64,000 nucleotides of DNA from Bradyrhizobium sp. CCBAU 53421 (GTDB taxonomy: Bacteria > Pseudomonadota > Alphaproteobacteria > Rhizobiales > Xanthobacteraceae): contig NZ_CP030047.1 in NCBI RefSeq assembly GCF_015291625.1, forward strand, positions 4,216,001 through 4,280,000. Reading direction: 5' to 3'. Below the pieces are notes generated by a model, which saw only the letters and a program-made list of their open reading frames with translations, did not search any database and was not told the origin of the DNA. Below are positions 1 through 64,000 of the stretch, one piece after another. The translations under genes were made by a program, and so were the position numbers. Position 1 is the first letter of the stretch; each line of letters opens with the position of its first letter.

Positions 1-75
1 AAGGATCTGACCAGGCTTCGCGTCGGGGAAATTGAAAGGCACATTGTGGAAGCACTTGCGTCGCACACACGATAG
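1..75 (+). CDS. C-terminal end of an unidentified protein (cut by window edge)
   Basis: The frame starting at base 1 stays open for 24 codons and stops at TAG 73-75. It encodes a charged helical tail containing LTRLRVGEIERHIVEAL. It could be the end of a regulator or enzyme that faces the lysE-type gene tail to tail. Too little is visible to name it, and it may be a chance frame. Confidence 0.35.
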   Translation, partial: KDLTRLRVGEIERHIVEALASHTR

Positions 76-97
76 GTACTGTGCGGCCGACAGTACC
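75..97. terminator. Hairpin between convergent genes
   Basis: GGTACTGT (75-82) pairs perfectly with ACAGTACC (90-97) around a 7-base loop. It overlaps the stop of the upstream frame and lies just before the stop of the convergent lysE-type gene. No clear T-run follows on either strand, so termination is only inferred from position. Confidence 0.4.
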
Positions 98-109
98 TCA
101 AGAGCGAGT

Positions 110-736
110 TCAAGAGTAAGTCCGTCTCGTCGTATAGAACAGCCAGATCGCTACGACGGCCAGCAACGCTGACATTATCCGCCTGATGAGCATTGTATTT
201 GCCCGTTTTTCGATGCTTGGCCGGATGGCGTTGGCTGAAATCACGACAGCCGTATGAACTGCAGTCGCTATCGTGACGTATACTGTCAGCAAGATCGCCG
301 TCTGCAGAAGCAGTGGACGCGCCTCGTCGATAAAAGTCGGAAAGATCGATAGATAGAAAACACCGGCCTTGGGATTGAGAAGATTGGTAATCAAGCCCCT
401 GAGGAAAAATCTGGTGTTCGCCGTCGCTTCGAATGGCTTGGTGATCTCTTGTGGTGCATCGCGCCATCCTTGCCAGGCAAGCCAAAGCAGGTAGAGCGCG
501 CCACCCCAGCGAAGGGCTTCGTAAATCGGGTCGGAGGCAGCCACGATAGCTGCAAGGCCGAGCGACGATGCGATTCCAATTCCTAACAAGCCCAAGGCGA
601 CACCGGCTGTCGCGGCAAGACCGGCCCTGCGGCCAGCCGACGCGGCCAGCACCGCAAGATAGCCCATGTTAGGCCCCGGTGTCAGTTCGATGAGCGTGAC
701 CGTTAGTGTGAAAGCAAAGAGAGAGTTTTCACCCAT
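110..736 (-). CDS. LysE/RhtB family amino-acid exporter
   Basis: This 208-aa inner-membrane protein has the LysE/RhtB layout: a first helix ending in the family hallmark TPGPNMG near residues 20-26, then about five more hydrophobic segments. A charged loop lies around residues 90-110 and there is a short basic C-terminus. The family exports amino acids or related metabolites by proton exchange; the substrate cannot be told from sequence. The start at 736 is chosen because the family begins a few residues before the first helix. A perfect FixK-type box (791-804) is centred 41-42 bp before a predicted start site at about 756, so oxygen limitation may induce it. It converges with the unidentified gene at 1-75. 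Confidence 0.88.
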   Translation of the reverse strand: MGENSLFAFTLTVTLIELTPGPNMGYLAVLAASAGRRAGLAATAGVALGLLGIGIASSLGLAAIVAASDPIYEALRWGGALYLLWLAWQGWRDAPQEITKPFEATANTRFFLRGLITNLLNPKAGVFYLSIFPTFIDEARPLLLQTAILLTVYVTIATAVHTAVVISANAIRPSIEKRANTMLIRRIMSALLAVVAIWLFYTTRRTYS

Positions 737-790
737 GGATCGATCCGCGCGTCCCCCACGCGGGGTTGCCCTAGATCTTGGTTTGATGGC

Positions 791-804
791 TTGATCTGGG
801 TCAA
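791..804. promoter_or_regulatory. FixK-type box for the lysE-like gene
   Basis: TTGATCTGGGTCAA matches TTGA-N6-TCAA exactly. Its centre lies about 62 bp upstream of the lysE-type start codon at 736, allowing a class II (-41.5) activator position. The rest of the 737-1093 interval shows no gene. Confidence 0.75.
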
Positions 805-1013
805 ATTCTCCGTGTTATGCTACCGCTCTCGATTTCGAGCTGACATGGCTGCAGTCAGCAGAACGCGCAACGGCCGCGAGCTTCCGCGAGTAGCATTCGA
901 CGTGGGCAATCAGGGTAGCGGCCCCATCCTCAGCGGCGATTCCATATTTGCCTGACAGCTCGCCGGATGATCGTGCGGCGAAAACCAGCGGGTATAAAAA
1001 GCTGCGCGGCTTA

Positions 1014-1027
1014 TTGATCCAGATCAG
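1014..1027. promoter_or_regulatory. FixK-type box (one mismatch) for CBS gene
   Basis: TTGATCCAGATCAG is a FixK/FNR-like dyad with one mismatch in the last base of the right half. Its centre is 73 bp upstream of the ATG at 1094, giving a predicted start near 1062. Confidence 0.65.
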
Positions 1028-1093
1028 CCTGGCCTTCCATTTTTGATCGATGCTGGCAGATCATCGCGTACACGAAGCTCTGGGGAGGTTGCC

Positions 1094-1555
1094 ATGTTGG
1101 CTTTGGATGTCATGCGGACGTCTTTCTCGACGATCAAACCCGGCGCGCCATTGCTCTATGCCGTTCGTCTCTTGCTGGAAACCGGCCAGCGCGGCTTGCC
1201 TGTGCTCGATGGCTCAGGGGCGCTGATCGGTGTTATCTCCGAGGGCGACTTCCTTCATCGTCGCGAACTCGGCGTGCATTGGCCAGAGGGCTTTTGGCTC
1301 GAATGGCTGCTGAGCAGAGAGGAGGGGCGACTGGTCCGTGAGCGGACCCGGGCCCTGAGCGTCGACGCTGTGATGAGCCGCAAGCCGGTTTGCGTCGACG
1401 AACGCGCGACTGTGGATGAGATCGTGGTCGAAATGGACAAGCATCAGATATCGCAAGTCATGGTTCTCCGGGATACGCGTGTGGTTGGCATCGTCGGACG
1501 TGTGCAGCTGATCACCGCGCTCGAGCGAATACTCGCGCGATCCGAGGGCGATTGA
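1094..1555 (+). CDS. Two-CBS-domain protein
   Basis: This 153-aa protein is a tandem CBS pair (Bateman module). The first CBS covers about residues 8-60 (VMRTSFSTI, then GLPVLDGSGALIGVISEGD) and the second about 95-150 (VMSRKPVCV, then VVGIVGRVQLI). Such modules bind adenine nucleotides and usually regulate a partner; no catalytic domain is attached. The ATG at 1094 is preferred over one at 1043 because GGGGAGG sits 7-12 bases before it. The protein is strongly similar in length and motifs to the CBS protein at 12964-13449 in the pha operon, so the two look like paralogues. A FixK-type box lies upstream. Confidence 0.85.
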   Translation: MLALDVMRTSFSTIKPGAPLLYAVRLLLETGQRGLPVLDGSGALIGVISEGDFLHRRELGVHWPEGFWLEWLLSREEGRLVRERTRALSVDAVMSRKPVCVDERATVDEIVVEMDKHQISQVMVLRDTRVVGIVGRVQLITALERILARSEGD

Positions 1556-1683
1556 TGCGGAAGACCGCAGCAGGCAATTGTGGGCAACGCGCGAACGATC
1601 CGTGCGCGCTTCCGGTCGAGCGTACCAGCGGCGAGAAAGTAGGCTCGACTCCGCACCTTACCATCATGGAATGCTATCGCTGA
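1555..1683 (+). CDS. Possible 42-aa ORF coupled to the CBS gene
   Basis: An ATG overlaps the CBS stop (TGATG) and opens a 42-codon frame ending at TGA 1681-1683. The peptide is polar with three cysteines and no recognisable motif. Stop-start overlap is the only support, so it may be spurious. Apart from this and the FixK box, the 1556-1901 interval shows nothing else. Confidence 0.2.
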   Translation: MRKTAAGNCGQRANDPCALPVERTSGEKVGSTPHLTIMECYR

Positions 1684-1703
1684 ATTGACCTTCTGCGCTC
1701 AGT

Positions 1704-1717
1704 TTGATCTGGCGCAA
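1704..1717. promoter_or_regulatory. FixK-type box upstream of AhpD-like gene
   Basis: TTGATCTGGCGCAA fits TTGA-N6-GCAA. The centre is about 190 bp before the AhpD-like ATG at 1902, implying a long leader of about 150 bases if used in class II fashion. Confidence 0.65.
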
Positions 1718-1901
1718 ATATCACTGGAAATCGATGCGTTACAAAGCGCGGGTCCTTGCAGGCCGAACACGCACGTCCTTCAGAGAGGCCAGATCGTGTT
1801 GCCGGCCTGCGTTGGATGAAGGGCGGCGCCCGCCGTTGCACCCCCGTCGGCGAAGCCGCCCTTCCTCTGGACCGTTCCAATAGCAAAAGACCGAGGGTAG
1901 C

Positions 1902-2273
1902 ATGCAAAAGGACTATGCCGACGTCTGCAAGCGCATCTCCAACAATCTGGGCCAGCTGCGCAAAGGTATTCCTGAAACCATGCGAGCGTTCTCGGCCATG
2001 GCGCAGGCGGCCACCAGAAATGGCGCGCTTGATGCCCGGACGAAGGAATTGATCGCGCTCGCGCTGGGCGTTGCCGCGCACTGCGATGGCTGCATCGGCT
2101 TCCACGCCGTGGCCCTGGTCAAGCTTGGGGTTAGCCGCAAGGAGGTCGAGGAGGCGCTCGGCTTGGCGGTCTATATGGGCGGCGGACCGTCCCTGATGTA
2201 TGCCGCCGACGCGCTGGGGGCTTACGACCAGTTTCAGGAGCGCGCGGTGGTTCCCGAGCCGGCGATGGATTGA
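1902..2273 (+). CDS. AhpD-like / carboxymuconolactone decarboxylase family protein
   Basis: This 123-aa protein belongs to the AhpD-like fold. The redox motif HCDGCIGFH (CxxC followed by H three residues later) lies near residues 64-72, after the family helix with LDARTKELIALALGVA. The family includes peroxidase-partner reductases (AhpD) and decarboxylases; the CxxCxxxH pattern favours a thiol-redox role, in the cytoplasm. The ATG at 1902 is preceded by GAGGG. The gene stands alone behind a distant FixK-type box, and no peroxiredoxin is adjacent. Confidence 0.8.
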   Translation: MQKDYADVCKRISNNLGQLRKGIPETMRAFSAMAQAATRNGALDARTKELIALALGVAAHCDGCIGFHAVALVKLGVSRKEVEEALGLAVYMGGGPSLMYAADALGAYDQFQERAVVPEPAMD

Positions 2274-2357
2274 TCCGACGTCACGCGCCGTGAGGCGTTG
2301 GCGAACTGCTGGAAGGGACCGGAGCTGTTCCCCTTCGATAGCCGGGAGATTGGTGCG

Positions 2358-2654
2358 ATGTGCGCTGGAGATGGCAAGCGGCGGCTGCCGCAGCAACACG
2401 GGAGTGGAGCCGTCACCGTTGCGCAGCCACGTCAAGCGGCGAAGAATGCCGATGAGGTGGCGGAGAAGAAGCCGCGCGCCCGTAAGCCTCAGGACGACGC
2501 GTCATATTGGGCGTCCCGCGCCGAGCGGACGAAGCGGCAGGCCGCGCGACATCAGGACCAAGCGACTCGCGATCATTTCATGAAGATCGCGGCCGGATAT
2601 GAGGCGCTCGCCCGCTCGGCCCGTAGCGTAGGGCAGGATCAGGCAGGTGACTAA
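2358..2654 (+). CDS. Hypothetical small basic protein
   Basis: I do not recognise a named family. The 98-aa product has a basic, alanine-rich N-terminal half and a helical C-terminus (from about residue 50) with the pattern YWxxRAERTKxxAxxxxDxxxRDxFMKIAxxYxxLAxxA. That pattern resembles a common rhizobial small-protein motif, which is why I believe the gene is real. ATG 2358 is chosen because GGGAG lies 9-13 bases upstream; the longer frame would need a TTG start at 2298. No membrane segment or signal peptide is seen. Confidence 0.6.
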   Translation: MCAGDGKRRLPQQHGSGAVTVAQPRQAAKNADEVAEKKPRARKPQDDASYWASRAERTKRQAARHQDQATRDHFMKIAAGYEALARSARSVGQDQAGD

Positions 2655-2782
2655 CGAAGAGTCGAGGGGATCGAGGCAGGCTTAACCTTGGCCGAGCCGC
2701 ATGCGCGACAACAGGCAATGTCCGAGCTGGTGGAGCGGGGATTTGGCCGATGTCATGCTGGTTGCGATCTGCACCGCATGAA

Positions 2783-2796
2783 TTGATCATGATCAA
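2783..2796. promoter_or_regulatory. FixK-type box, perfect palindrome
   Basis: TTGATCATGATCAA is a fully symmetrical TTGAT-N4-ATCAA site. Its centre is about 64 bp before the ATG at 2853, placing a class II start near 2831. Confidence 0.85.
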
Positions 2797-2852
2797 GGGC
2801 TGTGGGCCGGAGTCCGTTCAAAGTGAACCTTCACTAAAGGAGGCTCGGTGCC

Positions 2853-3065
2853 ATGACACGCAACGTCGGACTCATTGATCAGTACGCCCGGATCTTCATC
2901 GGTCTGGCTCTGATCGCATATACCGTGAAGGACGGCTCGCTGGGAGCGGGATGGCTGGTCGCCGGGACTCTCGGATTCGTTTTGATCGTGACGGCATTCA
3001 TCTCGTACTGTCCGCTGTACACGTTGCTGGGAATCAACACTCGGCAGAAGTCCAGCTCGGTCTAG
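2853..3065 (+). CDS. DUF2892 (YgaP-TM-like) membrane protein
   Basis: This 70-aa protein starts MTRNVGLIDQYARI and has two hydrophobic segments (about residues 14-32 and 36-54), followed by the SYCPLYTLLGIN signature. That is the DUF2892 family, which occurs alone or fused to rhodanese domains (YgaP). The role is unknown; the family is often linked to sulfur or redox handling in the inner membrane. AGGAGG stands 11-16 bases before the ATG and a perfect FixK box lies upstream. The hypothetical gene at 3082 follows after 16 bases, probably in one operon. Confidence 0.85.
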   Translation: MTRNVGLIDQYARIFIGLALIAYTVKDGSLGAGWLVAGTLGFVLIVTAFISYCPLYTLLGINTRQKSSSV

Positions 3066-3081
3066 AGATCTGATAACAGCA

Positions 3082-3342
3082 ATGAATGAAGACCTCACTC
3101 TTGCCGAGTTGCGGTCGAGACTCGATCGTCTCGGCGCGGGCGCTGTCTTGAGAATTTCCGATCATGATTATGAGCGGTTGTTTGGGATCAACGAGGTCGC
3201 TGCCGCCAAGGCCGCACAATTTGCCAGGAAGCATCATTGCGTGAGCGTTCCGGGAGAGGGCTCGGTGTACTTCCGAAAGTCGAACTCCGACGCATATGGT
3301 TCAGCCGAGTTGGTGCAGGACGCTCCCTCAATTTCAAGCTGA
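3082..3342 (+). CDS. Hypothetical protein, second gene of a FixK-driven pair
   Basis: This 86-aa soluble protein is not recognised. It has an N-terminal helix (LTLAELRSRLDRLG), a central segment with LRISDHDYERLFGIN, then a histidine/cysteine-bearing stretch (ARKHHCVSV) and a C-terminal strand VYFRKS. It lies 16 bases after the DUF2892 gene on the same strand and should share its promoter. No membrane segment is present. Confidence 0.6.
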   Translation: MNEDLTLAELRSRLDRLGAGAVLRISDHDYERLFGINEVAAAKAAQFARKHHCVSVPGEGSVYFRKSNSDAYGSAELVQDAPSISS

Positions 3343-3365
3343 CCCGAAATCCGTTCAACGAACCT

Positions 3366-3515
3366 TCAGTCGAGAGTGATGATGGTCAGAAGCAGCTGGA
3401 AGATCTCCCAGCCGGCGGCGACCAGCAATGTCCCAACGATGAGCACACGGCCGTACCATGAGACGGTCGGACCGCTCCGACGCTGCCGGCGTCGGAGCTG
3501 ATTGACCGTCGGCAT
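3366..3515 (-). CDS. 49-aa single-pass membrane microprotein
   Basis: The product has a basic N-terminus (residues 1-17 with RRRQRRSG) and one hydrophobic helix from about residue 24 (VLIVGTLLVAAGWEIFQLLL). By the positive-inside rule the N-terminus is cytoplasmic. An upstream in-frame ATG at 3599 would add a polar 28-residue extension; neither start has a strong ribosome site. A perfect FixK-type box at 3659-3672 could drive it with a leader of about 110 bases. Function unknown. Confidence 0.5.
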   Translation of the reverse strand: MPTVNQLRRRQRRSGPTVSWYGRVLIVGTLLVAAGWEIFQLLLTIITLD

Positions 3516-3658
3516 CGATGTAAAGGTTGGAACGGCGTGAGCATACCTATCGCTCGCGTCGTCAAGTCTCAGTTCGTTTCGTTGCCGTGATCGATCCATT
3601 TGTGGTCAAAGCCGTGTATCTTACCGGCACCACGATCGCATTCCAGGGACGAAGGGCC

Positions 3659-3672
3659 TTGATGCGGATCAA
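3659..3672. promoter_or_regulatory. FixK-type box
   Basis: TTGATGCGGATCAA fits the consensus exactly. It lies between the end of the P-type ATPase gene (3712) and the 49-aa gene on the minus strand, which is the only downstream gene in class II reach. Confidence 0.7.
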
Positions 3673-3711
3673 CTCCGGTCCCACGGCCTGGCTAATGTGT
3701 AGCGTCGTAGG

Positions 3712-6321
3712 TCATCCATTCAGTGCGGTATCGCTGGCAGGATATTGTCGCCCCAGTGCAGCGCGATTTGGCTCATGTGTAGCGGCTGGAAGCGCAAGGC
3801 GCTTTCCGGTCTCCGCCATGACGAGGTAGCCGAGCGTTATCAGCGTGATCGCGCCCAGGAGTACAGGCGGCAGGTCCGCGAAACCGAACAAGGAACCGAA
3901 CGGTCCCAGGGCGAGGAAGATGCCTGAAGCAAGCGCGCCCAGCGAGCCCAACGCCAGGATGCGGTGCGGGCGGCTCGCGCGCCACGGCGGCCGCCGCGAG
4001 CGGATCAGGAAGATCACGAGGATCTGCGTAGCGATCGATTCCAGGAACCAGCCGGTTTGGAACGCGGCCGCATCGGTATGGAAGACCTTCAGGAGAATGG
4101 TGAAAGTCGCGACGTCGAACAGCGATGAAATCGAGCCCATGACGAACGTGAACCGCAGAATATCCGCCATATTCCATGATTGGGGTCTCTCGGCATCCTC
4201 CTCGTCGATCTCGTCAAACGGAATGCCGGTCTCGGAGAGATCGTAGAGCAGGTTGTTCAGGAGGATCTGCAGCGGCAACAGTGGCAGGAACGGCAGGGCA
4301 AGGGATGCCAGCGCCATCGACAGCATGTTTCCGAAATTCGAGCTGGTACCCATGCGGACATATTTCAGGATGTTCGCGAACGTTCGCCGTCCCTCGATCA
4401 CACCGGCGCCCAGCACCGAGAGGTCAGGGGCCAGCAAAATCATGTCGGCGGCTGCGCGTGCCACCTCGGTCGCACCGGCGACGGAAATTCCAACATGGGC
4501 GGCGTGAATTGCCGGAGCGTCGTTGACGCCGTCGCCTATGAAGCCGACGACGTGACCACGCTGGCGTAGAGCCCGGATGATCCGTCGCTTCTGCTCGGGG
4601 TCGATCCTGGCGAACAGGTCGACATCCTCGATCTGGGCGGCGAGTGCATGATCGCTCAAATCGGCTATCTCGCCGCCGGTCAGGATGCGACCCGAGGGGA
4701 GGCCGACGGCATCCGCGACGTGTGCGACCACCGCAGCGTGGTCTCCGGAGAGCACCTTGATGCCGACACCGCGTGCCCGCAGGTCTCGGACCGAGTCGGC
4801 GGCATCGCGCTTGGGAGGGTCTGCGAAGGCGCAGAAACCGACCACCGTCAGGACAGCTTCGTCCTCGGTCGTGACGGTGACCCGATCCGGCGCCATGGTT
4901 CGGATGGCGACGCCGAGCAGCCGAAAGCCCTGCCGGGCATGGTCGTCCTGCAGGCGAACGAGCTCTGCACGGTGGCTGTCATCCAGCGGTCGGGCCAGGC
5001 CATCGACCTCGACCGCGATCGCGCGGGCCATGATCGCTTCCGGCGCGCCCTTGACGATCAGGAACCGGTCGCTGCCTCGCGCCGCAAGCACCGAGAGGCA
5101 GCGCCGCTCGAAGTCAAAGGGAATCTCGGCGAGCTGGGTCCAGGCGCTGGTCCCCGGCGGGTTGTCTGCAGCAAGTAGCGCCTCATCCAGCGGGCTGTGG
5201 ATCCCGGTCTGGAAAGCGCTGTTCAATCGAGCCAGCTCGAGCACCCGATCGCTGGGGCGTCCCGCAGGATCAAAATGTGCCGCGAGCGTGATCTTGGCTT
5301 CTGTCAGCGTGCCGGTCTTGTCGACGCACAGCGTGTCCATTGCACCAAGATCGTGGATCGCAGACAGCCTCTTGACGATCACCTGCCGCTTCGCCATCCG
5401 CTGCGCTCCGCGCGCCAACGTCACCGTCATCACCATCGGCAAAAGTTCGGGCGTCAGGCCGACAGCGAGCGCGACGGCAAACAGGAATGACTCCATGGCC
5501 GGCCGATGTGCCACGAGATGGGCGAGCAGCACGAACAACGTCAAGAAAAGCGTCAATTTGAGAATGAGCAGGCCAAGCTTCTGGACGCCTTGCTCGAGGG
5601 CGCTTGGGGGATCGTTCGCCAACAGCTCGGCACTGATCATGCCGAAGCGCGTACGACGCCCGGTCTCGACGACAAGCATGACCCCGCTGCCGCCGACGAC
5701 GCTGGTGCCGGCGAACAGGGCATTGCTCGCTTCGGCGGGTAGGCTGGTCGCGCATGGCTCGGTCGTCTTGGCGGCCGGAAACGGTTCGCCGGTCATCAGG
5801 GCCTCGTTCAGCTGGAAGTCGCGGGCCATGAGCGCGACCCCGTCGGCCGGCACGAGGTCGCCGGTCCGCAGCTCCACGACGTCTCCGGGGACGAGTTCGC
5901 TGATTGGTAGCGCCACAATTGCACCATCGCGAATGACGTCGGCCTGGATCGCAACCGAGCGCCGCAAGGCATCGGCAGCGACTTCCGCGCGATGTTCCTG
6001 CAAGATGTCCAGCGTCAGTGACAGGCCCACCACTAGCGTAATGATCACAAAGCTCGCGAAGTCGCCGCTGAAGCCCGATACGGCCGCCGCCACGATCAGG
6101 ATGGCGATCAGCGGATTGACCAGACGATGCACGACCTTCTGCAGGATCGATCGCGTCCGCGACGGCTCTGCGAGGTTCGGGCCGATCCGGGCGAGCCGCT
6201 TTTCGGCCTCCTGTTGGCGCAGACCGCACCGTTGAGTGTCCAGCCTGCGCAACAGCGCATCGGTCGGCTCCCGCCAGAACGCTTCAACGGCTGGCCCATA
6301 CGCGGACGGCTTGAGCGGCAT
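3712..6321 (-). CDS. MgtA-type P-type ATPase (probable Mg2+ importer)
   Basis: This 869-aa inner-membrane P-type ATPase has an N-terminal cation-ATPase domain (about 15-75), paired helices (about 65-110), and an actuator domain with LMTGEPFP near residue 175. The catalytic motif CVDKTGTLTEAK lies near 330, GDGVNDAPAIHAA near 600, and about six C-terminal helices follow. Overall layout and the C-terminal cation-ATPase region match the MgtA/MgtB class, which imports Mg2+ with ATP; other P3-type pumps are possible. The ATG at 6321 fits the family start. A FixK-type box at 6382-6395 is centred 67 bp upstream, so it appears to belong to the low-oxygen regulon. No MgtA-type attenuator leader was recognised. 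Confidence 0.87.
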   Translation of the reverse strand: MPLKPSAYGPAVEAFWREPTDALLRRLDTQRCGLRQQEAEKRLARIGPNLAEPSRTRSILQKVVHRLVNPLIAILIVAAAVSGFSGDFASFVIITLVVGLSLTLDILQEHRAEVAADALRRSVAIQADVIRDGAIVALPISELVPGDVVELRTGDLVPADGVALMARDFQLNEALMTGEPFPAAKTTEPCATSLPAEASNALFAGTSVVGGSGVMLVVETGRRTRFGMISAELLANDPPSALEQGVQKLGLLILKLTLFLTLFVLLAHLVAHRPAMESFLFAVALAVGLTPELLPMVMTVTLARGAQRMAKRQVIVKRLSAIHDLGAMDTLCVDKTGTLTEAKITLAAHFDPAGRPSDRVLELARLNSAFQTGIHSPLDEALLAADNPPGTSAWTQLAEIPFDFERRCLSVLAARGSDRFLIVKGAPEAIMARAIAVEVDGLARPLDDSHRAELVRLQDDHARQGFRLLGVAIRTMAPDRVTVTTEDEAVLTVVGFCAFADPPKRDAADSVRDLRARGVGIKVLSGDHAAVVAHVADAVGLPSGRILTGGEIADLSDHALAAQIEDVDLFARIDPEQKRRIIRALRQRGHVVGFIGDGVNDAPAIHAAHVGISVAGATEVARAAADMILLAPDLSVLGAGVIEGRRTFANILKYVRMGTSSNFGNMLSMALASLALPFLPLLPLQILLNNLLYDLSETGIPFDEIDEEDAERPQSWNMADILRFTFVMGSISSLFDVATFTILLKVFHTDAAAFQTGWFLESIATQILVIFLIRSRRPPWRASRPHRILALGSLGALASGIFLALGPFGSLFGFADLPPVLLGAITLITLGYLVMAETGKRLALPAATHEPNRAALGRQYPASDTALNG

Positions 6322-6381
6322 GAGGGTCTCGTGATGTCGGAAAGAATTGGCAAATTGTAGTGCGGCCGAATGGATCCGCGG

Positions 6382-6395
6382 TTGATGTGGCTCAA
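6382..6395. promoter_or_regulatory. FixK-type box for mgtA-like gene
   Basis: TTGATGTGGCTCAA matches TTGA-N6-TCAA. A class II start would fall near 6347, about 26 bases before the ATG at 6321. Confidence 0.8.
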
Positions 6396-6559
6396 GCTGC
6401 CCGCGGGCAAAAGCGTTCTTCGATAACTAATTGATTAAACGTTGGAATCGTGAGATCGCGTCGGGACCGGACTGCGCCGCGGCGTCAAATCCGACACGCC
6501 CGCAATCCGCTTTGCTCGAGGCTGCGCGGATTCCCCAACTGCGCACAGCCCGCCCCACT

Positions 6560-6591
6560 GAAGCTGCCGGCAGGCGTAAGCTGGCAGCTTC
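6560..6591. terminator. Hairpin in the 6396-6688 intergenic stretch
   Basis: GAAGCTGCC (6560-6568) pairs with GGCAGCTTC (6583-6591) over a 14-base loop, followed on the plus strand by CTTTT. It lies about 100 bases past the stop of the minus-strand CBS-BON gene, so it may end that transcript weakly. The rest of 6396-6688 holds no convincing gene. Confidence 0.35.
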
Positions 6592-6688
6592 TTTTGGGCA
6601 GGCCGCTGTCTGATCGGAGATCCGAAGCAGCGGGTGACTTAAATCTGCCGGCACAAGCCAGCCACCATCGTTGGCACCTTTCGCATGC

Positions 6689-7444
6689 CTACAAGGGGCG
6701 ATCGTCTTCGGTCGAGGGCTCTTCCTGCAACGAGACAAAGTCGCCGCCGCCATAATCGTCCTCCGGCAGCGGGTAGGTGATCTTAACCAGTTGGTCGTCG
6801 ACCCGCTTCACGCCCGCGACGTTTTCCGCAGCAACGATCGCTGCTTTGTGCGCATTGTCGTTCCGGATGCTGCCGCGCAGGCTGACGATCCCGTCATTTA
6901 CGCTGACGTTCAGTGCAGCGGGTCGCCAAGGCGCATGCGCAAATGCCGCAATGACCGACGCACGGATCTGATCGTCATTGCCGGAAGCGGAAGACCACTC
7001 GAGGCGAAGCTTTGCGATTGCCGTCATGAAATCCGTGCGCGTGACGATCCCGATCAGCTTCTTATCGCGCATGACCGGGAATCGCGTGACGCCGTGCGAT
7101 TCCATGAGCTCGACGACCTGCTCGAGCGATGTATCCTCCTCGACGGTGATTGGGTCGGGCGACATGATCTGACTGACCTTGCGGCCATGTTGGCGCGCGA
7201 AGTCGAGTGCAACCTGGTTCGTGCCTGCGAGCATCGCAAGCCAGCGGCCGCGGCGCTTCTCCGTTCCAACTTCCACGCGCCGGATGAAATCTCCGTCCGA
7301 CAGGATTCCGATGAGCGCTCCATCGTGATCCGTGACAGGAAGGCCGCTGATGTGATGGGACAGCATCGTCCTGATGGCATCGATCACCGATGCCTCGGCA
7401 TCGATTGCAATGACGTTCCGTGACATGATCTCCCGCACGCGCAC
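6689..7444 (-). CDS. CBS-CBS-BON domain protein
   Basis: This 251-aa protein has two CBS domains (about residues 1-60, with GLPVTDHDGALIGILSDGDF, and about 92-150, with VMRDKKLIGIVTRTDFM) and a C-terminal BON domain (about 160-228). The linker ends HGRKVSQIMSPDPITV. CBS pairs sense adenine nucleotides and BON domains bind phospholipid or partner proteins, so a signalling or envelope-stress role is likely. The start is GTG at 7444 with GGAGG nine bases upstream. It is a paralogue of the genes at 10073 and 34575. A perfect FixK box at 7507-7520 lies upstream. Confidence 0.88.
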   Translation of the reverse strand: MRVREIMSRNVIAIDAEASVIDAIRTMLSHHISGLPVTDHDGALIGILSDGDFIRRVEVGTEKRRGRWLAMLAGTNQVALDFARQHGRKVSQIMSPDPITVEEDTSLEQVVELMESHGVTRFPVMRDKKLIGIVTRTDFMTAIAKLRLEWSSASGNDDQIRASVIAAFAHAPWRPAALNVSVNDGIVSLRGSIRNDNAHKAAIVAAENVAGVKRVDDQLVKITYPLPEDDYGGGDFVSLQEEPSTEDDRPL

Positions 7445-7506
7445 GGCGCAAATCCTCCGACATGAGCTGATGAAGCTCAGCTAACTCCTGGAACAAACAA
7501 CGCGTG

Positions 7507-7520
7507 TTGATCCCGATCAA
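7507..7520. promoter_or_regulatory. FixK-type box for CBS-BON gene
   Basis: TTGATCCCGATCAA is a symmetrical TTGAT-N4-ATCAA site. It predicts a start near 7472, 28 bases before the GTG start codon. Confidence 0.82.
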
Positions 7521-7630
7521 CCGGACGGCCGTTGTTCACCGGGACCTCGCGCTCCCGAGGAGGCATCCGGGGAAGGACGACAGCGTGCCGTTGGACCGCG
7601 AAGGGGCCGGCCGCCCGCCGCGGTCGCAAC

Positions 7631-8983
7631 CTAGACCGCTCGGCTATGCCGTGCCGTGGCGCGACCGAGGTGAGCGTCGAACGCCGAGGCGACGTTGCGG
7701 ACCAGGAATCCCGCGTCATCGTTGATCAGGAGACGGTCGCCCCTCACCGTCACAGCGCCATCTGCGATCAACCTCTCGAGCCGGGACCGATCGACGACGG
7801 CCAAACTCGGGTCCCAGCGGTGCTGGTGGCATATTTGCGGCAAGTCGACGGCCATGTCGCACATGATGCGCTCGATGATGTCGGCGCGAAAGCGGTCCTC
7901 CGCCGTCAGCATGTAGCCCTTGACGGTGGCAAGCCGGTCCTCGGCGATGTGCGCCAGGTAGTCGCGTGTCGCGACTGCATTCTGCACGAAGCCCTGCGGC
8001 ATGCGGCCGATTGCGCTGGCGCCGAGACCGATCAAGGTCTCGGCAGCATCGTCCGTGTAGCCCTGGAAGTTACGCCGCAGCCGGCCCTCGCGCTTTGCCA
8101 TGGCCAGATTGTCGCCGGGGAGCGCGAAATGGTCGAGGCCGATGCGGATGTATCCGGCGTCGGTCAGCGCCTGCGCGATTGCCTCGGACTGACGATGCCG
8201 CTCGAGGCTATCCGGCAGCAAGTCCTCGTCGATCATGCGCTGGTGCTTCTTGAAGGAAGGAATATGGGCGTATCCGAACACGGAAAACCGGTCGGGCCGC
8301 AGCGCGACGCATTTGTCGATGGTATCCAGGCAGGAAGTGACAGTCTGAGCGGGCAGGCCGTAAAGCAGGTCGAAGTTGACGCGGCCGACGCCGGCATGGC
8401 GCAGCCGCTCGACCGCTTCCGCGGTCTGCTCAAGGCTCTGCGACCGATTGATGGCGTGCTGGACGACAGGATCGAAGCTCTGGACGCCAAGGCTCGCGCG
8501 GTTGACGCCGCTGTAGCCCAATGCTTCCGCCATCGGCTCGCTCAGGGTGCGTGGATCGATCTCGACGGCGATCTCGGCGTCGGCCTGCACGAAGAACGAG
8601 TAGCGCAGCGCGCTGACGAGGTCGGCAAAGGTCTCGGGCGTCATGATCGTCGGGGTGCCGCCACCGAAATGGATATGCGAGACGGGCAATCGCTGACCGA
8701 CCGCTTCCGCGACGAGGTGCGCTTCGGTGCGAAGGCCGGCGGCGTAAATGGCGATCGGTTCGTTGTGCTTGGTGATGGAGGTGTGGCACCCGCAGTACCA
8801 GCACATCGACCGGCAAAACGGCACATGCAGGTAGATCGAGGCCGGCCGCCGAGCTGGAACCGACCTCAGCCATACCCGGTAGTCAGCCTCGCCGACCGAC
8901 GCAGAAAAATGTGGAGCCGTGGGATAGCTGGTGTAGCGTGGCAGTCTGTCCTGCCCATAGGTGATTGCCAGGCTCGACCGCAT
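7631..8983 (-). CDS. hemN: Oxygen-independent coproporphyrinogen III dehydrogenase
   Basis: This 450-aa radical-SAM enzyme makes protoporphyrinogen IX from coproporphyrinogen III without O2 in the cytoplasm, supplying heme for the cbb3 oxidase under low oxygen. The N-terminal hallmark DRLPRYTSYPTAPHF is followed by the 4Fe-4S motif CRSMCWYCGC (CxxxCxxC, near residues 57-66). The SAM-binding HFGGGTP lies near 110, and the HemN C-terminal domain contains FGLGASAIG-like sequence. Length matches HemN (about 450). AAGGA precedes the ATG. It starts 52 bases after fixK on the same strand, so the two are probably co-transcribed. Confidence 0.95.
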   Translation of the reverse strand: MRSSLAITYGQDRLPRYTSYPTAPHFSASVGEADYRVWLRSVPARRPASIYLHVPFCRSMCWYCGCHTSITKHNEPIAIYAAGLRTEAHLVAEAVGQRLPVSHIHFGGGTPTIMTPETFADLVSALRYSFFVQADAEIAVEIDPRTLSEPMAEALGYSGVNRASLGVQSFDPVVQHAINRSQSLEQTAEAVERLRHAGVGRVNFDLLYGLPAQTVTSCLDTIDKCVALRPDRFSVFGYAHIPSFKKHQRMIDEDLLPDSLERHRQSEAIAQALTDAGYIRIGLDHFALPGDNLAMAKREGRLRRNFQGYTDDAAETLIGLGASAIGRMPQGFVQNAVATRDYLAHIAEDRLATVKGYMLTAEDRFRADIIERIMCDMAVDLPQICHQHRWDPSLAVVDRSRLERLIADGAVTVRGDRLLINDDAGFLVRNVASAFDAHLGRATARHSRAV

Positions 8984-9035
8984 TGGATTCCTTGCCTCTC
9001 ACGCGCCGCCGATCATCGGAGCCAGGCTCGCCCTC

Positions 9036-9713
9036 TTACGCCGCCATGACCCGGTTCGACATCGCACGGTTGCGAAGCTCTACCCGGCGCGAGGTCGGTA
9101 GCGAGATCACGCCGTTCTGCTCGAGCTGGGTAAAGGTACGTGACACCGTCTCGATCGTCAGACCGAGATAGTCGGCGATATCCTGCCGCGACATCGGAAG
9201 CTCGATGGCGGCATTCTTGACGGCGCGCTGGGCCATGTCGTTGAGAAAGCCGACGACACGATCTTCGGCGCTGCAGATCAGCAGCATCAGATGCTCCTGG
9301 AAACGGCGCAGTTCCCGGGCCGTCGCATCCCACAGCTGCCGTGCCAGATCCTTTTCGTGCGTCGCACGGACCATGAGCGCGGCGCGCTTGACCACGATGA
9401 CCCGCGTCTCGGAGACGGCCTCGGCCGAGGAAATATGGGTCTCGCCAGCCTCGAAGCCGAAGATGTCGCCGGGCAGATAGAATGCGCCGATCTGGCGACG
9501 TCCGTCTTCCAGGATCTTAAAGGTTCGGACCGCGCCTGAAACGACCTGGTAGAGATATTCCGCGGCCTCGTCCTCGCCGTAGATCTCGCTGTTGCGAGCG
9601 AACCGCATCGGCATCCCGATCATGCCGAAAGGCCCTTCGACGCGCGCCTGCCGGCTGAGGATGCTGGTCGGGTGGCGGCTGTTCTCGAGAGAAATGGCGT
9701 TCTGGGCCTGCAT
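9036..9713 (-). CDS. fixK: FixK-type CRP/FNR family regulator
   Basis: This 225-aa CRP/FNR protein has a cyclic-nucleotide-type beta-roll (about 30-120, with EYLYQVVSGAVRT and GDIFGFE), a dimerisation helix, and a winged HTH with MSRQDIADYLGLTIETVSR near residues 174-193. The recognition helix carries E-xx-SR, the FNR/FixK pattern for TTGA half-sites. It lacks the N-terminal cysteine cluster of FNR, so it should not sense O2 through an Fe-S cluster; one cysteine (C147, in LLICSAEDR) remains. The ATG at 9713 is preferred over 9761 because GGAG precedes it and FixJ-like sites lie just upstream. It is the probable regulator of the TTGA-N6-TCAA boxes in this window. Confidence 0.9.
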   Translation of the reverse strand: MQAQNAISLENSRHPTSILSRQARVEGPFGMIGMPMRFARNSEIYGEDEAAEYLYQVVSGAVRTFKILEDGRRQIGAFYLPGDIFGFEAGETHISSAEAVSETRVIVVKRAALMVRATHEKDLARQLWDATARELRRFQEHLMLLICSAEDRVVGFLNDMAQRAVKNAAIELPMSRQDIADYLGLTIETVSRTFTQLEQNGVISLPTSRRVELRNRAMSNRVMAA

Positions 9714-9791
9714 GGCGGCGCTCCATGGATGGGAAGATCGATGGAGCCAGATTGATCGCATCTTCTGGATCGGGAAATTTGGATATTTCCC

Positions 9792-9823
9792 CTAAGTAGA
9801 AGCCACTTACGTATATATACGTA
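9792..9823. promoter_or_regulatory. Putative FixJ binding region upstream of fixK
   Basis: CTAAGTAG (9792-9799) and the perfect 16-bp palindrome TACGTATATATACGTA (9808-9823) flank an AT-rich stretch 80-110 bp before the fixK ATG. Both resemble the (G/C)TAMGTA element bound by phosphorylated FixJ in rhizobial fixK and nifA promoters. The assignment is by motif similarity only. Confidence 0.5.
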
Positions 9824-9887
9824 GGAGCCGGACAACTAGCCTCGTGCCGCGCCATGAGTCGCTCTGCGCGTTGGTCGAGAGGCGAGG

Positions 9888-10052
9888 CTAGCTCCCGCTC
9901 TTGTCGGGATATGCAGCGCGAGTGCTGGCTTCATTCCCGTCCTGTTCCCGAAGCCAGCGCGTCGTGTTGCGATCGGTCACGGCGAGCACGAGCGCAAAGA
10001 TCGCGAAGATGAGACAGACGGCCGTGACTACAAGCAGTGTACTGATTGCCAT
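9888..10052 (-). CDS. 54-aa single-pass membrane microprotein
   Basis: The peptide begins with one strongly hydrophobic helix (residues 2-24, ending FALVLAVT) and continues with a polar tail of 30 residues (DRNTTRWLREQDGNE). The ATG at 10052 has GAGGGG 7-12 bases upstream, good support for translation. It follows the CBS-BON gene at 10073 by 20 bases and should be in the same FixK-driven transcript. Similar small membrane peptides recur in this island. Function unknown. Confidence 0.65.
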   Translation of the reverse strand: MAISTLLVVTAVCLIFAIFALVLAVTDRNTTRWLREQDGNEASTRAAYPDKSGS

Positions 10053-10072
10053 GTTGGACCCCTCGATCTTAT

Positions 10073-10795
10073 CTAGCCGGCCGCCTTGATGTCTTCCGGC
10101 GATTCGACGTAGTAGCCCGAATAGCCGTCGACGAAGCAGAGATGATCGCGGACTTCCTTGACGCCCGACGTGTTCTCGGCAAGCACGATTGCGGCCTGGC
10201 GAGCTCGTTCATCGAAGATCAGGCCGTGCAGATGCACGGCGCCGTTGCGCACCCAGACCTGGAAGCCGGCAGGGCGCCAGCCGGTGGTGTTGATTTCGCG
10301 CAGAATCCGTTCGCGAATATGGCTGTCATCGGCGGTCGGATCGGGAACTTCACGCGCCAGCGAAGCGACGGCCTGCAGGATGTCCGCTCGGGTGACGATC
10401 CCGACCATGGTCTTGCCGTTCACGACCGGCACCCGTTTCACGCCATGCTTGTGCATCAGATGCACGATCTCGTCGAGCGACGTCTGCTCGTCGACGGTGA
10501 TCGGCTTCGACGTCATGACATCTTCGACCTTGCGGCCGCGCTCATGCACGAAATCGGTGGCGGCGCGACCCACGCCGGTGAACAGCTCCAGCCAAGCTGA
10601 TCGCTTGTGTCCTGTGCCGATCTCGCCGCGTTCCAGGAAATCTGCCTCGGACACCATGCCCCTGAGCGTGCCGTCTTCGTCCATCACCGGCAGGCCGCTG
10701 AGATGGCATCGCAGCATGATGTTGGCCGCATCCAGGATCTTCGTGTGCGGACTGACGGCGATGATGTGCTTGGTCATGATCTGATGCGCACGCAT
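10073..10795 (-). CDS. CBS-CBS-BON domain protein
   Basis: This 240-aa protein starts MRAHQIMTKHIIAV. It has CBS 1 (about 5-60), a linker with FVHERGRKVEDVMTSKPITV, CBS 2 (to about 150) and a C-terminal BON domain (about 155-225), which ends with DHLCFVDGYSGYYVESPED. GGAGG precedes the ATG at 10795. It is closely similar to the protein at 34575-35324, including the tail DHLCYVD.YSG.Y, and more distantly to 6689-7444. The presumed role is adenylate-sensing regulation of an unknown partner. A FixK box at 10850-10863 lies upstream and a 54-aa gene downstream. Confidence 0.88.
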   Translation of the reverse strand: MRAHQIMTKHIIAVSPHTKILDAANIMLRCHLSGLPVMDEDGTLRGMVSEADFLERGEIGTGHKRSAWLELFTGVGRAATDFVHERGRKVEDVMTSKPITVDEQTSLDEIVHLMHKHGVKRVPVVNGKTMVGIVTRADILQAVASLAREVPDPTADDSHIRERILREINTTGWRPAGFQVWVRNGAVHLHGLIFDERARQAAIVLAENTSGVKEVRDHLCFVDGYSGYYVESPEDIKAAG

Positions 10796-10849
10796 ATTGG
10801 GGACCTCCGTGTTGAGAAACGAACAATAAAGCTTCGCGTGCCCCGCACG

Positions 10850-10863
10850 TTGACCTGGCTCAA
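10850..10863. promoter_or_regulatory. FixK-type box for CBS-BON gene
   Basis: TTGACCTGGCTCAA matches TTGA-N6-TCAA; a class II start falls near 10815, 20 bases before the ATG at 10795. It overlaps the stop codon of the upstream cytochrome c gene. Confidence 0.8.
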
Positions 10864-11216
10864 CGGTCTGCCTGGCCGTGTTCCAGAGATTTCAGGAACA
10901 GCATGAAGTCGCCCACCTGGTCCGGCTCAAAGCTGAACTGGGGCATGGTCGGATGGCCGGTGACGATCCCTTCCGCCAGTGCTTCCTGCAGCATCTCGAC
11001 CGGATAGCGTTCGTGCAATGTCCGGAACGGCGGTGCTATCTTCAGCGGGCTCGGGCTTACCCGGTCGATTGAATGGCAGCGAGCGCAGTAGAGCTGCGCA
11101 AGGCGACGACCTTGTTCCTGGTCGGCAGCGGCCGGAGTCAGCATGGCGCGGATCGCGCCGATGATGACGAGGCCGTGAGCGACATGACGCCGAAATGTCC
11201 TGGCAGGATGTTTCAC
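10860..11216 (-). CDS. Exported monoheme cytochrome c
   Basis: This 118-aa protein has a basic N-terminus and a hydrophobic stretch ending AAADQEQG (signal peptide, about residues 1-31). The heme c motif CARCH lies near residues 44-48 and a likely axial methionine in HPTMPQF near 89-93. It should be a periplasmic class I cytochrome c that carries electrons, possibly to the cbb3 oxidase. The start is GTG 11216, without a strong ribosome site. It follows the universal stress gene by 14 bases, so both probably come from the box at 12130. Confidence 0.85.
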   Translation of the reverse strand: MKHPARTFRRHVAHGLVIIGAIRAMLTPAAADQEQGRRLAQLYCARCHSIDRVSPSPLKIAPPFRTLHERYPVEMLQEALAEGIVTGHPTMPQFSFEPDQVGDFMLFLKSLEHGQADR

Positions 11217-11230
11217 GGGACGGCTCGCGC

Positions 11231-12067
11231 TTAGTGGGACATCAGAACCGGGACGGTCATCGCTCGCAGCATGTCGCGCGTAACGCCGCCGAGCAGCGTC
11301 TCCTGCAGACGGGAGTGGCCGTATCCGCCCATTACCAGAAGGTCGAGGCTCTCATCTGCCGCGATCGACAGCAGGATCGACTGAACTTCTGACTTTGACG
11401 CCGGCAACGACGCGATCTTGGCCGGAAGCCCTTCCTTCGCAAGATAGCGCACCAGATGGTCGGTGGAGCTTTCGGAGGGGATCGGACCGGCCGCACCGAT
11501 GGTGATGACGGCGAGAGCGTCGGCTGCGCGCAGCAGCGGCATGGCGTCGTGGAGGGCGCGGGCAGCAAGCCGGCTGCCGTCCCAGCAGATCCCGATTCGC
11601 TTCGCCGAGAATGCGCCATGGAACGTGTAGGGCATGAACAGGACGGGACCGCCGGCCTCGAACAACAGCTCCCGCGGGATCACGTTGTCGTAGCTGTTGT
11701 ATTCGCCCAGCGGCTGCACCACCACGGTCAGGTCATGCAGTCGCGCACTGGCACAGATCGTCTCGCGCGCGTCGATGGGGAGTGCGCCTACGGCGCGGGT
11801 TGCGTAGGATATCCCTGCATTCCGCGCCTCGATATCGAAAACGCGCAGTGCAGCTTCGGCGCGTACGAGGGCCTGTGCGTGTTCGACCTCGAACAGCGAG
11901 GCGACCGCCACGCTCCCTTCAACGACGAACGGCACGCTGGCAGTCTCGTAGCCGATCGCCATTGCGTCGAGATGCGCGCCGGTGGCGAGCGCGAGGGAGA
12001 CCGATCCGTCGACCGCGGGACGCGGCGACAGCTCCGTCGGAATGTGGACCAGGATGTTCTTGAACAT
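11231..12067 (-). CDS. Universal stress protein, two UspA domains
   Basis: This 278-aa cytoplasmic protein holds two UspA-like halves. The first begins MFKNILVHIPTE; the second starts near residue 150 (KRIGICWDGSRLAARAL) and ends with the nucleotide-binding signature GGYGHSRLQETLLGG. Family members bind ATP or act as stress-response modulators. The ATG at 12067 has TGGAGAA upstream and is preferred over 12103, because a class II start from the box at 12130-12143 would fall at about 12095. It leads an operon with the cytochrome c at 10860. Confidence 0.87.
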   Translation of the reverse strand: MFKNILVHIPTELSPRPAVDGSVSLALATGAHLDAMAIGYETASVPFVVEGSVAVASLFEVEHAQALVRAEAALRVFDIEARNAGISYATRAVGALPIDARETICASARLHDLTVVVQPLGEYNSYDNVIPRELLFEAGGPVLFMPYTFHGAFSAKRIGICWDGSRLAARALHDAMPLLRAADALAVITIGAAGPIPSESSTDHLVRYLAKEGLPAKIASLPASKSEVQSILLSIAADESLDLLVMGGYGHSRLQETLLGGVTRDMLRAMTVPVLMSH

Positions 12068-12129
12068 GGCCATTCTCCAAAGATGTGGAAGCGCATTTGC
12101 CATCAGAGCACGGGTCGAGGCGCACCAAT

Positions 12130-12143
12130 TTGATCTGCCTCAT
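12130..12143. promoter_or_regulatory. FixK-type box for usp-cytochrome operon
   Basis: TTGATCTGCCTCAT has one mismatch in the last base. It is placed about 70 bp before the usp ATG on the minus strand and 20 bp from the divergent box for the pha operon. Confidence 0.65.
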
Positions 12144-12162
12144 GCGCGTTTGCGGAATTCGA

Positions 12163-12176
12163 TTGAGCGAGATCAA
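12163..12176. promoter_or_regulatory. FixK-type box for the pha operon
   Basis: TTGAGCGAGATCAA matches TTGA-N6-TCAA. Its centre is 60 bp before the reductase ATG at 12229, giving a start near 12211. Confidence 0.78.
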
Positions 12177-12228
12177 TTCATCGCGCGTGTACTTCGCGCA
12201 AATGTTGCCCTCAGTTGGAGGAGCCGGC

Positions 12229-12954
12229 ATGGCGCGCGTCGCATTGGTTACGGGGGGAAGCAGAGGAATTGGCGCAGCAATATCGCGCGCCCTCGCTGCC
12301 GCCGGATGCCGGGTTGCGGCCTGCTATGCCGGAAATGCGGGAGCCGCCTGGTCGTTTCAGGATCAGACCGGAATTCCCGTGTTCCAGTGGGATGTCGCGA
12401 ACTTTCAGGCCTGTGCAGCCGGTGTCCGCGAGGTGGAAGCCGCGCTGGGCCCTATCGACATCCTGGTCAACAACGCCGGTATCGTGCGCGACGCCACACT
12501 GCATCGAATGACCAAGCCGCAATGGGACGCGGTGATCCGAACCGATCTCGATTCGTTGTTCAATATGTGCCGGCCACTCATCGAGGGCATGCGGGCGCGC
12601 AAATTCGGGCGGATCATCAACATCTCGTCGATCAATGGGCAGAAGGGCCAGATCGGCCAGACGAACTATGCCGCGGCGAAGGCCGCCGAGCTCGGCTTCA
12701 CTCGCGCGCTCGCGCTCGAAAGCGCGCGGTTCGGAATCACGGTCAATGCGATCTGTCCCGGTTACATCAACACCGAGATGCTGGCCGCGGTGCCGACCGA
12801 CGTCATGCAGAACTCCATTCTACCGCAGATTCCGGTCGGGCGGCTGGGGCAGCCGGAGGAGATCGCCCGTGCCGTCGCGTTTCTTGCCGCCGACGAAGCA
12901 GGGTTCATTACCGGATCGACGCTGTCGATCAATGGCGGTCAACACATGTGCTGA
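12229..12954 (+). CDS. phaB: Acetoacetyl-CoA reductase-like SDR
   Basis: This 241-aa short-chain dehydrogenase has TGGSRGIG at residues 9-16 (NADPH site), NNAGIVRD near 83-90, and the catalytic S in INISSINGQ with YAAAKAAELGF (YxxxK) about 14 residues later. The C-terminus GFITGSTLSINGGQHM is typical of PhaB/FabG. The nearby synthase phaC supports PhaB: reduction of acetoacetyl-CoA to (R)-3-hydroxybutyryl-CoA for PHB synthesis. FabG-type activity cannot be excluded. GGAGGAG precedes the ATG at 12229. It is first in an operon behind a FixK box. Confidence 0.85.
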   Translation: MARVALVTGGSRGIGAAISRALAAAGCRVAACYAGNAGAAWSFQDQTGIPVFQWDVANFQACAAGVREVEAALGPIDILVNNAGIVRDATLHRMTKPQWDAVIRTDLDSLFNMCRPLIEGMRARKFGRIINISSINGQKGQIGQTNYAAAKAAELGFTRALALESARFGITVNAICPGYINTEMLAAVPTDVMQNSILPQIPVGRLGQPEEIARAVAFLAADEAGFITGSTLSINGGQHMC

Positions 12955-12963
12955 AGGGGAGCG

Positions 12964-13449
12964 ATGACCATGCTCGCAACCGATGTGATGCGCAGTTCGT
13001 TCGCGACGATCAGGCCGACTGCCACAGTGCTCAATGCCGTCGAACTGCTGCTTGAAACCGATCAGCGCGGCCTTCCGGTGATCGACGACGCCGGCGAATT
13101 CGTCGGCATGGTTTCGGAGGGCGACTTCCTTCACCGCGATGAGCTGGACATCAGCCCGCCGTCCGGAAACTGGCTGGAGTCTCTGCTTGGCATTGTGGAG
13201 AATACACCTGAACGCGAACGCATGCGTACGCTGCAGGTCGGCTCGCTCATGAGTGGCTCGCCGATCACTGTCGATACCGAAGCATCGATCGAGGACGTCG
13301 TTGCGCAGATGGATGTCTACAATGTCGCCCAGATTCCGGTGCTCCGCGCCAGAACCGTCGTTGGTATTGTCAGTCGCAGGGAATTACTTGCGGCATTGGC
13401 GCGCCGATTGAGAGAAGCAGAGAAAGCAAGCACCGGAGTTACATCATGA
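12964..13449 (+). CDS. Two-CBS-domain protein in the pha operon
   Basis: This 161-aa tandem CBS protein has VMRSSFATIRPTATV and GLPVIDDAGEFVGMVSEGDF in CBS 1, and LMSGSPITV with VVGIVSRREL in CBS 2. It is a close paralogue of 1094-1555: the same length class and the same EGDFLHR segment. It lies 9 bases after phaB and its stop overlaps the start of the next gene (ATGA at 13446), so it is translationally linked to the PHA genes. An adenylate-responsive role in PHA or carbon flux is an inference. Confidence 0.85.
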   Translation: MTMLATDVMRSSFATIRPTATVLNAVELLLETDQRGLPVIDDAGEFVGMVSEGDFLHRDELDISPPSGNWLESLLGIVENTPERERMRTLQVGSLMSGSPITVDTEASIEDVVAQMDVYNVAQIPVLRARTVVGIVSRRELLAALARRLREAEKASTGVTS

Positions 13450-13835
13450 GCGAGATGGCCCTGCAATCACATGCGCACGCCGTCGTTTGGATCGATCACC
13501 TTGTTGCGAAGGTTTTCGGCATTGGATTGACAGGCATCAGCACGACGGCCGTCCATGCGCATTTGGCGTCGCAGCATCTGCATCACAGGGCGAATACGAT
13601 CGGCGATGGTCGCGTCCAAGCCGACGCGACGTTCCTCGCGAGGGTGGGGGAGGCCGTGCGCGATTGCAGCGATCTGCTCGTCATTGGTCCGGGTATCGAG
13701 AAGGTCGAGCTGACGCAGTATCTCAGGGCGGAGCGGCCCGACCTCAACTTGCATGTTGAGCCGAGCGATCATCCGACTGACGCGGAGATCGTGGCGCTGG
13801 GTCGGAAGCGGTTCCACCTCGGAGACGAGCGATGA
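13446..13835 (+). CDS. eRF1/baeRF-like domain protein (putative)
   Basis: This 129-aa soluble protein has a strand-rich N-terminus (AVVWIDHLVAKVFGI), a basic histidine segment (SQHLHHRAN) and a central helix-strand unit with DLLVIGPGIEKVELTQYL. Its short C-terminal region contains DHPTDAEIVALGR. This order resembles the bacterial relatives of archaeo-eukaryotic release factor domains often labelled translational machinery proteins; I am moderately unsure. It overlaps both neighbours by ATGA (13446 and 13832), so it is tightly co-translated with the CBS protein and PHA synthase. Function in PHA metabolism is unknown. Confidence 0.5.
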   Translation: MSEMALQSHAHAVVWIDHLVAKVFGIGLTGISTTAVHAHLASQHLHHRANTIGDGRVQADATFLARVGEAVRDCSDLLVIGPGIEKVELTQYLRAERPDLNLHVEPSDHPTDAEIVALGRKRFHLGDER

Positions 13836-15646
13836 CAGTCCTGGCAGTCCTCGACCAGTCCAGATCTCCTGCCAACGATGATGTGACGGGTGCCGGAACG
13901 CCTGCATCAGTGCAGCCCGAGAAGGAGCCATTGACGGGTACGGAATCACTCGACCAACTCGTTCACGCGGCGATGGCGCGATGGACCGGCGGGCTTTCAC
14001 CGGCCGGCCTCGCACTCGCCTTCGCCGATTGGCAACTCCATCTTGCGGCGTCCCCCGGTAGACGCCTTCAGCTGGCACTGAACGCAGTTACTGACGGCTC
14101 GCGCTTCGCGCGCATGGTGTCGACGCCGCATGCGGCCTGGCAACCCTGGTTCATGGTCAAGCCTCAGCCGGGTGACAACCGGTTTGCCGGCCAGGATTGG
14201 TCATTGCCGGCCTTCAACGTCATGGCGCAGGCGTTCCTGCTTGCGGAGCAATGGTGGCATTCGGCGACCAGCGGCGTGCACGGCGTCTCGAAAGCAAATG
14301 CAGCGGTCGTGGATTTCACCGTCCGGCAATGCCTCGACGTCGTTGCGCCGTCCAACTTTGCGTTCAGTAACCCCGGGGTGCTGCGCGAGGCAATGGAGTC
14401 GGGTGGCGGCAACTTCGTGTCGGGCTGGCATAACTGGCTGGAGGATTGCAGGGACCTGTGGAGTGCCAAGCAACCCGGACCCGTACCGTTTGTGGTCGGG
14501 AAGGACGTGGCGGTGACCAAGGGCAAGGTTGTCTACCGGAATGAGCTGATAGAGCTCATTCAGTACGCGCCCGCAACAGCCGACGTTTGCCCCGAGCCGG
14601 TGCTGATCGTGCCGGCGTGGATCATGAAGTATTATATCCTCGATCTCTCACCACAGAATTCGCTCGTCCGATTCCTGGTCGAGCGCGGCTTCACCGTGTT
14701 CATGATTTCGTGGCGAAATCCGGGGCCAGCTGACCGCGACCTTGGCCTCGGCGACTATCGTAAGCTTGGTGTTGACGCTGCGATCGACGCGATCAATCAG
14801 CTCGTGCCTGGACGCGCAATCCACGCGGCCGGCTATTGCCTTGGTGGCACGCTGCTCACAATTGCAGCTGCTCGTCTGCAAAAGGAGCGGCCCGGCTGCC
14901 TGCGCTCCGTGACATTGTTGGCAGCCCAAGTCGATTTCACCGATGCAGGCGAGCTGACGTTCTTCATCAATGAGAGCCAGGTTGCGTTCCTGGAGGACAT
15001 GATGCGGCAGCGCGGCGTGCTCGAGGCGGCGCAGATGGCCGGTGCGTTCCAGTTGCTGCGGTCGAACGACATGATCTGGTCGCGTCTGATCCGCGACTAT
15101 CTCATGGGCGAGCGTGCAGCACCGAGTGATCTGATGTCATGGAACGCGGATGCGACCCGCATGCCCTACCGGATGCATTCGGACTATCTGCGCAAGCTCT
15201 TTCTCAACAACGACCTTGCCGAGGGCCGCTATCTGGCGGACGGGCAGCCGGTTGCACTTTCCGACCTTCGCGCCCCCATGTTCGTGGTCGGCACCGTCCG
15301 CGATCACGTCGCGCCCTGGCGGTCGGTTCACAAGATTCACCTGTTGGCTGATGCCGATATCGCCTTCGTGCTGGCGAGCGGCGGTCACAACGCTGGCATC
15401 GTTGCTTCGCCGTCGGAAGAGGGACACAGCTATCAGTTGTTGGAGAAAACGGCGGATCAACCCTATGTCGGCCCCGACGAGGGGCTGCGCAAGGCGGTGA
15501 ATCGCGACGGATCCTGGTGGCTGGAGTGGGTTCGGTTCCTCACGGCGCGCTCCGGTGACTGGGTGCCGGCGCAGCCGGTGCTTCACGCACCCGAGGGTGG
15601 ACCGCCGCTTGGTGATGCGCCGGGACAGTATGTCCTCCAGCATTGA
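13832..15646 (+). CDS. phaC: Poly(3-hydroxyalkanoate) synthase (class I type)
   Basis: This 604-aa protein polymerises (R)-3-hydroxyacyl-CoA into PHA on intracellular granules. The N-terminal PhaC domain covers about residues 75-240 (with NFVSGWHNWLEDCRD) and an alpha/beta hydrolase domain follows. The lipase-like box GYCLGG has the catalytic Cys near residue 333; VGTVRDHVAPW carries the Asp and SGGHNAGIV the His. Length and layout match class I synthases. It overlaps the upstream gene by ATGA, so the operon is phaB, CBS, eRF1-like, phaC, followed by a microprotein gene with its own FixK box. Confidence 0.92.
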   Translation: MTVLAVLDQSRSPANDDVTGAGTPASVQPEKEPLTGTESLDQLVHAAMARWTGGLSPAGLALAFADWQLHLAASPGRRLQLALNAVTDGSRFARMVSTPHAAWQPWFMVKPQPGDNRFAGQDWSLPAFNVMAQAFLLAEQWWHSATSGVHGVSKANAAVVDFTVRQCLDVVAPSNFAFSNPGVLREAMESGGGNFVSGWHNWLEDCRDLWSAKQPGPVPFVVGKDVAVTKGKVVYRNELIELIQYAPATADVCPEPVLIVPAWIMKYYILDLSPQNSLVRFLVERGFTVFMISWRNPGPADRDLGLGDYRKLGVDAAIDAINQLVPGRAIHAAGYCLGGTLLTIAAARLQKERPGCLRSVTLLAAQVDFTDAGELTFFINESQVAFLEDMMRQRGVLEAAQMAGAFQLLRSNDMIWSRLIRDYLMGERAAPSDLMSWNADATRMPYRMHSDYLRKLFLNNDLAEGRYLADGQPVALSDLRAPMFVVGTVRDHVAPWRSVHKIHLLADADIAFVLASGGHNAGIVASPSEEGHSYQLLEKTADQPYVGPDEGLRKAVNRDGSWWLEWVRFLTARSGDWVPAQPVLHAPEGGPPLGDAPGQYVLQH

Positions 15647-15659
15647 ACGTCGCGTCAGC

Positions 15660-15673
15660 TTGATCTGTCGCAA
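15660..15673. promoter_or_regulatory. FixK-type box for 55-aa gene
   Basis: TTGATCTGTCGCAA fits TTGA-N6-GCAA and lies 14 bp after phaC. Its centre is 71 bp before the ATG at 15737. Confidence 0.7.
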
Positions 15674-15736
15674 ATCCTCTCCGCCGCGAGCCCGCTAAGA
15701 TGAAAAAGCGGTGCACCAGGTTGCAGCGAGGAAGCC

Positions 15737-15904
15737 ATGAGTCTGATCCTTCGCGTTTTCTTCATACTTGCGGGATCCATCACCGCGCTGTTCGTCGCGC
15801 GCGATTCTCTGAACTTCGACGTCATGCAAATGTTCGTGGCGATCCTGCTCGTGATCGCGCTCCTGTTGGCCGGCAGTCTCTGGAGCCTGTGGAGGCAAAC
15901 GTGA
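15737..15904 (+). CDS. 55-aa two-helix membrane microprotein
   Basis: The frame starts ATG 15737 with GAGGAAG just upstream and ends TGA 15902-15904. It encodes two hydrophobic segments (about residues 4-20 and 32-50) joined by a short polar turn RDSLNFDVMQ, with a Trp-rich end (SLWSLWRQT). It should be an inner-membrane hairpin. It has its own FixK box, so expression under low oxygen is expected. Function unknown. After it, 15905-16202 shows no convincing gene. Confidence 0.7.
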   Translation: MSLILRVFFILAGSITALFVARDSLNFDVMQMFVAILLVIALLLAGSLWSLWRQT

Positions 15905-16202
15905 CAGCTCGAGTTCGGTCGATGGCCCTGGGATTGGGGTGTCCCTTATGGTTCGCCGGTATCGGCGCCATTCGCCCATAATATTTGCTGTTGCACTTCA
16001 GTTACGCGCTGAATCGGTGATGCAGTCGAGCTTGGAACGATTGAGCCAGCGGGCGTCGGATATTGATCGGGGGGATGTTGGCGCAGATCGTTCCGGCCCA
16101 GTTCGGAACGCATGCGCCACGGGGTGATGGGCCGGCTGTTCAGGCCGACCCTCGGAAAGCGGATGGCGGAGGTCGTCGACGCGTTCGGAACTGAAACGTC
16201 TA

Positions 16203-16454
16203 TCATCCTTTGAGCTCGGTGGAGCTCTTGGTGATGTTCATGAACATCAGGGCTATTGCAGATGCGGCAGCAACAAACGCCGCAGTCCATCTGAGGGTGG
16301 AGACGGCAAAGGCGGCGTCGAGCCGCCAGCTTGTGGGTGCCGGCTCGGTCGAGGCAAGCGGTACCACGTCAGGAAAGTACCAATTGCAGAATAGAGCGAG
16401 CACGACCGCGAGGATCGCACTACCGACAAAGACGAAGGTTAATCGCCGCTTCAT
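16203..16454 (-). CDS. 83-aa two-helix membrane protein
   Basis: This small inner-membrane protein has a first helix at about residues 7-24 (FVFVGSAILAVVLALF), a periplasmic loop with proline-rich EPAPTS, and a second helix at about 56-73. It ends with a polar tail. The start is well supported by AGGAGAAG 7-14 bases upstream of ATG 16454. It lies 54 bases downstream of the kinase gene at 16509 on the same strand and may share its transcript. Function unknown. Confidence 0.7.
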   Translation of the reverse strand: MKRRLTFVFVGSAILAVVLALFCNWYFPDVVPLASTEPAPTSWRLDAAFAVSTLRWTAAFVAAASAIALMFMNITKSSTELKG

Positions 16455-16508
16455 GGAACTTCTCCTGTCAATGGGAGAATGTTGCCAGACCTGACGGCAT
16501 CGACCAAT

Positions 16509-18104
16509 TCAGGAGTTTCCCTTAGGCGACGTACCGCTCGCCCGGTTCGTTGGGGTCGCCAGCAAGCGGGAAGTACTGCGCTCAAGCGTGGTGGAGGGCG
16601 TGCCGGAAGCGTCTACAATATCCCAATCGATCATGCCGGTTTCAATGCTGTCTTGGATCAGGACTACATCGGACGTCGCGTCCGACGCGTCGTTTTGTCG
16701 CGATGCCACGCGGTGCAGCCGCGTGGCGCGCCCGGCGGTCAAGAAAATGCCCCGAAAGTCAACTTTCGCGTCGCGAGCAACGGCTTTCGCGGCATCACGC
16801 TCCTCCGGTTTCAGGAAGGCCGCATCGAGTATTACTGAAACTCCCTGGCCTAATGTATGCGCGGCACGATCGAGCATGGCCTGGTAGACGCGGTCTGATG
16901 CGTCGGGAGTGTAGGTCTCCGGCGCTAACGTGGCGTGCTCGGCGACGTGAGAGAGCTGCTTGCGAATGACATCCGATCGCAGAACCAGGGCGCCGGGGGG
17001 CGGCGCGATCAGGTGCGCCATGTCGCGCGCCAGCACGCTCTTGCCGGTACCGGACTTCCCGCCGACTGCAACGAGGCGACGCGGCTCCGGTTCAATCAGC
17101 CGGCGTGCAAGCTCGAAATAGCGTCTCGCTTGGGCGGCGATCGCTTGATCGAGCTGGTGTTGCCGTGCCTTGGTGAAGAGCACATTGGCCCGGATCGCTG
17201 CGCGCATTGATAGGAACAGCGGCAGTAAACACAACGCCCCCGATTGCGTGTCCCAGGCGGTCTGCATGTAGCCATTGAACAGCCTGTTGGCCATGGTCTC
17301 CCGTCCGAAGTGCAGCAGGTCCATCAGTGGAAATGCGAGGTCGTAGAGGACGTCGGTCGTCGCGATATCGGGGTCGAACTCGATCGCATCGAACAGAACG
17401 GGCTCGCCGTCGAGCAGGACGATGTTGCCGAGATGTGCATCGCCGTGACAATGCCGGACCTGCCCAGCTGCGGCGCGGAGGCGCAGGGGCTCAAGATTCC
17501 GAGCGAGCGATAGATGGCTCAGTTCGTGCAATCTATCGATTTCCTCCCGCGGCAGAGCTGGCTCGGCGCGAAACTGCTCGGTGTTGCGATCAATGATGAT
17601 GGGAAGTGACTTAAGCCAGTGCGATCCATCGCTCCCAATCAGTTCTCGATGGGATTCGAGGAGGATGGCGGCCAGTCTCTCGCCAAGCTCCGGCCGGATT
17701 GCATCCCGCTCGGCGAGATGATCGAGTGTCTCGTTTTCGTCGAAGCGGGCCATTTCGACGGCCCATTCGACGACTGGTCCGGGCCCCCCGACCGCAAGCC
17801 CATCGCGCCCGCGCGTGATCGGAATCACCCTGCGATAGATGGCGGGAGCGTGGCGCTTGTTGATGGCAATCTCATCCTCGCAAGCGCGCCGCCGCTTCTC
17901 CAACGTCGAGAAGTCGAGATAGGGCAGCTTGACCGCTCGCTTGATCTTCAGGACGCGCGAAGGTTCGAGAAAGACGATCGAACAATGGGTGTCGATCCGC
18001 TTTATCGGGGCGTTCGGCTCGCCAGATCTGGCCAGGAACGACAATACGGCGGCCTGGCCGGTCTCGCCTGTGGCAGTCTCGGTTGATGATGTCGGCGTCA
18101 TCAT
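16509..18104 (-). CDS. Bifunctional APH-like / P-loop kinase protein
   Basis: This 531-aa cytoplasmic protein joins two kinase-like halves. The N-terminal half (about 40-330) is aminoglycoside-phosphotransferase-like, with the catalytic loop HCHGDAHLGN at 218-227 and a following Asp in FDAIEFD. The C-terminal half starts with the P-loop GGKSGTGKS at 348-356 and resembles zeta-toxin or gluconate-kinase ATPases. This two-domain architecture is frequent in rhizobia and in DosR-like hypoxic regulons; the substrate is unknown. Its start overlaps the stop of the alcohol dehydrogenase gene (ATGA), so the two are translationally coupled behind the FixK box at 19141. Confidence 0.78.
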   Translation of the reverse strand: MMTPTSSTETATGETGQAAVLSFLARSGEPNAPIKRIDTHCSIVFLEPSRVLKIKRAVKLPYLDFSTLEKRRRACEDEIAINKRHAPAIYRRVIPITRGRDGLAVGGPGPVVEWAVEMARFDENETLDHLAERDAIRPELGERLAAILLESHRELIGSDGSHWLKSLPIIIDRNTEQFRAEPALPREEIDRLHELSHLSLARNLEPLRLRAAAGQVRHCHGDAHLGNIVLLDGEPVLFDAIEFDPDIATTDVLYDLAFPLMDLLHFGRETMANRLFNGYMQTAWDTQSGALCLLPLFLSMRAAIRANVLFTKARQHQLDQAIAAQARRYFELARRLIEPEPRRLVAVGGKSGTGKSVLARDMAHLIAPPPGALVLRSDVIRKQLSHVAEHATLAPETYTPDASDRVYQAMLDRAAHTLGQGVSVILDAAFLKPEERDAAKAVARDAKVDFRGIFLTAGRATRLHRVASRQNDASDATSDVVLIQDSIETGMIDWDIVDASGTPSTTLERSTSRLLATPTNRASGTSPKGNS

Positions 18105-19084
18105 GGCTTCAAGACAGCCGCGCCGACGAGCTTGCCGTCCCGCAAGCGCGCAAGTGCTTCATTCGCCTGGTCCAGGGGAAAGATGGTGACGTGCGTCCGG
18201 ATTCCAGCCCTTGCCGCTGTCTTAAGAAAGCCGACGCCATCTTGTCGCGTCAGGTTGGCAACGGAAACGATCTGCCGTTCACTCCAAAGGATGTCGTAGG
18301 GAAAGCTCGGAATATCCGACATGTGAATGCCGGCACAGACCACGCGTCCACCTTTGCGCAGCGTACGCAGCGCGAGTGGAACAAGCGGGCCGATGGGTGC
18401 GTAGATGATTGCGGCGTCCAGTTCATCCGGCGGCCGGTCTTCCGAGGCGCCGGCCCAGCAAGCGCCGAGCGACAATGCCAGGCGCTGGGCCTCGGTGTCG
18501 CCCGCGCGGGTGAAAGCATACACTTCGCGCCCTTGCCAGCGCGCCACCTGCGCGACGATATGTCCCGCCGCGCCAAAACCGTAGATGCCGAGCTTGCGGC
18601 CGTCGCCAGCCATCACCAGGGAGCGCCAGCCGATCAGGCCGGCGCACAGCAGAGGTGCCAGCTCCGCATCCTCGCCGTCTTCGCCGAGCGGAAAGCAGTA
18701 ACGCGCGTCTGCCACCAGGTGCGTGGCAAAGCCGCCGTCCCGCGTGTAGCCGGTGAACAGGGGAGCGTCGCAGAGGTTTTCCTTACCCTCCCGGCAATAG
18801 GGACAATGCCCGCAGGTGGATCCGAGCCAGGGAACGCCGACGCGTGCACCGAGATGCAGGCCGTCCACGCCTTCACCGATCGCGTCGATACGGCCAACCA
18901 CCTCATGGCCTGGAACGATCGGATAGGCGATGTCGGGCAGTTCTCCGTCGACGACATGCAGGTCGGTGCGGCAAACGCCACACGCATTGATCTTGACGCG
19001 CACCTCGCCCAGGCCGGGAATCGGATCGGGCCGCTCGGTATATTGCAGCCGCGCGCCGCGCGCGGGCAGAATCATGGCGTGCAT
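18101..19084 (-). CDS. adh: Zinc-dependent alcohol dehydrogenase (MDR family)
   Basis: This 327-aa medium-chain dehydrogenase oxidises or reduces alcohols and aldehydes with NAD(P) in the cytoplasm. The catalytic zinc site contains CGVCRTDLHVVDGELP near residues 35-50 and GHEVVG. The structural zinc lobe reads CGHCPYCREGKENLC (four Cys). A Rossmann signature GFGAAGH lies near 165. Under low oxygen it could regenerate NAD+ by making ethanol. ATG 19084 is preferred over 19123, because a class II start from the FixK box at 19141-19154 falls at about 19106. It heads a coupled pair with the APH-kinase gene. Confidence 0.9.
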   Translation of the reverse strand: MHAMILPARGARLQYTERPDPIPGLGEVRVKINACGVCRTDLHVVDGELPDIAYPIVPGHEVVGRIDAIGEGVDGLHLGARVGVPWLGSTCGHCPYCREGKENLCDAPLFTGYTRDGGFATHLVADARYCFPLGEDGEDAELAPLLCAGLIGWRSLVMAGDGRKLGIYGFGAAGHIVAQVARWQGREVYAFTRAGDTEAQRLALSLGACWAGASEDRPPDELDAAIIYAPIGPLVPLALRTLRKGGRVVCAGIHMSDIPSFPYDILWSERQIVSVANLTRQDGVGFLKTAARAGIRTHVTIFPLDQANEALARLRDGKLVGAAVLKP

Positions 19085-19140
19085 GACGGAACTCGCTTGG
19101 GTTTGTGCCTCTCCTTTGATCACATGACATTGGTCCGGTT

Positions 19141-19154
19141 TTGATCCTGGTCAA
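19141..19154. promoter_or_regulatory. FixK-type box for adh-kinase operon
   Basis: TTGATCCTGGTCAA matches TTGA-N6-TCAA. Its centre is 63 bp before the chosen adh start. The CBS gene at 19367 lies on the other side, too far for class II activation. Confidence 0.8.
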
Positions 19155-19366
19155 CGGCCGGGTGACTGTTCCTGACTAGCTTTTGCTTCACGAGCGACAT
19201 GTAAACAGGAGGTCGCCAAAGGCGTGCTCAAGGTCACCGCCAAGAAGCCGGCTCCCAAGCAGAGCAGGCAGATCGACATCAAGACGGCGGCGTAGCCGCC
19301 TTGCGGAACGCGTCGCTCGTCAGGCAGCGACGTGTCCGCGAGACAACCATACAAAGGGGATCAGCC

Positions 19367-19843
19367 ATGTACGAGTTTCTTCAGGAGACCGTTGCGAGCA
19401 ACATGACGAGATCGGTACGAAGCGTCGCTCCCGAAATGACGGTCGGCGACTTGTACCGGTTGTTCGCGAAAAACGACTATGACGCCTATCCCGTGCTCCG
19501 CGACGATGTCGTGGTCGGGTTCGTCACGAAGCTGGACGCCCTGAAGGTGTTTGCCTGTCCGGTAGATCACATGCTGCCACGTTACGACGATCGCATGGGA
19601 ACGACGGTCGACGAGATCATGTCGTCCGATGTGATCGCGGTCGAGCCGGATACAAATCTGCAGCGCGTCCTGCAACTGATGGTCGCGCACCGGCTCAAGA
19701 GCCTGCCGGTGATCGACAAGTATCACCACCTGGTCGGGATTATTGCTCGCGAGGATGTCATGCGGGCTCTGGCGCGCTGCACGAAGCGGCAGGCGCCTCC
19801 GCTCGTTCCCTGCGAGACTGTCCGATGTCTACGTTTGGTTTAG
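19367..19843 (+). CDS. Two-CBS-domain protein
   Basis: This 158-aa tandem CBS protein has CBS 1 at about residues 15-70 (DAYPVLRDDVVVGFVTKLDAL) and CBS 2 at about 85-140 (IMSSDVIAV, then SLPVIDKYHHLVGIIAREDV). ATG 19367 is chosen over 19301 because AAAGGGG lies 8-14 bases before it. Its C-terminus overlaps the start of the CoA ligase gene by 19 bases, which suggests coupled expression and perhaps that it regulates that enzyme in response to adenylates. No own FixK box was seen. Confidence 0.85.
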   Translation: MYEFLQETVASNMTRSVRSVAPEMTVGDLYRLFAKNDYDAYPVLRDDVVVGFVTKLDALKVFACPVDHMLPRYDDRMGTTVDEIMSSDVIAVEPDTNLQRVLQLMVAHRLKSLPVIDKYHHLVGIIAREDVMRALARCTKRQAPPLVPCETVRCLRLV

Positions 19844-22578
19844 ATCGGGTTCTTTCGCCTCGATCGGTCGCGCTTGTCGGCGGCAGTTCGCGTCCGTCTT
19901 CGCTCGGCCTGGCGGTACTCACGAACCTCAAGGCATGCGGTTTTGCCGGCCGCATCGCCGTGGTCAATCCGAACTACACTGCGATCGACGGCGAGATTAC
20001 GTCCCCGGATCTCAAGTCACTTCCATTCGTTCCGGACCTCGTTGCGATCACGGCACCTGCGGCCGCGATTCCCGGAATCATCTCGGACGCTGCCGCGGTC
20101 GGTGTCGCCGGTGCGGTGATCCTGTCCGCCGGCCTCGGGCATGGTGCCGGCTCGCTAGCCGAGACGGTCGCACAGACGGCGCGCCGGCACGGCATGCGCC
20201 TGATCGGGCCGAACTGCCTCGGCGTCATGGTGCCGCGCGCGAAGCTCAATGCAAGCTTTGCCGCGCATCAGCCCGCCGAAGGGCGTCTTGCCCTGATCTC
20301 GCAGTCCGGGGCCGTCGCTGCCGCGATGATCGAATGGGCGGCAGAGCGGCGGCTCGGCTTCTCAGGCATTGCGTCGATCGGAGACCAGCTCGACGTCGAT
20401 GTCGCCGATCTGCTCGACTATTTCGCGCAGGACGATCACACCAACGCGATCCTGCTCTACGTCGAGGCCGTCAGGGATGCGCGCAAGTTCATGTCGGCCG
20501 CGCGCGCCGCGGCACGGCTCAAGCCCCTGATCGTCGTGAAAGCGGGCCGGGTAGCGCAAGGTGCCAAGGCCGCAGCCACCCATACGGGAGCGCTCGCCGG
20601 TTCGGACGCCGTCTATGACGCGGCGTTCCGCCGGGCCGGCATGCTGCGTGTGTATGATCTTCGCGAATTGTTCGACTGCGCCGAGTTGCTTGGCCGCGGC
20701 TTCGTTCCGCGCGGCAACCGCCTGTCGATCCTGACCAATGGCGGCGGGCTCGGCATCCTCGCGATCGATCGGCTCGTTGAGCTCGGCGGCGTTCCTGCAA
20801 GCCTGGCGACGGAGACGATTGCGGCACTCGATCGGGTTCTGCCGCAAGGCTGGTCTCGCGCCAACCCCGTCGATATCTCCGGCGATGCCGACGCTACCCG
20901 CTACGCGGCCGCACTCGGCGCGCTGCTTGAGGACGCCAACAGCGACGCCGTGCTGGTCATGAACGTGGAAACGGCTGTTGCGCCGGCCGAAGCGATCGCC
21001 GAAGCGGTCACGCGGTGTGTTGGCGACCGCCGAGCCAGGAACAGCGAGGTAGCCGCACTGGTACTTGCGTCGTGGGATGGTGCCGACGCGCGCACCGCGG
21101 CGACCTTCGAGCGGGCGCGAGTCCCGCATTTCCCGACCGAGGATGATGCCGTGCGCGCCTTCATGTATCTGGTGAGATACCGCGATGCCTCCATCGCGCT
21201 GGCCGCAACGCCGCCCAGCAGCGCCTCGACGTTTGCGCCGCGCACGGCGGCGGCGCGGCACGTAATCGCGAAGGCTCTATCCGAGGGGCGGGAATGGCTC
21301 GATCCGGTCGAGATCGTCGCGCTGTTCGAGGCTTACGATATTCCGATCGTTCCGACCGTCGTGGCCGGCGATGCCGACGATGCCGTGGACAAGGCAGCGC
21401 CCTTCCTGGCGCAAGGGCTTGCCGTGGCGGTGAAGCTGTTCTCGCGCGACATCAGGCACAAGTCGGACATCGGCGGCGTCGTTCTCGGCCTGCGGACTCG
21501 CGAAAGCGTCGCACAGGCGGCCAGGACGGTGCTGACGCGCGCTCGTGCCGCGCGTCCGGATGCCGCCCTGCAAGGTCTGACGATCCAGCCGATGATCGAG
21601 CGGCGGGCGGCACGTGAGCTGATCCTTGGCATTGCCGACGATCCGACCTTTGGTCCGGTGATCGTGTTTGGCCGCGGCGGGACCGCGGTCGAGGTGATCG
21701 ACGACAAGGCGCTGGCGCTGCCACCCCTCGACATGAACCTGGCGCGCGACCTCGTGGGGCGCACGCGGGTCTCACGGCTGCTTGCCGCCTACCGCGACGT
21801 ACCCGCCGTTCCGGAAGATGTCGTCCCGCTCACCCTCGTCAAGCTGGCGCAGATGGCCGCCGATATTCCCGAAGTTGCGGAGCTCGATATCAATCCGCTG
21901 CTGGCGGACGAAACCGGCGTACTGGCTCTCGACGCGCGGGTGGCGGTCCGCAAGCCGGCGCGGCTGTTCGCCGGTCAGACGCGACTCGCAGTGCGACCCT
22001 ACCCGTCGCAGTGGGAGGGCGAGCTTGCCCTAAGGGAAGGCTCGCGCGTCGTGGTGCGGCCGTTGCGGCCGGAAGATGAGCCCATGGTCGAGAGCTTCTT
22101 CAAGCGAGTGACCGCCGAGGATCTCAGGCTTCGCTTCTTCCAGGCGATGAAGAATTTCTCGCACGCGTTCATTGCGCGGCTGACCCAACTCGACTACGCG
22201 CGTGCGATGGCCTTTGCGGCGCTGGATCCAACTACGGGTGCTATGGTTGGAGCGGTCCAGCTTCATTCCGACTCGCTCTATGAGAATGCCGAGTACGCTA
22301 TCCTCTTGCAGTCTGATCTCAAGGGCAAAGGGCTTGGATGGGCGCTGATGCAGCTCCTGATCCGTTATGCGAAGTCGGAAGGGCTGAAGCGGCTGTCTGG
22401 CGAAGTGCTGGCCGAGAACAGCACCATGTTGAGCATGTGCCATGAGATCGGATTCACGGCGGCCACAGAGCCGACCGACCACAGGATCGTCAATGTCGTT
22501 CTCGACCTCTCCCTTCCGGTGGTGGATGCCTTGGGCGTCGGCATCCTGATCGGGCCCAGTGCAATCAGAGCGGCGTGA
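19825..22578 (+). CDS. NDP-forming acyl-CoA ligase fused to GNAT acetyltransferase
   Basis: This 917-aa protein has a CoA-binding domain (about 5-130, LVGGSSRPSSLG), a succinyl-CoA-synthetase-like region (about 145-440) with the active-site THTGALAGSD near residues 251-260, and an ATP-grasp domain (about 470-700, with VAVKLFSRDIRHKSDIGGV). A C-terminal GNAT domain (about 735-895, with LKGKGLGWALMQLL) follows. The architecture is that of ADP-forming acetate-CoA ligases fused to a protein acetyltransferase (Pat-like). It may interconvert acyl-CoA and acid plus ATP, and acetylate lysines. It starts inside the CBS gene's end. With phosphoketolase and acetate kinase nearby, acetate metabolism is a theme. 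Confidence 0.88.
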   Translation: MSTFGLDRVLSPRSVALVGGSSRPSSLGLAVLTNLKACGFAGRIAVVNPNYTAIDGEITSPDLKSLPFVPDLVAITAPAAAIPGIISDAAAVGVAGAVILSAGLGHGAGSLAETVAQTARRHGMRLIGPNCLGVMVPRAKLNASFAAHQPAEGRLALISQSGAVAAAMIEWAAERRLGFSGIASIGDQLDVDVADLLDYFAQDDHTNAILLYVEAVRDARKFMSAARAAARLKPLIVVKAGRVAQGAKAAATHTGALAGSDAVYDAAFRRAGMLRVYDLRELFDCAELLGRGFVPRGNRLSILTNGGGLGILAIDRLVELGGVPASLATETIAALDRVLPQGWSRANPVDISGDADATRYAAALGALLEDANSDAVLVMNVETAVAPAEAIAEAVTRCVGDRRARNSEVAALVLASWDGADARTAATFERARVPHFPTEDDAVRAFMYLVRYRDASIALAATPPSSASTFAPRTAAARHVIAKALSEGREWLDPVEIVALFEAYDIPIVPTVVAGDADDAVDKAAPFLAQGLAVAVKLFSRDIRHKSDIGGVVLGLRTRESVAQAARTVLTRARAARPDAALQGLTIQPMIERRAARELILGIADDPTFGPVIVFGRGGTAVEVIDDKALALPPLDMNLARDLVGRTRVSRLLAAYRDVPAVPEDVVPLTLVKLAQMAADIPEVAELDINPLLADETGVLALDARVAVRKPARLFAGQTRLAVRPYPSQWEGELALREGSRVVVRPLRPEDEPMVESFFKRVTAEDLRLRFFQAMKNFSHAFIARLTQLDYARAMAFAALDPTTGAMVGAVQLHSDSLYENAEYAILLQSDLKGKGLGWALMQLLIRYAKSEGLKRLSGEVLAENSTMLSMCHEIGFTAATEPTDHRIVNVVLDLSLPVVDALGVGILIGPSAIRAA

Positions 22579-22975
22579 CGGCGACGACCCGGTAAGGATG
22601 CATGCCGTCCGCCTCACGGACGGAGACATATTCGCCGACCCGAAAGGGCTCGCTGCCGAAATGAAACCCGGCTTCATCGGCGGTGGCGCCGGCCACGTCA
22701 TAGTGAAAGCGCCAGCTGTCGGCCGGTCCATGCACGAGGTGGCCGAGCTGATCGTCTTCGCCCGGCCGTTGGCGGACGACGCGGCACGCGTCGCGATGGG
22801 CTCTCCAGGTCTCGACATCGATCCGCGATGCCGTGTCGAGCGGGGCGACGATGACATAGCCGATCGCGGACGCACCCTCGGGATGATCGTGCTCGCGGGC
22901 GCGCTCGAGCCGGACCTGCCTGAACGAGTGCGGCAACGCAGTGTTTTGCAAAGGTTTGAAGGCGGCGCGATTCAT
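22565..22975 (-). CDS. Hypothetical protein
   Basis: This 136-aa soluble protein is not recognised. It is rich in His and Arg, with HGPADSWRFHYDV in the centre and a C-terminal strand region GEYVSVREADGMHPYRVV. ATG 22975 is chosen over 23077 because GGGAGA precedes it and because the FixK box at 23048-23061 predicts a start site near 23013. The 3' end overlaps the convergent CoA-ligase gene by 14 bases. The FixK box and the clean ribosome site support that the gene is real. Confidence 0.65.
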   Translation of the reverse strand: MNRAAFKPLQNTALPHSFRQVRLERAREHDHPEGASAIGYVIVAPLDTASRIDVETWRAHRDACRVVRQRPGEDDQLGHLVHGPADSWRFHYDVAGATADEAGFHFGSEPFRVGEYVSVREADGMHPYRVVAVTPL

Positions 22976-23047
22976 CTGAAATCTCCCGAGCACGCCCGAG
23001 GCTGCCGGGCAATCTGCCAAATCATAAGGCCGCCGCGTGCCAAGCCG

Positions 23048-23061
23048 TTGATCTCGGTCAA
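23048..23061. promoter_or_regulatory. FixK-type box for the 22565-22975 gene
   Basis: TTGATCTCGGTCAA matches TTGA-N6-TCAA, centred 79 bp before the minus-strand ATG at 22975. It is one of two adjacent boxes serving divergent genes. Confidence 0.75.
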
Positions 23062-23088
23062 GCGCATTCCGGGGCACGGTGAGGCCGG

Positions 23089-23102
23089 TTGCGCTGGGTC
23101 AA
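23089..23102. promoter_or_regulatory. FixK-type box for the Mla operon
   Basis: TTGCGCTGGGTCAA fits the relaxed TTGC-N6-TCAA form. A class II start would be near 23137, 17 bases before the GTG start at 23154. Confidence 0.65.
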
Positions 23103-23153
23103 ACACAGGCGTCTCCAGCCCCCTAAGGTGAGCTGCAAATTGGAGTCAGAATC

Positions 23154-24266
23154 GTGCTCAATGCCCCAGCCCTGATAGCGAATGCGAGCGATCCGCGCGT
23201 GCTCATCGCATGTGGGGCTTGGAACGTTGCCAATGTCGAGGCGCTGGAGCGGCTGTGCGCGCACGCCGTGCGTGCCGATATCGGCTCGATCGATGTACGG
23301 CGTGTCACCGCGCTCGACACCGTCGGCGCCTGGCTGCTTGAAAGGTTGGCCCGCGGCGGCACGACCAGAGCGGTCCTCACCGGCGCCGACGGTCCGTACG
23401 GCGACCTGCTGGAAGAGGTGCGGGGGCTGAACCGTTCCGGCCCCGCCGAACGCAGATCGGTCAACCCCGTGCTGGAGAGGCTTGATCAGCTCGGCCGCGG
23501 CGGCAGGCGGCTGGCGTCCGAGTCGGCGGCATTCCTGCATATGCTAGGCGCCTTCAGCGCAGCGCTGCTTGGCATTTTCAGGCATCCGCGATCGTTCCGA
23601 TTGACGTCGACCGTCTATCAGCTCGGCCGGGTGGGCTGGCAGGCGGTGCCGATCATGGTGCTGATCACGTTCCTGATCGGCGCCATTATTGCTCAGCAAG
23701 GCATCTTCCACTTCCGCCGCTTTGGCGCGGAATCCTATGTCGTGGACATGGTTGGCATCCTCGTGCTGCGCGAGATTGGCGTGCTGATCGTGGCTATCAT
23801 GGTGGCCGGACGATCCGGCAGCGCCTATACGGCCGAGATTGGTGCAATGAAGATGCGCGAGGAGATCGACGCGCTCAGCACCATGGGGCTCGATCCTGTC
23901 GCAGTCCTGATCCTGCCGCGGATCCTGGCGCTGGTGGTGGCGCTGCCGATTCTCGCCTTTCTCGGCTCGCTCGCGGCGCTCTATGGCGGCGGCCTCATCG
24001 CCTGGCTTTATGGCGGCATGAGTCCGGCGATCTTCATCGCACGCCTTCACGACGCGGTTTCAGTCACTCATTTCGAGGTCGGGATCATCAAGGCGCCATT
24101 CATGGCGCTCGTGATCGGGCTGGTCGCGGCCGTGGAGGGATTGAGCGTGAAGGGCAGTGCGGAGTCGCTCGGACAGCAGACGACGGCGTCGGTCGTGAAA
24201 TCGATCTTCCTGGTGATCGTGCTCGACGGGTTGTTCGCGGTCTTCTTCGCCTCGATCGGGATGTAG
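23154..24266 (+). CDS. mlaE: MlaE-type ABC permease with N-terminal STAS-like domain
   Basis: This 370-aa protein has an N-terminal STAS-like domain (about 1-100, with IGSIDVRRVTALDTVGAWLL) joined to an MlaE permease (about 115-370) with five or six hydrophobic segments. The family cores VGILVLREIGVL and AYTAEIGAMKMREEIDALSTMGLDP are present. MlaE permeases move phospholipids between inner and outer membrane with MlaF and MlaD. The fusion to a STAS domain (MlaB-like) replaces a separate mlaB gene. The start is GTG at 23154. It begins a three-gene operon behind a FixK box. Confidence 0.9.
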   Translation: MLNAPALIANASDPRVLIACGAWNVANVEALERLCAHAVRADIGSIDVRRVTALDTVGAWLLERLARGGTTRAVLTGADGPYGDLLEEVRGLNRSGPAERRSVNPVLERLDQLGRGGRRLASESAAFLHMLGAFSAALLGIFRHPRSFRLTSTVYQLGRVGWQAVPIMVLITFLIGAIIAQQGIFHFRRFGAESYVVDMVGILVLREIGVLIVAIMVAGRSGSAYTAEIGAMKMREEIDALSTMGLDPVAVLILPRILALVVALPILAFLGSLAALYGGGLIAWLYGGMSPAIFIARLHDAVSVTHFEVGIIKAPFMALVIGLVAAVEGLSVKGSAESLGQQTTASVVKSIFLVIVLDGLFAVFFASIGM

Positions 24267-24268
24267 CC

Positions 24269-25006
24269 ATGACCGACACGCCAGCGATCCATATCCGCGA
24301 CCTCGTGGTCGGCTTCGGTGAGAAGATCATCCTCGATCACCTCGACCTCGACGTGAATGACTGCGAAATTCTGGGCCTCGTGGGCGCGTCCGGCGGCGGA
24401 AAGTCAGTGCTGATGCGGACATTGGTCGGCCTGCTTCCGAAACGAAGTGGTCAGATCGATTTCGCGGGCAATAGCGATGATGAGCGCCGCTGGGGCGTCC
24501 TGTTCCAGCAGGGAGCGCTGTTCTCGGCCTTGACGGCTCGCCAGAACATCCAGTTTCCGCTGCGCGAGTGCGCGCGGCTGTCGCCGGGACTGCTGGACGA
24601 AATTGCGGACGCGAAGCTCGAGATGGTCGGCCTGACGCGCGAAGACGGGGAGAAGTATCCGTCCGAGCTCTCGGGCGGGATGACCAAGCGGGTTGCGCTC
24701 GCGCGGGCACTGGCGCTCGACCCCTCGCTCCTGTTTCTCGATGAGCCGACCTCAGGTCTCGATCCCATCGCTGCGGGCGAATTCGACGCCCTGATCCGGA
24801 CGCTGCACCGGACGTTGCGTTTTACCGTGTTCATGGTGACGCACGACCTGAACAGTCTGCAGGCTATTTGCGACCGCGTCGCCGCGCTTGCCGACGGCAG
24901 GATCGCAGCGATCGGGCGGCTGTCATCGGTGCTCAAGTCCGATCACCCTTGGGTCCAGGCCTACTTTCATGGCGTCCGGGCGCAGAAGCTGGGCCTCGGC
25001 AATTAG
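24269..25006 (+). CDS. mlaF: MlaF-type ABC ATPase
   Basis: This 245-aa ABC ATPase has Walker A GASGGGKS near residues 39-46, Q-loop FQQGALF, signature LSGGMTKRVALARA and Walker B LLFLDEPTSGLDP. The GGM form of the signature and the SALTARQNI region are typical of MlaF. It powers phospholipid transport by the neighbouring MlaE at the inner membrane. It starts 2 bases after the mlaE stop. Confidence 0.93.
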   Translation: MTDTPAIHIRDLVVGFGEKIILDHLDLDVNDCEILGLVGASGGGKSVLMRTLVGLLPKRSGQIDFAGNSDDERRWGVLFQQGALFSALTARQNIQFPLRECARLSPGLLDEIADAKLEMVGLTREDGEKYPSELSGGMTKRVALARALALDPSLLFLDEPTSGLDPIAAGEFDALIRTLHRTLRFTVFMVTHDLNSLQAICDRVAALADGRIAAIGRLSSVLKSDHPWVQAYFHGVRAQKLGLGN

Positions 25007-25022
25007 GCAGAAAGAGACGCAC

Positions 25023-26132
25023 ATGGAAATCCGCGCGCCCTACATCGTCGTTGGTGCATTCGTATTGTCGGCAATCGTCGCCGTGTTCGGCTTCGTCTAC
25101 TGGCTGAACAATTTCGGTGGAATCGGAAAGCGGGAGACATATCAGCTCGTTTTCGCCGAACCGGTGCCGGGTCTGCTCGTCGGGGCAGGTGTTCTCTTCA
25201 ATGGAATCCGCGTTGGCGAAGTGACCGCGCTTGAGCTGGTTCCGGACCGTCCGCGCGAGGTTCACGCCACGATCGCAGTCGCCGAGCGCACGCCGGTGCA
25301 TAGCGATACACGCGTCGGCCTCGATTTCCAGGGACTGACTGGCGTGCCGGTGATCGCGCTGGAAGGCGGCGATGATCCCCAGGCGCCGCCGGCGCGCGCA
25401 CCGCTGGTGGCCGAAAAGGGGGCGGGGCGGAGCATGACGCAGGCTGCCCGGGATGCGCTACGCCGGGTCGATGCCGTCCTGTCCGAGAATGCCGCGCCGC
25501 TACACAGCACGATCGAAAATCTCGGCACGTTCGCTGACGGGCTCGCGCGTAACACGCCGAAGCTCGATGGAATCGTGGCCGGACTCGAACGCATGACCGG
25601 CGGCGGTGCGCCCGCACCGCGCAAGGTGGTGTATGACCTTCACGCGGTGGACGACTTCGGCGCGCAACGCCGTGCAAACCTGCCTGAGCAGCTGGTCATG
25701 GCGGAGCCGACCGCGATTGCGCGCTTGCAGACCCAGCGCTTCCTGTTCACGCCGGATGGGGAAACTCAGGGATTCGAAGCTGCGCAGTGGAGCGATAGTC
25801 TCCCGGTGCTGGTGCAGGCGCGGTTGCTGCAGAGCTTCGAGAATTACGACGTCGACCATGCGCCACTGCGGGCCGACAGCGGTGTTGAGGGTACGCCGCG
25901 CCTGCTGATCGACCTGCGTCGGTTCGAAATTGTGCAGGGAGCCCAATCGCGCGCGACGATCTCCTTCTCCGCGAAGATCGTCGATCGAAATGGGCAGGTA
26001 AGGGCCGCCAAGCTTCTCGAGGGATCCGAAGGAATTAACTCGCTTACACCGTCCGAGGCGGCAGCCGCATTCGATCGGACTTTCGGCACTCTCGCCAGGG
26101 AGCTCGTGATGTGGGTTGCGGCGACGGACTAA
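25023..26132 (+). CDS. mlaD: MlaD-type protein fused to a PqiC/ABC_trans_aux-like domain
   Basis: This 369-aa protein has an N-terminal anchor helix (about 8-29), an MCE domain (about 38-115, with VPGLLVGAGVLFNGIRVGEV and GLTGVPVIAL), and a linker with a short helical part (about 140-190). The C-terminal domain (about 200-360) resembles the auxiliary lipoprotein component of such transporters (QRANLPEQLVM, RIVVQ-like strands, LLIDLRRFEI, FDRTFGTLARELV). The MCE part should form a hexameric lipid ring in the periplasm. In most systems the auxiliary domain is a separate lipoprotein. ATG 25023 follows AGAAAGAGACGC. It is last in the operon. Confidence 0.85.
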   Translation: MEIRAPYIVVGAFVLSAIVAVFGFVYWLNNFGGIGKRETYQLVFAEPVPGLLVGAGVLFNGIRVGEVTALELVPDRPREVHATIAVAERTPVHSDTRVGLDFQGLTGVPVIALEGGDDPQAPPARAPLVAEKGAGRSMTQAARDALRRVDAVLSENAAPLHSTIENLGTFADGLARNTPKLDGIVAGLERMTGGGAPAPRKVVYDLHAVDDFGAQRRANLPEQLVMAEPTAIARLQTQRFLFTPDGETQGFEAAQWSDSLPVLVQARLLQSFENYDVDHAPLRADSGVEGTPRLLIDLRRFEIVQGAQSRATISFSAKIVDRNGQVRAAKLLEGSEGINSLTPSEAAAAFDRTFGTLARELVMWVAATD

Positions 26133-26179
26133 AGCATGATCCGGAAAAGTGCCAAGCGGTTTTCCGAAAAGATCATGCT
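26133..26179. repeat. Palindromic intergenic repeat of the Bradyrhizobiaceae type
   Basis: AGCATGATC at 26133-26141 and GATCATGCT at 26171-26179 are the ends of an imperfect palindrome, with CGGAAAAGTG and TTTTCCGAAAAG inside. Sequences beginning GCATGATCCGGAAAAGTG are dispersed in intergenic DNA of this family. It starts one base after the mlaD stop and can form a long hairpin. Confidence 0.75.
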
Positions 26180-26192
26180 CAAACAAGGACCT

Positions 26193-26231
26193 AAAGCGCG
26201 ATGACGATTCAATCCAATCTCATCGCGCTTT
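26193..26231. terminator. Perfect 12-bp stem between convergent mlaD and ackA
   Basis: AAAGCGCGATGA (26193-26204) is the exact reverse complement of TCATCGCGCTTT (26220-26231), with a 15-base loop. The right arm overlaps the ackA stop codon. It lies between converging genes and may terminate both, or be a second dispersed repeat. Confidence 0.55.
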
Positions 26232-27411
26232 AGCCTGTGCGCAGCAGGCTGCGGCAGTGTCGTGCAATACTGACTTCCTCGTTGGTCGGAATGACCAGTA
26301 CGTCGACCGGGCTGCCCTTCGCGGCGATGCGTTGTTCGCCCTGTGCGTTTGCTGTCGTATCGATGCTGACGCCGAGCCAGGAGAGGCGATCGCAGACGCG
26401 TTGTCGGATGTCCGCGGCATGCTCGCCTATGCCGCCGGTGAACACCAGGCCGTCGAGGCCCGCAAGGGTATTTGCCATCACGGCGACTTCTGCGGCGACA
26501 CGAAATATGAAGAGATCGATGGCTTCGCAGGCCTCGGGCTTTTGGCTCGCTAGCAGGGCGCGCATGTCGGCCGACACCCTTGAGACGCCGAGCAGGCCCG
26601 AACCTTCGTACAGCAAATGTTGGACGTCATCGACCGACATCTTTTCTTCCTGCATGAGATAAAGCAGCACGCCGGGATCTATCGTTCCACAGCGGGTCCC
26701 CATCACGAGACCGTCGAGCGGGGTCAATCCCATGGTGGTGTCGACGCTGCGGCCATTTTGCAGGGCGCAGAGGCTCGCGCCGTTGCCGAGATGCGCCACG
26801 ACGACGCGCTTGTCGGCCCATTGCGGCGCGATCGCGGCGAGCTGGCTCGCGACGTATTCGAAGGAGAGGCCGTGGAAGCCGTAGCGGCGGATGCCGCGCT
26901 CCTCAAACTGCCGCGGGATGGCAAAGCGGCTGGCCGGCGGCGCCAGGCCGTGATGGAAGGCCGTATCGAAGCAGGCAATCTGCGTCAGCTCCGGCCGCAG
27001 CGCCAGCACGGCGCGGACCGGCGCCAGGCAGCGCGGCTGGTGCAGCGGCGCAAGCGGCGTCAGCGCCTCCAGCGCGGCGATAGTCTGTCCTGTGATGACG
27101 ACCGGCCAATAGAACGCACGCCCGCCATGGACGATACGATGGCCGACGGCGGCGAGCCTGCCGCCGGCGAGATAGTCCTCGATCCAGGCAAATACGTCGC
27201 TGAACAGGCCGTTGTCCTCCGACGTGCCGCTCGGGCGACGCTTCTCGAACAGCTGTCTGCCTGAGGCGTCGCTCACCACGATGCGTGGGACCTTCTCCTG
27301 CTCATCGAGCAAGCCCCTGCATTGCAGCCTTGGCTCGGCCGGTGCGATGTCGAACAGGCCGAACTTGATGCTGGACGAGCCGGCGTTGAGCACCAGGACG
27401 CTGTCGGGCAT
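26230..27411 (-). CDS. ackA: Acetate kinase
   Basis: This 393-aa cytoplasmic ASKHA-fold enzyme converts acetyl phosphate plus ADP to acetate plus ATP. Motifs: N-terminal VLNAGSSSIKFGLF, HRIVHGG near residues 110-116, CFDTAFH near 145, GFHGLSFEYV, the nucleotide loop AHLGNGASLCA, and GLVFTGGIGEHAADIR at about 325-340. Length is normal for AckA. It lies 30 bases downstream of phosphoketolase on the same strand, completing a phosphoketolase bypass that yields ATP from acetyl phosphate. Confidence 0.95.
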   Translation of the reverse strand: MPDSVLVLNAGSSSIKFGLFDIAPAEPRLQCRGLLDEQEKVPRIVVSDASGRQLFEKRRPSGTSEDNGLFSDVFAWIEDYLAGGRLAAVGHRIVHGGRAFYWPVVITGQTIAALEALTPLAPLHQPRCLAPVRAVLALRPELTQIACFDTAFHHGLAPPASRFAIPRQFEERGIRRYGFHGLSFEYVASQLAAIAPQWADKRVVVAHLGNGASLCALQNGRSVDTTMGLTPLDGLVMGTRCGTIDPGVLLYLMQEEKMSVDDVQHLLYEGSGLLGVSRVSADMRALLASQKPEACEAIDLFIFRVAAEVAVMANTLAGLDGLVFTGGIGEHAADIRQRVCDRLSWLGVSIDTTANAQGEQRIAAKGSPVDVLVIPTNEEVSIARHCRSLLRTG

Positions 27412-27441
27412 AGACCGTCTCTCTCTCTCGCGTTCGCTGCC

Positions 27442-29853
27442 TCAGTCAACGGATTTGTGGTTTGTCGTACCGTAGGGCCAGACCCAGTCACGGATCTGCG
27501 GCATGTCCTCGCCATGCTCGCGCACGTACCGGGTGTGCTCGGTCAGCGCGTCACGGAATCGCTGCTTGACGTGGGCTGCCGCGATGTCGAGCCCCGGCAC
27601 GCGCTCGATTGCCTCGATGGCGAGATGGAAGCGGTCGAGGCCGTTCAACACCACCATGTCGAACGGGGTCGTGGTGGTGCCTTCCTCCGCGAAGCCCCGC
27701 ACGTGCATTCCGTCGTGATTGGTGCGGCGGTAGGTCAGGCGATGGATCAGATAGGGATAGCCGTGATAGGCGAAGACGACAGGCTTGTCGCGGGTGAACA
27801 GGCTGTCGAAATCGCGGTCGGACAGGCCGTGCGGATGCTGCTCCATCGGCTGCAGCGTCATCAGGTCAACCACGTTGACGACGCGGATCTTCAGTTCCGG
27901 GAGCGCCTTGCGGAGCAGGTCGACGGCGGCGAGCGTCTCCAGCGTCGGAACGTCGCCGGCGCAGGCCATCACCACGTCGGGCTCAGCGTTGGGGGGCTCG
28001 GTGCCGGCCCAATCCCATATCCCGATGCCGGCTTCGCAATGGGTGATTGCCGCACGCATCGAAAGCCATTGCAGGGCAGGCTGCTTGCCCGCCACGATCA
28101 CATTGATGCGATCATAGGTACGCAGGCAGTGATCGCCGACCCAGAGCAGGGTGTTGGCATCGGGCGGAAAGTAGACGCGGACGATATCGGCCTTCTTGTT
28201 GGTGACAAGATCGACGAAGCCGGGATCCTGATGACTGAATCCGTTGTGGTCCTGACGCCAGACATGCGAGGTGAGTAGGTAGTTCAGCGACGCGATCGGC
28301 CGCCGCCAGGGCAGCGCGCGCGAGACCTTCAGCCATTTGGCGTGCTGGTTGAACATTGAGTCCACGATGTGGATGAAGGCCTCATAGCAGGAGAAGAAAC
28401 CGTGGCGGCCGGTGAGCAGATAGCCTTCGAGCCAGCCCTGGCAGAGATGCTCGCTCAGGACTTCCATCACGCGGCCGTCATGGGCGAGATGGACGTCGTA
28501 AGGCTCGATGCCTTCCATCCAGATCCGGTCGGTGGCCTCGAACACCGCGTCGAGCCGGTTGGACGCGGTTTCGTCCGGACCCATGATGCGGAAATTGCGG
28601 GCCTCCGCATTCAGCTCCACCACCTCGCGCAAGAACTTGCCGAGTTCTCGCGTGGCTTCGGCGACGACCTCGCCCGGAGCGGTGACCTCCACCGCATACG
28701 CACGGAAATCCGGCAGCTTCAGCTCCCGCTTCAGGAGGCCCCCATTGGCGTGCGGGTTGGCACCCATCCGACGGGCGCCTGCGGGCGCAAGGGCTTGCAA
28801 TTCAGGTATGAGCCGCCCATTCGCATCGAACAGGCTTTCCGGTTCGTAGCTCCGCATCCAATGCTCGAGCAATTTCAGATGCTCGGGGTTGCCGCGCGGG
28901 TTGGCGATCGGCACCTGATGCGCACGCCAGAAACCTTCGACCTTCAACCCGTCGACTTCCTTCGGTCCCGTCCAGCCCTTCGGACTGCGCAGCACGATCA
29001 TCGGCCATCGCGGCCGCTTGAGGCCGCCGGTCTGCTGGCGCGCGGCTTGCTGGATCGCGCGGATGCTGCCGAGCGCGGTGTCGAGCGTGTCGGCCATCAA
29101 GCGATGCATGGCACTCGGATCGTCGCCTTCGACGAATAGCGGCTCGTAGCCGTAGCCAATGAAGAGGCTCCGGACTTCCTCGTCATCCATTCGCCCTAGC
29201 ACGGTGGGATTGGCAATCTTGTAGCCATTGAGGTGCAGGATTGGCAGCACTGCGCCGTCATGCTTCGGGTTCAAGAACTTGTTGGAATGCCAGGAGGCCG
29301 CGAGCGGGCCGGTCTCTGCCTCGCCGTCGCCGACGACGCAAACGGCGATCAAATCGGGATTGTCGAACACTGCGCCATAGGCGTGAACCAGCGCATAGCC
29401 GAGTTCACCGCCTTCGTGGATCGAGCCAGGTGTTTCCGGAGCGGCGTGGCTTGGAATGCCGCCGGGGAAGGAGAACTGACGGAACAGCTTGCGCAAGCCG
29501 TCCAAATCGCGCGCCACCTCCGGATAGAGCTCCGTGTAGGTGCCTTCGAGATAGGTGTTCGCGACCATGCCGGGGCCGCCATGGCCGGGACCGCAGATAT
29601 AGATCACGTTGAGGTCGGAAGTGCGGATTGCGCGATTGAGGTGAGCGTAGATGAAGTTGAGCCCCGGCGTGGTGCCCCAATGCCCGAGCAGGCGCGGCTT
29701 GATGTGCTCCGGCTTCAGCGGCGCTCTCAGAAGCGGATTCGCGAGCAGGTAGATCTGTCCAACGGAGAGATAATTGGCGGCTCGCCAATAGCGGTCGAGC
29801 AGCACAAGATCGTCCGCCCGCGCTTGCTCGTTTGGAGTCGTCGCAGATTGCAT
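27442..29853 (-). CDS. xfp: Xylulose-5-P/fructose-6-P phosphoketolase
   Basis: This 803-aa thiamine-diphosphate enzyme cleaves xylulose-5-P (or fructose-6-P) with phosphate to acetyl phosphate and a shorter sugar phosphate, in the cytoplasm. Family motifs: [14 protein letters not shown] near the start, [17 protein letters not shown] near 140, [13 protein letters not shown], the ThDP motif [21 protein letters not shown], and late [25 protein letters not shown] sequence. ATG 29853 is preferred over 29904: GGGAGAAC precedes it and the FixK box at 29933-29946 predicts a start near 29898. It forms an operon with ackA. Confidence 0.95.
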
Positions 29854-29932
29854 GTCGTTCTCCCGGGATTCAAAGATGACCTCGGACGCCGCTATCGGTT
29901 CCACGTTAGAGGGCGAATATGACGGGAATGGC

Positions 29933-29946
29933 TTGAGCTAACTCAA
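29933..29946. promoter_or_regulatory. FixK-type box for xfp-ackA
   Basis: TTGAGCTAACTCAA is a symmetrical TTGAG-N4-CTCAA site centred 87 bp before the xfp ATG. Confidence 0.8.
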
Positions 29947-30187
29947 AGATGCACGCCAATTCGAGCCGAAACCACAAAACGTTGCTGCCGACGTGTGTCC
30001 AGTCTTGGCGCCCAAGGAAGGGAAGGCTCAGTCGTTCGAAAGTGGAACCGGCTCCTTCGAGGTAAGCTTTGCTCGCGGAGTTCCGGCGGCGGTTATCTCA
30101 GGGCGATCTCTGGAGGCCTTGCGCTGACCCGAAGCGGCGCTGCGCCTGCCGGGATCCTGCCAATTTCCTAGCGTCGTGCGGCGAGAC

Positions 30188-30215
30188 AAAAAGATGCCCG
30201 GCAAAAGCCGGGCAT
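30188..30215 (-). terminator. Rho-independent terminator, minus strand
   Basis: Read on the minus strand, ATGCCCGGC-TTTT-GCCGGGCAT (30215-30194) is a perfect 9-bp stem with a 4-base loop, followed by CTTTTT (30193-30188). It lies 110 bases past the stop of the 30327-30584 gene and 35 bases past a FixK-predicted start. The remaining part of 29947-30326 shows no protein gene. Confidence 0.75.
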
Positions 30216-30294
30216 TAAATATCGAGACAACCCCAGGGAGAATGGGCCACTCGTCCTAACAGCTCCATTCAAGCATGCGATGGCGGACGACGAT

Positions 30295-30308
30295 TTGAGC
30301 TAGCGCAA
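30295..30308. promoter_or_regulatory. Orphan FixK-type box
   Basis: TTGAGCTAGCGCAA fits TTGA-N6-GCAA. No start codon of a convincing gene lies in range on either strand. On the minus strand a class II start at about 30260 would be followed by the terminator at 30188-30215, so a short non-coding RNA is possible. Confidence 0.55.
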
Positions 30309-30326
30309 CAAGTCGCCGATTGGTCT

Positions 30327-30584
30327 TTACCGGGATTCAGGACGAGACCGTTCCTGCTCCAGTTCGCCTGGCACCATGCCATATGTCCTCAGCACGGTGG
30401 TTTTCGTCCCCGAATGGCCGGTACGGACGAATGCCGCAGCACCAGCGTGGCCGAACGTCTTCCATAAATGCTTGGCGTGCTCGATCGCCGCGGCTGGGCT
30501 GGCGCATTTGGCCTGCTGACCTGGAACGAGTTCGCCGTCGGTCCGATCGTACGGCAGGGCAATGAAGTGCGTGATCTCGTCCAT
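30327..30584 (-). CDS. Hypothetical 85-aa protein
   Basis: This soluble protein has an N-terminal strand (HFIALPYDRTDGELV) followed by SPAAAIEHAKHLWKTFGHAGAAAFVRTG and a charged tail. The pattern suggests a small alpha/beta fold of unknown role. AAAGGG lies 6-11 bases before ATG 30584. A perfect FixK box at 30671-30684 predicts a start near 30636. A strong terminator follows at 30188-30215, so it appears to be a single-gene transcription unit. Confidence 0.7.
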   Translation of the reverse strand: MDEITHFIALPYDRTDGELVPGQQAKCASPAAAIEHAKHLWKTFGHAGAAAFVRTGHSGTKTTVLRTYGMVPGELEQERSRPESR

Positions 30585-30670
30585 CGATAAGCCCTTTCTC
30601 CTTTGGTCGACTTCACCCAGAAGATGATGGTTCGGAGGGAGCTATCTTGATCTCCCTCGGCCCATTTCGC

Positions 30671-30684
30671 TTGATCCGGATCAA
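30671..30684. promoter_or_regulatory. FixK-type box, perfect palindrome
   Basis: TTGATCCGGATCAA is fully symmetrical. It lies between the divergent genes starting at 30584 (minus) and 30769 (plus), with class II geometry possible for both. Confidence 0.82.
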
Positions 30685-30768
30685 GGCGGAATGGCGCATT
30701 TGCTGTTGATTGGCTCGAAAGGGAGCTCGCTTGCAATTCGAGCTTCCTCCTCTCGAATATGACTGGCC

Positions 30769-31023
30769 ATGGTGATGGGAAACCTCGTGCACTTTCCGGC
30801 ATCGCGTCGGGCTAACCACGAACAAGGGTCGTCAGGGGTGGACATTCGCCATTCCATCCGCCAAGTGCTGCTAATGCTAGAACTGCAACTGCTTCAGATC
30901 AGCGGTCTGGTTGAGTTATGTCCGGCCGGAAAGGCCAGGACGAAGCTGCGGCAGCAGCACGACCAACTGCTCGGTCGCCTTGCGGTCGTGCGACAGCATT
31001 CGCGAGTTCTCATCGGCAATTGA
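30769..31023 (+). CDS. Hypothetical 84-aa helical protein
   Basis: The protein starts MVMGNLVHFP, a type of N-terminus common in small rhizobial proteins. It continues as one long amphipathic helix region (VLLMLELQLLQIS and TKLRQQHDQLLGRLAVVRQHS). The second ATG at 30775 is an equally possible start; no strong ribosome site precedes either. It diverges from 30584 over a shared FixK box. No function can be given. Confidence 0.5.
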   Translation: MVMGNLVHFPASRRANHEQGSSGVDIRHSIRQVLLMLELQLLQISGLVELCPAGKARTKLRQQHDQLLGRLAVVRQHSRVLIGN

Positions 31024-31168
31024 TGTCGGCCGCACATTGCGGGCGTCACCGGGTGCCAGCATTGGATTGACGATAGATCGTCCTGCGCGCGGCCAAGCGA
31101 AATAACGAGCCCTGTTGCTGAATTCCGATAGGAGATTTTATGCGTGGGCGCTCGGCAGCGGCTTGGGG

Positions 31169-31777
31169 CTAGAGCCCGGCGGCGATCGCGATCCGCATCA
31201 GCTCCGACATGCTACGCACATTGGTCTTGGCCATCAGGTTAGCCCGGTAGACCTCGACCGTGCGCGGGCTGATGCCAAGGTCGTGCGCGATCACCTTGTT
31301 GATCTTGCCCGCCACCAGCCCCCGCAGAACGTCACGTTCGCGCGGCGAGAGATCCACGAGGCGAGCTTCAGCCTCGCGCTTGACCGTGCCGTCGGCCGGG
31401 GCCGCGGACTGTGTCTGTAGGGCTTCGCCGATTGCGCGCAACAGCGCCTCATCCTCGAACGGCTTTTCAATGAAGTCGACCGCACCTGCCTTCATCGCCT
31501 CGACAGCGAGTGCGACGTCTCCATGGCCAGTCATCAGAATGACGGGACATGCGACCGCATCGGCCTTGAGCTTGCGGACGAGTTCGAGGCCGCTCATGCC
31601 GGGCATGCGGATATCGGACACGATGCAGTCGACCGCGCTGCTCTTGAGCTGGTCGAGAAATTCGGTTGCCGTCTCATAAGTCGTTACGGCAAAGCCGTTG
31701 ACGTCGAGAAGGAAGGCCAGTGAGTCCCGCATCGCCGGATCATCGTCGATCACGTGAATTGTGCGCCGCGTCGTCAT
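31169..31777 (-). CDS. fixJ: Response regulator FixJ
   Basis: This 202-aa transcription activator has a receiver domain (about 1-120: DDD at 11-13, phosphoacceptor D55 in [11 protein letters not shown] in FIEKPFEDE near 105). The LuxR/NarL-type HTH (about 135-200) has [21 protein letters not shown] and [17 protein letters not shown]. It is phosphorylated by FixL at low oxygen and then activates fixK-type promoters. Its start overlaps the fixL stop (ATGA), so both are co-translated. No FixK box precedes fixLJ. Confidence 0.95.
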
Positions 31778-33204
31778 GCTTCTTCACCGTCCTCCGCGAA
31801 GGGAAGGATGAATCGAAAAACTGTGCCGCCACCCGCGTTTGGCATCACGTCGATGCGTCCGCCATGGGATTCGATGATGGTCCGGCAGATCGAGAGGCCG
31901 ACCCCCATACCATGCTCCTTGGTCGTGATGAAGGGCTGAAACAAACGGTCGGCGATATCGGGGCTAATGCCCGGGCCGGTATCGGCGACAGTGAACGTCG
32001 CAACTCCGTTAGCCTTGGTGACGCCGACCGTCAACTCGCGGCGCGGGCCGGAGGCCATCGCCTCGATCGCATTGCGAACCAGATTGAGCACGACCTGCTG
32101 AATCTGGATCTTGTCGACGATGATCGGGGGCATGTCGCGGTCGCTGCGGATCGCCACGCGGACGCCCTGCTCCTTGGCGCCGAGCAGCGCGAGCGCGACG
32201 GCCTCTTCAAGCAGGGTGGCCGGGCTCTCCAGGGAGTGTTGGGTCTCGCCCTTGGCGACAAATTCGCGCAGTCGCTTGATGATGTCGCCGGCCCGTAGCG
32301 CTTGCTGCGCGGCCCGCTCGAGCGCCTCCTGAATGCGGGTGGTATCCGGCGTCTCTGACGCCAGCAGCGCCTTCGCACCGCGCATGTAGTTCGTGATGGC
32401 TGACAGCGGCTGGTTGATCTCATGCGCGATTGAGGACGCCATCTCTCCCATGGCGGTCAATCGAGAGACGTGGACCAGCTCTGATTGCAGCTCTTGAAGC
32501 CGCCGTTCCTGCGCACGGCGCTCGGTGAGATCGCGGATAAAGCCGGTGAAGAAGCGCTCTCCGCGCACCTTGGCCTCGCCGACGGCGAGCTCCATCGGAA
32601 AGGTCGAGCCGTCACTCCGTTCTCCGACAACGATGCGGCCAATGCCGATGATGCGACGCTCGCCGGTCGTAAGGTAACGCTCGAGATACCGGTCGTGCTC
32701 ACCGCGATACGGCTGGGGCATCAGGCTTGAAACGTTCTTTCCGACGACCTGGTCCGCTGTCCAGCCAAACAGGCGCTCGGCCGCCGCACTGAAGGAGCGA
32801 ACGATACCGTGGTCGTCGATCACGATCATCGCATCAGGGACCGTGTCGAGGATCGACTGCAGATGGGCCTGGCGATTTCGTGCCTGATCGCTTTCCTTCA
32901 GTAGCCGGTCGCCCATAAAGCCAAGGATCGGGCCGAGGACAGCAAAGCAAGCGGTATCGATCAAATTCGCAGGTTCAGTGACCAGGCTCTTGCCGAGGAA
33001 TTTGGCGCTGACGACAAGGCAGAGCACGGTCGTGACGATCGCCGGACCGCGGCCGCCGGCGAATGCGGCAAACAGCACGACCGGCACGTAGATGATCGTG
33101 AAGGTTCGGTCCTCGAAATAACTATCAAGCCCCGCGCGCACTGCGAACACGAGCGCGGCCGCTGCCGCGGCAGTGCCATAGCGGTACCAGATGCGGTCGG
33201 ACAT
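31774..33204 (-). CDS. fixL: Heme-PAS oxygen-sensor histidine kinase FixL
   Basis: This 476-aa inner-membrane sensor has about four N-terminal hydrophobic segments (residues 11-100). A PAS domain (about 110-225) carries the proximal heme histidine H170 in [10 protein letters not shown] and the O2-gating arginine R190 in IIGIGRIV; their 20-residue spacing equals H200/R220 of Bradyrhizobium FixL. The HisKA domain has H261 in [12 protein letters not shown] and the HATPase N/G boxes follow ([25 protein letters not shown]). O2 binding to heme inhibits the kinase; at low O2 it phosphorylates FixJ. GGGGGA precedes the ATG. Confidence 0.95.
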
Positions 33205-33297
33205 ATTCCCCCGGCAAAGCCCTCAGTCTGCTTGATGTTACAACGTCCGGACGGCTGGTGCTACCGGCTGCTCTGTCCAGGACAGTGGGCAGATGAC

Positions 33298-33525
33298 CTA
33301 TATGACCCAGGCACGCCAATGTGTGGGCTGCACCGCGATGCGTTCGGTGGTGTTCGCCTTCACCCAGCCGCCCAGAATACGGCGGCAGGGGAAGACGAGT
33401 TTGTGAATGGCGTTACCTTCGATCACGGCGAGCTCAAGGTCGCGGTCGAAAGGGGCCGTCGCGACCCCCTCCCATGTCGCGCCGGCGCCGGCCACTGGGC
33501 GTTCTCGAGCGTCGCGTGCCGGCAC
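33298..33525 (-). CDS. Small protein of a W-APF-ELA-PTHWR family (DUF551-like)
   Basis: This 75-aa protein has the order TWEGVATAPFDRDLELAVIE, then LVFPCRR, GGWVKA and the ending PTHWRAWVI. The pattern is shared with the product of 44626-44871 in this window (GWRDIASAPF, IELAMID, GVPCIR, EGWLDA, ATHWRYW), so the two are paralogues. It resembles DUF551-like small proteins. The start is taken as GTG 33525, immediately after the phasin stop, because an upstream ATG (33576) would lie inside the phasin gene. It should be co-transcribed with the phasin. Confidence 0.65.
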   Translation of the reverse strand: MPARDARERPVAGAGATWEGVATAPFDRDLELAVIEGNAIHKLVFPCRRILGGWVKANTTERIAVQPTHWRAWVI

Positions 33526-33526
33526 G

Positions 33527-33883
33527 TCAGGCGGCCTTCTGAGTAGCCTCGTCGACACTGCCGGTCTTTCGTGCAAACAGGTTCAGCTCGATCGTACCCA
33601 GCGAACGCGCGGTTTCGATCGCGTAGGTCGCGTCGCTCGCGCTACGCGCCGTGACGCCCTTGGCCCAATCCTGCAACGCCGTGACCTTCTCGGCGACCGA
33701 GGCCGTGGAATTGAACCTGCGGAAGAGCTCCCAGGCCTCGTTTGATTCGACCTGGATCTGCTCGAACCAGTACCGGTTCGCCTCAATCAGCTTCTCCGAG
33801 AATTCCGACTGGACGGTCATGGCGCGCCTCGCATAGCTCTGGATGGCGTCGGAGACGGGACGGGCGTCGTTTCGCTCTGTCAT
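33527..33883 (-). CDS. Phasin family protein
   Basis: This 118-aa helical protein is of the Phasin_2 type: SDAIQSYARRAMTVQSEFSE, then EANRYWFEQIQVESNEAWELF and a C-terminal helix. Phasins coat PHA granules and control their size and surface; this fits the phaB-phaC genes at 12-15 kb. ATG 33883 has GAAGGA upstream and lies 21 bases after the start predicted from the FixK box 33939-33952. A longer frame from 33952 would overlap that box and is rejected. Confidence 0.88.
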   Translation of the reverse strand: MTERNDARPVSDAIQSYARRAMTVQSEFSEKLIEANRYWFEQIQVESNEAWELFRRFNSTASVAEKVTALQDWAKGVTARSASDATYAIETARSLGTIELNLFARKTGSVDEATQKAA

Positions 33884-33938
33884 GTTCAAAATCCTTCGTA
33901 GGGGGAGGCCTTCATCCCATATGGGCGGCACTTGCGTC

Positions 33939-33952
33939 TTGATATCCATCAA
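33939..33952. promoter_or_regulatory. FixK-type box for phasin operon
   Basis: TTGATATCCATCAA matches TTGA-N6-TCAA, centred 62 bp before the phasin ATG. Confidence 0.78.
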
Positions 33953-33991
33953 CTCGATGGCTTCCGGTCCGCACCGGTTCTGGCGATCAAC

Positions 33992-34186
33992 CTAACTGCG
34001 CTTGGGATCGACGACTGCACCGGTTCGCAGGTTGATGAAGTGGACGCCATCGCAGGCGGCGCACGAGATCGAATGCAGATCGTCAGCCAGAGGTCCGGAC
34101 GCGTCATCGGGAAGCAGGCCTTGGACGCGATCGCCAGTAGTCGGACACGAGAAGATGATGGGGCGCCAAGCCGTTCTGTCTGCCAT
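33992..34186 (-). CDS. 64-aa putative zinc-ribbon protein
   Basis: The protein has C14 in FSCPTTGDRV, then a C42-x-x-C45-x-x-x-H49 group in ISCAACDGVHFINL and ends TGAVVDPKRS. The spacing of three Cys plus His suggests a small metal-binding (zinc-ribbon-like) fold; I recall this pattern as frequent in rhizobial small proteins. ATG 34186 has GGGA upstream. The FixK box 34238-34251 predicts a start near 34203. Function unknown. Confidence 0.65.
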   Translation of the reverse strand: MADRTAWRPIIFSCPTTGDRVQGLLPDDASGPLADDLHSISCAACDGVHFINLRTGAVVDPKRS

Positions 34187-34237
34187 TTGCACAATCCCGA
34201 CGGAACAACATCATCCGGCCGCACGCGTCGTGCCGCA

Positions 34238-34251
34238 TTGACGCACGTCAA
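34238..34251. promoter_or_regulatory. FixK-type box for the 64-aa gene
   Basis: TTGACGCACGTCAA is a palindromic TTGAC-N4-GTCAA site, centred 58 bp before the ATG at 34186. Confidence 0.75.
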
Positions 34252-34286
34252 AATTCCGGGTGAACGGTCGAGGCGGCGCCGACAGC

Positions 34287-34433
34287 CTAGAACGGGCGGC
34301 GGCGATGGAGCTGGACAGGGCTCGATTTGGCCGATCGGCTTAGCGAAGGCCGCTTTGCCTGCAACATCATCCGGATGAAGGCGACGACAGCGATCGCGAG
34401 CGCACCGATCGAGGCGAGCAGGTTCTGCAACAT
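34287..34433 (-). CDS. 48-aa single-pass membrane microprotein
   Basis: The ATG at 34433 has AGGAGAA 7-13 bases upstream, an excellent ribosome site. The peptide is one helix (residues 3-20, LLASIGALAIAVVAF) followed by a basic tail (MLQAKRPSLSRSAKSS and RRRPF), so the C-terminus is probably cytoplasmic. The FixK box 34483-34496 is centred 56 bp before the start. It diverges from the CBS-BON gene at 34575. Function unknown. Confidence 0.68.
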   Translation of the reverse strand: MLQNLLASIGALAIAVVAFIRMMLQAKRPSLSRSAKSSPVQLHRRRPF

Positions 34434-34482
34434 AACTTTGTTCTCCTGACCAGCAGCATCCTCGATCATCGGTCGTAGCGCC

Positions 34483-34496
34483 TTGATTTCTGTCAA
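34483..34496. promoter_or_regulatory. FixK-type box for the 48-aa gene
   Basis: TTGATTTCTGTCAA matches TTGA-N6-TCAA. It predicts a minus-strand start near 34448. It is paired with a second box 9 bp away for the divergent gene. Confidence 0.75.
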
Positions 34497-34505
34497 GTGC
34501 AGGCA

Positions 34506-34519
34506 TTGAGGGAGATCAA
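34506..34519. promoter_or_regulatory. FixK-type box for CBS-BON operon
   Basis: TTGAGGGAGATCAA matches TTGA-N6-TCAA; its class II start near 34554 lies 21 bases before ATG 34575. Confidence 0.78.
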
Positions 34520-34574
34520 GACGAATGGGCCGGGCTTGTGTGAGCTTGCTGCAAGTCTCGAAAGGAGAGCGGCA

Positions 34575-35324
34575 ATGCGCGCACATCAGATCATGGCGAG
34601 ACATCTCATCACCGTTGGAACCGAGACCTCCATAATCGAGGCCGCCAAACTGATGATGGATCACCATATCAGCGGCCTGCCGGTGGTCGATGCGGCCGGA
34701 AGATTGGTCGGAATCCTGTCCGAGAGCGACTTTCTGCGGCGAAGCGAGATCGGCACGCAACGCCGGCGGGGCCGCTGGTTCAAGTTTCTTCTCGGCTCCG
34801 GCTACGCAGCCGCGGACTTTGTCCACGAGCGCGGACGGAAGGTCGGAGAGATCATGTCGTGCGACCCCGTCACCGTGACGGAAGAAACGCCTTTGCCTGA
34901 TTTGGTCGATCTCATGGAGAAGAAGGGCGTCAAACGGCTGCCAGTGATGCGTGACGGGCGCCTCGTTGGGCTCGTGACGCGTGCGGATCTGCTGCGGGCG
35001 GTCGCGTCCGTCGCGCATCAGATTCCGGATCCAACGGCGGATGACGAGCACATCCACGATCGCATCGCGCGAGCGCTCGACGGTACAAACTGGTGTCCGC
35101 TCGGGCTGCAAGTCTCAGTGCGCGACGGCGTGGTGCATCTTCGTGGGGTCATCATGGATGAGCGGGCGAGGCAGGCGGCGATTGTCGCCGCGGAGAATGC
35201 CGCCGGCGTCAAGGAAGTGCACGATCATCTGTGTTACGTCGATACCTATTCCGGCTTCTATATCCAATCCGCGGAAGACGAACGAGCGGCAGCCGCCAAA
35301 GCGCCGAAGGAGACGGCAGGATGA
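34575..35324 (+). CDS. CBS-CBS-BON domain protein
   Basis: This 249-aa protein has CBS 1 (about 7-60, GLPVVDAAGRLVGILSESDF), a linker with FVHERGRKVGEIMSCDPVTV, CBS 2 (about 95-150, LPVMRDGRLVGLVTRADLL) and a C-terminal BON domain (about 155-225) with the tail DHLCYVDTYSGFYIQSAED. It is nearly collinear with 10073-10795. ATG 34575 has AAAGGAGAG upstream; the ORF could open at 34497 but that start precedes the predicted transcript. Its stop overlaps the next small gene (ATGA). Confidence 0.88.
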   Translation: MRAHQIMARHLITVGTETSIIEAAKLMMDHHISGLPVVDAAGRLVGILSESDFLRRSEIGTQRRRGRWFKFLLGSGYAAADFVHERGRKVGEIMSCDPVTVTEETPLPDLVDLMEKKGVKRLPVMRDGRLVGLVTRADLLRAVASVAHQIPDPTADDEHIHDRIARALDGTNWCPLGLQVSVRDGVVHLRGVIMDERARQAAIVAAENAAGVKEVHDHLCYVDTYSGFYIQSAEDERAAAAKAPKETAG

Positions 35325-35530
35325 TCATTCGCCCCGCAATCATACTGATCCCGTTGATCGCGACCGCGGTGGTCAGCGCCGATGTCGTGGGATTCGCCGC
35401 AACGTTGCTAGCGATCTGTGTAATCGTGGGCTTCGCGATCGCTGCTGCCGGATGGACCGTCAACGGCAAGACGACGTCAATACCGGCAGTCCGGCCGTCA
35501 TCAGCGGACTGGACATCTCGCCACAAATAG
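35321..35530 (+). CDS. 69-aa two-helix membrane microprotein
   Basis: ATG 35321 overlaps the CBS-BON stop (ATGA), showing translational coupling. The product has two hydrophobic segments (about residues 5-24 and 28-47, with VIVGFAIAAAGW) and a polar tail. The gene arrangement, CBS-BON followed by a small membrane protein, repeats that at 10073/9888. That suggests the membrane peptide may be a partner of the CBS-BON protein. Function unknown. Confidence 0.65.
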   Translation: MIIRPAIILIPLIATAVVSADVVGFAATLLAICVIVGFAIAAAGWTVNGKTTSIPAVRPSSADWTSRHK

Positions 35531-35678
35531 CACCTCGTCCGATCTGGTCTCAGTTCCGGATGATGAGAGCCGGACGTCGCGGGAAGCGCGTCACTCGTGG
35601 TTGCGGTCGAGATCGTCCAAGGGTTTAGCCGCCCTGTGTATCCTACGCAACAAGACAGTCGCGCCTCAGAGCATTCCG

Positions 35679-35692
35679 TTGCGACAGATCAA
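35679..35692. promoter_or_regulatory. FixK-type box for the 75-aa gene
   Basis: TTGCGACAGATCAA fits the relaxed TTGC-N6-TCAA form and predicts a start near 35727, 24 bases before ATG 35751. Confidence 0.65.
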
Positions 35693-35750
35693 TACGGACA
35701 TCGCGCACCAATGGCAGCATGAGCATGAAATCAGCCCATGTGAGGGTGCC

Positions 35751-35978
35751 ATGACATCATTCGACGTTCGTTTCATCAAAACGGTTTGCGACGACACCGG
35801 CCACGAACATCGCGCCTGCCAGGCAGCGTTCAAGGTTGACGCAGTCTCGCTTTCTGCGGCCGCACAGCTGGCCGAGGCCGACTTCTGCAGACAGAAGGGT
35901 GTCCGCGACTGGACGATCTTTGCCGACTCCATGGAGCTTCGAACGCCGCCGACACTGCCATCAGCCTGGGGCGGCTAA
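35751..35978 (+). CDS. Hypothetical 75-aa protein
   Basis: The small soluble protein has an N-terminal strand (FDVRFIKTVCDDTGHEH), a helix with SLSAAAQLAEADFCRQKG, and a strand DWTIFADSMEL. This beta-alpha-beta pattern with KVDAVSLSAAAQLAE resembles small domains that modify ribosomal or redox partners, but I cannot name it. GAGGG precedes ATG 35751, and a FixK-type box lies upstream. It is upstream of the fixNOQP cluster on the same strand but has its own promoter. Confidence 0.6.
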   Translation: MTSFDVRFIKTVCDDTGHEHRACQAAFKVDAVSLSAAAQLAEADFCRQKGVRDWTIFADSMELRTPPTLPSAWGG

Positions 35979-36023
35979 TGATCTTGCGCCGTGGTGGCGA
36001 TCGATCGCCGCGACATCGCGTGT

Positions 36024-36037
36024 TTGACCAAGATCAA
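36024..36037. promoter_or_regulatory. FixK-type box for the fixNOQP operon
   Basis: TTGACCAAGATCAA matches TTGA-N6-TCAA. A class II start would lie near 36072, so the transcript begins just before the cysteine-rich gene that leads into fixN. Confidence 0.85.
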
Positions 36038-36092
36038 ATCCGAGATCGGGTCCTTCCGCTAGAGCTGGAGAGCCAAAATGGGGCTTGAAGAA

Positions 36093-36590
36093 ATGACCGA
36101 CCGATCAGAAGGCAACAGCTCGCCGCAATTCGAGAGTCTTCTCGCCCGCTTGCGGGCATTTCTTGCGCGTCGACACGAATTCGATCTCCTGACTCCTCGA
36201 GAGGTCGACGAGATCGCTCACGAGCTCAATCTCTCGACGCCCGATCTTCGTGCGCTTGCCCGCGAGCAAGGCTCGCCGAAGTTGCTCAGCAAGCGTCTCG
36301 AGCACGCAGGTTTGTCCGAGCAGACGCTGGCGTCGTCGCACTGCGACGTCTTGCGTGATTTGCAGCGGGTGTGCGGTCTCTGCCGTGAGAAGGTCCGTTG
36401 TGCGGAGGATCTCGCGCGGGAGCGGCGGGCCAGCCCGGCAAAATACTGCCCGAACGAAATGACCCTGACCGCGCTGAGCCGCGGCGCCGGCGGCATGCGA
36501 CGTGGCGTGGGAATTGATGCCGATCAAGCAACGGGCAGGGAGATCGTGGTTTCCATGACGCCATCGCACTCAAAGAAAGCCTCCACATGA
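36093..36590 (+). CDS. Cysteine-rich DUF6455-like protein coupled to fixN
   Basis: The 165-aa protein has a helical N-terminal half (about 10-75, with [28 protein letters not shown] helix pairs). A cysteine cluster lies between about 85 and 125: [21 protein letters not shown], then [14 protein letters not shown]. This C-xn-CxxC-xn-C...CPN arrangement resembles DUF6455, possibly a metal or Fe-S site. ATG 36078 is an alternative start, but it is only 6 bases after the predicted transcript start, so 36093 is preferred. Its stop overlaps fixN's ATG (ATGA), tying its dose to the oxidase. Confidence 0.65.
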
Positions 36591-38239
36591 CAGGTCCATC
36601 CTCCGTTTCAAAGTCGATGACGATGGGCGAAGCCGGTTTGGCGTCGGCACTCGCAGCTTTTGCCTTCATCAGCTTTCTCGGCGCGGCGATGGGGCACGAT
36701 GCGGCGTTCAGTTTTCACGCGTCGCTTGCTTGCGCCGCCAGCCTGATCTCCGTGATCATGATCGGCAACCGCTACCTCGACCGTCCGGCCCAGCTGCCTC
36801 CGGCGGAGATCGGCGGGCGCCCCAACTACAATCTCGGCCCGATCAAGTTCGCTTCCGCCATGGCGATGTTCTGGGGCATCGCGGGTTTCACCGTGGGTCT
36901 CATCATCGCCATGCAGCTGGCATGGCCGGCGCTCAATTTCGATCTGCCCTGGACGACATTCGGCCGCCTGCGGCCGCTGCATACGTCGGCCGTCATCTTC
37001 GCGTTCGGCGGCAATGTCCTGATCGCAACATCGTTCTATGTCGTACAAAAGACCTGCCGCACCCGCCTTGCGGGCGACCTGTCGCCCTGGTTCGTCGTTG
37101 TCGGCTACAACTTCTTCATTCTGATCGCCGGCACCGGCTACCTGCTCGGCGTGACCCAGTCGAAGGAATACGCCGAGCCGGAATGGTACGCCGACCTCTG
37201 GCTGACGATCGTCTGGGTGACGTATCTGCTTGTGTTCCTGATGACGCTGGTGAAGCGCAAGGAGCCGCACATCTTCGTCGCCAACTGGTTCTACCTGGCG
37301 TTCATCATCACCATCGCGGTGCTGCATCTCGGCAACAACCCCGCGCTGCCGGTGTCTTTCCTCGGCTCGAAGTCCTACATCGCCTGGGGCGGCGTGCAGG
37401 ATGCGATGTTCCAGTGGTGGTACGGCCACAATGCCGTCGGGTTCTTCCTGACCGCCGGCTTCCTGGCGATCATGTACTACTTCATTCCGAAGCGGGCGGA
37501 GCGTCCGGTCTATTCCTACCGGCTGTCGATCATCCACTTCTGGGCGCTGATCTTCCTCTACATCTGGGCCGGCCCGCATCATCTGCACTACACGGCGCTA
37601 CCGGACTGGGCGCAGACGCTCGGCATGACGTTCTCGATCATGCTCTGGATGCCGTCCTGGGGCGGCATGATCAACGGCCTGATGACGCTGTCGGGAGCCT
37701 GGGACAAGCTGCGTACCGATCCCGTGCTGCGCATGATGGTGGTATCGGTCGCCTTTTACGGAATGTCGACCTTCGAAGGCCCGATGATGTCGATCAAGGT
37801 GGTTAATTCGCTGAGCCACTATACCGACTGGACCATCGGCCATGTGCACTCCGGTGCTTTGGGCTGGGTCGGCTTCGTGTCGTTCGGCGCGCTGTACTGC
37901 CTCGTCCCGTGGCTCTGGAATCGCCAGCTCTACAGCCTGAAGCTCGTCAACTGGCACTTCTGGATCTCGACGATCGGCATCGTGCTCTACATCTCCGCGA
38001 TGTGGGTGTCGGGAATCCTGCAGGGCCTGATGTGGCGTGCCTACACCTCGCTTGGCTTCCTCGAATACTCGTTCATCGAATCCGTCGAGGCCATGCATCC
38101 CTTCTACATCATCCGCGCGGCCGGCGGCGCGCTGTTCCTGGTCGGCGCCCTGATCATGGCCTTCAATCTCTGGATGACGGTCAATGCCGGCCGAGCCAGC
38201 GAAACCGAGGGCGCCGGCGCCCTCCAGCTTGCCGAATAG
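36587..38239 (+). CDS. fixN: cbb3-type cytochrome c oxidase subunit I
   Basis: This 550-aa catalytic subunit of the high-affinity cbb3 oxidase reduces O2 at a heme b3-CuB centre in the inner membrane and pumps protons. About twelve hydrophobic segments are visible. Metal-ligand histidines lie in [45 protein letters not shown] and [17 protein letters not shown] 36587 overlaps the upstream gene's stop. It leads the oxidase genes fixO, fixQ and fixP. Confidence 0.97.
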
Positions 38240-38247
38240 GTCACGAC

Positions 38248-38982
38248 ATGTCTCTCTGGAATCGACACAAGATCTTTGAGAAGAACTCGATCATCCTGAT
38301 CGTCGGCATTCTCGTCGTCATTGCCATCGGCGGACTGGTCGAGATCACACCGCTGTTCTACCTGAAGAGCACGATCGAGGCGGTCGACGGCGTGCGGCCC
38401 TATACGCCGCTCGAACTCGCCGGCCGCAACATCTATGTCCGTGAGGGTTGCTATCTCTGCCATTCGCAGATGATCCGGCCGCTGCGCGACGAGGTCGAGC
38501 GCTACGGCCACTATTCGCTCGCGGCCGAGAGCATGTATGACCATCCGTTCCAGTGGGGCTCCAAGCGCACCGGGCCGGACCTTGCGCGCGTCGGCGGCAA
38601 GTACTCCGACGATTGGCACGTCACGCACCTGATCAATCCACGCTCGATCGTCCCGCAATCGGTGATGCCCGGGTACCCGGCGCTCGCCAGGACGGAGCTC
38701 GACCCGTCCGACGCCGCGGCTCATCTGCGGACGAGCCGCGCGGTCGGCGTGCCCTATACGGACGAGCAGATCGCCAACGCGGCGGCCGATCTGAAGGCGC
38801 AGGTCGATCCAGACAGCCCCGGCTCCGACGCGTTCCAGAAGCGCTATCCGAAGGCGGTAGTACGTAACTTCGACGGCAAGGCTGGCAATCCGACCGAGCT
38901 CGACGCGCTGATCGCCTATCTGCAGATGCTCGGCACGCTCGTCGACTTCAAACTCTACAACGAAAAAGCCAATCTGCGCTGA
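38248..38982 (+). CDS. fixO: cbb3 oxidase subunit II, monoheme cytochrome c
   Basis: This 244-aa membrane-anchored cytochrome c passes electrons to FixN. One N-terminal helix (about 14-38) is followed by a periplasmic domain with the heme motif [10 protein letters not shown] (CxxCH near residues 70-74) and a likely axial Met in QSVMPGYP near 135. Length and motif order match FixO/CcoO. It starts 8 bases after fixN. Confidence 0.96.
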
Positions 38983-38992
38983 GGGCACGAGC

Positions 38993-39157
38993 ATGAAAGC
39001 GATCATTCAAGTCGAGAATTTCGCGTCGAGCCTGGTCGGCACGCTCTGGACTCCCGTCTTCGTTGGAATCTTCATCGCCATCGTCGTCTACGCGCTTTGG
39101 CCCCGCAACAAATCTCTCTTCGATGCTGCAGCCCGGATGCCGCTGCGGGAGGACTGA
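38993..39157 (+). CDS. fixQ: cbb3 oxidase small subunit
   Basis: This 54-aa peptide has one helix (about residues 15-36, VFVGIFIAIVVYALWP) and a polar cytoplasmic tail with NKSLFDAAARMPL. FixQ/CcoQ stabilises FixP binding in the oxidase complex. It lies 10 bases after fixO and 6 before fixP. The position between fixO and fixP makes the call secure. Confidence 0.93.
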   Translation: MKAIIQVENFASSLVGTLWTPVFVGIFIAIVVYALWPRNKSLFDAAARMPLRED

Positions 39158-39163
39158 CCGATC

Positions 39164-40036
39164 ATGAGCGAGCACAATGAGATCGACCGCGTTTCCGGCC
39201 GCAGCACGACTGGTCATGAGTGGGACGGCATCAAGGAGCTGAACACGCCGCTGCCGCGTTGGTGGGTGCTGACATTCTATGCCACGATCGTCTGGGCGCT
39301 CGGTTACTGGGTCGTTTATCCGGCCTGGCCGCTGGTCTCGGGCTACACCACCGGTCTGTTCCATTATTCCACCCGCGCCAGTGTCGCGACCGACCTTGCC
39401 GATCTCGAGAAGCTGCGCGGCGAGAAGATGGCGGTGCTCGGCAACGCGTCGCTGGCCGACATCGAGAAGGATCCCGCTCTGCTGGCGCTGGCTCGCGCCC
39501 GCGGCAAGACCGTGTTCGCCGACAATTGCGCGCCCTGCCACGGCAGCGGCGGCGCAGGTGCAAAGGGCTATCCGAACCTGAACGACGACGACTGGCTGTG
39601 GGGCGGCTCGCTTGACCAGATCATGCAGACGATCCAGTTCGGCGCGCGCTCTGGACACGCAAAGACCCATGAGGGCCAGATGCTCGCATTCGGCCGCGAC
39701 GGCGTCCTCAAGAAGGATGAGATCGTGACTGTCGCCAACTATGTGCGCTCGCTTTCCGGCCTTTCCACCGGGCCGAAGTTCGACGCCGCTGCTGGAAAGA
39801 AGCTATTCACCGAGAACTGCACCAGCTGCCACGGTGACAACGGCAAGGGCAACCCGGAGCTTGGGGCGCCGAACCTGACCGACCGGATCTGGCTCTATGG
39901 CTCCGACGAGGAGACGCTGGTCGAGACCATCACCAACGGCCGCGCCGGCGTCATGCCGGCCTGGGTCGGCCGCCTGGACCCTGTCACCGTCAAGGCGCTG
40001 GCGGTCTATGTGCACTCGCTCGGCGGCGGCAAGTAG
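39164..40036 (+). CDS. fixP: cbb3 oxidase subunit III, diheme cytochrome c
   Basis: This 290-aa subunit has an N-terminal segment with TGHEWDGIKELNTPLPRWW, one membrane helix (about 36-58) and two cytochrome c domains. The heme motifs are CAPCHG near residue 123 and CTSCHG near 221. It takes electrons from periplasmic cytochrome c and feeds FixO/FixN. Length is typical. It ends the fixNOQP operon; the fixGHIS promoter follows at 40062. Confidence 0.96.
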   Translation: MSEHNEIDRVSGRSTTGHEWDGIKELNTPLPRWWVLTFYATIVWALGYWVVYPAWPLVSGYTTGLFHYSTRASVATDLADLEKLRGEKMAVLGNASLADIEKDPALLALARARGKTVFADNCAPCHGSGGAGAKGYPNLNDDDWLWGGSLDQIMQTIQFGARSGHAKTHEGQMLAFGRDGVLKKDEIVTVANYVRSLSGLSTGPKFDAAAGKKLFTENCTSCHGDNGKGNPELGAPNLTDRIWLYGSDEETLVETITNGRAGVMPAWVGRLDPVTVKALAVYVHSLGGGK

Positions 40037-40061
40037 CCGCCACCGCGAGGGGCCGGGATCA

Positions 40062-40075
40062 TTGACCAAGGTCAA
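40062..40075. promoter_or_regulatory. FixK-type box for fixGHIS
   Basis: TTGACCAAGGTCAA is symmetrical (TTGACC-N2-GGTCAA). Centre 64 bp before fixG ATG 40132; predicted start near 40110. Confidence 0.85.
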
Positions 40076-40131
40076 ACCCGGACATGGTGCAGCGATGTAG
40101 GTTTCAACCAAGAGCCTCACTCGAGCAACCC

Positions 40132-41589
40132 ATGAACAAGCCCGTGTCGCCTGATGAACTCATAACCGACGAAGACGGGCCGCTCTACGCGCCCCGCAAG
40201 AAGGTATATCCGCAGAGCGTCTCGGGCCGATTTCGCTCGATCAAATGGCGGCTGATGGCCGTCTGCCTCGGCGTCTACTATCTGCTGCCCTTCGTACGCT
40301 GGCATCGGGGTCTCGGCGCGCCCGACCAGGCGGTCTTGATCGATTTCCCAAATCGTCGCTTCTATTTCTTCTTCATCGAGCTCTGGCCGCAGGAAATCTA
40401 CTATTTCACCGGCCTTTTGGTGCTGGCAGCGCTCGTCTTGTTCCTGATGAATGCGCTGGGTGGCCGGATCTGGTGCGGCTATCTCTGCCCGCAGACGGTC
40501 TGGACGGATCTGTTCTATGCGGTGGAGCGCCTGGTCGAAGGTGATCGCCGCGCGCAGATGAAGGCGGATGCTGGTCCAATGACCGCAAAGCGCGCCGGTC
40601 GCCGTGCGTTGAAGCACGCGATCTGGCTGATGATCGCCTGGTGGACAGGTGGCGCCTGGGTGCTCTATTTCGCCGATGCGCCGACCTTGGTGCGCGATCT
40701 GGCAACCTTTCAGGCGCCGGCGATCGCCTATGTCTGGATCGCGATGCTGACCGCGTCGACCTATCTGCTGGCCGGCTACATGCGCGAGCAGGTCTGCGTC
40801 TATATGTGCCCGTGGCCGCGGATCCAGGCGGCGCTGACCGACGAATGGGCACTCAACGTCACCTACAAATACGATCGTGGCGAGCCTCGTTGCTCGGTGA
40901 AGAAGGCGTTCGACATTCGCTCGCTCGGCGAGAAGGCCGGCGATTGCATCGATTGCAACCAGTGCGTTGCCGTGTGCCCCACCGGGATCGACATTCGCGA
41001 GGGCGCGCAGCTTGGCTGCATCCAGTGCGGCCTGTGCATCGATGCCTGTGACGTCGTCATGACCAAGGTCAACCGCAAGACGGGTTTGATTGGATACGAT
41101 AACGATATCAACGTTCAGCGGCGCGTTGCCGGCAAGCAGGAGGTTTTCAAGCCCGTTCGCGCCCGTACCGTCGTCTATGCCGGCCTGATCACCGTGGTCT
41201 GCGCGGTGATGCTCTACGCGTTGATGTCGCGAACCCTGCTCGATGTCAACGTGCTGCACGATCGCAACCCGATCGCGGTGCGTCTCAGCGACGGCGCGAT
41301 CCGCAACGGATACACGCTGCGCTTCCTCAACAAGCGTGGCTTTGATCGTGTGATCACGATCGATGTCGACGGGCCGGCCGACGCCAAGCTGCACGTCATC
41401 GGTGCGGACTCCGTGACGCCAGACCGTCCGATGATCGTCCTTGGCCGCGACACCACCACCGAACTTCGCGTGCTGGTGACGGCGCCGTTCGATGAAAAGG
41501 CGGAAAAGTCGGTACCGGTCACATTCCGCGTCACTGATATCGGCCTCGGAGAGGTCGCCTCCGCGACCGACCACTTCGTCCTTCCCTAA
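40132..41589 (+). CDS. fixG: FixG/CcoG iron-sulfur membrane protein
   Basis: This 485-aa inner-membrane protein is needed for cbb3 oxidase assembly, probably as a cupric reductase in copper supply. It has about five hydrophobic segments, the motif IWCGYLCPQTVWTD near residue 120, and two ferredoxin-type clusters (CIDCNQCVAVCP and CIQCGLCIDACD, about 275-315). A C-terminal Ig-like periplasmic domain starts at about 370. ATG 40132 is preferred over 40084, which would precede the predicted transcript start. Confidence 0.95.
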   Translation: MNKPVSPDELITDEDGPLYAPRKKVYPQSVSGRFRSIKWRLMAVCLGVYYLLPFVRWHRGLGAPDQAVLIDFPNRRFYFFFIELWPQEIYYFTGLLVLAALVLFLMNALGGRIWCGYLCPQTVWTDLFYAVERLVEGDRRAQMKADAGPMTAKRAGRRALKHAIWLMIAWWTGGAWVLYFADAPTLVRDLATFQAPAIAYVWIAMLTASTYLLAGYMREQVCVYMCPWPRIQAALTDEWALNVTYKYDRGEPRCSVKKAFDIRSLGEKAGDCIDCNQCVAVCPTGIDIREGAQLGCIQCGLCIDACDVVMTKVNRKTGLIGYDNDINVQRRVAGKQEVFKPVRARTVVYAGLITVVCAVMLYALMSRTLLDVNVLHDRNPIAVRLSDGAIRNGYTLRFLNKRGFDRVITIDVDGPADAKLHVIGADSVTPDRPMIVLGRDTTTELRVLVTAPFDEKAEKSVPVTFRVTDIGLGEVASATDHFVLP

Positions 41590-41605
41590 CCACGGAAATC
41601 TCGCC

Positions 41606-42106
41606 ATGGCAGCCTCTCGTCCAGCCGCGCGACCCATCACCGGACGTTTCGTCCTGATCACGACGATCGCATTCTTCGCCGTCGTCATCAGCGTGAATAT
41701 GGTGATGATGCGCCTTGCCATTTCGACCCTTCCGGGCACAGAGGTCGACAGCGCCTATAGTGCGAGCCTCGCCTATCAACGCGAGATCGATGCGGCCAGA
41801 CAGCAGAACGAGCGCGACTGGCGGGTCCAGGCCCATATCGATCGGCGGCCTGACGGCAGCGCCGCAATTGCACTCGAGGCGCGCGACCACGCCGGCGCAC
41901 CGCTGACGGGAATGAGTTTCCTTGCCCGGCTCGAACGGCCGATCGATCGTCGCGCCGACCGAGCAATCGAGATTGGCGAGGCCGGGGGTGGGAGCTATGG
42001 CGGCCGCGCCGAAGGCGTCGCGGCAGGGCAGTGGGACCTCGTGATCGAGGGCGACGCCGATGGCCGGCGCATGTTCCTGTCGAAGAGCCGAATCCTGCTG
42101 AATTGA
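41606..42106 (+). CDS. fixH: FixH family oxidase assembly protein
   Basis: This 166-aa protein has one N-terminal helix (about 14-37, with LITTIAFFAVVISVNMVMM) and a periplasmic beta domain with VDSAYSASLAYQREIDAARQ and a C-terminal GQWDLVIEGDADG. The family (FixH/CcoH) acts with FixG and FixI in assembling cbb3 oxidase. It starts 16 bases after fixG. ATG 41606 is used rather than an earlier in-frame Met inside fixG. Confidence 0.92.
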   Translation: MAASRPAARPITGRFVLITTIAFFAVVISVNMVMMRLAISTLPGTEVDSAYSASLAYQREIDAARQQNERDWRVQAHIDRRPDGSAAIALEARDHAGAPLTGMSFLARLERPIDRRADRAIEIGEAGGGSYGGRAEGVAAGQWDLVIEGDADGRRMFLSKSRILLN

Positions 42107-42117
42107 AGGTGCATCCT

Positions 42118-44304
42118 ATGCAGGCGGATATCGATTTCTCTCACTATCTGAGGAGCGCGGGCACCGGGCTCATCCATCTCGATCTCGCAGTCGAGGGCAT
42201 CAATTGCGCGGGCTGCATGGCCAAGATCGAGCGCAATCTGTCAGCCATACCCGACGTCACCTCGGCCCGCGTGAACTTGACGGACAGTCGCCTTGCGCTG
42301 GAATGGAAGGCGGGTGCTCTTGAACCGGCGCTGTTCGTAAGTCGGCTCGCGGAGCTCGGCTACAAGGCCTATCCCTTCGAGCGGGATGATGCCGAAACCC
42401 TGGAGGCCCGGCGCGCACAAGGCTTGTTGCGCCGGCTGGGCGTCGCCGCCTTTGCCGCCATGAACGTGATGATGCTGTCGGTCCCGGTATGGTCCGGCAA
42501 CGTCTCCGACATGCTGCCAGAGCAGCGCGACTTCTTCCACTGGCTGTCGGCGCTGATCGTGCTGCCCGCGACGGCCTATTCCGCGCAGCCCTTCTTCTCG
42601 TCGGCGCTGTCAGCGCTACGGGCGCGAGGCGTCAACATGGACGTGTCGATCAGCATCGGCATCATCCTGGCGGTGGCAACCTCGGTGATCGAGACCGTAA
42701 ACCACGCCGAACATGCCTATTTCGATGCCGCGATCATGCTGATCGCGTTCCTGCTCGCCGGCCGCTACCTCGACCAGAACATGCGGCGCCGCACCCGCGC
42801 TTTCGCCGGAAACCTCGCCGCGCTCAAGGCAGAGACGGCGACGAAGTTCGTCAGTCCGACCGAGATCAAGACGGTCCCGGCGGCCGCGATCCGGCCGGGC
42901 GACATCGTGCTGCTGCGGCCCGGCGAGCGCTGTGCGGTCGATGGCAATGTGATCGAGGGCCGCTCGGAGATCGATCAGAGCTTGATCACAGGCGAAACCT
43001 TGCCGGCGATGGCGTCGCCCGGCAGCGCGGTGTTCGCGGGTACGCTGATCCGTTCCGGCACGTTGCGCGTTCGTGCGTCGGCGGCCTCGGGCGGCACGCT
43101 GCTTGACGAGATATCCCGGCTGCTCGATCACGCGCTGCAGGCGCGCTCGCGCTATCTTCGTCTGGCGGAGCGGGCCTCAAGGCTCTATGCCCCGGTCGTA
43201 CACGCGACCGCGTTGCTCACGATGCTCGGCTGGCTGGCCTATGGTGCGAGTTTTCACGATTCGATCGTGACGGCGATTGCGGTTCTGATCATCACCTGTC
43301 CCTGCGCGCTGGGACTTGCCATTCCGGCCGTGCAGACCGTTGCATCCGGTGCGCTGTTCGGTTCGGGTGTGCTGCTCAACGCCGGCGATGCGATCGAACG
43401 GATTGCCGAGATCGACCGGGTGATCTTCGACAAGACCGGGACGTTGACGCTGCCTGAGCTCGATGTCGCCAATCTTGGGGACATCCCGGACGATGTCGTG
43501 AAGCTTGCGGGGCGGCTGGCACTCTCGAGCCGTCATCCGGTCGCCGCCGCGGTCGCGCGCAAGGCGGGCGCGGCTTCGCCACTGCCGGACATTCAGGAAG
43601 AGCCTGGCCAGGGCGTGCAGGGCTTCCACGAGGGGCGGCCAATCCGGCTGGGCCGCCCGTCATTTTGCGGTGCCGACGACCTCGCCAACGAGATTCTGTG
43701 CCGCGATCCGGAGGCGTCCGTCGTCGCATTCAGTCACGGCGAGAGCAGGTATGCGTTCGCGGTTCGCCAGCGGCTGCGGCCGGACTCGGCGGAGGTGATC
43801 GCAGCATTGACCAGCATGGGCATCGCCGTAGAGATCGTGTCCGGGGATCGCGAGCCGGCGGTCCGGCATGCGGCAAGGATGCTGGGCGTGCATGAATGGC
43901 GTGCGGAGGTCTCTCCGGTCGACAAGATCGAACGGATCGAGGAGCTGGCGCGTCAGCGCTGCAAGGTACTGATGGTCGGCGACGGCTTGAATGACGCGCC
44001 AGCTTTGGCCGCGGCGCACGCCTCGATGTCGCCCGTTACCGCCACCCACATGAGCCAGGCAGTCGCCGATGCTGTCTTCCTGGGTGAGCGGCTCACGCCG
44101 GTCATGGTCGCGGTTAAGGTGTCCCGCAAGGCGTTGCGGCTGATGCGGCAAAATCTTTGGCTTGCCGTCGTCTACAATGTGTTGGCGGTGCCGATCGCGA
44201 TCGCCGGCCTGGTCACGCCGCTGATCGCGGCGGCGGCGATGTCGGGTTCGTCGGTGATCGTGATGCTCAATGCGCTGAGGGCGCGTGCGAGGGAGACGGT
44301 CTGA
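42118..44304 (+). CDS. fixI: Copper-transporting P1B-type ATPase for cbb3 assembly
   Basis: This 728-aa inner-membrane pump exports copper to load cbb3 oxidase. The N-terminal metal-binding domain has CAGC (C30, C33). It has eight expected helices, the membrane copper motif CPCALG near 400, the catalytic DKTGTLTLPEL near 438, the SSRHPVAAAV HP-motif near 475 and GDGLNDAPALAAA near 620. The actuator GETLP lies near residue 295. It starts 11 bases after fixH, and its stop overlaps fixS (ATGA). Confidence 0.95.
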   Translation: MQADIDFSHYLRSAGTGLIHLDLAVEGINCAGCMAKIERNLSAIPDVTSARVNLTDSRLALEWKAGALEPALFVSRLAELGYKAYPFERDDAETLEARRAQGLLRRLGVAAFAAMNVMMLSVPVWSGNVSDMLPEQRDFFHWLSALIVLPATAYSAQPFFSSALSALRARGVNMDVSISIGIILAVATSVIETVNHAEHAYFDAAIMLIAFLLAGRYLDQNMRRRTRAFAGNLAALKAETATKFVSPTEIKTVPAAAIRPGDIVLLRPGERCAVDGNVIEGRSEIDQSLITGETLPAMASPGSAVFAGTLIRSGTLRVRASAASGGTLLDEISRLLDHALQARSRYLRLAERASRLYAPVVHATALLTMLGWLAYGASFHDSIVTAIAVLIITCPCALGLAIPAVQTVASGALFGSGVLLNAGDAIERIAEIDRVIFDKTGTLTLPELDVANLGDIPDDVVKLAGRLALSSRHPVAAAVARKAGAASPLPDIQEEPGQGVQGFHEGRPIRLGRPSFCGADDLANEILCRDPEASVVAFSHGESRYAFAVRQRLRPDSAEVIAALTSMGIAVEIVSGDREPAVRHAARMLGVHEWRAEVSPVDKIERIEELARQRCKVLMVGDGLNDAPALAAAHASMSPVTATHMSQAVADAVFLGERLTPVMVAVKVSRKALRLMRQNLWLAVVYNVLAVPIAIAGLVTPLIAAAAMSGSSVIVMLNALRARARETV

Positions 44305-44471
44305 TGGAGGTTCTAGTCATTTTGGTGCCGCTGGCTCTCGCACTTGGCTTTGCCGGCCTGCTCGGCTTTCTCTGGTCACTCAAGAGCGGACAATATGAGG
44401 ACCTCGATGGCGCGGCCTGGCGCGCCATCGCCGACGACGAGCCGGCCAGCGATCAGGGCAGATCCAAGTAG
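44304..44471 (+). CDS. fixS: FixS cbb3 oxidase maturation protein
   Basis: This 55-aa peptide has one helix (about residues 3-24), then FLWSLKSGQYEDLDGAAWR, the clear FixS/CcoS signature, and an acidic tail. It is needed for cofactor insertion into the oxidase. It overlaps fixI by one base. Its last 19 bases overlap the 3' end of a convergent small gene on the other strand. Confidence 0.94.
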   Translation: MEVLVILVPLALALGFAGLLGFLWSLKSGQYEDLDGAAWRAIADDEPASDQGRSK

Positions 44472-44623
44472 TGAAAATAAAGCAGTGAGATCGCCGATGC
44501 GATGGTCAGCGCCGTACAGGCAAGCGCCAGCACCAGTGTCCAGTCCGTCCGCCGCGGTTGCGGCACCCGCGACCGCAGGAGCAGGACCGAGACCAGCCGG
44601 TTGATGGCACCAAACCGCGCCAT
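44453..44623 (-). CDS. 56-aa membrane microprotein
   Basis: The product has a basic N-terminal part (MARFGAINRLVSVLLLRSR) and one clear helix at about residues 30-52 (WTLVLALACTALTIASAISLL-type). ATG 44623 lies two bases after the stop of the 44626-44871 gene, indicating coupling. It converges on fixS and overlaps its end by 19 bases. It has no own promoter. Function unknown; it is the sixth membrane microprotein associated with a FixK box here. Confidence 0.5.
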   Translation of the reverse strand: MARFGAINRLVSVLLLRSRVPQPRRTDWTLVLALACTALTIASAISLLYFHYLDLP

Positions 44624-44625
44624 TG

Positions 44626-44871
44626 TCAGCAGCAGCACATCGGCAGCACGTCAGGCCGCCAGTAGCGCCAGTGTGTTGCCGACACGGTAACGGGTTGCAT
44701 CGTCGCGGCGTCCAGCCACCCCTCGCTGTGGCGGATGCACGGGACGCCGAGCGGCTGACGTCCGCCATCAATCATTGCAAGCTCGATTACGCAACCAAAT
44801 GGCGCCGACGCGATGTCTCGCCACCCGAAAAGGGTGAGCCGGCGAAGCCATGATGTCAGTGTGTGGCGCAT
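44626..44871 (-). CDS. Small protein of a W-APF-ELA-ATHWR family (DUF551-like)
   Basis: This 81-aa protein has LFGWRDIASAPFGCVIELAMID, GVPCIRHSEGWLDA and VSATHWRYWRPD, in the same order as the product of 33298-33525. ATG 44871 has CGGAGG nearby upstream and lies 22 bases past the start predicted by the FixK box 44928-44941. It also has a Cys-rich C-terminal end (PMCCC). The function is unknown; the two paralogues each sit next to a FixK-controlled unit. Confidence 0.68.
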   Translation of the reverse strand: MRHTLTSWLRRLTLFGWRDIASAPFGCVIELAMIDGGRQPLGVPCIRHSEGWLDAATMQPVTVSATHWRYWRPDVLPMCCC

Positions 44872-44927
44872 GCAACGTCGCCTCCGGTCGATATTGGCCC
44901 TTGTCACACGTGTAGCAGTTCGCGCCA

Positions 44928-44941
44928 TTGACATGGCTCAA
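44928..44941. promoter_or_regulatory. FixK-type box for the 44871 gene
   Basis: TTGACATGGCTCAA matches TTGA-N6-TCAA, giving a minus-strand start near 44893. Confidence 0.78.
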
Positions 44942-44963
44942 TCCAAGCGATGGCCAGGGAGCC

Positions 44964-44977
44964 TTGACCCAACTCAA
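44964..44977. promoter_or_regulatory. FixK-type box upstream of the broken ppiC-mogA pair
   Basis: TTGACCCAACTCAA matches TTGA-N6-TCAA. On the plus strand a class II start at about 45012 precedes the ATG at 45036, so a promoter still faces a decayed operon. Confidence 0.72.
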
Positions 44978-45035
44978 TCCAGTAGCCCGGAGGACGCCAT
45001 ATTCTTGAGATGCTCGCCAGCCAGGGGTTTCGTCC

Positions 45036-45317
45036 ATGCAGGGCGACAATCGGCGAACGTCAGGCACGGCGCGAAGCCTGAGACTGTCGTTCGGGGGCAG
45101 TAGCGGCAGGAGTTTGCATGGTCGGACTGGCGGAAAGACTGCCGAGAAGGTATTGTCGTCCGTTCGCGAAGATCCAGCTTTGTTTTGATCAGATGGCGCA
45201 GGCCGTTTCGATTGCAGGACCTCGGCGGAGAACGGAGGCCGCCTCGGCCAGGTGACGCGCGGCCAGACGATCGAGGAATTCGAGGTGGCGCTGGCTCGCA
45301 TGGACGAGGGTCGCTGA
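45036..45317 (+). pseudogene. Parvulin-type peptidyl-prolyl isomerase fragment with internal stop
   Basis: ATG 45036 (AGGGG upstream) opens 50 codons ending at TGA 45186-45188. The same frame then continues to TGA 45315-45317. The first part includes AEKVLSSVREDPALF; after the stop come CRTSAENGGRLGQVTRGQTI and EEFEVALARMDEGR. That is the PpiC/NifM parvulin core order (Cys-Ser/Thr, GGxLG, FExAL). The usual N-terminal helical part and the final strand are missing, so this is a shrunken, broken gene. Parvulins of this type accompany respiratory nitrate reductase operons in other bacteria; that origin is inference. Confidence 0.6.
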
Positions 45318-45384
45318 AGCGGGACGAAGCCCAGGGCGTCATACCGCACGTGGGATGTTCATGTTGAGGCAGCGGGGGGTGCAC

Positions 45385-45734
45385 ATGAGCGACCACCACG
45401 AAATCGGCCGCACGGCCTGTTCCAGCCCTGCGCGGATCGGTACTCTCGTGGTGTCCGACCGCGCCAGCCGTGGCGAGTATAAGGACCAGGGTGGGGAGGC
45501 AATCAACAGCTTCCTTGCCAGGATCATCCGTTCCAATTGATTGCCGAGGCACTGATCGAGATGTCGGATCGGCAGAGCTGCGACCTGATATTGACGATCG
45601 GCGGGACCGGACCGGCGCCGCGCGATTTGACACCTGAGGCCACGCGCCGCGTGGTCGCGCGCGAACTTGCGGGCTTCGACGAACTGATGCGCCGGGTCAG
45701 CCTGGAGCAAGTTCCGACCGCGATTGTTGGGTGA
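45385..45734 (+). pseudogene. mogA: Broken mogA (molybdopterin adenylyltransferase) gene
   Basis: ATG 45385 (GGGGGGT upstream) encodes RIGTLVVSDRASRGEYKDQGG and a following helix, then stops at TGA 45538-45540. A second frame begins at once with LIAEALIEMSD and has the MoaB/MogA signature LTIGGTGPAPRDLTPEAT, then GFDELMRRVSLEQVPTAI. It ends prematurely at 45734. MogA activates molybdopterin for Mo insertion. There is an internal deletion with frameshift and loss of about 60 C-terminal residues, so it cannot be functional. Confidence 0.85.
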
Positions 45735-45743
45735 TGGCCTTTT

Positions 45744-45777
45744 TATAGAGGGCAAATTCTTATAGAGGGCAAATTCT
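45744..45777. repeat. 17-bp tandem duplication at the mogA break
   Basis: TATAGAGGGCAAATTCT occurs twice head to tail (45744-45760 and 45761-45777). It lies 10 bases after the premature end of mogA and is more AT-rich than its surroundings, so it marks a rearrangement junction. Confidence 0.85.
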
Positions 45778-46774
45778 CAAGAAGCGGTCTGATTTTACAC
45801 CATCTTGGTGAAGGACTGGAGATGGTGGCATGGCCACTAGGATCGCCCTACGGCGGTCGCTGAGCGACCATCCGTCCGCCGGCTGTCTGGGGTGGCCGAG
45901 ATCATGCCAGCGCGCTGGTGGCGTTGGCGTGCGGGTTGGCACCCCGATGGTCCGTTGCTGATTGCGCCAACCTGCTTGGCTCGCGCGCAGACCGATCCCC
46001 GGTCTGATTTCAGGAGCAAGCTAATGACTGAGAAGATGACGGAATGTCCGGACTGCTACGGCACGTCGAAATGCAGGCCGTGAGGATCGGCCGACCGCTG
46101 CCGCCTTACCGACCGCGCTCTGGCTGCGATGGGACCGGCGAGATCCCGCACCAGAAGCCTATTCGGTCCCGCGGGCCTTAATTGTCCAGCTTTCCTGTGG
46201 CAAACAGCTTGCGCGCACGCTTTGCCGGCCGACTGTGCTCTTTAGTGGCTTGATTGTACGTACGCCGTACACGCATAGTCTGCTGCAGTGAATCACTGTC
46301 TGGCCGAGGGCTCGCGGTGGTTTGCTTGGTCGAGTGAGGGGCCAAGTCACCCCAGCGGGTGCTTGGCTCCCTCAGCTCTTGCAGCGCCCAGCCGGAACGA
46401 ATCACCACCGGAGGCTGCCGTAACCATGGTTGCCGTCCCCACTGGGGGACCGCAACAATTCCGGGCACCGTTCCCCACGTTTTGCGCATGAAAACAGGGC
46501 CAATTGCCGACGCCAACTGAGCACGAGTCGCAATAAGAGCGTCCTAGGATCGAATCAGCGTCGGCACGCTGGGCCCATTGAACACTCGACCGACTCACTT
46601 CGGCAATACACAGCGGGTGTAGCCTCTGCGTTATCACCAGGCAGGAAGCTTAATGATTCATCAATATCCCCCGTTGGTGGCCTGTTTTTGACGTTTGTAA
46701 CCCCTCCGCCACATCCGTGGTTTACCGGGAGCCGGGACTCATGACTTTCGCTGAAAAAGCAGTTTCGCTGCGCT
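45778..46774. other. Scar region without a convincing gene
   Basis: About 1 kb between mogA and the 46775 gene has mixed composition with AT-rich patches. A 19-codon frame at 46024 (AGGAGC upstream, peptide MTEKMTECPDCYGTSKCRP) and a longer minus frame (46178-46516) are the only candidates. No IS ends, tRNA or FixK box were recognised. Confidence 0.5.
46178..46516 (-). CDS. Doubtful hypothetical ORF
   Basis: This 112-codon frame has a basic C-terminus (NQATKEHSRPAKRARKLF) and no recognisable domain. Proline and arginine content is high, as in chance frames of GC-rich DNA, although local composition is lower in GC. No ribosome site or promoter supports it. It is listed only because it is the longest frame in this scar region. 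Confidence 0.25.
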   Translation of the reverse strand: MASAIGPVFMRKTWGTVPGIVAVPQWGRQPWLRQPPVVIRSGWALQELREPSTRWGDLAPHSTKQTTASPRPDSDSLQQTMRVRRTYNQATKEHSRPAKRARKLFATGKLDN

Positions 46775-47146
46775 CTACCAGGGCAGAACGCGCCGAGCGT
46801 ACATTGCCTCCCTCTGGGCGGGCTCGCCGCTATCCATCGCAATGATCGCAGCTTCAATGATGCGAGGATCTTCGCCCGCGGCCTCGTTGAGCCAAACCAT
46901 CATTCGGCCGTTGTTCAAGTGCTGATAGACGTGGCGCGCATCATCGATGAGCGTTTGCCGATTGTAATAGCCCGGACCGAGATATTCATCGAGCCAGCCT
47001 AGCCACTGGTCTCGCGTGCTCGCCTGATCGGCAGGCAGGGGCAGCTGATCAGATAGCGGGGTGGGAGTCTTCAGCTCGCGGATGGCTGTCGTGGGCTGAT
47101 CGATCGTGTACTTCTTCGACCGCGGCAATGGCTGGCTGTTGGGCAC
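46775..47146 (-). CDS. Hypothetical protein in the scar region
   Basis: This 123-aa protein is not recognised. It has a proline-rich N-terminal third and a helical core: DQWLGWLDEYLGPGYYNRQTL, then HVYQHLNNGRMMVWLNEAAG and a C-terminal helix with EAAIIAMDSGEPAQREAMY. The coherent hydrophobic pattern supports a real gene, perhaps mobile-element cargo. The start is GTG 47146 without a clear ribosome site, 4 bases from the end of an oxidase gene remnant. The true N-terminus may have been altered by the rearrangement. Confidence 0.55.
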   Translation of the reverse strand: MPNSQPLPRSKKYTIDQPTTAIRELKTPTPLSDQLPLPADQASTRDQWLGWLDEYLGPGYYNRQTLIDDARHVYQHLNNGRMMVWLNEAAGEDPRIIEAAIIAMDSGEPAQREAMYARRVLPW

Positions 47147-47149
47147 CGC

Positions 47150-47211
47150 GCTATCTTGCCGGGGTTCATCAATCCCTTCGGATCGAGCGCGGCTTTGATG
47201 GACCGCCGGTA
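47150..47211 (-). pseudogene. 3' fragment of an FAD-linked oxidase gene
   Basis: In one minus frame this reads YRRSIKAALDPKGLMNPGKI, the typical C-terminal end of GlcD/lactate-dehydrogenase-type FAD oxidases. Only about 20 codons remain. It is joined upstream to a substrate-binding-protein fragment in another frame. Confidence 0.65.
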
Positions 47212-47366
47212 TTGCCGATCTTGATTTCGTTGTCGCTCGCGCCGCTGTCGTACTTCTTCTGTGGGAGTGCGGTTCCCTCGGTAATCAATCCCACGACGAC
47301 CGATATGGCAGCCAGCTTGCGCGCGGGCAGATGACTATCCGCGTGATCGCCACTCGCGAATGACAC
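47208..47366 (-). pseudogene. 5' fragment of a branched-chain amino-acid-type ABC binding protein
   Basis: The minus frame reads KLAAISVVVGLITEGTAL (signal peptide), then PQKKYDSGASDNEIKIGNT. This is the mature N-terminus typical of LivK-type periplasmic binding proteins, which continue with MPYSGP. Here the match stops at 47208 and runs into the oxidase remnant. The rest of the about 1.2-kb gene is absent. Confidence 0.7.
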
Positions 47367-47478
47367 GGTCTCCAGAAATCACACGGAACGCGATGACGCC
47401 GAACTTCGCCATGTCGATGCCGTCGAGATCGATGGTCTCGATCGGCGCGATGGCCTGCACCACGATCGGGCGTGAGAC
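47334..47478 (-). pseudogene. Unidentified coding remnant
   Basis: A minus frame without a start codon reads VVQAIAPIETIDLDGID, AKFGVIAFRVISG and DRVIREWRSRG, then stops. The even spread of hydrophobic residues suggests the end of a real gene. The family was not recognised. Confidence 0.35.
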
Positions 47479-47535
47479 TGGTGTGTCCGCTCTATAAGAA
47501 TCTTTCTCTAATAGAGCCGACAGACCTGTCTCATT

Positions 47536-47559
47536 GGGAAGGTCACCGGGAAGGTCACC
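47536..47559. repeat. 12-bp tandem duplication
   Basis: GGGAAGGTCACC is directly repeated (47536-47547 and 47548-47559). It lies at the 3' end of the following minus gene and marks the other side of the scar region. Confidence 0.75.
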
Positions 47560-48412
47560 GGCCTTGGAGCTTCCGGTAGTAGGTAGCTCGGCTCATGCCG
47601 AGTGCATTCCACGGTTCCGCTCGACTCTTGGAATTGCCCGCCAGCCATTCCGTGCGGTCGACGACGCCATTCCTGCGCCGCTCGGTGGTCTTGCGCTCGC
47701 GATCGTTGTCCTTCCGGCGCTGCTTCTGACCGTCGCGGACGTCAGCCTCGTTCCATGTGTGTGGCCAGAACGATGTGATACCGAGCAAGGTGTGCTCTTC
47801 CTCGGTGAGACCGGTTAGTTCGCCCAGCTTCTTGGCGCTGTAGCGGCGGGGCCGCTTCATTATGAACGCGATCAGCTCTGCCAGCTCGCGGCGGTCCGTC
47901 CGGGGCGCCCAGATGTTGGCGGAGGCACGTGCACGGTAAAAGGTACTCCCGACTTCGCCGACGAGAGCGATACAGTTCAGCAAGATGGTGAGATCGTGCC
48001 GGCCCGCGTCATCGTCGGGCAGCGCACGGCCATAGCGGTGGAACAGGTAGGCTTCAAATTCCCGGAGGCGAATTACGCCGATGGCGCGCGAAGGCTGAAT
48101 CCTCGGCTCGAGGACGTCTTCGTATCGCTTGGATATCCACGCATGAGCGGCGGCCACCGCCGCCTTGTCGTGCGGGTTGACGCGCTTGACGCCAGTGCCC
48201 TGAACAATGCGCGCCAGCCTGGCATCAAGCGCAGCATGGTCGGCGTGTGACTCGCGCTCGGCGTCCTCGCGCGCGGCGTCGGCGAAGGTCTCGTTGATTT
48301 TATCGAGGCGTGCGGCTTCGTCTTCTTGACGCTCGGCGCTGGCGCGCATACATCGTGCCATGTCTTCAGCGCTCCTATCGCTGTCGACGGATGCGGCTGG
48401 TGACCGCTTCAC
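47555..48412 (-). CDS. Hypothetical protein with HTH-like C-terminus
   Basis: This 285-aa protein has a charged helical N-terminal third (DAARLDKINETFADAAREDAE-like), a central domain (about 75-200, with EFEAYLFHRYGRALPDDD and DLTILLNCIALVG) and a region with KKLGELTGLTEEEHTLLGI. It ends WNALGMSRATYYRKLQGR, an HTH-like tail. Such proteins occur on integrated elements and plasmids of Bradyrhizobium, so replication or element control is a guess. The start is GTG 48412 with GAAGGG upstream. It lies beside the tRNA fragment at 48679. Confidence 0.6.
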   Translation of the reverse strand: MKRSPAASVDSDRSAEDMARCMRASAERQEDEAARLDKINETFADAAREDAERESHADHAALDARLARIVQGTGVKRVNPHDKAAVAAAHAWISKRYEDVLEPRIQPSRAIGVIRLREFEAYLFHRYGRALPDDDAGRHDLTILLNCIALVGEVGSTFYRARASANIWAPRTDRRELAELIAFIMKRPRRYSAKKLGELTGLTEEEHTLLGITSFWPHTWNEADVRDGQKQRRKDNDRERKTTERRRNGVVDRTEWLAGNSKSRAEPWNALGMSRATYYRKLQGR

Positions 48413-48424
48413 ACGACACCCTTC

Positions 48425-48462
48425 GGAAACCCTCGCTTCGCAGGCGAGGGTTTTCCGTTTTT
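48425..48462 (+). terminator. Rho-independent terminator-like hairpin, plus strand
   Basis: CCCTCGC (48430-48436) pairs with GCGAGGG (48444-48450), extended by GGAAA/TTTTCC, and is followed by GTTTTTA. No plus-strand gene precedes it. It may be a relic, or act in the leader of the minus gene at 48412. Confidence 0.55.
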
Positions 48463-48585
48463 AGATGGTCATCTTCCCTTCACAGCGGAATGGGCTCATT
48501 TCAGATTTACCGAATTTGTGAAAGTTGTCGAGCGCGGCGCGCAGTTCGACGACGCGATTCGGTGGGGAGGGGGAGGACACTCATC

Positions 48586-48648
48586 GTTCGGACAACCGCG
48601 ATTTGTCGTTACGACTCAGTGCGGCGGTTACCGTCGTTTTGTCCGAAC
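48586..48648. repeat. 63-bp element with 10-bp inverted ends
   Basis: GTTCGGACAA (48586-48595) and TTGTCCGAAC (48639-48648) are perfect inverted repeats. ACAACCGC and GCGGTTA inside extend the symmetry partly. It lies 30 bp before the tRNA-Gly fragment; it could be a MITE, a recombinase arm site or a regulator site. Confidence 0.55.
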
Positions 48649-48678
48649 AGGCATTGAAAGTATTCAGCCAACGAACCC

Positions 48679-48722
48679 CTTCCAAGCTGAATACGAGGGT
48701 TCGATTCCCTTCACCCGCTCCA
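48679..48722 (+). tRNA. 3' half of tRNA-Gly(TCC), probable att site
   Basis: From the anticodon loop (CTTCCAA, anticodon TCC at 48681-48683) through GCTGAATACGAGGG, TTCGATTCCCTT and CACCCGCTCCA, this equals the 3' part of tRNA-Gly with encoded CCA. The D arm and 5' acceptor strand are absent upstream: the bases before 48679 do not pair. A tRNA 3' half without the rest is the usual product of tyrosine-recombinase integration. A full copy should lie elsewhere. Confidence 0.75.
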
Positions 48723-48981
48723 ATACGCAGCCGTACCTCGGTCCCGTGACGCGCAGTTCGTCCCGCAGTAGCAGCGAAGCCGCGGGCTCTCGGCTACTTG
48801 CGCTGCTCCCAAATCGGCTTTACAGCTTACGAAGGTGCCGAAGGGGCGCCTTCCCGCGCAAGAGGCTCTCACCCTTCAGTAGTTCGTTTCCCGTTGCTTC
48901 GAATCGCATCGGGGTTGCGACAATCACTCGACCCTTTGTTCGGCCACAGCGGGAAGGCCGAAGTCTCTACGGAGGGTTGTT

Positions 48982-49590
48982 GTGTCTCTATCATCTCCAT
49001 CAAAAGATATTGCGCTTGCGTCGTCTCAGGTCGCCGCTGGCGCGCTGCTGCGCGAAGTCAAGATCCGCGCGCGCCTTCGCCTGAATGATTTGGTCAATCA
49101 GGTGCCAGATGCGATCTTCTATGCGCGCTGGATCTCCAGGAAGCGACGTTGGGCTTTGCCGGTATCCTGGAAGCTCGCGCACGCCCTCAATATCGTTTCC
49201 ACGGAACTTGGATTTCAGGATTGGGCGCACGCTCGCCGTGTGCTCGAGGGACGGGCCCAACTATCCGACGACCAGGGCGGCCTCTGGTACGATCTACGTT
49301 GTCAATTCCAGCTCAACAGCTGGTTTTCAACCTATGCTGACGCCCGCGCTTTCTGCCGACAAGGTGGCGAGCGTTTTCTATTCCCGTTCGCAAGGCAGGT
49401 CGTCGTTGGCGACGATAATTTCGTGCGAATGCTAGGGCTGGATCCCGCGTCATCGCTCTGGAAGGAGACGGGGAACGATCTGGTCGCAAGTTATGGCACC
49501 CACGCCTGGCGCGCTCTTTGCGCGGCCCGCCTTGCGGCGACCCGTGGTCGTTTGCCGATTGGTCGTACGCCGACAGCGCGCAATCTTTGA
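48982..49590 (+). CDS. Hypothetical protein
   Basis: This 202-aa soluble protein is not recognised. Residues 20-75 are basic and helical (LLREVKIRARLRLNDLVNQV, ISRKRRWALPVSWKLAHALN). The second half is rich in aromatic residues: GLWYDLRCQFQLNSWF, then GERFLFPFARQVVVGDDNFVR and DPASSLWKETGNDLVASYG. GTG 48982 has GGAGG 6-10 bases upstream. It is the first plus-strand gene after the tRNA fragment. Between 48723 and 48981 only a GC-rich hairpin (AGCAGCG 48770, CGCTGCT 48801) is seen. Confidence 0.6.
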   Translation: MSLSSPSKDIALASSQVAAGALLREVKIRARLRLNDLVNQVPDAIFYARWISRKRRWALPVSWKLAHALNIVSTELGFQDWAHARRVLEGRAQLSDDQGGLWYDLRCQFQLNSWFSTYADARAFCRQGGERFLFPFARQVVVGDDNFVRMLGLDPASSLWKETGNDLVASYGTHAWRALCAARLAATRGRLPIGRTPTARNL

Positions 49591-49676
49591 CCTGAGCCAG
49601 ACGGCTGCCGCCACACCGCTTGAGACGCCTGCGCGCTCGGCCCGATATCAACCATATCTCAAAGAAACAAAGAAAC

Positions 49677-50459
49677 ATGTCTGCACATTTCGCTACGTCG
49701 GACGACGGAACGCGCATTGCCTATGAAATGACCGGCTCAGGTCCAGTTATGGTGCTTTTGCACGGTGGGGCTCAGTCTCGTCAAACATGGCGTGATGCCG
49801 GCTACGTGGATAGGCTGGGTTCGGACTTCACCGTCGTGACTATCGACCTTCGAGGTCACGGTGAAAGCGACAAGCCGACCAGCGTTGAGGCATACGGCAT
49901 CGACCGCCACTGCCAAGACATCCTGTCCGTTGCCGATCACGCGGGTATCGAACGATTCGCGCTCTGGGGGTACTCGTTCGGAGCAAATACCGGCCGCTAT
50001 CTTGCTGCCAGATCGGAGCGCGTCACGCGGTTCGTCATGGTCGGTGTGCCGTTTGGTCCCGGCGCTTCCGGCGACTTCCGCCGCACCGTGACGGGTGTTC
50101 GGGATCGCTGGATACCGATCCTGCGCGCCCAAAACGAGGGGATACTCGATCTGGAGTCGCTTACTCCCCCCGAGCGCGCCTATCTTCAGAGCGCCCGTGC
50201 GCAGCACGAAGTTCCGTGGCTTACCGCCATCCTCGACTGGGGCGAAATCGTTCCGGCGCAACTGCTCTGTCCAACGCTTTGGATCGTCGGCGGGGAAAAT
50301 CCGGTTGCACTGGAAGGCGCCCGGAGCATCGAGGCTGCCTTGGCGAACTCCAAGGTGTTGTTATGCACGATCGACGGACTGACACATGAATTGGAAATGA
50401 GCGACATCGATAACGTCTTGCCGCGCATCCAGGGTTTCATCAGAAATGCCAGTGGTTGA
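49677..50459 (+). CDS. Alpha/beta hydrolase
   Basis: This 260-aa cytoplasmic hydrolase has the fold's landmarks: oxyanion-loop VMVLLHGGAQSRQTW near residues 22-36, DLRGHGESDKP near 61-71, the nucleophile elbow GYSFG near 99-103, an acid in TLWIVGGENPV, and a histidine in DGLTHELEM near 240. The substrate is unknown (ester, epoxide or lactone). ATG 49677 is preferred over 49620, which lies in the upstream gene's tail and lacks support. It stands alone on the plus strand. Confidence 0.85.
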   Translation: MSAHFATSDDGTRIAYEMTGSGPVMVLLHGGAQSRQTWRDAGYVDRLGSDFTVVTIDLRGHGESDKPTSVEAYGIDRHCQDILSVADHAGIERFALWGYSFGANTGRYLAARSERVTRFVMVGVPFGPGASGDFRRTVTGVRDRWIPILRAQNEGILDLESLTPPERAYLQSARAQHEVPWLTAILDWGEIVPAQLLCPTLWIVGGENPVALEGARSIEAALANSKVLLCTIDGLTHELEMSDIDNVLPRIQGFIRNASG

Positions 50460-50553
50460 GGGGCGGGGCGCGCTGCAACGGCGTGCGGCACCCGTATTGA
50501 ACTCGGCCGAGGCTAGCGGCGACTAATCAGTCGGTAGACTGGAGGACCACGCC

Positions 50554-50703
50554 ATGCCCGACTGGATTCTCGCGCCGATCTGTGTGGCCGCACTGGGCGG
50601 CTTTATCTGGTTCGCGTTTCGACAGGGGTTCAAGGTCAAGCCCGACAAGAACAACCGCGACCATCCGACTCTGCCCCTTGGGCCGGACGGATCCTGGCGC
50701 TAA
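50554..50703 (+). CDS. 49-aa membrane microprotein
   Basis: ATG 50554 has GGAGG 10-14 bases upstream. The peptide has one short helix (about residues 5-19, ILAPICVAALGGFIWFAF) and a cytoplasmic-type tail with KVKPDKNNRDHPTLPLGPDG. It occurs in neither a FixK unit nor an obvious operon. Function unknown. Confidence 0.6.
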   Translation: MPDWILAPICVAALGGFIWFAFRQGFKVKPDKNNRDHPTLPLGPDGSWR

Positions 50704-51022
50704 GGGCGGTGTTGAACGACAGGGGCTGCCGGCACCACGCCGTGTGACCCGTGGCCGGGTGAGATCGTCATGCGGCCGAGGGTGCCAAGGATGGGGGTCG
50801 ACGGCGTCCTTTGCGGTCGGCGATCCCTACACCCTTTGGAGTATGCCAATCGTCACGTGAACCTTCTGCCCGGATGTGTAGACCTAGTGGCTACCGGGAT
50901 TTTGCATTTCCTTCCTGGGGCTAGAGCCGACGCCGTCCGCAAGCATTTTAAGCGGGCGGTGTTGTGCTGATCTGAACCACCGCCCCGTCGCAGCATCCCG
51001 CTCCCGCGCGCGGAGGCGGCCC
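50704..51022. other. Intergenic stretch without a supported gene
   Basis: The stretch contains GGGCGGTGTTG at both ends (50704 and 50954) as a direct repeat. One 66-codon frame (50770-50970) has no ribosome site or recognisable pattern. Confidence 0.4.
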
Positions 51023-51112
51023 ATGAAGCGAATACCCACGAGCGAAGCGATCATCACCGTCGCCTTGTTGGTGATGTTCGCACTCGTGATCTGGTTTGGC
51101 GCCATGCCCTGA
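51023..51112 (+). CDS. 29-aa single-helix microprotein
   Basis: ATG 51023 has GGAGG 9-13 bases upstream. It encodes KRIPTSEAII, then a hydrophobic run (VALLVMFALVIWFGAMP) and stops. It is too short for homology, but the strong ribosome site and clean single helix make translation plausible. It converges with the operon ending at 51221. Confidence 0.5.
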   Translation: MKRIPTSEAIITVALLVMFALVIWFGAMP

Positions 51113-51220
51113 GCACCGGACGTCCGGCGCGACGAGCCCGGAAGATCTCGAGCGGCTGGACGGGCGACGGTTTGGTGCTCCCGACACCCAAGTCACTGAG
51201 CCGGCGTGAAACGCCGAATC

Positions 51221-53110
51221 TCAGGCATTCTCGGCGTCGCGAATAACCTCGAACGGCAAGGGGGGGACGTTGTATTCGGCGATGTTCAGCTTCCAGATGT
51301 GGTGGTCGTCCGTGCCGCCGGCCGACGCAAATCCAAGCCTCTTGTACAGGTCGCGCACCAATCCGTTCTTGGCGGTGGGGAGGTAGCTGCCCTCCAGCGT
51401 ATCGACACCGTTCAAGCGGCAATGGCGGACGAGCTCGGCAACGATGGCTTCCTCGACCCGTCGGCCGAGGACCCGGCAGCTCATCAACCAGGTGTCGATG
51501 TCGTAAGCCGTGTCCTTCTTTCGCGCAATGACGACGCCGATAACTCCGTTGTCGCCAAAGCGGTCGCGAAGCCTGATCTGGAAAGTCAGGCAATCCGGCG
51601 AACGCGACATCGTCTCGACTTCGGAATGCGTGTAGCGACGCGTCGTCAGGTTGAATTGATTGGTCTTGTTGATGAGCTGTGCGATCCGCCCGAGATTGAC
51701 GGCATCGAACGCGTGGAATTCGATCGTCATGCCGAGCGACGCCAGAAATTCATCCATGTCGCGAGACTTGGCCGACAGCTCCGCGCGCTGGGCATTCGCC
51801 TGATATTGGGCGCCGCGCTGACGATCCTCCTCGGAGAACGTGACGGCTTCGAAATAGCCCGCGTTCAACAGCGTGCGCGCGTAAAGCGAAGGATCGGCGG
51901 GAAGTTCGGGCACGGCCACCATCGGCAACGCCTTTCGCACCTGACTTCGCTCGGCGGGATTGTCGTCGAGCAGCACCAGGGAATCCAGACCAATATTCAG
52001 CGTCTTGGCGATCGCCTCGATGTTGGTCGCCTTGTCGCTCCAGTTGGCCTGAAAGACGGCAATGTGGTCCAGCTTCAGCAACATCTCGGGGTGTTCCAGG
52101 AAGGGCTGTCGCGCGACCTCATCCGTGTTCTTCGAGGACACCGCCAGGATCACACCGCGATCGCGCAGCTGAAGCGCCGTTCGCTGGATTTCGGAGAAGG
52201 CTTCTCCTACCCCATCGCCCTGTCCGAGAACGATGCCTTCCAGTCCATCGTCGCCGATCGTGCCGCCCCAGACCGTGTTATCGAGGTCGAGCACGAGGCA
52301 TTTGCGGGCGTTGCCGCGGATCGCGCCAAGGAGGCGTCCAACATACTCAACGTAGATCGGTACCATCGTTTGCGCGAACGGCAACTTGTAGAGATTCCAT
52401 TGGACGGGATTGTGCCAGTTCTGGGTTCCGATCGATTCCGCCAGGGCGGCGACATCGAGTATGTAGTCACCCCGCTTCGCGGCGAGCTCGCGAAGCCCGT
52501 CGTTGAAGTCCTGAATCTGGCGGCGCATCGACATGGACACTTGCGCGTCCATGCTTCCGAACAGCGGTTGCGGAGGGCAGGCAACGGTCTGAAAAATCAC
52601 CGGCACGCCGGCGCCGCGCTCGAGACCCTCACGTATCATGCCCAAATAGTCGAGGGCGGACTGGTCCGACGGGGCGTTGCCGCCGCTGTTGAGGGGAAAT
52701 CCGTGGAAATCCAGCGCCAGCAGAACGGCGTCGGGCTTGGAGGAATTGATCGCGGAGGATGGGTCGAGCGCTTCCTGCACAACCTGATCGTAATCAGCCT
52801 GAGTCACGCGCAGCAAGACGCCGTGGCGCGCGGCGCCTGCGGCGAGGGCAGGGGCGAACAGGCAGGTCGTACCATTGCCCAGCAATCCAAGATGAAACTC
52901 GCGAAGCGGCGAGAGCGCCTTCTTCTTGGTTCGCGCGCGCTCTATGCTCTTCGAAAGGCGGGTGAGCTGATCGGTGTTGAGGCACTTGGCGGCGAGCGCG
53001 ACGATATCGGCGCCGCTCGGATCGTCGGAGGCGTCAAGCGCGCTGCATAGCGACTTGAAGTCCGCCGGCGGCGTCTCTAACCAAGGCAGTTCTTGAAGCT
53101 GAAACGTCAT
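51221..53110 (-). CDS. FkbH-like HAD-IIIC / GNAT protein
   Basis: This 629-aa protein has an N-terminal SGNH-like domain (about 70-260), a HAD domain with CLVLDLDNTVWGGTIGDDG (nucleophile D275, D277) and VSSKN near 325, then LLDDNPAER. A C-terminal GNAT-like domain (about 470-610) has DTWLMSCRVLGRRVEEAIV. FkbH-type enzymes load a glyceryl unit from 1,3-bisphosphoglycerate onto an acyl carrier protein and remove the phosphate. The ACP at 53557 is two genes upstream in the same operon. It is last of seven minus-strand genes. Whether the product is glyceryl-ACP is inferred. Confidence 0.85.
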   Translation of the reverse strand: MTFQLQELPWLETPPADFKSLCSALDASDDPSGADIVALAAKCLNTDQLTRLSKSIERARTKKKALSPLREFHLGLLGNGTTCLFAPALAAGAARHGVLLRVTQADYDQVVQEALDPSSAINSSKPDAVLLALDFHGFPLNSGGNAPSDQSALDYLGMIREGLERGAGVPVIFQTVACPPQPLFGSMDAQVSMSMRRQIQDFNDGLRELAAKRGDYILDVAALAESIGTQNWHNPVQWNLYKLPFAQTMVPIYVEYVGRLLGAIRGNARKCLVLDLDNTVWGGTIGDDGLEGIVLGQGDGVGEAFSEIQRTALQLRDRGVILAVSSKNTDEVARQPFLEHPEMLLKLDHIAVFQANWSDKATNIEAIAKTLNIGLDSLVLLDDNPAERSQVRKALPMVAVPELPADPSLYARTLLNAGYFEAVTFSEEDRQRGAQYQANAQRAELSAKSRDMDEFLASLGMTIEFHAFDAVNLGRIAQLINKTNQFNLTTRRYTHSEVETMSRSPDCLTFQIRLRDRFGDNGVIGVVIARKKDTAYDIDTWLMSCRVLGRRVEEAIVAELVRHCRLNGVDTLEGSYLPTAKNGLVRDLYKRLGFASAGGTDDHHIWKLNIAEYNVPPLPFEVIRDAENA

Positions 53111-53131
53111 GGCGTCGACCCCGGGATGGTG

Positions 53132-53560
53132 TCATTGATCTAGCAGTTTGGATCCGGCGGTGCCGCTCGCGATCAACTTCTCACCCGCGTAAACCCGAAA
53201 CTTCAGGCTGACGGTATGGGTGGAATGCGACACGTGCGTTAGCTCGCCGTTGAAAGTCGCTTCCTCGTCAATGTACAGCGGCTGATTGAAGTCGATCCGC
53301 CAGCTCGTGGCTAGCCCGAGGTCACCCGGCAAGTGCATTCCGACCAGATGCGAAAGTCTAGCGACCGTGAGCGCGCCGTACACCACGGGGCCCGAGAATC
53401 CGCGGCTCCGCGCGAATTCGGAATCGATATGAATGCGGCTCGAATCTCCCGACAGCTCTCGGAAGGTATCCATCTCGCTCTGACCGATCCGGAACGGAAT
53501 CGAGACGGTCATGCCTTCCTTAAGCTCGTTCCATGCCAGCACTCGTGGCTTTTCGCTCAA
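53132..53560 (-). CDS. MaoC-like hot-dog fold protein
   Basis: This 142-aa protein has the MaoC order: KEGMTVSIPFRIGQSEMDTFRELSGD-type start, SRIHIDSEFARSRGFSGPVVYG (catalytic-like D-x-NP/H region, here IHIDSEFA), then GLATSWRIDFNQPLYIDEEAT. Relatives hydrate enoyl-CoA or enoyl-ACP. The start is uncertain: TTG 53560 overlaps the ACP stop (TTGA), with GTG or ATG 53512 as alternatives; the family N-terminus requires a start before LAWNELKEG. Its place between ACP and FkbH suggests action on an ACP-bound acyl unit. Confidence 0.8.
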   Translation of the reverse strand: MSEKPRVLAWNELKEGMTVSIPFRIGQSEMDTFRELSGDSSRIHIDSEFARSRGFSGPVVYGALTVARLSHLVGMHLPGDLGLATSWRIDFNQPLYIDEEATFNGELTHVSHSTHTVSLKFRVYAGEKLIASGTAGSKLLDQ

Positions 53561-53802
53561 CGCGCAGCTCGCTGACGAATGACGTTGACGAACTCTCCGA
53601 CGTTCTTCAGGGCGGCAACTTCGCCAGTCGAGAACTGGATCTTGAACTCCACCTCGACAGCGACGACCAGCCGGATATTGCTGAGGCTGTCCCACGCCGG
53701 CACTTCTGCCGCGGTCATTTCCGGATGGGGCGTTAGCGTGTCGTCGTCGAAGACGTCCCGGAAAATCGGCGTGAGGCGGGAATAAATTTCCTCGTCAGTC
53801 AT
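53557..53802 (-). CDS. Acyl carrier protein
   Basis: This 81-aa acidic protein has four expected helices and the phosphopantetheine site WDSLSNIRL, with S39. It is DltC/ACP-like and should carry the acyl unit as a thioester in the cytoplasm. ATG 53802 is chosen over 53853 because the family begins a few residues before EEIYSRLTPIF. It ends 1-4 bases into the MaoC gene. A separate carrier within this operon points to a dedicated acyl pathway. Confidence 0.88.
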   Translation of the reverse strand: MTDEEIYSRLTPIFRDVFDDDTLTPHPEMTAAEVPAWDSLSNIRLVVAVEVEFKIQFSTGEVAALKNVGEFVNVIRQRAAR

Positions 53803-53922
53803 CACTATCGTCCCATGATTTGGGTGAGTCGGCGGCGGCGTCGAAATTGCCAAGCAAGCCCCGAAAAATCCGCCTTTTCGGCGCGAGAACTAGCAGATGG
53901 CACCGGCATTCACAAGGCTCCT

Positions 53923-55041
53923 TCACCGCCTGCCCAGCATGGCGTCCAGGCGCGGGCCAAGTTCCGCGCTCAGTTGGGCGTAACCGGCCTTGTCGAGATG
54001 GACGTGATCGAGGAATTCGGACGCCGGAAGGGTGGCGAGCGGCCCAACGTAAACTCGGTCCGGAGGCTGTGGTGAGATGATTTGCACGAGTTGAGCCTGC
54101 AGCTCGGCAAACTTCTGCTGCGGAAGCAGGTCGGGCAATACCTTGGGGTTCTCGGTCGCGTAGAAGATCAGCGTGGGCTGCTTTGCCTCCGAGACGCGGC
54201 GCAGGATCCGATCCAGGGCTTGTCGCTGCGGGTTATCGGGAGCCAGATCGATCTTCTCGTACCGCGCGCGTGCGCGCATCAGGAGCACGACATCGCCAAG
54301 GTCGTCGCCGGTTGCGCCAGTCGAGCGTTGCAGCCGCTTGTCCGCTGCATCGCGCAGGCCCGCCAGGAAGTTGAAGGGACTGCCGTCGAACCACAGCGCC
54401 TGGAGAAAGTCGCGGGACCGGTACAGAAACCACCAGTTGACGAGGGCGTCGTGGCTCCATCCCGCAATTCCGCCAGCGCCCTTGCCGGTGGAATAGGTAC
54501 CGTTGGAATCCACCGACAGAGTGTCCAACCAGAGACGGGTCCTGGTTTCGCCTTCACGATCGAAATCCCGGGAGAAAGACCGCAGGCTCAGATCGAACAC
54601 GATGGCATCCGGCTTCGAGGGCAGCACGATGCGCACAAGGTTCTCAAGATCGGTCGGAAGCGTTCCGTTCATGCCGAAGTTGGCGACGAGCACCTTTTGA
54701 CCGGGATGCTTCTCGGCAAGCCAATTCTGCAACTGGCGCGACAAGGTGTGCGCCTGCCAGGCGGTATCGCCTTTGTCCCGCATGGCCCGGCCGAAGATCA
54801 GGGAGTCGCCCAGAACGGCAACCTTCACTCCGTCGAACTTCCGAAACTCCTCGAGCTTGGCATAAAGAGCTGCCGGCGACTGGACGTCGATCGTTGTCTG
54901 AAAGATGCCGCTGGCCGGGGCGGCCATTCGCAAGACCACATCCAGGCAGGCCAGTATCGCGATCAGCGCGGCAACCGTCACGCCCAAACGCGAGAGGACG
55001 TCGCTGCCTCGGTATCCCTTTGTTTTTGGAGCCTCAACCAT
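53923..55041 (-). CDS. Membrane-anchored SGNH protein (DltD/AlgX-like position)
   Basis: This 372-aa protein has one N-terminal helix (about 18-40) and a periplasmic SGNH-type domain. Block I is VAVLGDSLIFG (S80), block III NFGMNG (N125), and the C-terminal FLDHVHLDKAGY carries the Asp and His. Such proteins transfer or remove acyl groups on envelope polymers. It lies 7 bases after the 37-aa gene and follows the MBOAT gene, as dltD follows dltB/dltX. It is named by position and fold, not by close similarity to DltD. Confidence 0.78.
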   Translation of the reverse strand: MVEAPKTKGYRGSDVLSRLGVTVAALIAILACLDVVLRMAAPASGIFQTTIDVQSPAALYAKLEEFRKFDGVKVAVLGDSLIFGRAMRDKGDTAWQAHTLSRQLQNWLAEKHPGQKVLVANFGMNGTLPTDLENLVRIVLPSKPDAIVFDLSLRSFSRDFDREGETRTRLWLDTLSVDSNGTYSTGKGAGGIAGWSHDALVNWWFLYRSRDFLQALWFDGSPFNFLAGLRDAADKRLQRSTGATGDDLGDVVLLMRARARYEKIDLAPDNPQRQALDRILRRVSEAKQPTLIFYATENPKVLPDLLPQQKFAELQAQLVQIISPQPPDRVYVGPLATLPASEFLDHVHLDKAGYAQLSAELGPRLDAMLGRR

Positions 55042-55047
55042 CAGCGT

Positions 55048-55161
55048 TCAGAAATTCTGGTAAACGAACAGCGCCTGGCCGGTGTTCGACAGCAGCACGA
55101 TGATGGCGATCTTCGCGGCCAGCCACACGATCTTGAGAATGTCGTCGCGTCCCAATGTCAT
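55048..55161 (-). CDS. 37-aa DltX-like membrane microprotein ending FVYQNF
   Basis: ATG 55161 overlaps the MBOAT stop (ATGA), so it is co-translated. The peptide has a polar start (TLGRDDILK), one helix (about residues 11-25, IVWLAAKIAIIVLLS) and the end TGQALFVYQNF. DltX peptides of Gram-positive dlt operons are also single helices that end in an FxYxxF motif (FIYNEF type), whose tyrosine takes part in acyl transfer between DltB and DltD. Here the same motif ends a peptide between an MBOAT and an SGNH gene. The match is by motif and position only. Confidence 0.72.
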   Translation of the reverse strand: MTLGRDDILKIVWLAAKIAIIVLLSNTGQALFVYQNF

Positions 55162-56375
55162 GGATACAGCCCCAGCATCTTGCCGTAGATCGCGCCCCAT
55201 TCCGAGTAGGATTTGAGCCAAAGGATCAGCGTTGTCGAGACGAATGCGTAAACGAGAAAGCGGCGGAGATAGATCGAAGCCCCGGTGGCGACCGGCCCCT
55301 TCTTGACGCCGACATATTTGCGGACGAGCTGGCTCGCAACCAGGGCTCCGCCGTGAACCGTGCCGAACGCCAGAAAGCCCCACGTCACCCCATGCCAAAG
55401 CGCGATCAGGATCATCGAGAGGAAGTACACCGCCGATATCATGGCAAACTGAATACTGCGCGGCGCCTTCTTGATGACAATGAAGTTGAGCGGCGTGAAG
55501 ACGTAGTCCCTGACCAGCGTGCTGAGCGAGATATGCCACCGATTCCAGAATTCCTGGATCGTCGTTGAATCGAACGGCCGATTGAAGTTTTCAATCAGCC
55601 GGAAGCCCATCAGCGAGGCTGTGCCGATCACGATGTCGCAATAGCCGCTGAAATCGAGATAGATGAGGCCAAGCTGAGCGAGGGCCCCGACCCACAGCAT
55701 CGGCCCCGACATTTGCGCGGCATTGTCGAACGAGAAGATTCCGAACGCCGAGAGATTGTCGGCGAGGACGAACTTCTTGATCATCCCGTTGGCGATGCGA
55801 TGAAGGGCAGGGATGACTGCCTTGGAATCGAAGGTCGGAGATGCCAGCTGCTGCTCGAAGCTCCGATAGCGCTCGATCGGGCCGGCCAGCAACGCGGGGA
55901 AGAACAGGACGTAGGTGCAGAACCGAAGGAAGCTCGGCCTTTCGATGAATTCCACCTCCATCAGGTAGCTCACGCAACGGAACACCATGTAGGAGATGCC
56001 GATGATGTGGACCGGCATGTAGTGGAACGGGTTGGCCCCTCCCAGCAGTCGAGGGTCTCGCGCCAGAAACAGAAAGATCCAGAGCAGCGCCACGACGAGG
56101 AGCTGCGCTTCCATGGTGAAGCGCGCGCCGCGCTGCTTGCGAAACAGGCCGATCCCGTATGAGGCGGCAAGGAAGCCGGCCAGCACGATGATCGACGCCG
56201 GATCGAATCCGAAGCTGATGAAGAATGCGAAGCTCAGGAGCAGCAGGGCGACATTGCGCGCCATCTGCAGATTGACGGCGCAGCAGATAATGATGGCGGC
56301 CGCCGAGATATACAGAAACTCGAAGCTGTTCAGGGAAGGCCCGCCTACGACGGCGGCCGCAGATTGGAAAAGCAT
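55158..56375 (-). CDS. MBOAT O-acyltransferase (DltB/AlgI/PatA-like)
   Basis: This 405-aa inner-membrane protein has about eleven hydrophobic segments and the MBOAT hallmarks: GPIERY near 165-170, YLDFSGYCD near 239-247, EFWNRWHISLS near 275-285, and the catalytic histidine H328 in ALWHG. Such enzymes carry acyl groups across the membrane to extracytoplasmic targets. AAGGG precedes the ATG at 56375. With the downstream carrier protein and FkbH, it should accept an acyl group from ACP. Confidence 0.92.
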   Translation of the reverse strand: MLFQSAAAVVGGPSLNSFEFLYISAAAIIICCAVNLQMARNVALLLLSFAFFISFGFDPASIIVLAGFLAASYGIGLFRKQRGARFTMEAQLLVVALLWIFLFLARDPRLLGGANPFHYMPVHIIGISYMVFRCVSYLMEVEFIERPSFLRFCTYVLFFPALLAGPIERYRSFEQQLASPTFDSKAVIPALHRIANGMIKKFVLADNLSAFGIFSFDNAAQMSGPMLWVGALAQLGLIYLDFSGYCDIVIGTASLMGFRLIENFNRPFDSTTIQEFWNRWHISLSTLVRDYVFTPLNFIVIKKAPRSIQFAMISAVYFLSMILIALWHGVTWGFLAFGTVHGGALVASQLVRKYVGVKKGPVATGASIYLRRFLVYAFVSTTLILWLKSYSEWGAIYGKMLGLYP

Positions 56376-56402
56376 GGCATCCCTTCTCGACGCAACGAGT
56401 CC

Positions 56403-57419
56403 CTAAACGGGCCGCCGTCCGACAGCCACGCAATTGATCGTCAGGCGGTCTTTCAGGCAGCGCTCCAGGCGATACCCCGTCATCGGGAATAGTTCGTTCT
56501 TCTCGATCTCGAAACCCGCCGATGTCATGAGGTCGATCATCTCCGACGGCTTGTCGATCAGGTAGAGGTGATCGGGAGCAGGGCTGTTGGCGGGCATATT
56601 GACCAGGATCCTTCCGCCGGGCTTCAGATAGCGGATCAGGGACCGCAGGGCCTTGAGCGGGTCCTCGAGATGCTCGAGCAACTCGCTCACGACGATGCTG
56701 TCGAAGCTGTCGCGTTGATCGGGCGCGTCGAACATGTCCTGCCGGACCAGCTCGATCTCGTCACTGACGCCGATCACTTCCAGCGTGCGCCGCGTGGCCG
56801 CGATGGCGCCTTCGCTGACGTCCCACCCGACGATCGAGCCAGACCGAGGATCCGTTGCCGTCAGATAGAGCAGGGCGCCATGGCCGGGCCCTACCTCGAG
56901 ATGACGGTATCCTTCCGGGAGCATCGGCAGGTACTGGCTCCGGTAGAAGGTCAGCGCGCAGGCGTGGTTGTGCCAGAACACGCCCGACAGCAGCAGCCCG
57001 TTCATGTATTTTTCCATGACGTCGGGCTTCGAGTAGACGTCGCGAACGGCCTCGCTGAATTTGGAGCGCTCATAGCGTCCATGGCGCCGGAAGAACAACT
57101 CGGCTTCCAGGATCATGTTCTCGCAGAAGTACCGGTAGTCGTGGCAAATCTTGTCGATGGTCCCGAAGTGATGGAGCGCGATCTTGGTGACGAGCTGCGA
57201 CGATGCCTCGGTGTCGCGCATGACCTCCAGCGACCTGTTGCCGAGGCTGGTCGCCAAGGTGGCCTCGTGCTGGGGCCACGCGGCAATCTGTCGCTCGACC
57301 AGTGCTGAAAGATAGGGGTACGCAGCAATATCGATCTCTGCGATCCTCGACCGCCGCACGATGTCCGTGGAACCAGTCACCTGACCACCCTTTGGTTGAA
57401 AATATCGCCCTTCTGACAT
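56403..57419 (-). CDS. Class I SAM-dependent methyltransferase
   Basis: This 338-aa protein has an N-terminal helical region (about 20-150) and a Rossmann methyltransferase domain: YRHLEVGPGHGALLYL (motif I near 180), GWDVSEGAIAAT, and VSELLEHLEDPLKAL and GGRILVNMP later. The E/D-x-G-x-G-x-G form is present (EVGPGHG). The target is unknown; it may methylate the acyl unit or a sugar. ATG 57419 (MSEGRYF) is chosen; 57473 is possible but less usual. It is the first gene of the acylation operon. Confidence 0.82.
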   Translation of the reverse strand: MSEGRYFQPKGGQVTGSTDIVRRSRIAEIDIAAYPYLSALVERQIAAWPQHEATLATSLGNRSLEVMRDTEASSQLVTKIALHHFGTIDKICHDYRYFCENMILEAELFFRRHGRYERSKFSEAVRDVYSKPDVMEKYMNGLLLSGVFWHNHACALTFYRSQYLPMLPEGYRHLEVGPGHGALLYLTATDPRSGSIVGWDVSEGAIAATRRTLEVIGVSDEIELVRQDMFDAPDQRDSFDSIVVSELLEHLEDPLKALRSLIRYLKPGGRILVNMPANSPAPDHLYLIDKPSEMIDLMTSAGFEIEKNELFPMTGYRLERCLKDRLTINCVAVGRRPV

Positions 57420-57577
57420 AGCCGGGCTTATCCGTGCAAGCCCTTGAACGGCGATAATTGTTCTCGACAACAAGGCCGGAGGGCGTCCCGGTGAGGCAGG
57501 GCGGAGGCGTCAGCCAATTGATAGCTTGACGGAGCCAAAAAGCTCGGCCAGATAGCCGCAAAGTCAAGGGCCGGAAC

Positions 57578-58018
57578 ATGAAAAGCCGCTTCCCTAGCGC
57601 ATTTGGTCTGCTACGCCAGGCCGTCATCATGGGGACGTTCTTGTTGGCAGGAATTTCGTCTGCCTTCGCGGCCGCTCTGCCACTTGTGGTAGAGAAGGAA
57701 CATCGGGTCGCAGCAGCCAAGGACACCTACCTCATCCTCGTGCTGGACTTGAAACCTAACCTCGTCGACCTGCAGAAATCCGGCGCAGGGGCTCCGGATC
57801 TCATCAGGGCTACCGCTGCCCGCTACGCCAAAGACTATCTCGCGCAACCTGAGTTCAGCTCGAGCCCAAAAGTCGTGGTCTATTTGATCTCGGTCGAAAG
57901 CATGGATGAGTACAACCGCGCCAAGTTCGACGGCATGAAGCGGTATGGCACCATCGCTTTCGAGAAAAAGGGCGACGAGGTCGTGCTAACCGAAGACAAG
58001 CTCTCTTTTGGCCCATAA
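57578..58018 (+). CDS. Exported 146-aa protein of unknown function
   Basis: A signal peptide (basic start, hydrophobic 11-28, cleavage likely after SSAFA) is followed by a mature domain of about 115 residues. A strand-rich start (TYLILVLDLKP) and a helix IRATAARYAKDYL precede VVVYLISVESMDEYNRAKF. It is the first gene on the plus strand, divergent from the methyltransferase (158 bp between starts), so the two operons may share control. No family was recognised. Confidence 0.65.
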   Translation: MKSRFPSAFGLLRQAVIMGTFLLAGISSAFAAALPLVVEKEHRVAAAKDTYLILVLDLKPNLVDLQKSGAGAPDLIRATAARYAKDYLAQPEFSSSPKVVVYLISVESMDEYNRAKFDGMKRYGTIAFEKKGDEVVLTEDKLSFGP

Positions 58019-58055
58019 GGCTTCAGCCTTTTCCTGGTGACATCGCCTGCTCAAC

Positions 58056-60236
58056 ATGACGAGTTCGAAACTTAGAAGGACGGCTGCCGGTATCATCTTG
58101 GTCGTCGCGATTTGCGGCGGCATAGCGGCAACGGTCGAGAAAACGCGCCGATACATCAATCAGCGGATTGATCGGATGTTGGCTGAACGCAACCCGCCGA
58201 AGCCGGAGCTTCCTCCTCCTCCTCCGGCGCCATCGCCTGCTCCAGCGCCATCGGCCTTCGACAAGAAAGCGGAGATTGAGCTTCACCAATTGTCCGCGCG
58301 CGTCGCGACGCTGGAGTCGTTGCTGGCTGGCGCCGGAGGCACGCTGGTCGACCGTGTCCCGGACGCGAGTGAGTATCGCGGGCGGGGCGCACCGGTTGTT
58401 GCGATGCTCGATGCCGTGGGGCCCTATCGCAAGAACGGGCTCTTCGAGATCTATGGCGGAAGTTTCCGCGAAAGGCGCTCCGGCCCAATCAGCGTCACCG
58501 AAGCGGATTTCGAGATCACTCATGGACAGGCGTGGCTGATCTGGTCACCCGACTTCACGCCGGCGAGGGACGCCACCCATCTACAAATAAAGTTCGCGGC
58601 CCCTCCGACGACAGGCAAGCTGACAGTCGGATTTGTCCTCAATGACGGACAGTCGCTCGCCTGGACACTTGATCTGCCCGCCAAGAGCACGGAGCCCGCA
58701 GGTCTGCTTCCGCCGGTCCTCCCCGACGACATCGTCATGCGTGCCAACAACGCGCAGGTGGTCGGAGACATCAAGCTTGCCGGGAGCCAGGTGACCGTCC
58801 CGCTGCCTCCTAGCCTGCTCCTGAACCTGAGAAACGGTCAGGCGAAGGCAATCTCGCAATGGTTCGTGAAGGTCGACGGTGCGGCCGGAACGACAATGCG
58901 TTTCCAGACGCTCGCGCTCGTCCGGCCGGCGGCGCCGCCAACCAGCAACGGCGTCACGTTGGCGGGCAGGGTGGTCGGGGGCGCCATTGCGCCGAACACG
59001 TCGATCGAATTGCTGGAGGAATCCGGCAATGCGAAAAAGGGTGTGCTCGCGGCGGACGGTACCTTCGCCTTCACCGCGGTGGATCCGACGAAGCCGGTAT
59101 CCCTTCGTCTGAGACGCGAAGAGTTCGAGCATTCCACAACACTCGGTCGATGGTTTGTTCCGTCCTACGATCGCAACGATCTCGTCGTTGACGTGCGTCC
59201 GATCTACGTCAACGAGGATGGCCATGCCCCTGATTCAACCCGCGCGAAATTCATAGGCGCCCGCAAGCCGTCTCCGTATGCCGCGTTCTACGAACCGCAT
59301 AGCCGGCAATACTGGCCAGGCGCCGGCACGGTCCAGGAGTACGATTCGACCACATTCGTGAACAATCAGGGTTACGTCGATCGCGACCGGTTCTTCGACA
59401 ATCCCGACAACTGTGTCCGTCTTGCCAGTACGGGCGGCAGCGACATGGTTGCCCTTCAGGTCCGCCCCTTCGAAAAGGTCAATATCCTTCTCGAGGAAAG
59501 TCTCGGCGTAGCCTTGCATAGATGTGTCGAGGTTATCTCCGCTGCGACCGACAACGGCGACATCGGTACGAACTTTCCCAGAATTCGAGACTACAGCTCG
59601 AAATTCGGTGTTCAGGGGACTTTGGTCTCGATGCTTGCGGGACTTGTCTCCCAGGTCAGCCCAACAATGCTTCGCGACGGATTGGGATTCGATCCGGAGA
59701 ACAGCCCGCTTCCGAATTTCCTCCATGATACCAGCGGTGCATTGACGTTCCGCACCGCCTCACCGGTTTTTGCGGTGTTCACCGCCAAGGCGACGCTGCC
59801 GGAATATGTCAAAGGAATTCCGTTCGGCACGACGTTGACAGTGCCCTTTGATGTCATGCCGCAAGCCGGCAAGGAGGCATTCCGGTACTGGACTGAAATC
59901 GTCTCATATATCGAGAAGCACCATCCTGGTCAGAATTTCATATTCCATACCGGAGTTGATCAGGCACAATGCCGGAACAATTGTGAGATCACGCTGACCT
60001 TGGCCGACGGCACCAAGGTTGCCGCGGGCGCGAAGGGATTTGTCAGAAACGTAACCGAGTACTGCGCCAAGAACGGATACACCTGCGTGAACCCCAATTT
60101 CTCCGAAAAATACGGGGAAGTGCCGAGGTTGCTGACGTTTCAATACGACGGACATTACTCGAAACTTGGACATCAATGGCTTGCGCAGGAGCTGACGGCG
60201 CCATTGGCCAAAATCCTTTCCGATACGTCGAGATGA
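58056..60236 (+). CDS. Exported SGNH-like protein with a carboxypeptidase-regulatory-like domain
   Basis: This 726-aa protein has an N-terminal anchor (about 10-28), a Pro-rich linker and coiled coil (about 48-90). A beta domain (about 110-290) is followed by a CarboxypepD-reg-like domain (about 305-360, GVTLAGRVVGGAIAPNT). The C-terminal SGNH-like domain has block I TGGSDMVALQV near 458-468 and the end YDGHYSKLGHQWLAQEL near 697-712. That domain may act on an acylated polymer outside the cell. It follows 57578 by 37 bases and overlaps the next gene by 4. The family is otherwise unknown to me. Confidence 0.6.
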   Translation: MTSSKLRRTAAGIILVVAICGGIAATVEKTRRYINQRIDRMLAERNPPKPELPPPPPAPSPAPAPSAFDKKAEIELHQLSARVATLESLLAGAGGTLVDRVPDASEYRGRGAPVVAMLDAVGPYRKNGLFEIYGGSFRERRSGPISVTEADFEITHGQAWLIWSPDFTPARDATHLQIKFAAPPTTGKLTVGFVLNDGQSLAWTLDLPAKSTEPAGLLPPVLPDDIVMRANNAQVVGDIKLAGSQVTVPLPPSLLLNLRNGQAKAISQWFVKVDGAAGTTMRFQTLALVRPAAPPTSNGVTLAGRVVGGAIAPNTSIELLEESGNAKKGVLAADGTFAFTAVDPTKPVSLRLRREEFEHSTTLGRWFVPSYDRNDLVVDVRPIYVNEDGHAPDSTRAKFIGARKPSPYAAFYEPHSRQYWPGAGTVQEYDSTTFVNNQGYVDRDRFFDNPDNCVRLASTGGSDMVALQVRPFEKVNILLEESLGVALHRCVEVISAATDNGDIGTNFPRIRDYSSKFGVQGTLVSMLAGLVSQVSPTMLRDGLGFDPENSPLPNFLHDTSGALTFRTASPVFAVFTAKATLPEYVKGIPFGTTLTVPFDVMPQAGKEAFRYWTEIVSYIEKHHPGQNFIFHTGVDQAQCRNNCEITLTLADGTKVAAGAKGFVRNVTEYCAKNGYTCVNPNFSEKYGEVPRLLTFQYDGHYSKLGHQWLAQELTAPLAKILSDTSR

Positions 60237-62956
60237 AAAAGCCGGGCGCCTATCTGTTTGTTCTGCGCCTGTTCGTTGCGCTCGGGTGCTGTGCGCTCGG
60301 CCCGGCATCAGCCCTTGCTGATGGCGGGAAACCGGATACGCCGGTTCGCGTGTTGCCGTACCCGTTCTCACATATCGTCAGCTTTGCCGCAGATACCGAC
60401 GCGCTTCGTCCCTGGCACGGCGCTGCCATTCACCGCTTCTTCAATGAAGAGCTCGGTTTGACGATATCGGATTCGCTTTGGCCGCAAGGCAGTGAGGGAA
60501 TCTCGGCGTTTTTTGTCGGCCCGGGACAGTTGAATCGATCCCCTTCGGGCATCGGCTCAGAGTCCACTTTTGCCCTGCTTCTGCGAGAGTGGCATCGCGG
60601 AAACATCGATCACTTTCACAGCTGGCACGAGGACTCTCCGTTACCTTTTAGAACGGAGATCCAGCCGCCGCTTTCCCTGTCCGCGGCACGATCGAGCTTG
60701 AGTATGTCTTCTGTCGGTCTGCCTCCTCAGCCAAGCCGCAACGTGAGATTCTACTTCTCCGCGGCTCCGCCTGCCGACCTTTCGATCATGTTGCACGATA
60801 GCAAAGGCAGATCGAGCATTTTTGGTTCGGGAGGTATCACTCGCGGACAAGACATCCAGTTTGAAGTAGGGCCGCTCGGCTGGATCGTCGAGGTGATCGT
60901 CCCGCTGCAGTCCAACAGCGTGACGCGGCCTGTCGATCCGATGTCGATCGACCGGATTGAATTTATCGCACCTTCCTGCGCGACCGGGTGTGCCGCTTCC
61001 CTCACCAGAGTGGAGCGTGATCACTTCAGCCGGTACACGGTGCTGTCCGAAATCCCGTGGCTGGAAGCGTGGAACGTTCGCCCTGCAATTCTGACGTCCC
61101 ATGGCGGCAACACGCTCATTCAGGACTTCGGCGTTCCGGGACAGGTTGCGAAGTTTGTCGCGTTCGATAACCCCGCCCTCGTCGATACGCATGCCGCGCT
61201 TGCTGACCAGAAGCAGAGCCATGCCTACCATTCCGACCTCTTGAGGAATCTTGGTGTGATCGCGGTCTGGTCCTATTTTCCGGCCGATGCGAAGGATTTA
61301 TTTGCTCCTCCTGACGGGCCTGAAGTCCAGCGCGGGCTGCCACCGCTCTCATCGACCTACCAGCAGCTCTACAATTTACCTCGTGCGCTGCCGCCACCAC
61401 TCGACACCGGTAGCGAAGACAAGTTTGATGCGTCGGCGCGAGTCTCGCTCGCGGATATTCCCGAGGACGAGAGGAAGGAGCTCTATTGCGGACCGAGTTG
61501 CACCGTGTCCCAGGGCAACGCTCTCGCAATGCTGATTGCCTCTGACCTCCAGTCGATCAACCGCGGCAAGAAGGTGAAGACGCTAGTTTACACCCATTTC
61601 GGCTCCGAGGACGGGACTCCAAATTTTCGGGCCTCGCCGGAGGAGCCGGTGACGCAGGCTGTTCGGAAGTGGATGCGGCGGTTCGCCAACTACGTCTATG
61701 ACTTCGATGGCTCGATCGGTATTGGCCGGCGCATCTGGTCACCTCCGGCGAACACATGGGTTCGCTACCAGGTAATGCATTCCAACATCGCCTCTCACCT
61801 GGTCGTTGACGGGTCCGCGGTCTCGATCACGCCGTGGACGGATCCGGTCACGCAAACGACCTGGCCCGATCTGCGCGCCGGCACGCGCGACCTACACGGG
61901 CTCACAGTGTACGTTCCGGACGTCGAGCATGCCTCGGTTAGGATCGGCGGCAAGGAGACGCAATCATTTACCCGCAACCCGCCGGATGAAACCGGCAGGG
62001 CGTCGATCACGTTGGTCGACGATCAGGTGCCGACCCCGATCATCGGCCGGGTTTCCTTGAAGGACCGCGCACGCGTCGAGGCCATATCCGGTCAATATAC
62101 CGACCTATCGGAAGCCAATTCCCACGTCAGTCTTGCAGCCGATCAAGCCGACGGCGCAAGCGTCGTCATCAAGCCCTGGAGGCTCGACCTCTGGAACACG
62201 AGCCACCTGCAGCTTGCCGTGCGCAAGCGCTGTGCGAGCAAGGATAGCGCGGGCTGTCTTGAATCCCGTTTCAAGATCGAGCTGCTGATGCAGGACGGCG
62301 GCACGGTTTCCATTCTGGAAGATCAGGCGCCTGATCGGCGCGTGTCATCCAGCACCTGGTCCGTTCCGCGTTTGAAGAGGCTCGATGAGTGGGTATCGCA
62401 CACGCTCGATGTGACGCAGTTGTCCTGGTCCAAATTCATCGACCAGGGCGACGACTGGCGTCGGCCCGGCCTTCCGCTCGGAAGGGTCAAGGAGGTGAGG
62501 GTGTCGCTGACGAACGCGCCCGCCGGCACGACGCTCGATGTGCAAAATTTCAGGGCTTTGCGGCCCTCCGGAAACGGTCAGGCACCGGATGGCACCAAGT
62601 TGATCGCGGGCCGCGTCACCCTGGACGGTTGGATTCCCGCGCCCGGAGTGGAAGTTCGAGCGGCGACAGAGCCCGGACACACCACCACTACCGCGACCGA
62701 TCAGGACGGGTATTATTTCTTCCCTGGTCAGCCGAATGGGAAAATCGTGAGCATCCGGGCTCAACTGGGCTCGCGGCAGTGCTTCCCAAGGCAGGGGCGC
62801 CGCATCGAGATCGGCAAGGATGAGGCTGAGCTCGACATTCAATTGGGGCAGAACCTGCAATTCTCGCGCGGATCGTCGCAGTTGCCATTCACGGCCGCCA
62901 CCGATCCCGAACAAGCTTGCGAAGCGACGCCGGAGCTTTTGGCGCAAGGTCGGTAA
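60233..62956 (+). CDS. Exported polysaccharide-deacetylase-like protein with C-terminal Ig-like domain
   Basis: This 907-aa protein has a signal peptide (about 1-29, ending ASALADG). A domain beginning SHIVSFAADTDALRPWHGAA and HRFFNEELGLTISDSLWPQG recalls deacetylase-type TIM barrels with a D-x-D site. A long beta-rich middle (about 180-740) and a CarboxypepD-reg-like domain near 790-850 (AGRVTLDGWIPAPGVEVRAA) follow. ATG 60233 overlaps the previous stop (ATGA), so both are co-translated. It probably works outside the cell on the polymer handled by the divergent acylation operon. Catalytic residues are not certain. Confidence 0.55.
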   Translation: MKKPGAYLFVLRLFVALGCCALGPASALADGGKPDTPVRVLPYPFSHIVSFAADTDALRPWHGAAIHRFFNEELGLTISDSLWPQGSEGISAFFVGPGQLNRSPSGIGSESTFALLLREWHRGNIDHFHSWHEDSPLPFRTEIQPPLSLSAARSSLSMSSVGLPPQPSRNVRFYFSAAPPADLSIMLHDSKGRSSIFGSGGITRGQDIQFEVGPLGWIVEVIVPLQSNSVTRPVDPMSIDRIEFIAPSCATGCAASLTRVERDHFSRYTVLSEIPWLEAWNVRPAILTSHGGNTLIQDFGVPGQVAKFVAFDNPALVDTHAALADQKQSHAYHSDLLRNLGVIAVWSYFPADAKDLFAPPDGPEVQRGLPPLSSTYQQLYNLPRALPPPLDTGSEDKFDASARVSLADIPEDERKELYCGPSCTVSQGNALAMLIASDLQSINRGKKVKTLVYTHFGSEDGTPNFRASPEEPVTQAVRKWMRRFANYVYDFDGSIGIGRRIWSPPANTWVRYQVMHSNIASHLVVDGSAVSITPWTDPVTQTTWPDLRAGTRDLHGLTVYVPDVEHASVRIGGKETQSFTRNPPDETGRASITLVDDQVPTPIIGRVSLKDRARVEAISGQYTDLSEANSHVSLAADQADGASVVIKPWRLDLWNTSHLQLAVRKRCASKDSAGCLESRFKIELLMQDGGTVSILEDQAPDRRVSSSTWSVPRLKRLDEWVSHTLDVTQLSWSKFIDQGDDWRRPGLPLGRVKEVRVSLTNAPAGTTLDVQNFRALRPSGNGQAPDGTKLIAGRVTLDGWIPAPGVEVRAATEPGHTTTTATDQDGYYFFPGQPNGKIVSIRAQLGSRQCFPRQGRRIEIGKDEAELDIQLGQNLQFSRGSSQLPFTAATDPEQACEATPELLAQGR

Positions 62957-63063
62957 TGACCGCGGATACGCGCTTGGGCATCGGCTCGGCCGATACCCGA
63001 GCGTCCCGCTTGAACGCTTCGTCGCCGTGCAGACGGTTCGCGGTCGCCCGGCCGACGGCTCCG

Positions 63064-64000
63064 TCAGGGGAGCGACACGACGCGCAGGTTATTGGTGCTT
63101 CCCGCCTGCCCAAAGGGAATGCCGGCGACGACCACCAGCAGGTCGCGGCTTGAGGCAAACTGCTCTGCATGCGCGAAAGCCGTCGCGCGCTCGACCATCT
63201 CCTCATAGCTCCCGACATCGTCGGAAAGCACGCTGTGCGCGCCCCAGAGCAGGCACAGGCGGCGCGACACCTCGCGGCTTGGGGTGATGGCGAGGATCGG
63301 CAGGCTCGGCCGCTTGCGTGCGACGCGTGCGGCCGTGGTGCCGCTCGACGTGTAGGCCACGATGGCTGCGGCGTGAATCACGGAGGCGAGGTCGGCGGCG
63401 GCGGTTGCAACGGCATGCGGCGGCGTCTGCTCCTCGCCGGGCTGGGTCGCCTCGACGATCGAGCGGTACATCTTGTGCTGCTCCGTGCTGCGGATGATGC
63501 GGTCCATCATCTCGACGGCCTCGCGCGGATAGCGGCCCGTCGCCGATTCCGCCGACAGCATCACAGCGTCCGCGCCGTCATAGATCGCAGTCGCGATGTC
63601 GGACACTTCCGCGCGGGTCGGCGTGGGTGCGGCGACCATGGAGTCCAGCATTTGGGTGGCGACGATCACGGGCTTCACCGCGAGACGGCACGCCCGCACC
63701 AGCTCCTTCTGGCGTCCCGGCACATCCTCATCCGGAATTTCGACGCCGAGGTCGCCCCGCGCAACCATGATGGCGTCGCACAGCTGGATGATGTCGTCGA
63801 TCCGCTCGAGCGCCGCCGGCTTCTCGATCTTGGCCATCAGACCGGCGCGGTCGCCGACGAGGCCTCTCGCCTCGATGATGTCGGAGGGCTTCTGCACGAA
63901 CGACAAGGCGACCCAATCGACGCCGAGCTTCAGGCCGAACTCCAGATCGAGGCGATCCTTCGTGGTGAGCGGCGAGAGATCGAGCACGGTGCCCGGCAGG
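63064..64000 (-). CDS. pyk: Pyruvate kinase, C-terminal part (cut by window edge)
   Basis: The visible 311 residues begin within the barrel and run to the normal stop at 63064. Motifs: DRLDLEFGLKLGVDWVALSF, the catalytic Lys in LMAKIEKPAALERID, IMVARGDLGVEIP, and PTRAEVSDIATAIYDGADAVMLSAESA, followed by the C-terminal allosteric domain. The enzyme makes pyruvate and ATP from phosphoenolpyruvate in the cytoplasm. The frame continues past 64000, so the start is outside. It converges with the 60233 gene with 107 bases between them. Confidence 0.95.
   Translation of the reverse strand, partial: LPGTVLDLSPLTTKDRLDLEFGLKLGVDWVALSFVQKPSDIIEARGLVGDRAGLMAKIEKPAALERIDDIIQLCDAIMVARGDLGVEIPDEDVPGRQKELVRACRLAVKPVIVATQMLDSMVAAPTPTRAEVSDIATAIYDGADAVMLSAESATGRYPREAVEMMDRIIRSTEQHKMYRSIVEATQPGEEQTPPHAVATAAADLASVIHAAAIVAYTSSGTTAARVARKRPSLPILAITPSREVSRRLCLLWGAHSVLSDDVGSYEEMVERATAFAHAEQFASSRDLLVVVAGIPFGQAGSTNNLRVVSLP

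Follow-up and report, generated by a model that had tools for sequence, protein, structure and literature searches.

A minus-strand operon of Bradyrhizobium sp. CCBAU 53421 probably encodes a Dlt-type tyrosine relay that is fed by an FkbH-loaded three-carbon acyl group on an acyl carrier protein (ACP) and acts on an extracytoplasmic glycan. The operon occupies positions 51221 to 57380 of the window, the stretch of 64,000 nucleotides that was analyzed. Its gene content, its conserved catalytic residues, the co-conservation of six of its genes and the complementary occurrence of separate and fused shuttle motifs in MBOAT systems were observed directly, and from these we infer the identity of the acyl group, a covalent tyrosine intermediate, the order of transfer and the acceptor. 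In the proposed mechanism the FkbH protein would charge the ACP with a three-carbon acid, a glyceryl group derived from 1,3-bisphosphoglycerate, which a MaoC-like enzyme and, in the window lineage, a methyltransferase may modify on the carrier. A short MBOAT protein would then take the acyl group over from the ACP and place it on Tyr34 of a 37-aa peptide, at a C-terminus that would face outward; the peptide would pass it to Ser80 of a membrane-anchored SGNH protein and from there to a hydroxyl of an envelope polysaccharide or exopolysaccharide. The acceptor is a guess, because no glycosyltransferase was seen beside the window operon.

All genes of the operon are located on the minus strand. 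A SAM-dependent methyltransferase (325 aa, 56403-57380, GTG start, Pfam Methyltransf_23 at 1.6e-16) is followed by a short DltB-type MBOAT protein without a fused C-terminal shuttle motif (405 aa, 55158-56375, Pfam MBOAT at 5.6e-26), a DltX-like single-helix peptide ending in FVYQNF, whose Tyr34 is the proposed acyl shuttle (37 aa, 55048-55161), and an SGNH acyltransferase with an N-terminal hydrophobic helix and a weak Pfam GDSL match of 2.4e-4 (372 aa, 53923-55041). An ACP with its phosphopantetheine serine in a WDSL motif (81 aa, 53557-53802), a MaoC-like hotdog (de)hydratase (142 aa, 53132-53560, TTG start, PF01575 at 43.6 bits with a cutoff of 27) and an FkbH-type HAD-IIIC acyl-loading enzyme (629 aa, 51221-53110, TIGR01686 at 304.3 bits with a cutoff of 146.65) complete the operon. 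This is the gene set and order that had been described in an earlier, sequence-only reading of this DNA. The ATG of the peptide gene overlaps the MBOAT stop codon (ATGA), and six bases separate the peptide stop from the SGNH ATG. At 0.606, the GC content of the operon differs little from that of the window (0.621) and thus gives no compositional sign of recent arrival. An Rfam scan returned no matches, and both promoter-like sites (1 compared with 1.5 in shuffles) and terminator-like sites (10 compared with 6.6, sd 2.7) were near chance.

The donor genes were assigned by family models and conserved residues. In the FkbH protein, which scores above the TIGR01686 cutoff and has a relative of known structure in PDB 3slr, the HAD motif DxDxT reads DLDNT and is conserved in 6 of 6 sequences, as is a TWLMSCRVL segment. 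FkbH enzymes load a glyceryl group from 1,3-bisphosphoglycerate onto an ACP. The ACP of the operon scores 18.1 bits to PP-binding, just below the cutoff of 20.8, and its serine is invariant in all eight aligned sequences; it does not pass the DltC model NF003464 (17.1 bits, cutoff 68), and generic ACP models gave higher scores, which were likewise under their cutoffs. The best solved relative of the MaoC-like protein is a PhaJ-type hydratase (1iq6, 2.9e-13), with which its Asp/His dyad, presumably the catalytic residues, is aligned. The SGD....H.D pattern is conserved in 5 of 5 sequences, and the PF01575 match together with the dyad places the protein among the MaoC dehydratases. The methyltransferase has a conserved N-terminal region of about 150 aa, and a longer frame starts at 57473. 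Homologues lie beside the module in L019 (76%) and L036 (62%), and none above 60 bits was found in L006, L007 or L020.

The six core genes are co-conserved in five lineages (window, L006/L007, L019, L020 and L036), each with homologues of FkbH, ACP and MaoC next to MBOAT, peptide and SGNH; at least two gene orders occur among them. The cluster is rare, being present in 7 of 195 genomes of the genus at E <1e-100. A search of 249 genomes of the order at 1e-60, in which at most 7 of as many as 15 candidates were scored per genome, recovered the window genome and no other, and none of 136 matching plasmid records covers 80% of the MBOAT. In L020 the module adjoins a Polysacc_synt_3 (Wzx-type) protein and a UDP-GlcNAc 2-epimerase, and the L006 locus, which represents the second Bradyrhizobium lineage, also contains a KAS III-like gene and an SDR gene. 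A second, distant case (L074/L091) combines a peptide ending in LVYKNM with an MBOAT, FkbH and ACP, and a 363-aa ORF there shows SGNH-like motifs when read by eye.

Divergent genes on the plus strand of the window encode a 146-aa protein (57578-58018; 55% to an ORF beside the L006 module, no Pfam match at E 0.001) and a 726-aa protein (58056-60236) with a hydrophobic N-terminal segment by eye, both of which are conserved neighbours of the module. The 726-aa protein has counterparts in L006 (63%) and L036 (30%) and no Pfam or NCBIfam match at E 0.001; with a 676-aa neighbour in L019 it gave no BLAST match above 60 bits and 20% in a forced alignment. Its structure prediction was discarded (pLDDT 34). 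A 926-aa protein (60176-62956, plus strand; 54% in L006, weak CarboxypepD_reg match at 24.8 bits with a cutoff of 32.3) occurs, among the compared loci, in two Bradyrhizobium lineages.

FkbH, MaoC, the methyltransferase and the KAS III-like and SDR genes of L006 are enzymes of the natural-product type. Together with the rarity of the cluster in the genus and the lack of a glycosyltransferase next to the window operon, they fit a pathway that acylates a secreted or membrane-bound small molecule or lipid, with the transfer by MBOAT and SGNH as its last step. However, the SGNH protein has an N-terminal hydrophobic helix as in membrane-anchored DltD, and the L020 module is situated in a polysaccharide locus. 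A small-molecule acceptor is thus unlikely, and a glycan acceptor remains the preferred reading.

The relay itself depends on the 37-aa peptide (MTLGRDDILKIVWLAAKIAIIVLLSNTGQALFVYQNF). Its gene is located 3' of this MBOAT type in all five lineages found, the end is always F-x-Y-Q-N-F, and K17, I21, N26, F32, Y34, Q35, N36 and F37 are invariant in six sequences from these lineages. Loss of the frame or of its C-terminal tyrosine in related operons had been named in the sequence-only reading as evidence against the relay; frame, position and tyrosine are all kept. Compared with four Bradyrhizobium relatives, whose shared ancestry makes the comparisons non-independent, third codon positions account for 17 of 18 pairwise base differences, and the sole residue change is K10R (L018). 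A strict F-x-Y-x-x-F end was found in 19 of 5602 ORFs of 28-75 aa (window and loci L006-L083), all 19 at MBOAT loci, several of which are copies of one another; the count omits ORFs that reach beyond 75 aa from their longest start, as the window's own peptide ORF does. In L072 the ORF lies about 1.2 kb from the MBOAT, past the SGNH gene, and in L081 it is the annotated dltX. As judged from these patterns, the peptide is a real gene, beyond chance. No Pfam or NCBIfam family matches it at E 0.1, and hhalign, run against five aligned DltX sequences, paired just the last 8 columns (probability 4%). It has the architecture of DltX, with one predicted hydrophobic stretch and a C-terminal F-x-Y-x-x-F.

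The position of the motif was compared in 66 distinct MBOATs, 43 long and 23 short, the long ones being a sample, with loci for 30 of the phylum survey matches. All 43 long MBOATs carry the motif fused to their own C-terminus, strictly as F-x-Y-x-x-F in 41 (L056 ends in YVYFQF and L066 in IVYKVF), and none has a separate peptide beside it (flanks mostly about 1-1.5 kb). The window MBOAT lacks the hexapeptide at its own C-terminus, which reads IYGKMLGLYP, and the motif is on the separate peptide. A search for such peptides beside MBOAT genes, as the sequence-only reading had suggested, found one at 18 of 19 short Gram-negative MBOATs; the exception, L073, is a Gram-negative MAG copy without its N-terminal part. 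These 18 include five loci of one Bradyrhizobium lineage, two of another and three dlt loci of one kind, and 16 of their peptides end in F-x-Y-x-x-F (L070 has FIYWDN, L074 LVYKNM). Originally 19 of the 23 unique short MBOATs were flagged with a peptide. L080, from a Gram-positive bacteriocin plasmid, was dropped, as its peptide flag coincides in part with the annotated bacteriocin gene and the fused flag, too, looks like chance. The four short MBOATs without a peptide flag are L073 and three Gram-positive dlt loci; L081 and L082 have an annotated dltX past the distance limit of the survey, and no dltX was found in L079. Three further short frames (L075-L077) are cut by contig ends and were left unscored. 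No natural MBOAT-peptide fusion was found among the short MBOATs.

A role of the peptide as a structural or regulatory MBOAT subunit that does not itself become acylated is very unlikely. A regulatory role of DltX/DltD on DltB is offered as an alternative in the accessible part of PMC11035591, but Tyr34 is invariant in the six aligned peptides, and 43 of 43 long MBOATs carry a fused motif of this kind; at that motif of PatA the accessible text of PMC12148441 reports an acetyl-tyrosine.

Also very unlikely is ordinary O-acetylation fed by acetyl-CoA, with the ACP and FkbH genes serving another pathway. Non-Dlt MBOAT/SGNH pathways with an acyl-CoA donor are described in the available portion of PMC12148441, but here FkbH, ACP and MaoC stay with the module in five of five lineages while the gene order varies. 

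A rule by which a carrier is always paired with a separate peptide was considered and holds in neither direction. At least three long, fused MBOATs (L014, L052 and L056) have an ACP or DltC-like gene as a neighbour, and no carrier was found by BLAST with three carrier queries in 7-8 kb around four short separate-peptide MBOATs (L069-L072); carrier use and the separate peptide are thus not strictly tied, which counts against the preferred reading. No FkbH gene was found near L056 or L014, even in extended DNA (L088, L089).

The window MBOAT belongs to the MBOAT superfamily (PF03062 at 92 bits, cutoff 27), and its His281 and His328, invariant in the five lineages, align with His289 and His336 of DltB. 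DltB is the only kind of solved structure that its sequence matches at E 0.01 (PDB 6bug/8jem, about 1e-33). At 185 bits it does not reach the TIGR04091 (DltB) cutoff of 375; this cutoff is strict, because it is passed in none of 299 phylum genomes, Gram-negative dlt operons included, which score about the same as the window MBOAT (195-202 bits). In the tree the MBOAT clade (support 100/99) stands apart from enterobacterial and Gram-positive Dlt rows. Phe337 occupies the position of Tyr345 of DltB, which the accessible part of PMC11035591 names as a key residue; this difference counts against the Dlt-type reading. In the SGNH protein Ser80, Asn125, Asp345 and His348 are invariant in a seven-sequence alignment, and GDSL scores 22.1 bits, under the gathering threshold of 32.9. 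No NCBIfam model, DltD included, matches at E 0.1, and hhalign against a five-sequence DltD alignment gave a probability of 0.3%. In a low-confidence model built from the seven-sequence alignment (pLDDT 57.9), DltD 3bma chains take the first six places of the Foldseek list, at E 0.0099-0.036 with none reaching 0.001, and this is taken as a hint. The claim of a Dlt-type relay is supported in its logic by the split between short and long MBOATs, the DltB-only structure match and the travelling FkbH-ACP-MaoC set, but not in family membership: the peptide belongs to no matched family and the SGNH protein is not DltD by sequence.

By family models the operon would not be classed as a dlt operon. 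Pfam and NCBIfam detected no DltA among its seven proteins, and genome-wide none of 66 TIGR01734 (DltA) matches exceeded the cutoff (best 265 bits); this cutoff is strict, since the enterobacterial-type DltA of L067 scores 363 bits with a cutoff of 560, and failing it leaves a DltA elsewhere in the genome possible. A diverged dlt operon for D-alanylation with such a distant DltA, to which the 66 sub-cutoff matches and the MBOAT score of 185 bits next to 195-202 for Gram-negative dlt would be agreeable, is nevertheless highly improbable, as FkbH takes the place of DltA in five lineages, the ACP fits generic carrier models better than DltC, and the MBOAT clade is separate from the Dlt rows.

According to the accessible text of PMC12148441, other MBOAT/SGNH pathways have neither a carrier protein nor a DltX-like microprotein. 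The window operon has both, and the microprotein also accompanies a wider set of short MBOATs from Gram-negatives. A sequence rule follows: a short MBOAT calls for a search for a separate shuttle peptide, and in a long MBOAT the last six residues should be read. Such peptides can go unnamed, as in the annotation of one Gram-negative dlt locus. If the FkbH donor is true, the tyrosine relay would be a general means of conveying acyl groups across the membrane, independent of D-alanine or acetate, and surface esters not known so far could be predicted from genomes. More tentatively, the separate-shuttle MBOAT might be a plug-in relay whose donor end was swapped in evolution, with FkbH, ACP and MaoC making a dehydrated three-carbon acyl group and the tyrosine carrying a pyruvyl- or lactyl-type ester surfaceward. 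Glyceryl-ACP would lose water to give pyruvyl-ACP, methylated in the window lineage; alternatively, the L006 SDR could reduce it to lactyl-ACP, an uncharged look-alike of D-alanine. A literature search found no description of a pyruvyl- or lactyl-type ester for a Dlt-type relay, nor of an FkbH donor for such a relay.

Glyceryl loading by FkbH is part of polyketide pathways, for example those for methoxymalonyl-ACP of the FK520 type. The window operon shares with them the FkbH domain, the stand-alone ACP and a methyltransferase nearby, but its product appears to be passed to a membrane O-acyltransferase and not to a polyketide synthase. PatA/PatB, AlgI/AlgJ and Wss-type O-acetylation systems likewise combine MBOAT and SGNH proteins with a tyrosine shuttle motif, which in these cases is fused to a long MBOAT; the accessible text of PMC12148441 describes them as acyl-CoA-fed, without carrier or microprotein, and reports the relay chemistry both for DltX and for the fused motif of PatA, in which the acetyl-tyrosine was found. 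DltX in Gram-negative D-alanine operons has already been published (PMC5541007, in the part available). These operons, from soft-rot enterobacteria (same source), a Klebsiella electrica plasmid (L083), L067 and L068, share the Gram-negative host and an arrangement like that of the window, with a separate 39-40-aa peptide ending in FEYQ[KQ]F beside a 372-373-aa MBOAT. Unlike the window operon they retain DltA and DltC, and their MBOATs group with Gram-positive DltB (98/93, with a program warning of long branches), outside the window clade. Gram-positive dltXABCD operons, which serve the D-alanylation of teichoic acids, resemble the window operon in their short DltB-type MBOAT, separate F-x-Y-x-x-F single-helix peptide, anchored SGNH protein and small carrier. 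In contrast to them, the window operon is found in a Gram-negative host, its peptide and SGNH protein are missed by the family models, it contains FkbH and MaoC and no DltA, and its peptide gene is positioned between MBOAT and SGNH instead of before dltA.

The genes described in the sequence-only reading were all found, running along the minus strand from 57380 to 51221: a methyltransferase (57380-56403), an MBOAT (56375-55158), a 37-aa peptide (55161-55048), an SGNH protein (55041-53923), an ACP (53802-53557), a MaoC-like protein (53560-53132) and FkbH (53110-51221). MBOATs 96-98% identical to that of the window are present in Bradyrhizobium sp. NAS96.2, Bradyrhizobium sp. RD5-C2, B. viridifuturi and B. 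macuxiense. Between the peptide DNA of the window and of four Bradyrhizobium relatives there are 18 pairwise differing sites, 17 of them in third positions, with one amino acid change; since the four comparisons share ancestry, no significance was rested on this count. Four further lineages harbor a peptide of 36-40 aa directly 3' of the MBOAT gene: a second Bradyrhizobium lineage (L006/L007; MBOAT 45% identical to that of the window, peptide end FAYQNF), a genome of the same class (L012/L036; 55%, FVYQNF), Micavibrio sp. UBA6147 (L019; 64%, FVYQNF) and a Burkholderiales MAG (L020; 47%, FLYQNF). The L019 peptide, 49 aa from its longest start, was aligned from a later ATG. Residues M1, K17, I21, N26, F32, Y34, Q35, N36 and F37 are invariant among the six aligned sequences. 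Thus, the 37-aa frame and its C-terminal tyrosine are conserved in related operons, as the sequence-only reading required.

In all five lineages the MBOAT, peptide and SGNH genes are joined by FkbH, ACP and MaoC homologues. The order MBOAT-peptide-SGNH-ACP-MaoC-FkbH is shared by the window, L020 and L036; L006 has the same order with inserted KAS III and SDR genes, and in L019 ACP-MaoC-FkbH-methyltransferase are placed upstream. The methyltransferase occurs in three of the lineages (window, L019 and, convergently oriented, L036). Characteristic residues are kept throughout: the DLDNT motif of FkbH (6/6), Asp/His of MaoC (5/5), Ser80, Asn125, Asp345 and His348 of the SGNH protein (7/7) and the ACP serine (8/8, including the carriers of L083 and L088, which are not of the FkbH type). 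A distant further case, L074/L091, shows the order peptide-MBOAT-FkbH-ACP followed by a 363-aa ORF with SGNH-like motifs, as read by eye. In B. viridifuturi SEMIA 690 (L017:12264-14152) the FkbH frame is broken into two ORFs, by decay or sequencing error.

An HMM built from nine MBOATs and run on ORFs of at least 300 aa in the collected loci yielded 66 distinct proteins, 43 long (>435 aa) and 23 short (19 Gram-negative, four Gram-positive). All 43 long MBOATs carry the shuttle motif at their own C-terminus, in the strict form F-x-Y-x-x-F in 41 (L056 ends in YVYFQF, L066 in IVYKVF), and no separate motif peptide was found near any of them within flanks of mostly 1-1.5 kb. By comparison, 18 of the 19 short Gram-negative MBOATs have a separate hydrophobic peptide with a motif end, strict in 16 (L070, FIYWDN; L074, LVYKNM); these 18 include five loci of one Bradyrhizobium lineage, two of another and three dlt loci of one kind. 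The exception, L073, lacks the N-terminal part of its MBOAT. Among the Gram-positive short loci, an annotated dltX lies farther off in two and none was found in L079; motif flags in L080 were regarded as chance. Strict motif ends occurred in 19 of 5602 small ORFs, all 19 at MBOAT loci, in a scan that included duplicate loci and left uncounted ORFs above 75 aa from the longest start, such as the window's own peptide. As a rule, motif location splits bacterial MBOATs into long proteins with a fused motif and short Gram-negative proteins with a separate peptide. In a tree of 54 MBOATs these states require two changes, compared with a mean of about 15 for shuffled labels, with several short MBOATs on long branches and uncertain in place. 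The six FkbH-type rows form one clade (support 100/99), apart from the Gram-positive and Gram-negative Dlt rows (98/93, where the tree program warns that long branches meet).

The description of the operon as Dlt-like with a DltX-like peptide stood only in part. His281 and His328 of the MBOAT are conserved and align with His289 and His336 of DltB and the motif end is kept, but no operon protein matched the DltA, DltX or DltD family models, and matches to DltB and DltC remained below cutoff. Judged by these models, the operon is not a dlt operon. Across the genome the DltA model gave 66 matches, all below cutoff (best 265 bits); a Gram-negative DltA itself reaches only 363 bits against the 560-bit cutoff, so this search leaves room for a D-alanine ligase elsewhere. 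In profile comparisons the SGNH protein showed no relationship to DltD, and the peptide shared only the end motif with DltX. The best PDB matches of a weak predicted SGNH model were DltD, none of them reaching E 0.001. Genes for an ACP or a DltC-like protein lie near three long fused MBOATs, and no ACP was found beside four short ones, which shows that the link between a carrier and a separate peptide is not a strict one.

Carrier genes adjoin fused-motif MBOATs at L088:1525-3444 (L056), L014 and L052; the first two carriers share 59% and 39% identity with the ACP of the window, and the third shares 40% with DltC of L083. Carrier-fed fused MBOATs may thus exist. A wider L014 stretch (L089) encodes a methyltransferase 28% identical to that of the window. 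L083 is a Gram-negative dlt operon on a Klebsiella electrica plasmid, whose 40-aa DltX-like peptide (L083:3809-3931) is annotated as a hypothetical protein. Short MBOATs with separate peptides accompany AMP-forming ligases at L069:4187-6964 and L070:120-4091; these are likely donor enzymes, that is, further donor variants. On a Ligilactobacillus murinus plasmid, dltB lies beside a bactofencin-type bacteriocin (L080:3674-4861), with no further dlt gene annotated within the 8.8-kb stretch.

The distribution is rare and patchy. Matches with E below 1e-100 occurred in 7 of 195 genus genomes, in 2 of 385 in the class sample (the window's own genome and G332) and in 1 of 398 in the phylum sample (its own genome), which was also the only match among 249 genomes of the order at 1e-60. 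Six of the 21 loci returned from a species-level collection, which may omit loci close to the genome of the window, are of the FkbH type; none of 136 matching plasmid records reached 80% coverage. Three divergent neighbours on the plus strand (57578-62956; 146, 726 and 926 aa) have no family match above cutoff (Pfam for the 146-aa protein). Both Bradyrhizobium lineages keep all three next to the module, and L036 keeps the 726-aa protein; the three may act extracellularly on the acylated product.

By analogy with DltX and PatA, the operon probably encodes a relay of the same type, with the carrier charged by FkbH in place of DltA. The MBOAT would take the acyl group from its thioester donor and place it on the tyrosine of the motif, from where the SGNH serine would carry it on to the polymer. 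The FkbH product is presumably glyceryl; MaoC-type chemistry could convert glyceryl-ACP to pyruvyl-ACP, which in L006 an SDR might turn into lactyl-ACP. The L020 module adjoins a Polysacc_synt_3 (Wzx-type) protein and a UDP-GlcNAc 2-epimerase, neighbours that point to a surface polysaccharide as acceptor. Since rival explanations are not all mutually exclusive, their odds and those of this relay need not sum to one.

The excerpts of PMC12148441 describe this chemistry for DltX and PatA, from thioester donor via MBOAT to motif tyrosine and via the SGNH serine to the polymer, and state that neither a DltX-like microprotein nor a carrier is present in other MBOAT/SGNH pathways. DltX of Gram-negative dlt operons, with equal topology and no sequence similarity, is already published, according to the excerpt of PMC5541007. 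Within open-licence PMC, no description was found in the text returned for FkbH combined with a membrane-bound O-acyltransferase and an acyl carrier protein, nor for MBOAT, acyl carrier protein, SGNH and DltB together; two papers on cyanobacterial peptides contain both FkbH and MBOAT. Tyr345, a key residue of DltB in the excerpt of PMC11035591, which also supplied the DltB residue names, is Phe337 in the window's MBOAT. Compared with these systems, the type of relay is known and the new part would be the exchange of the donor.
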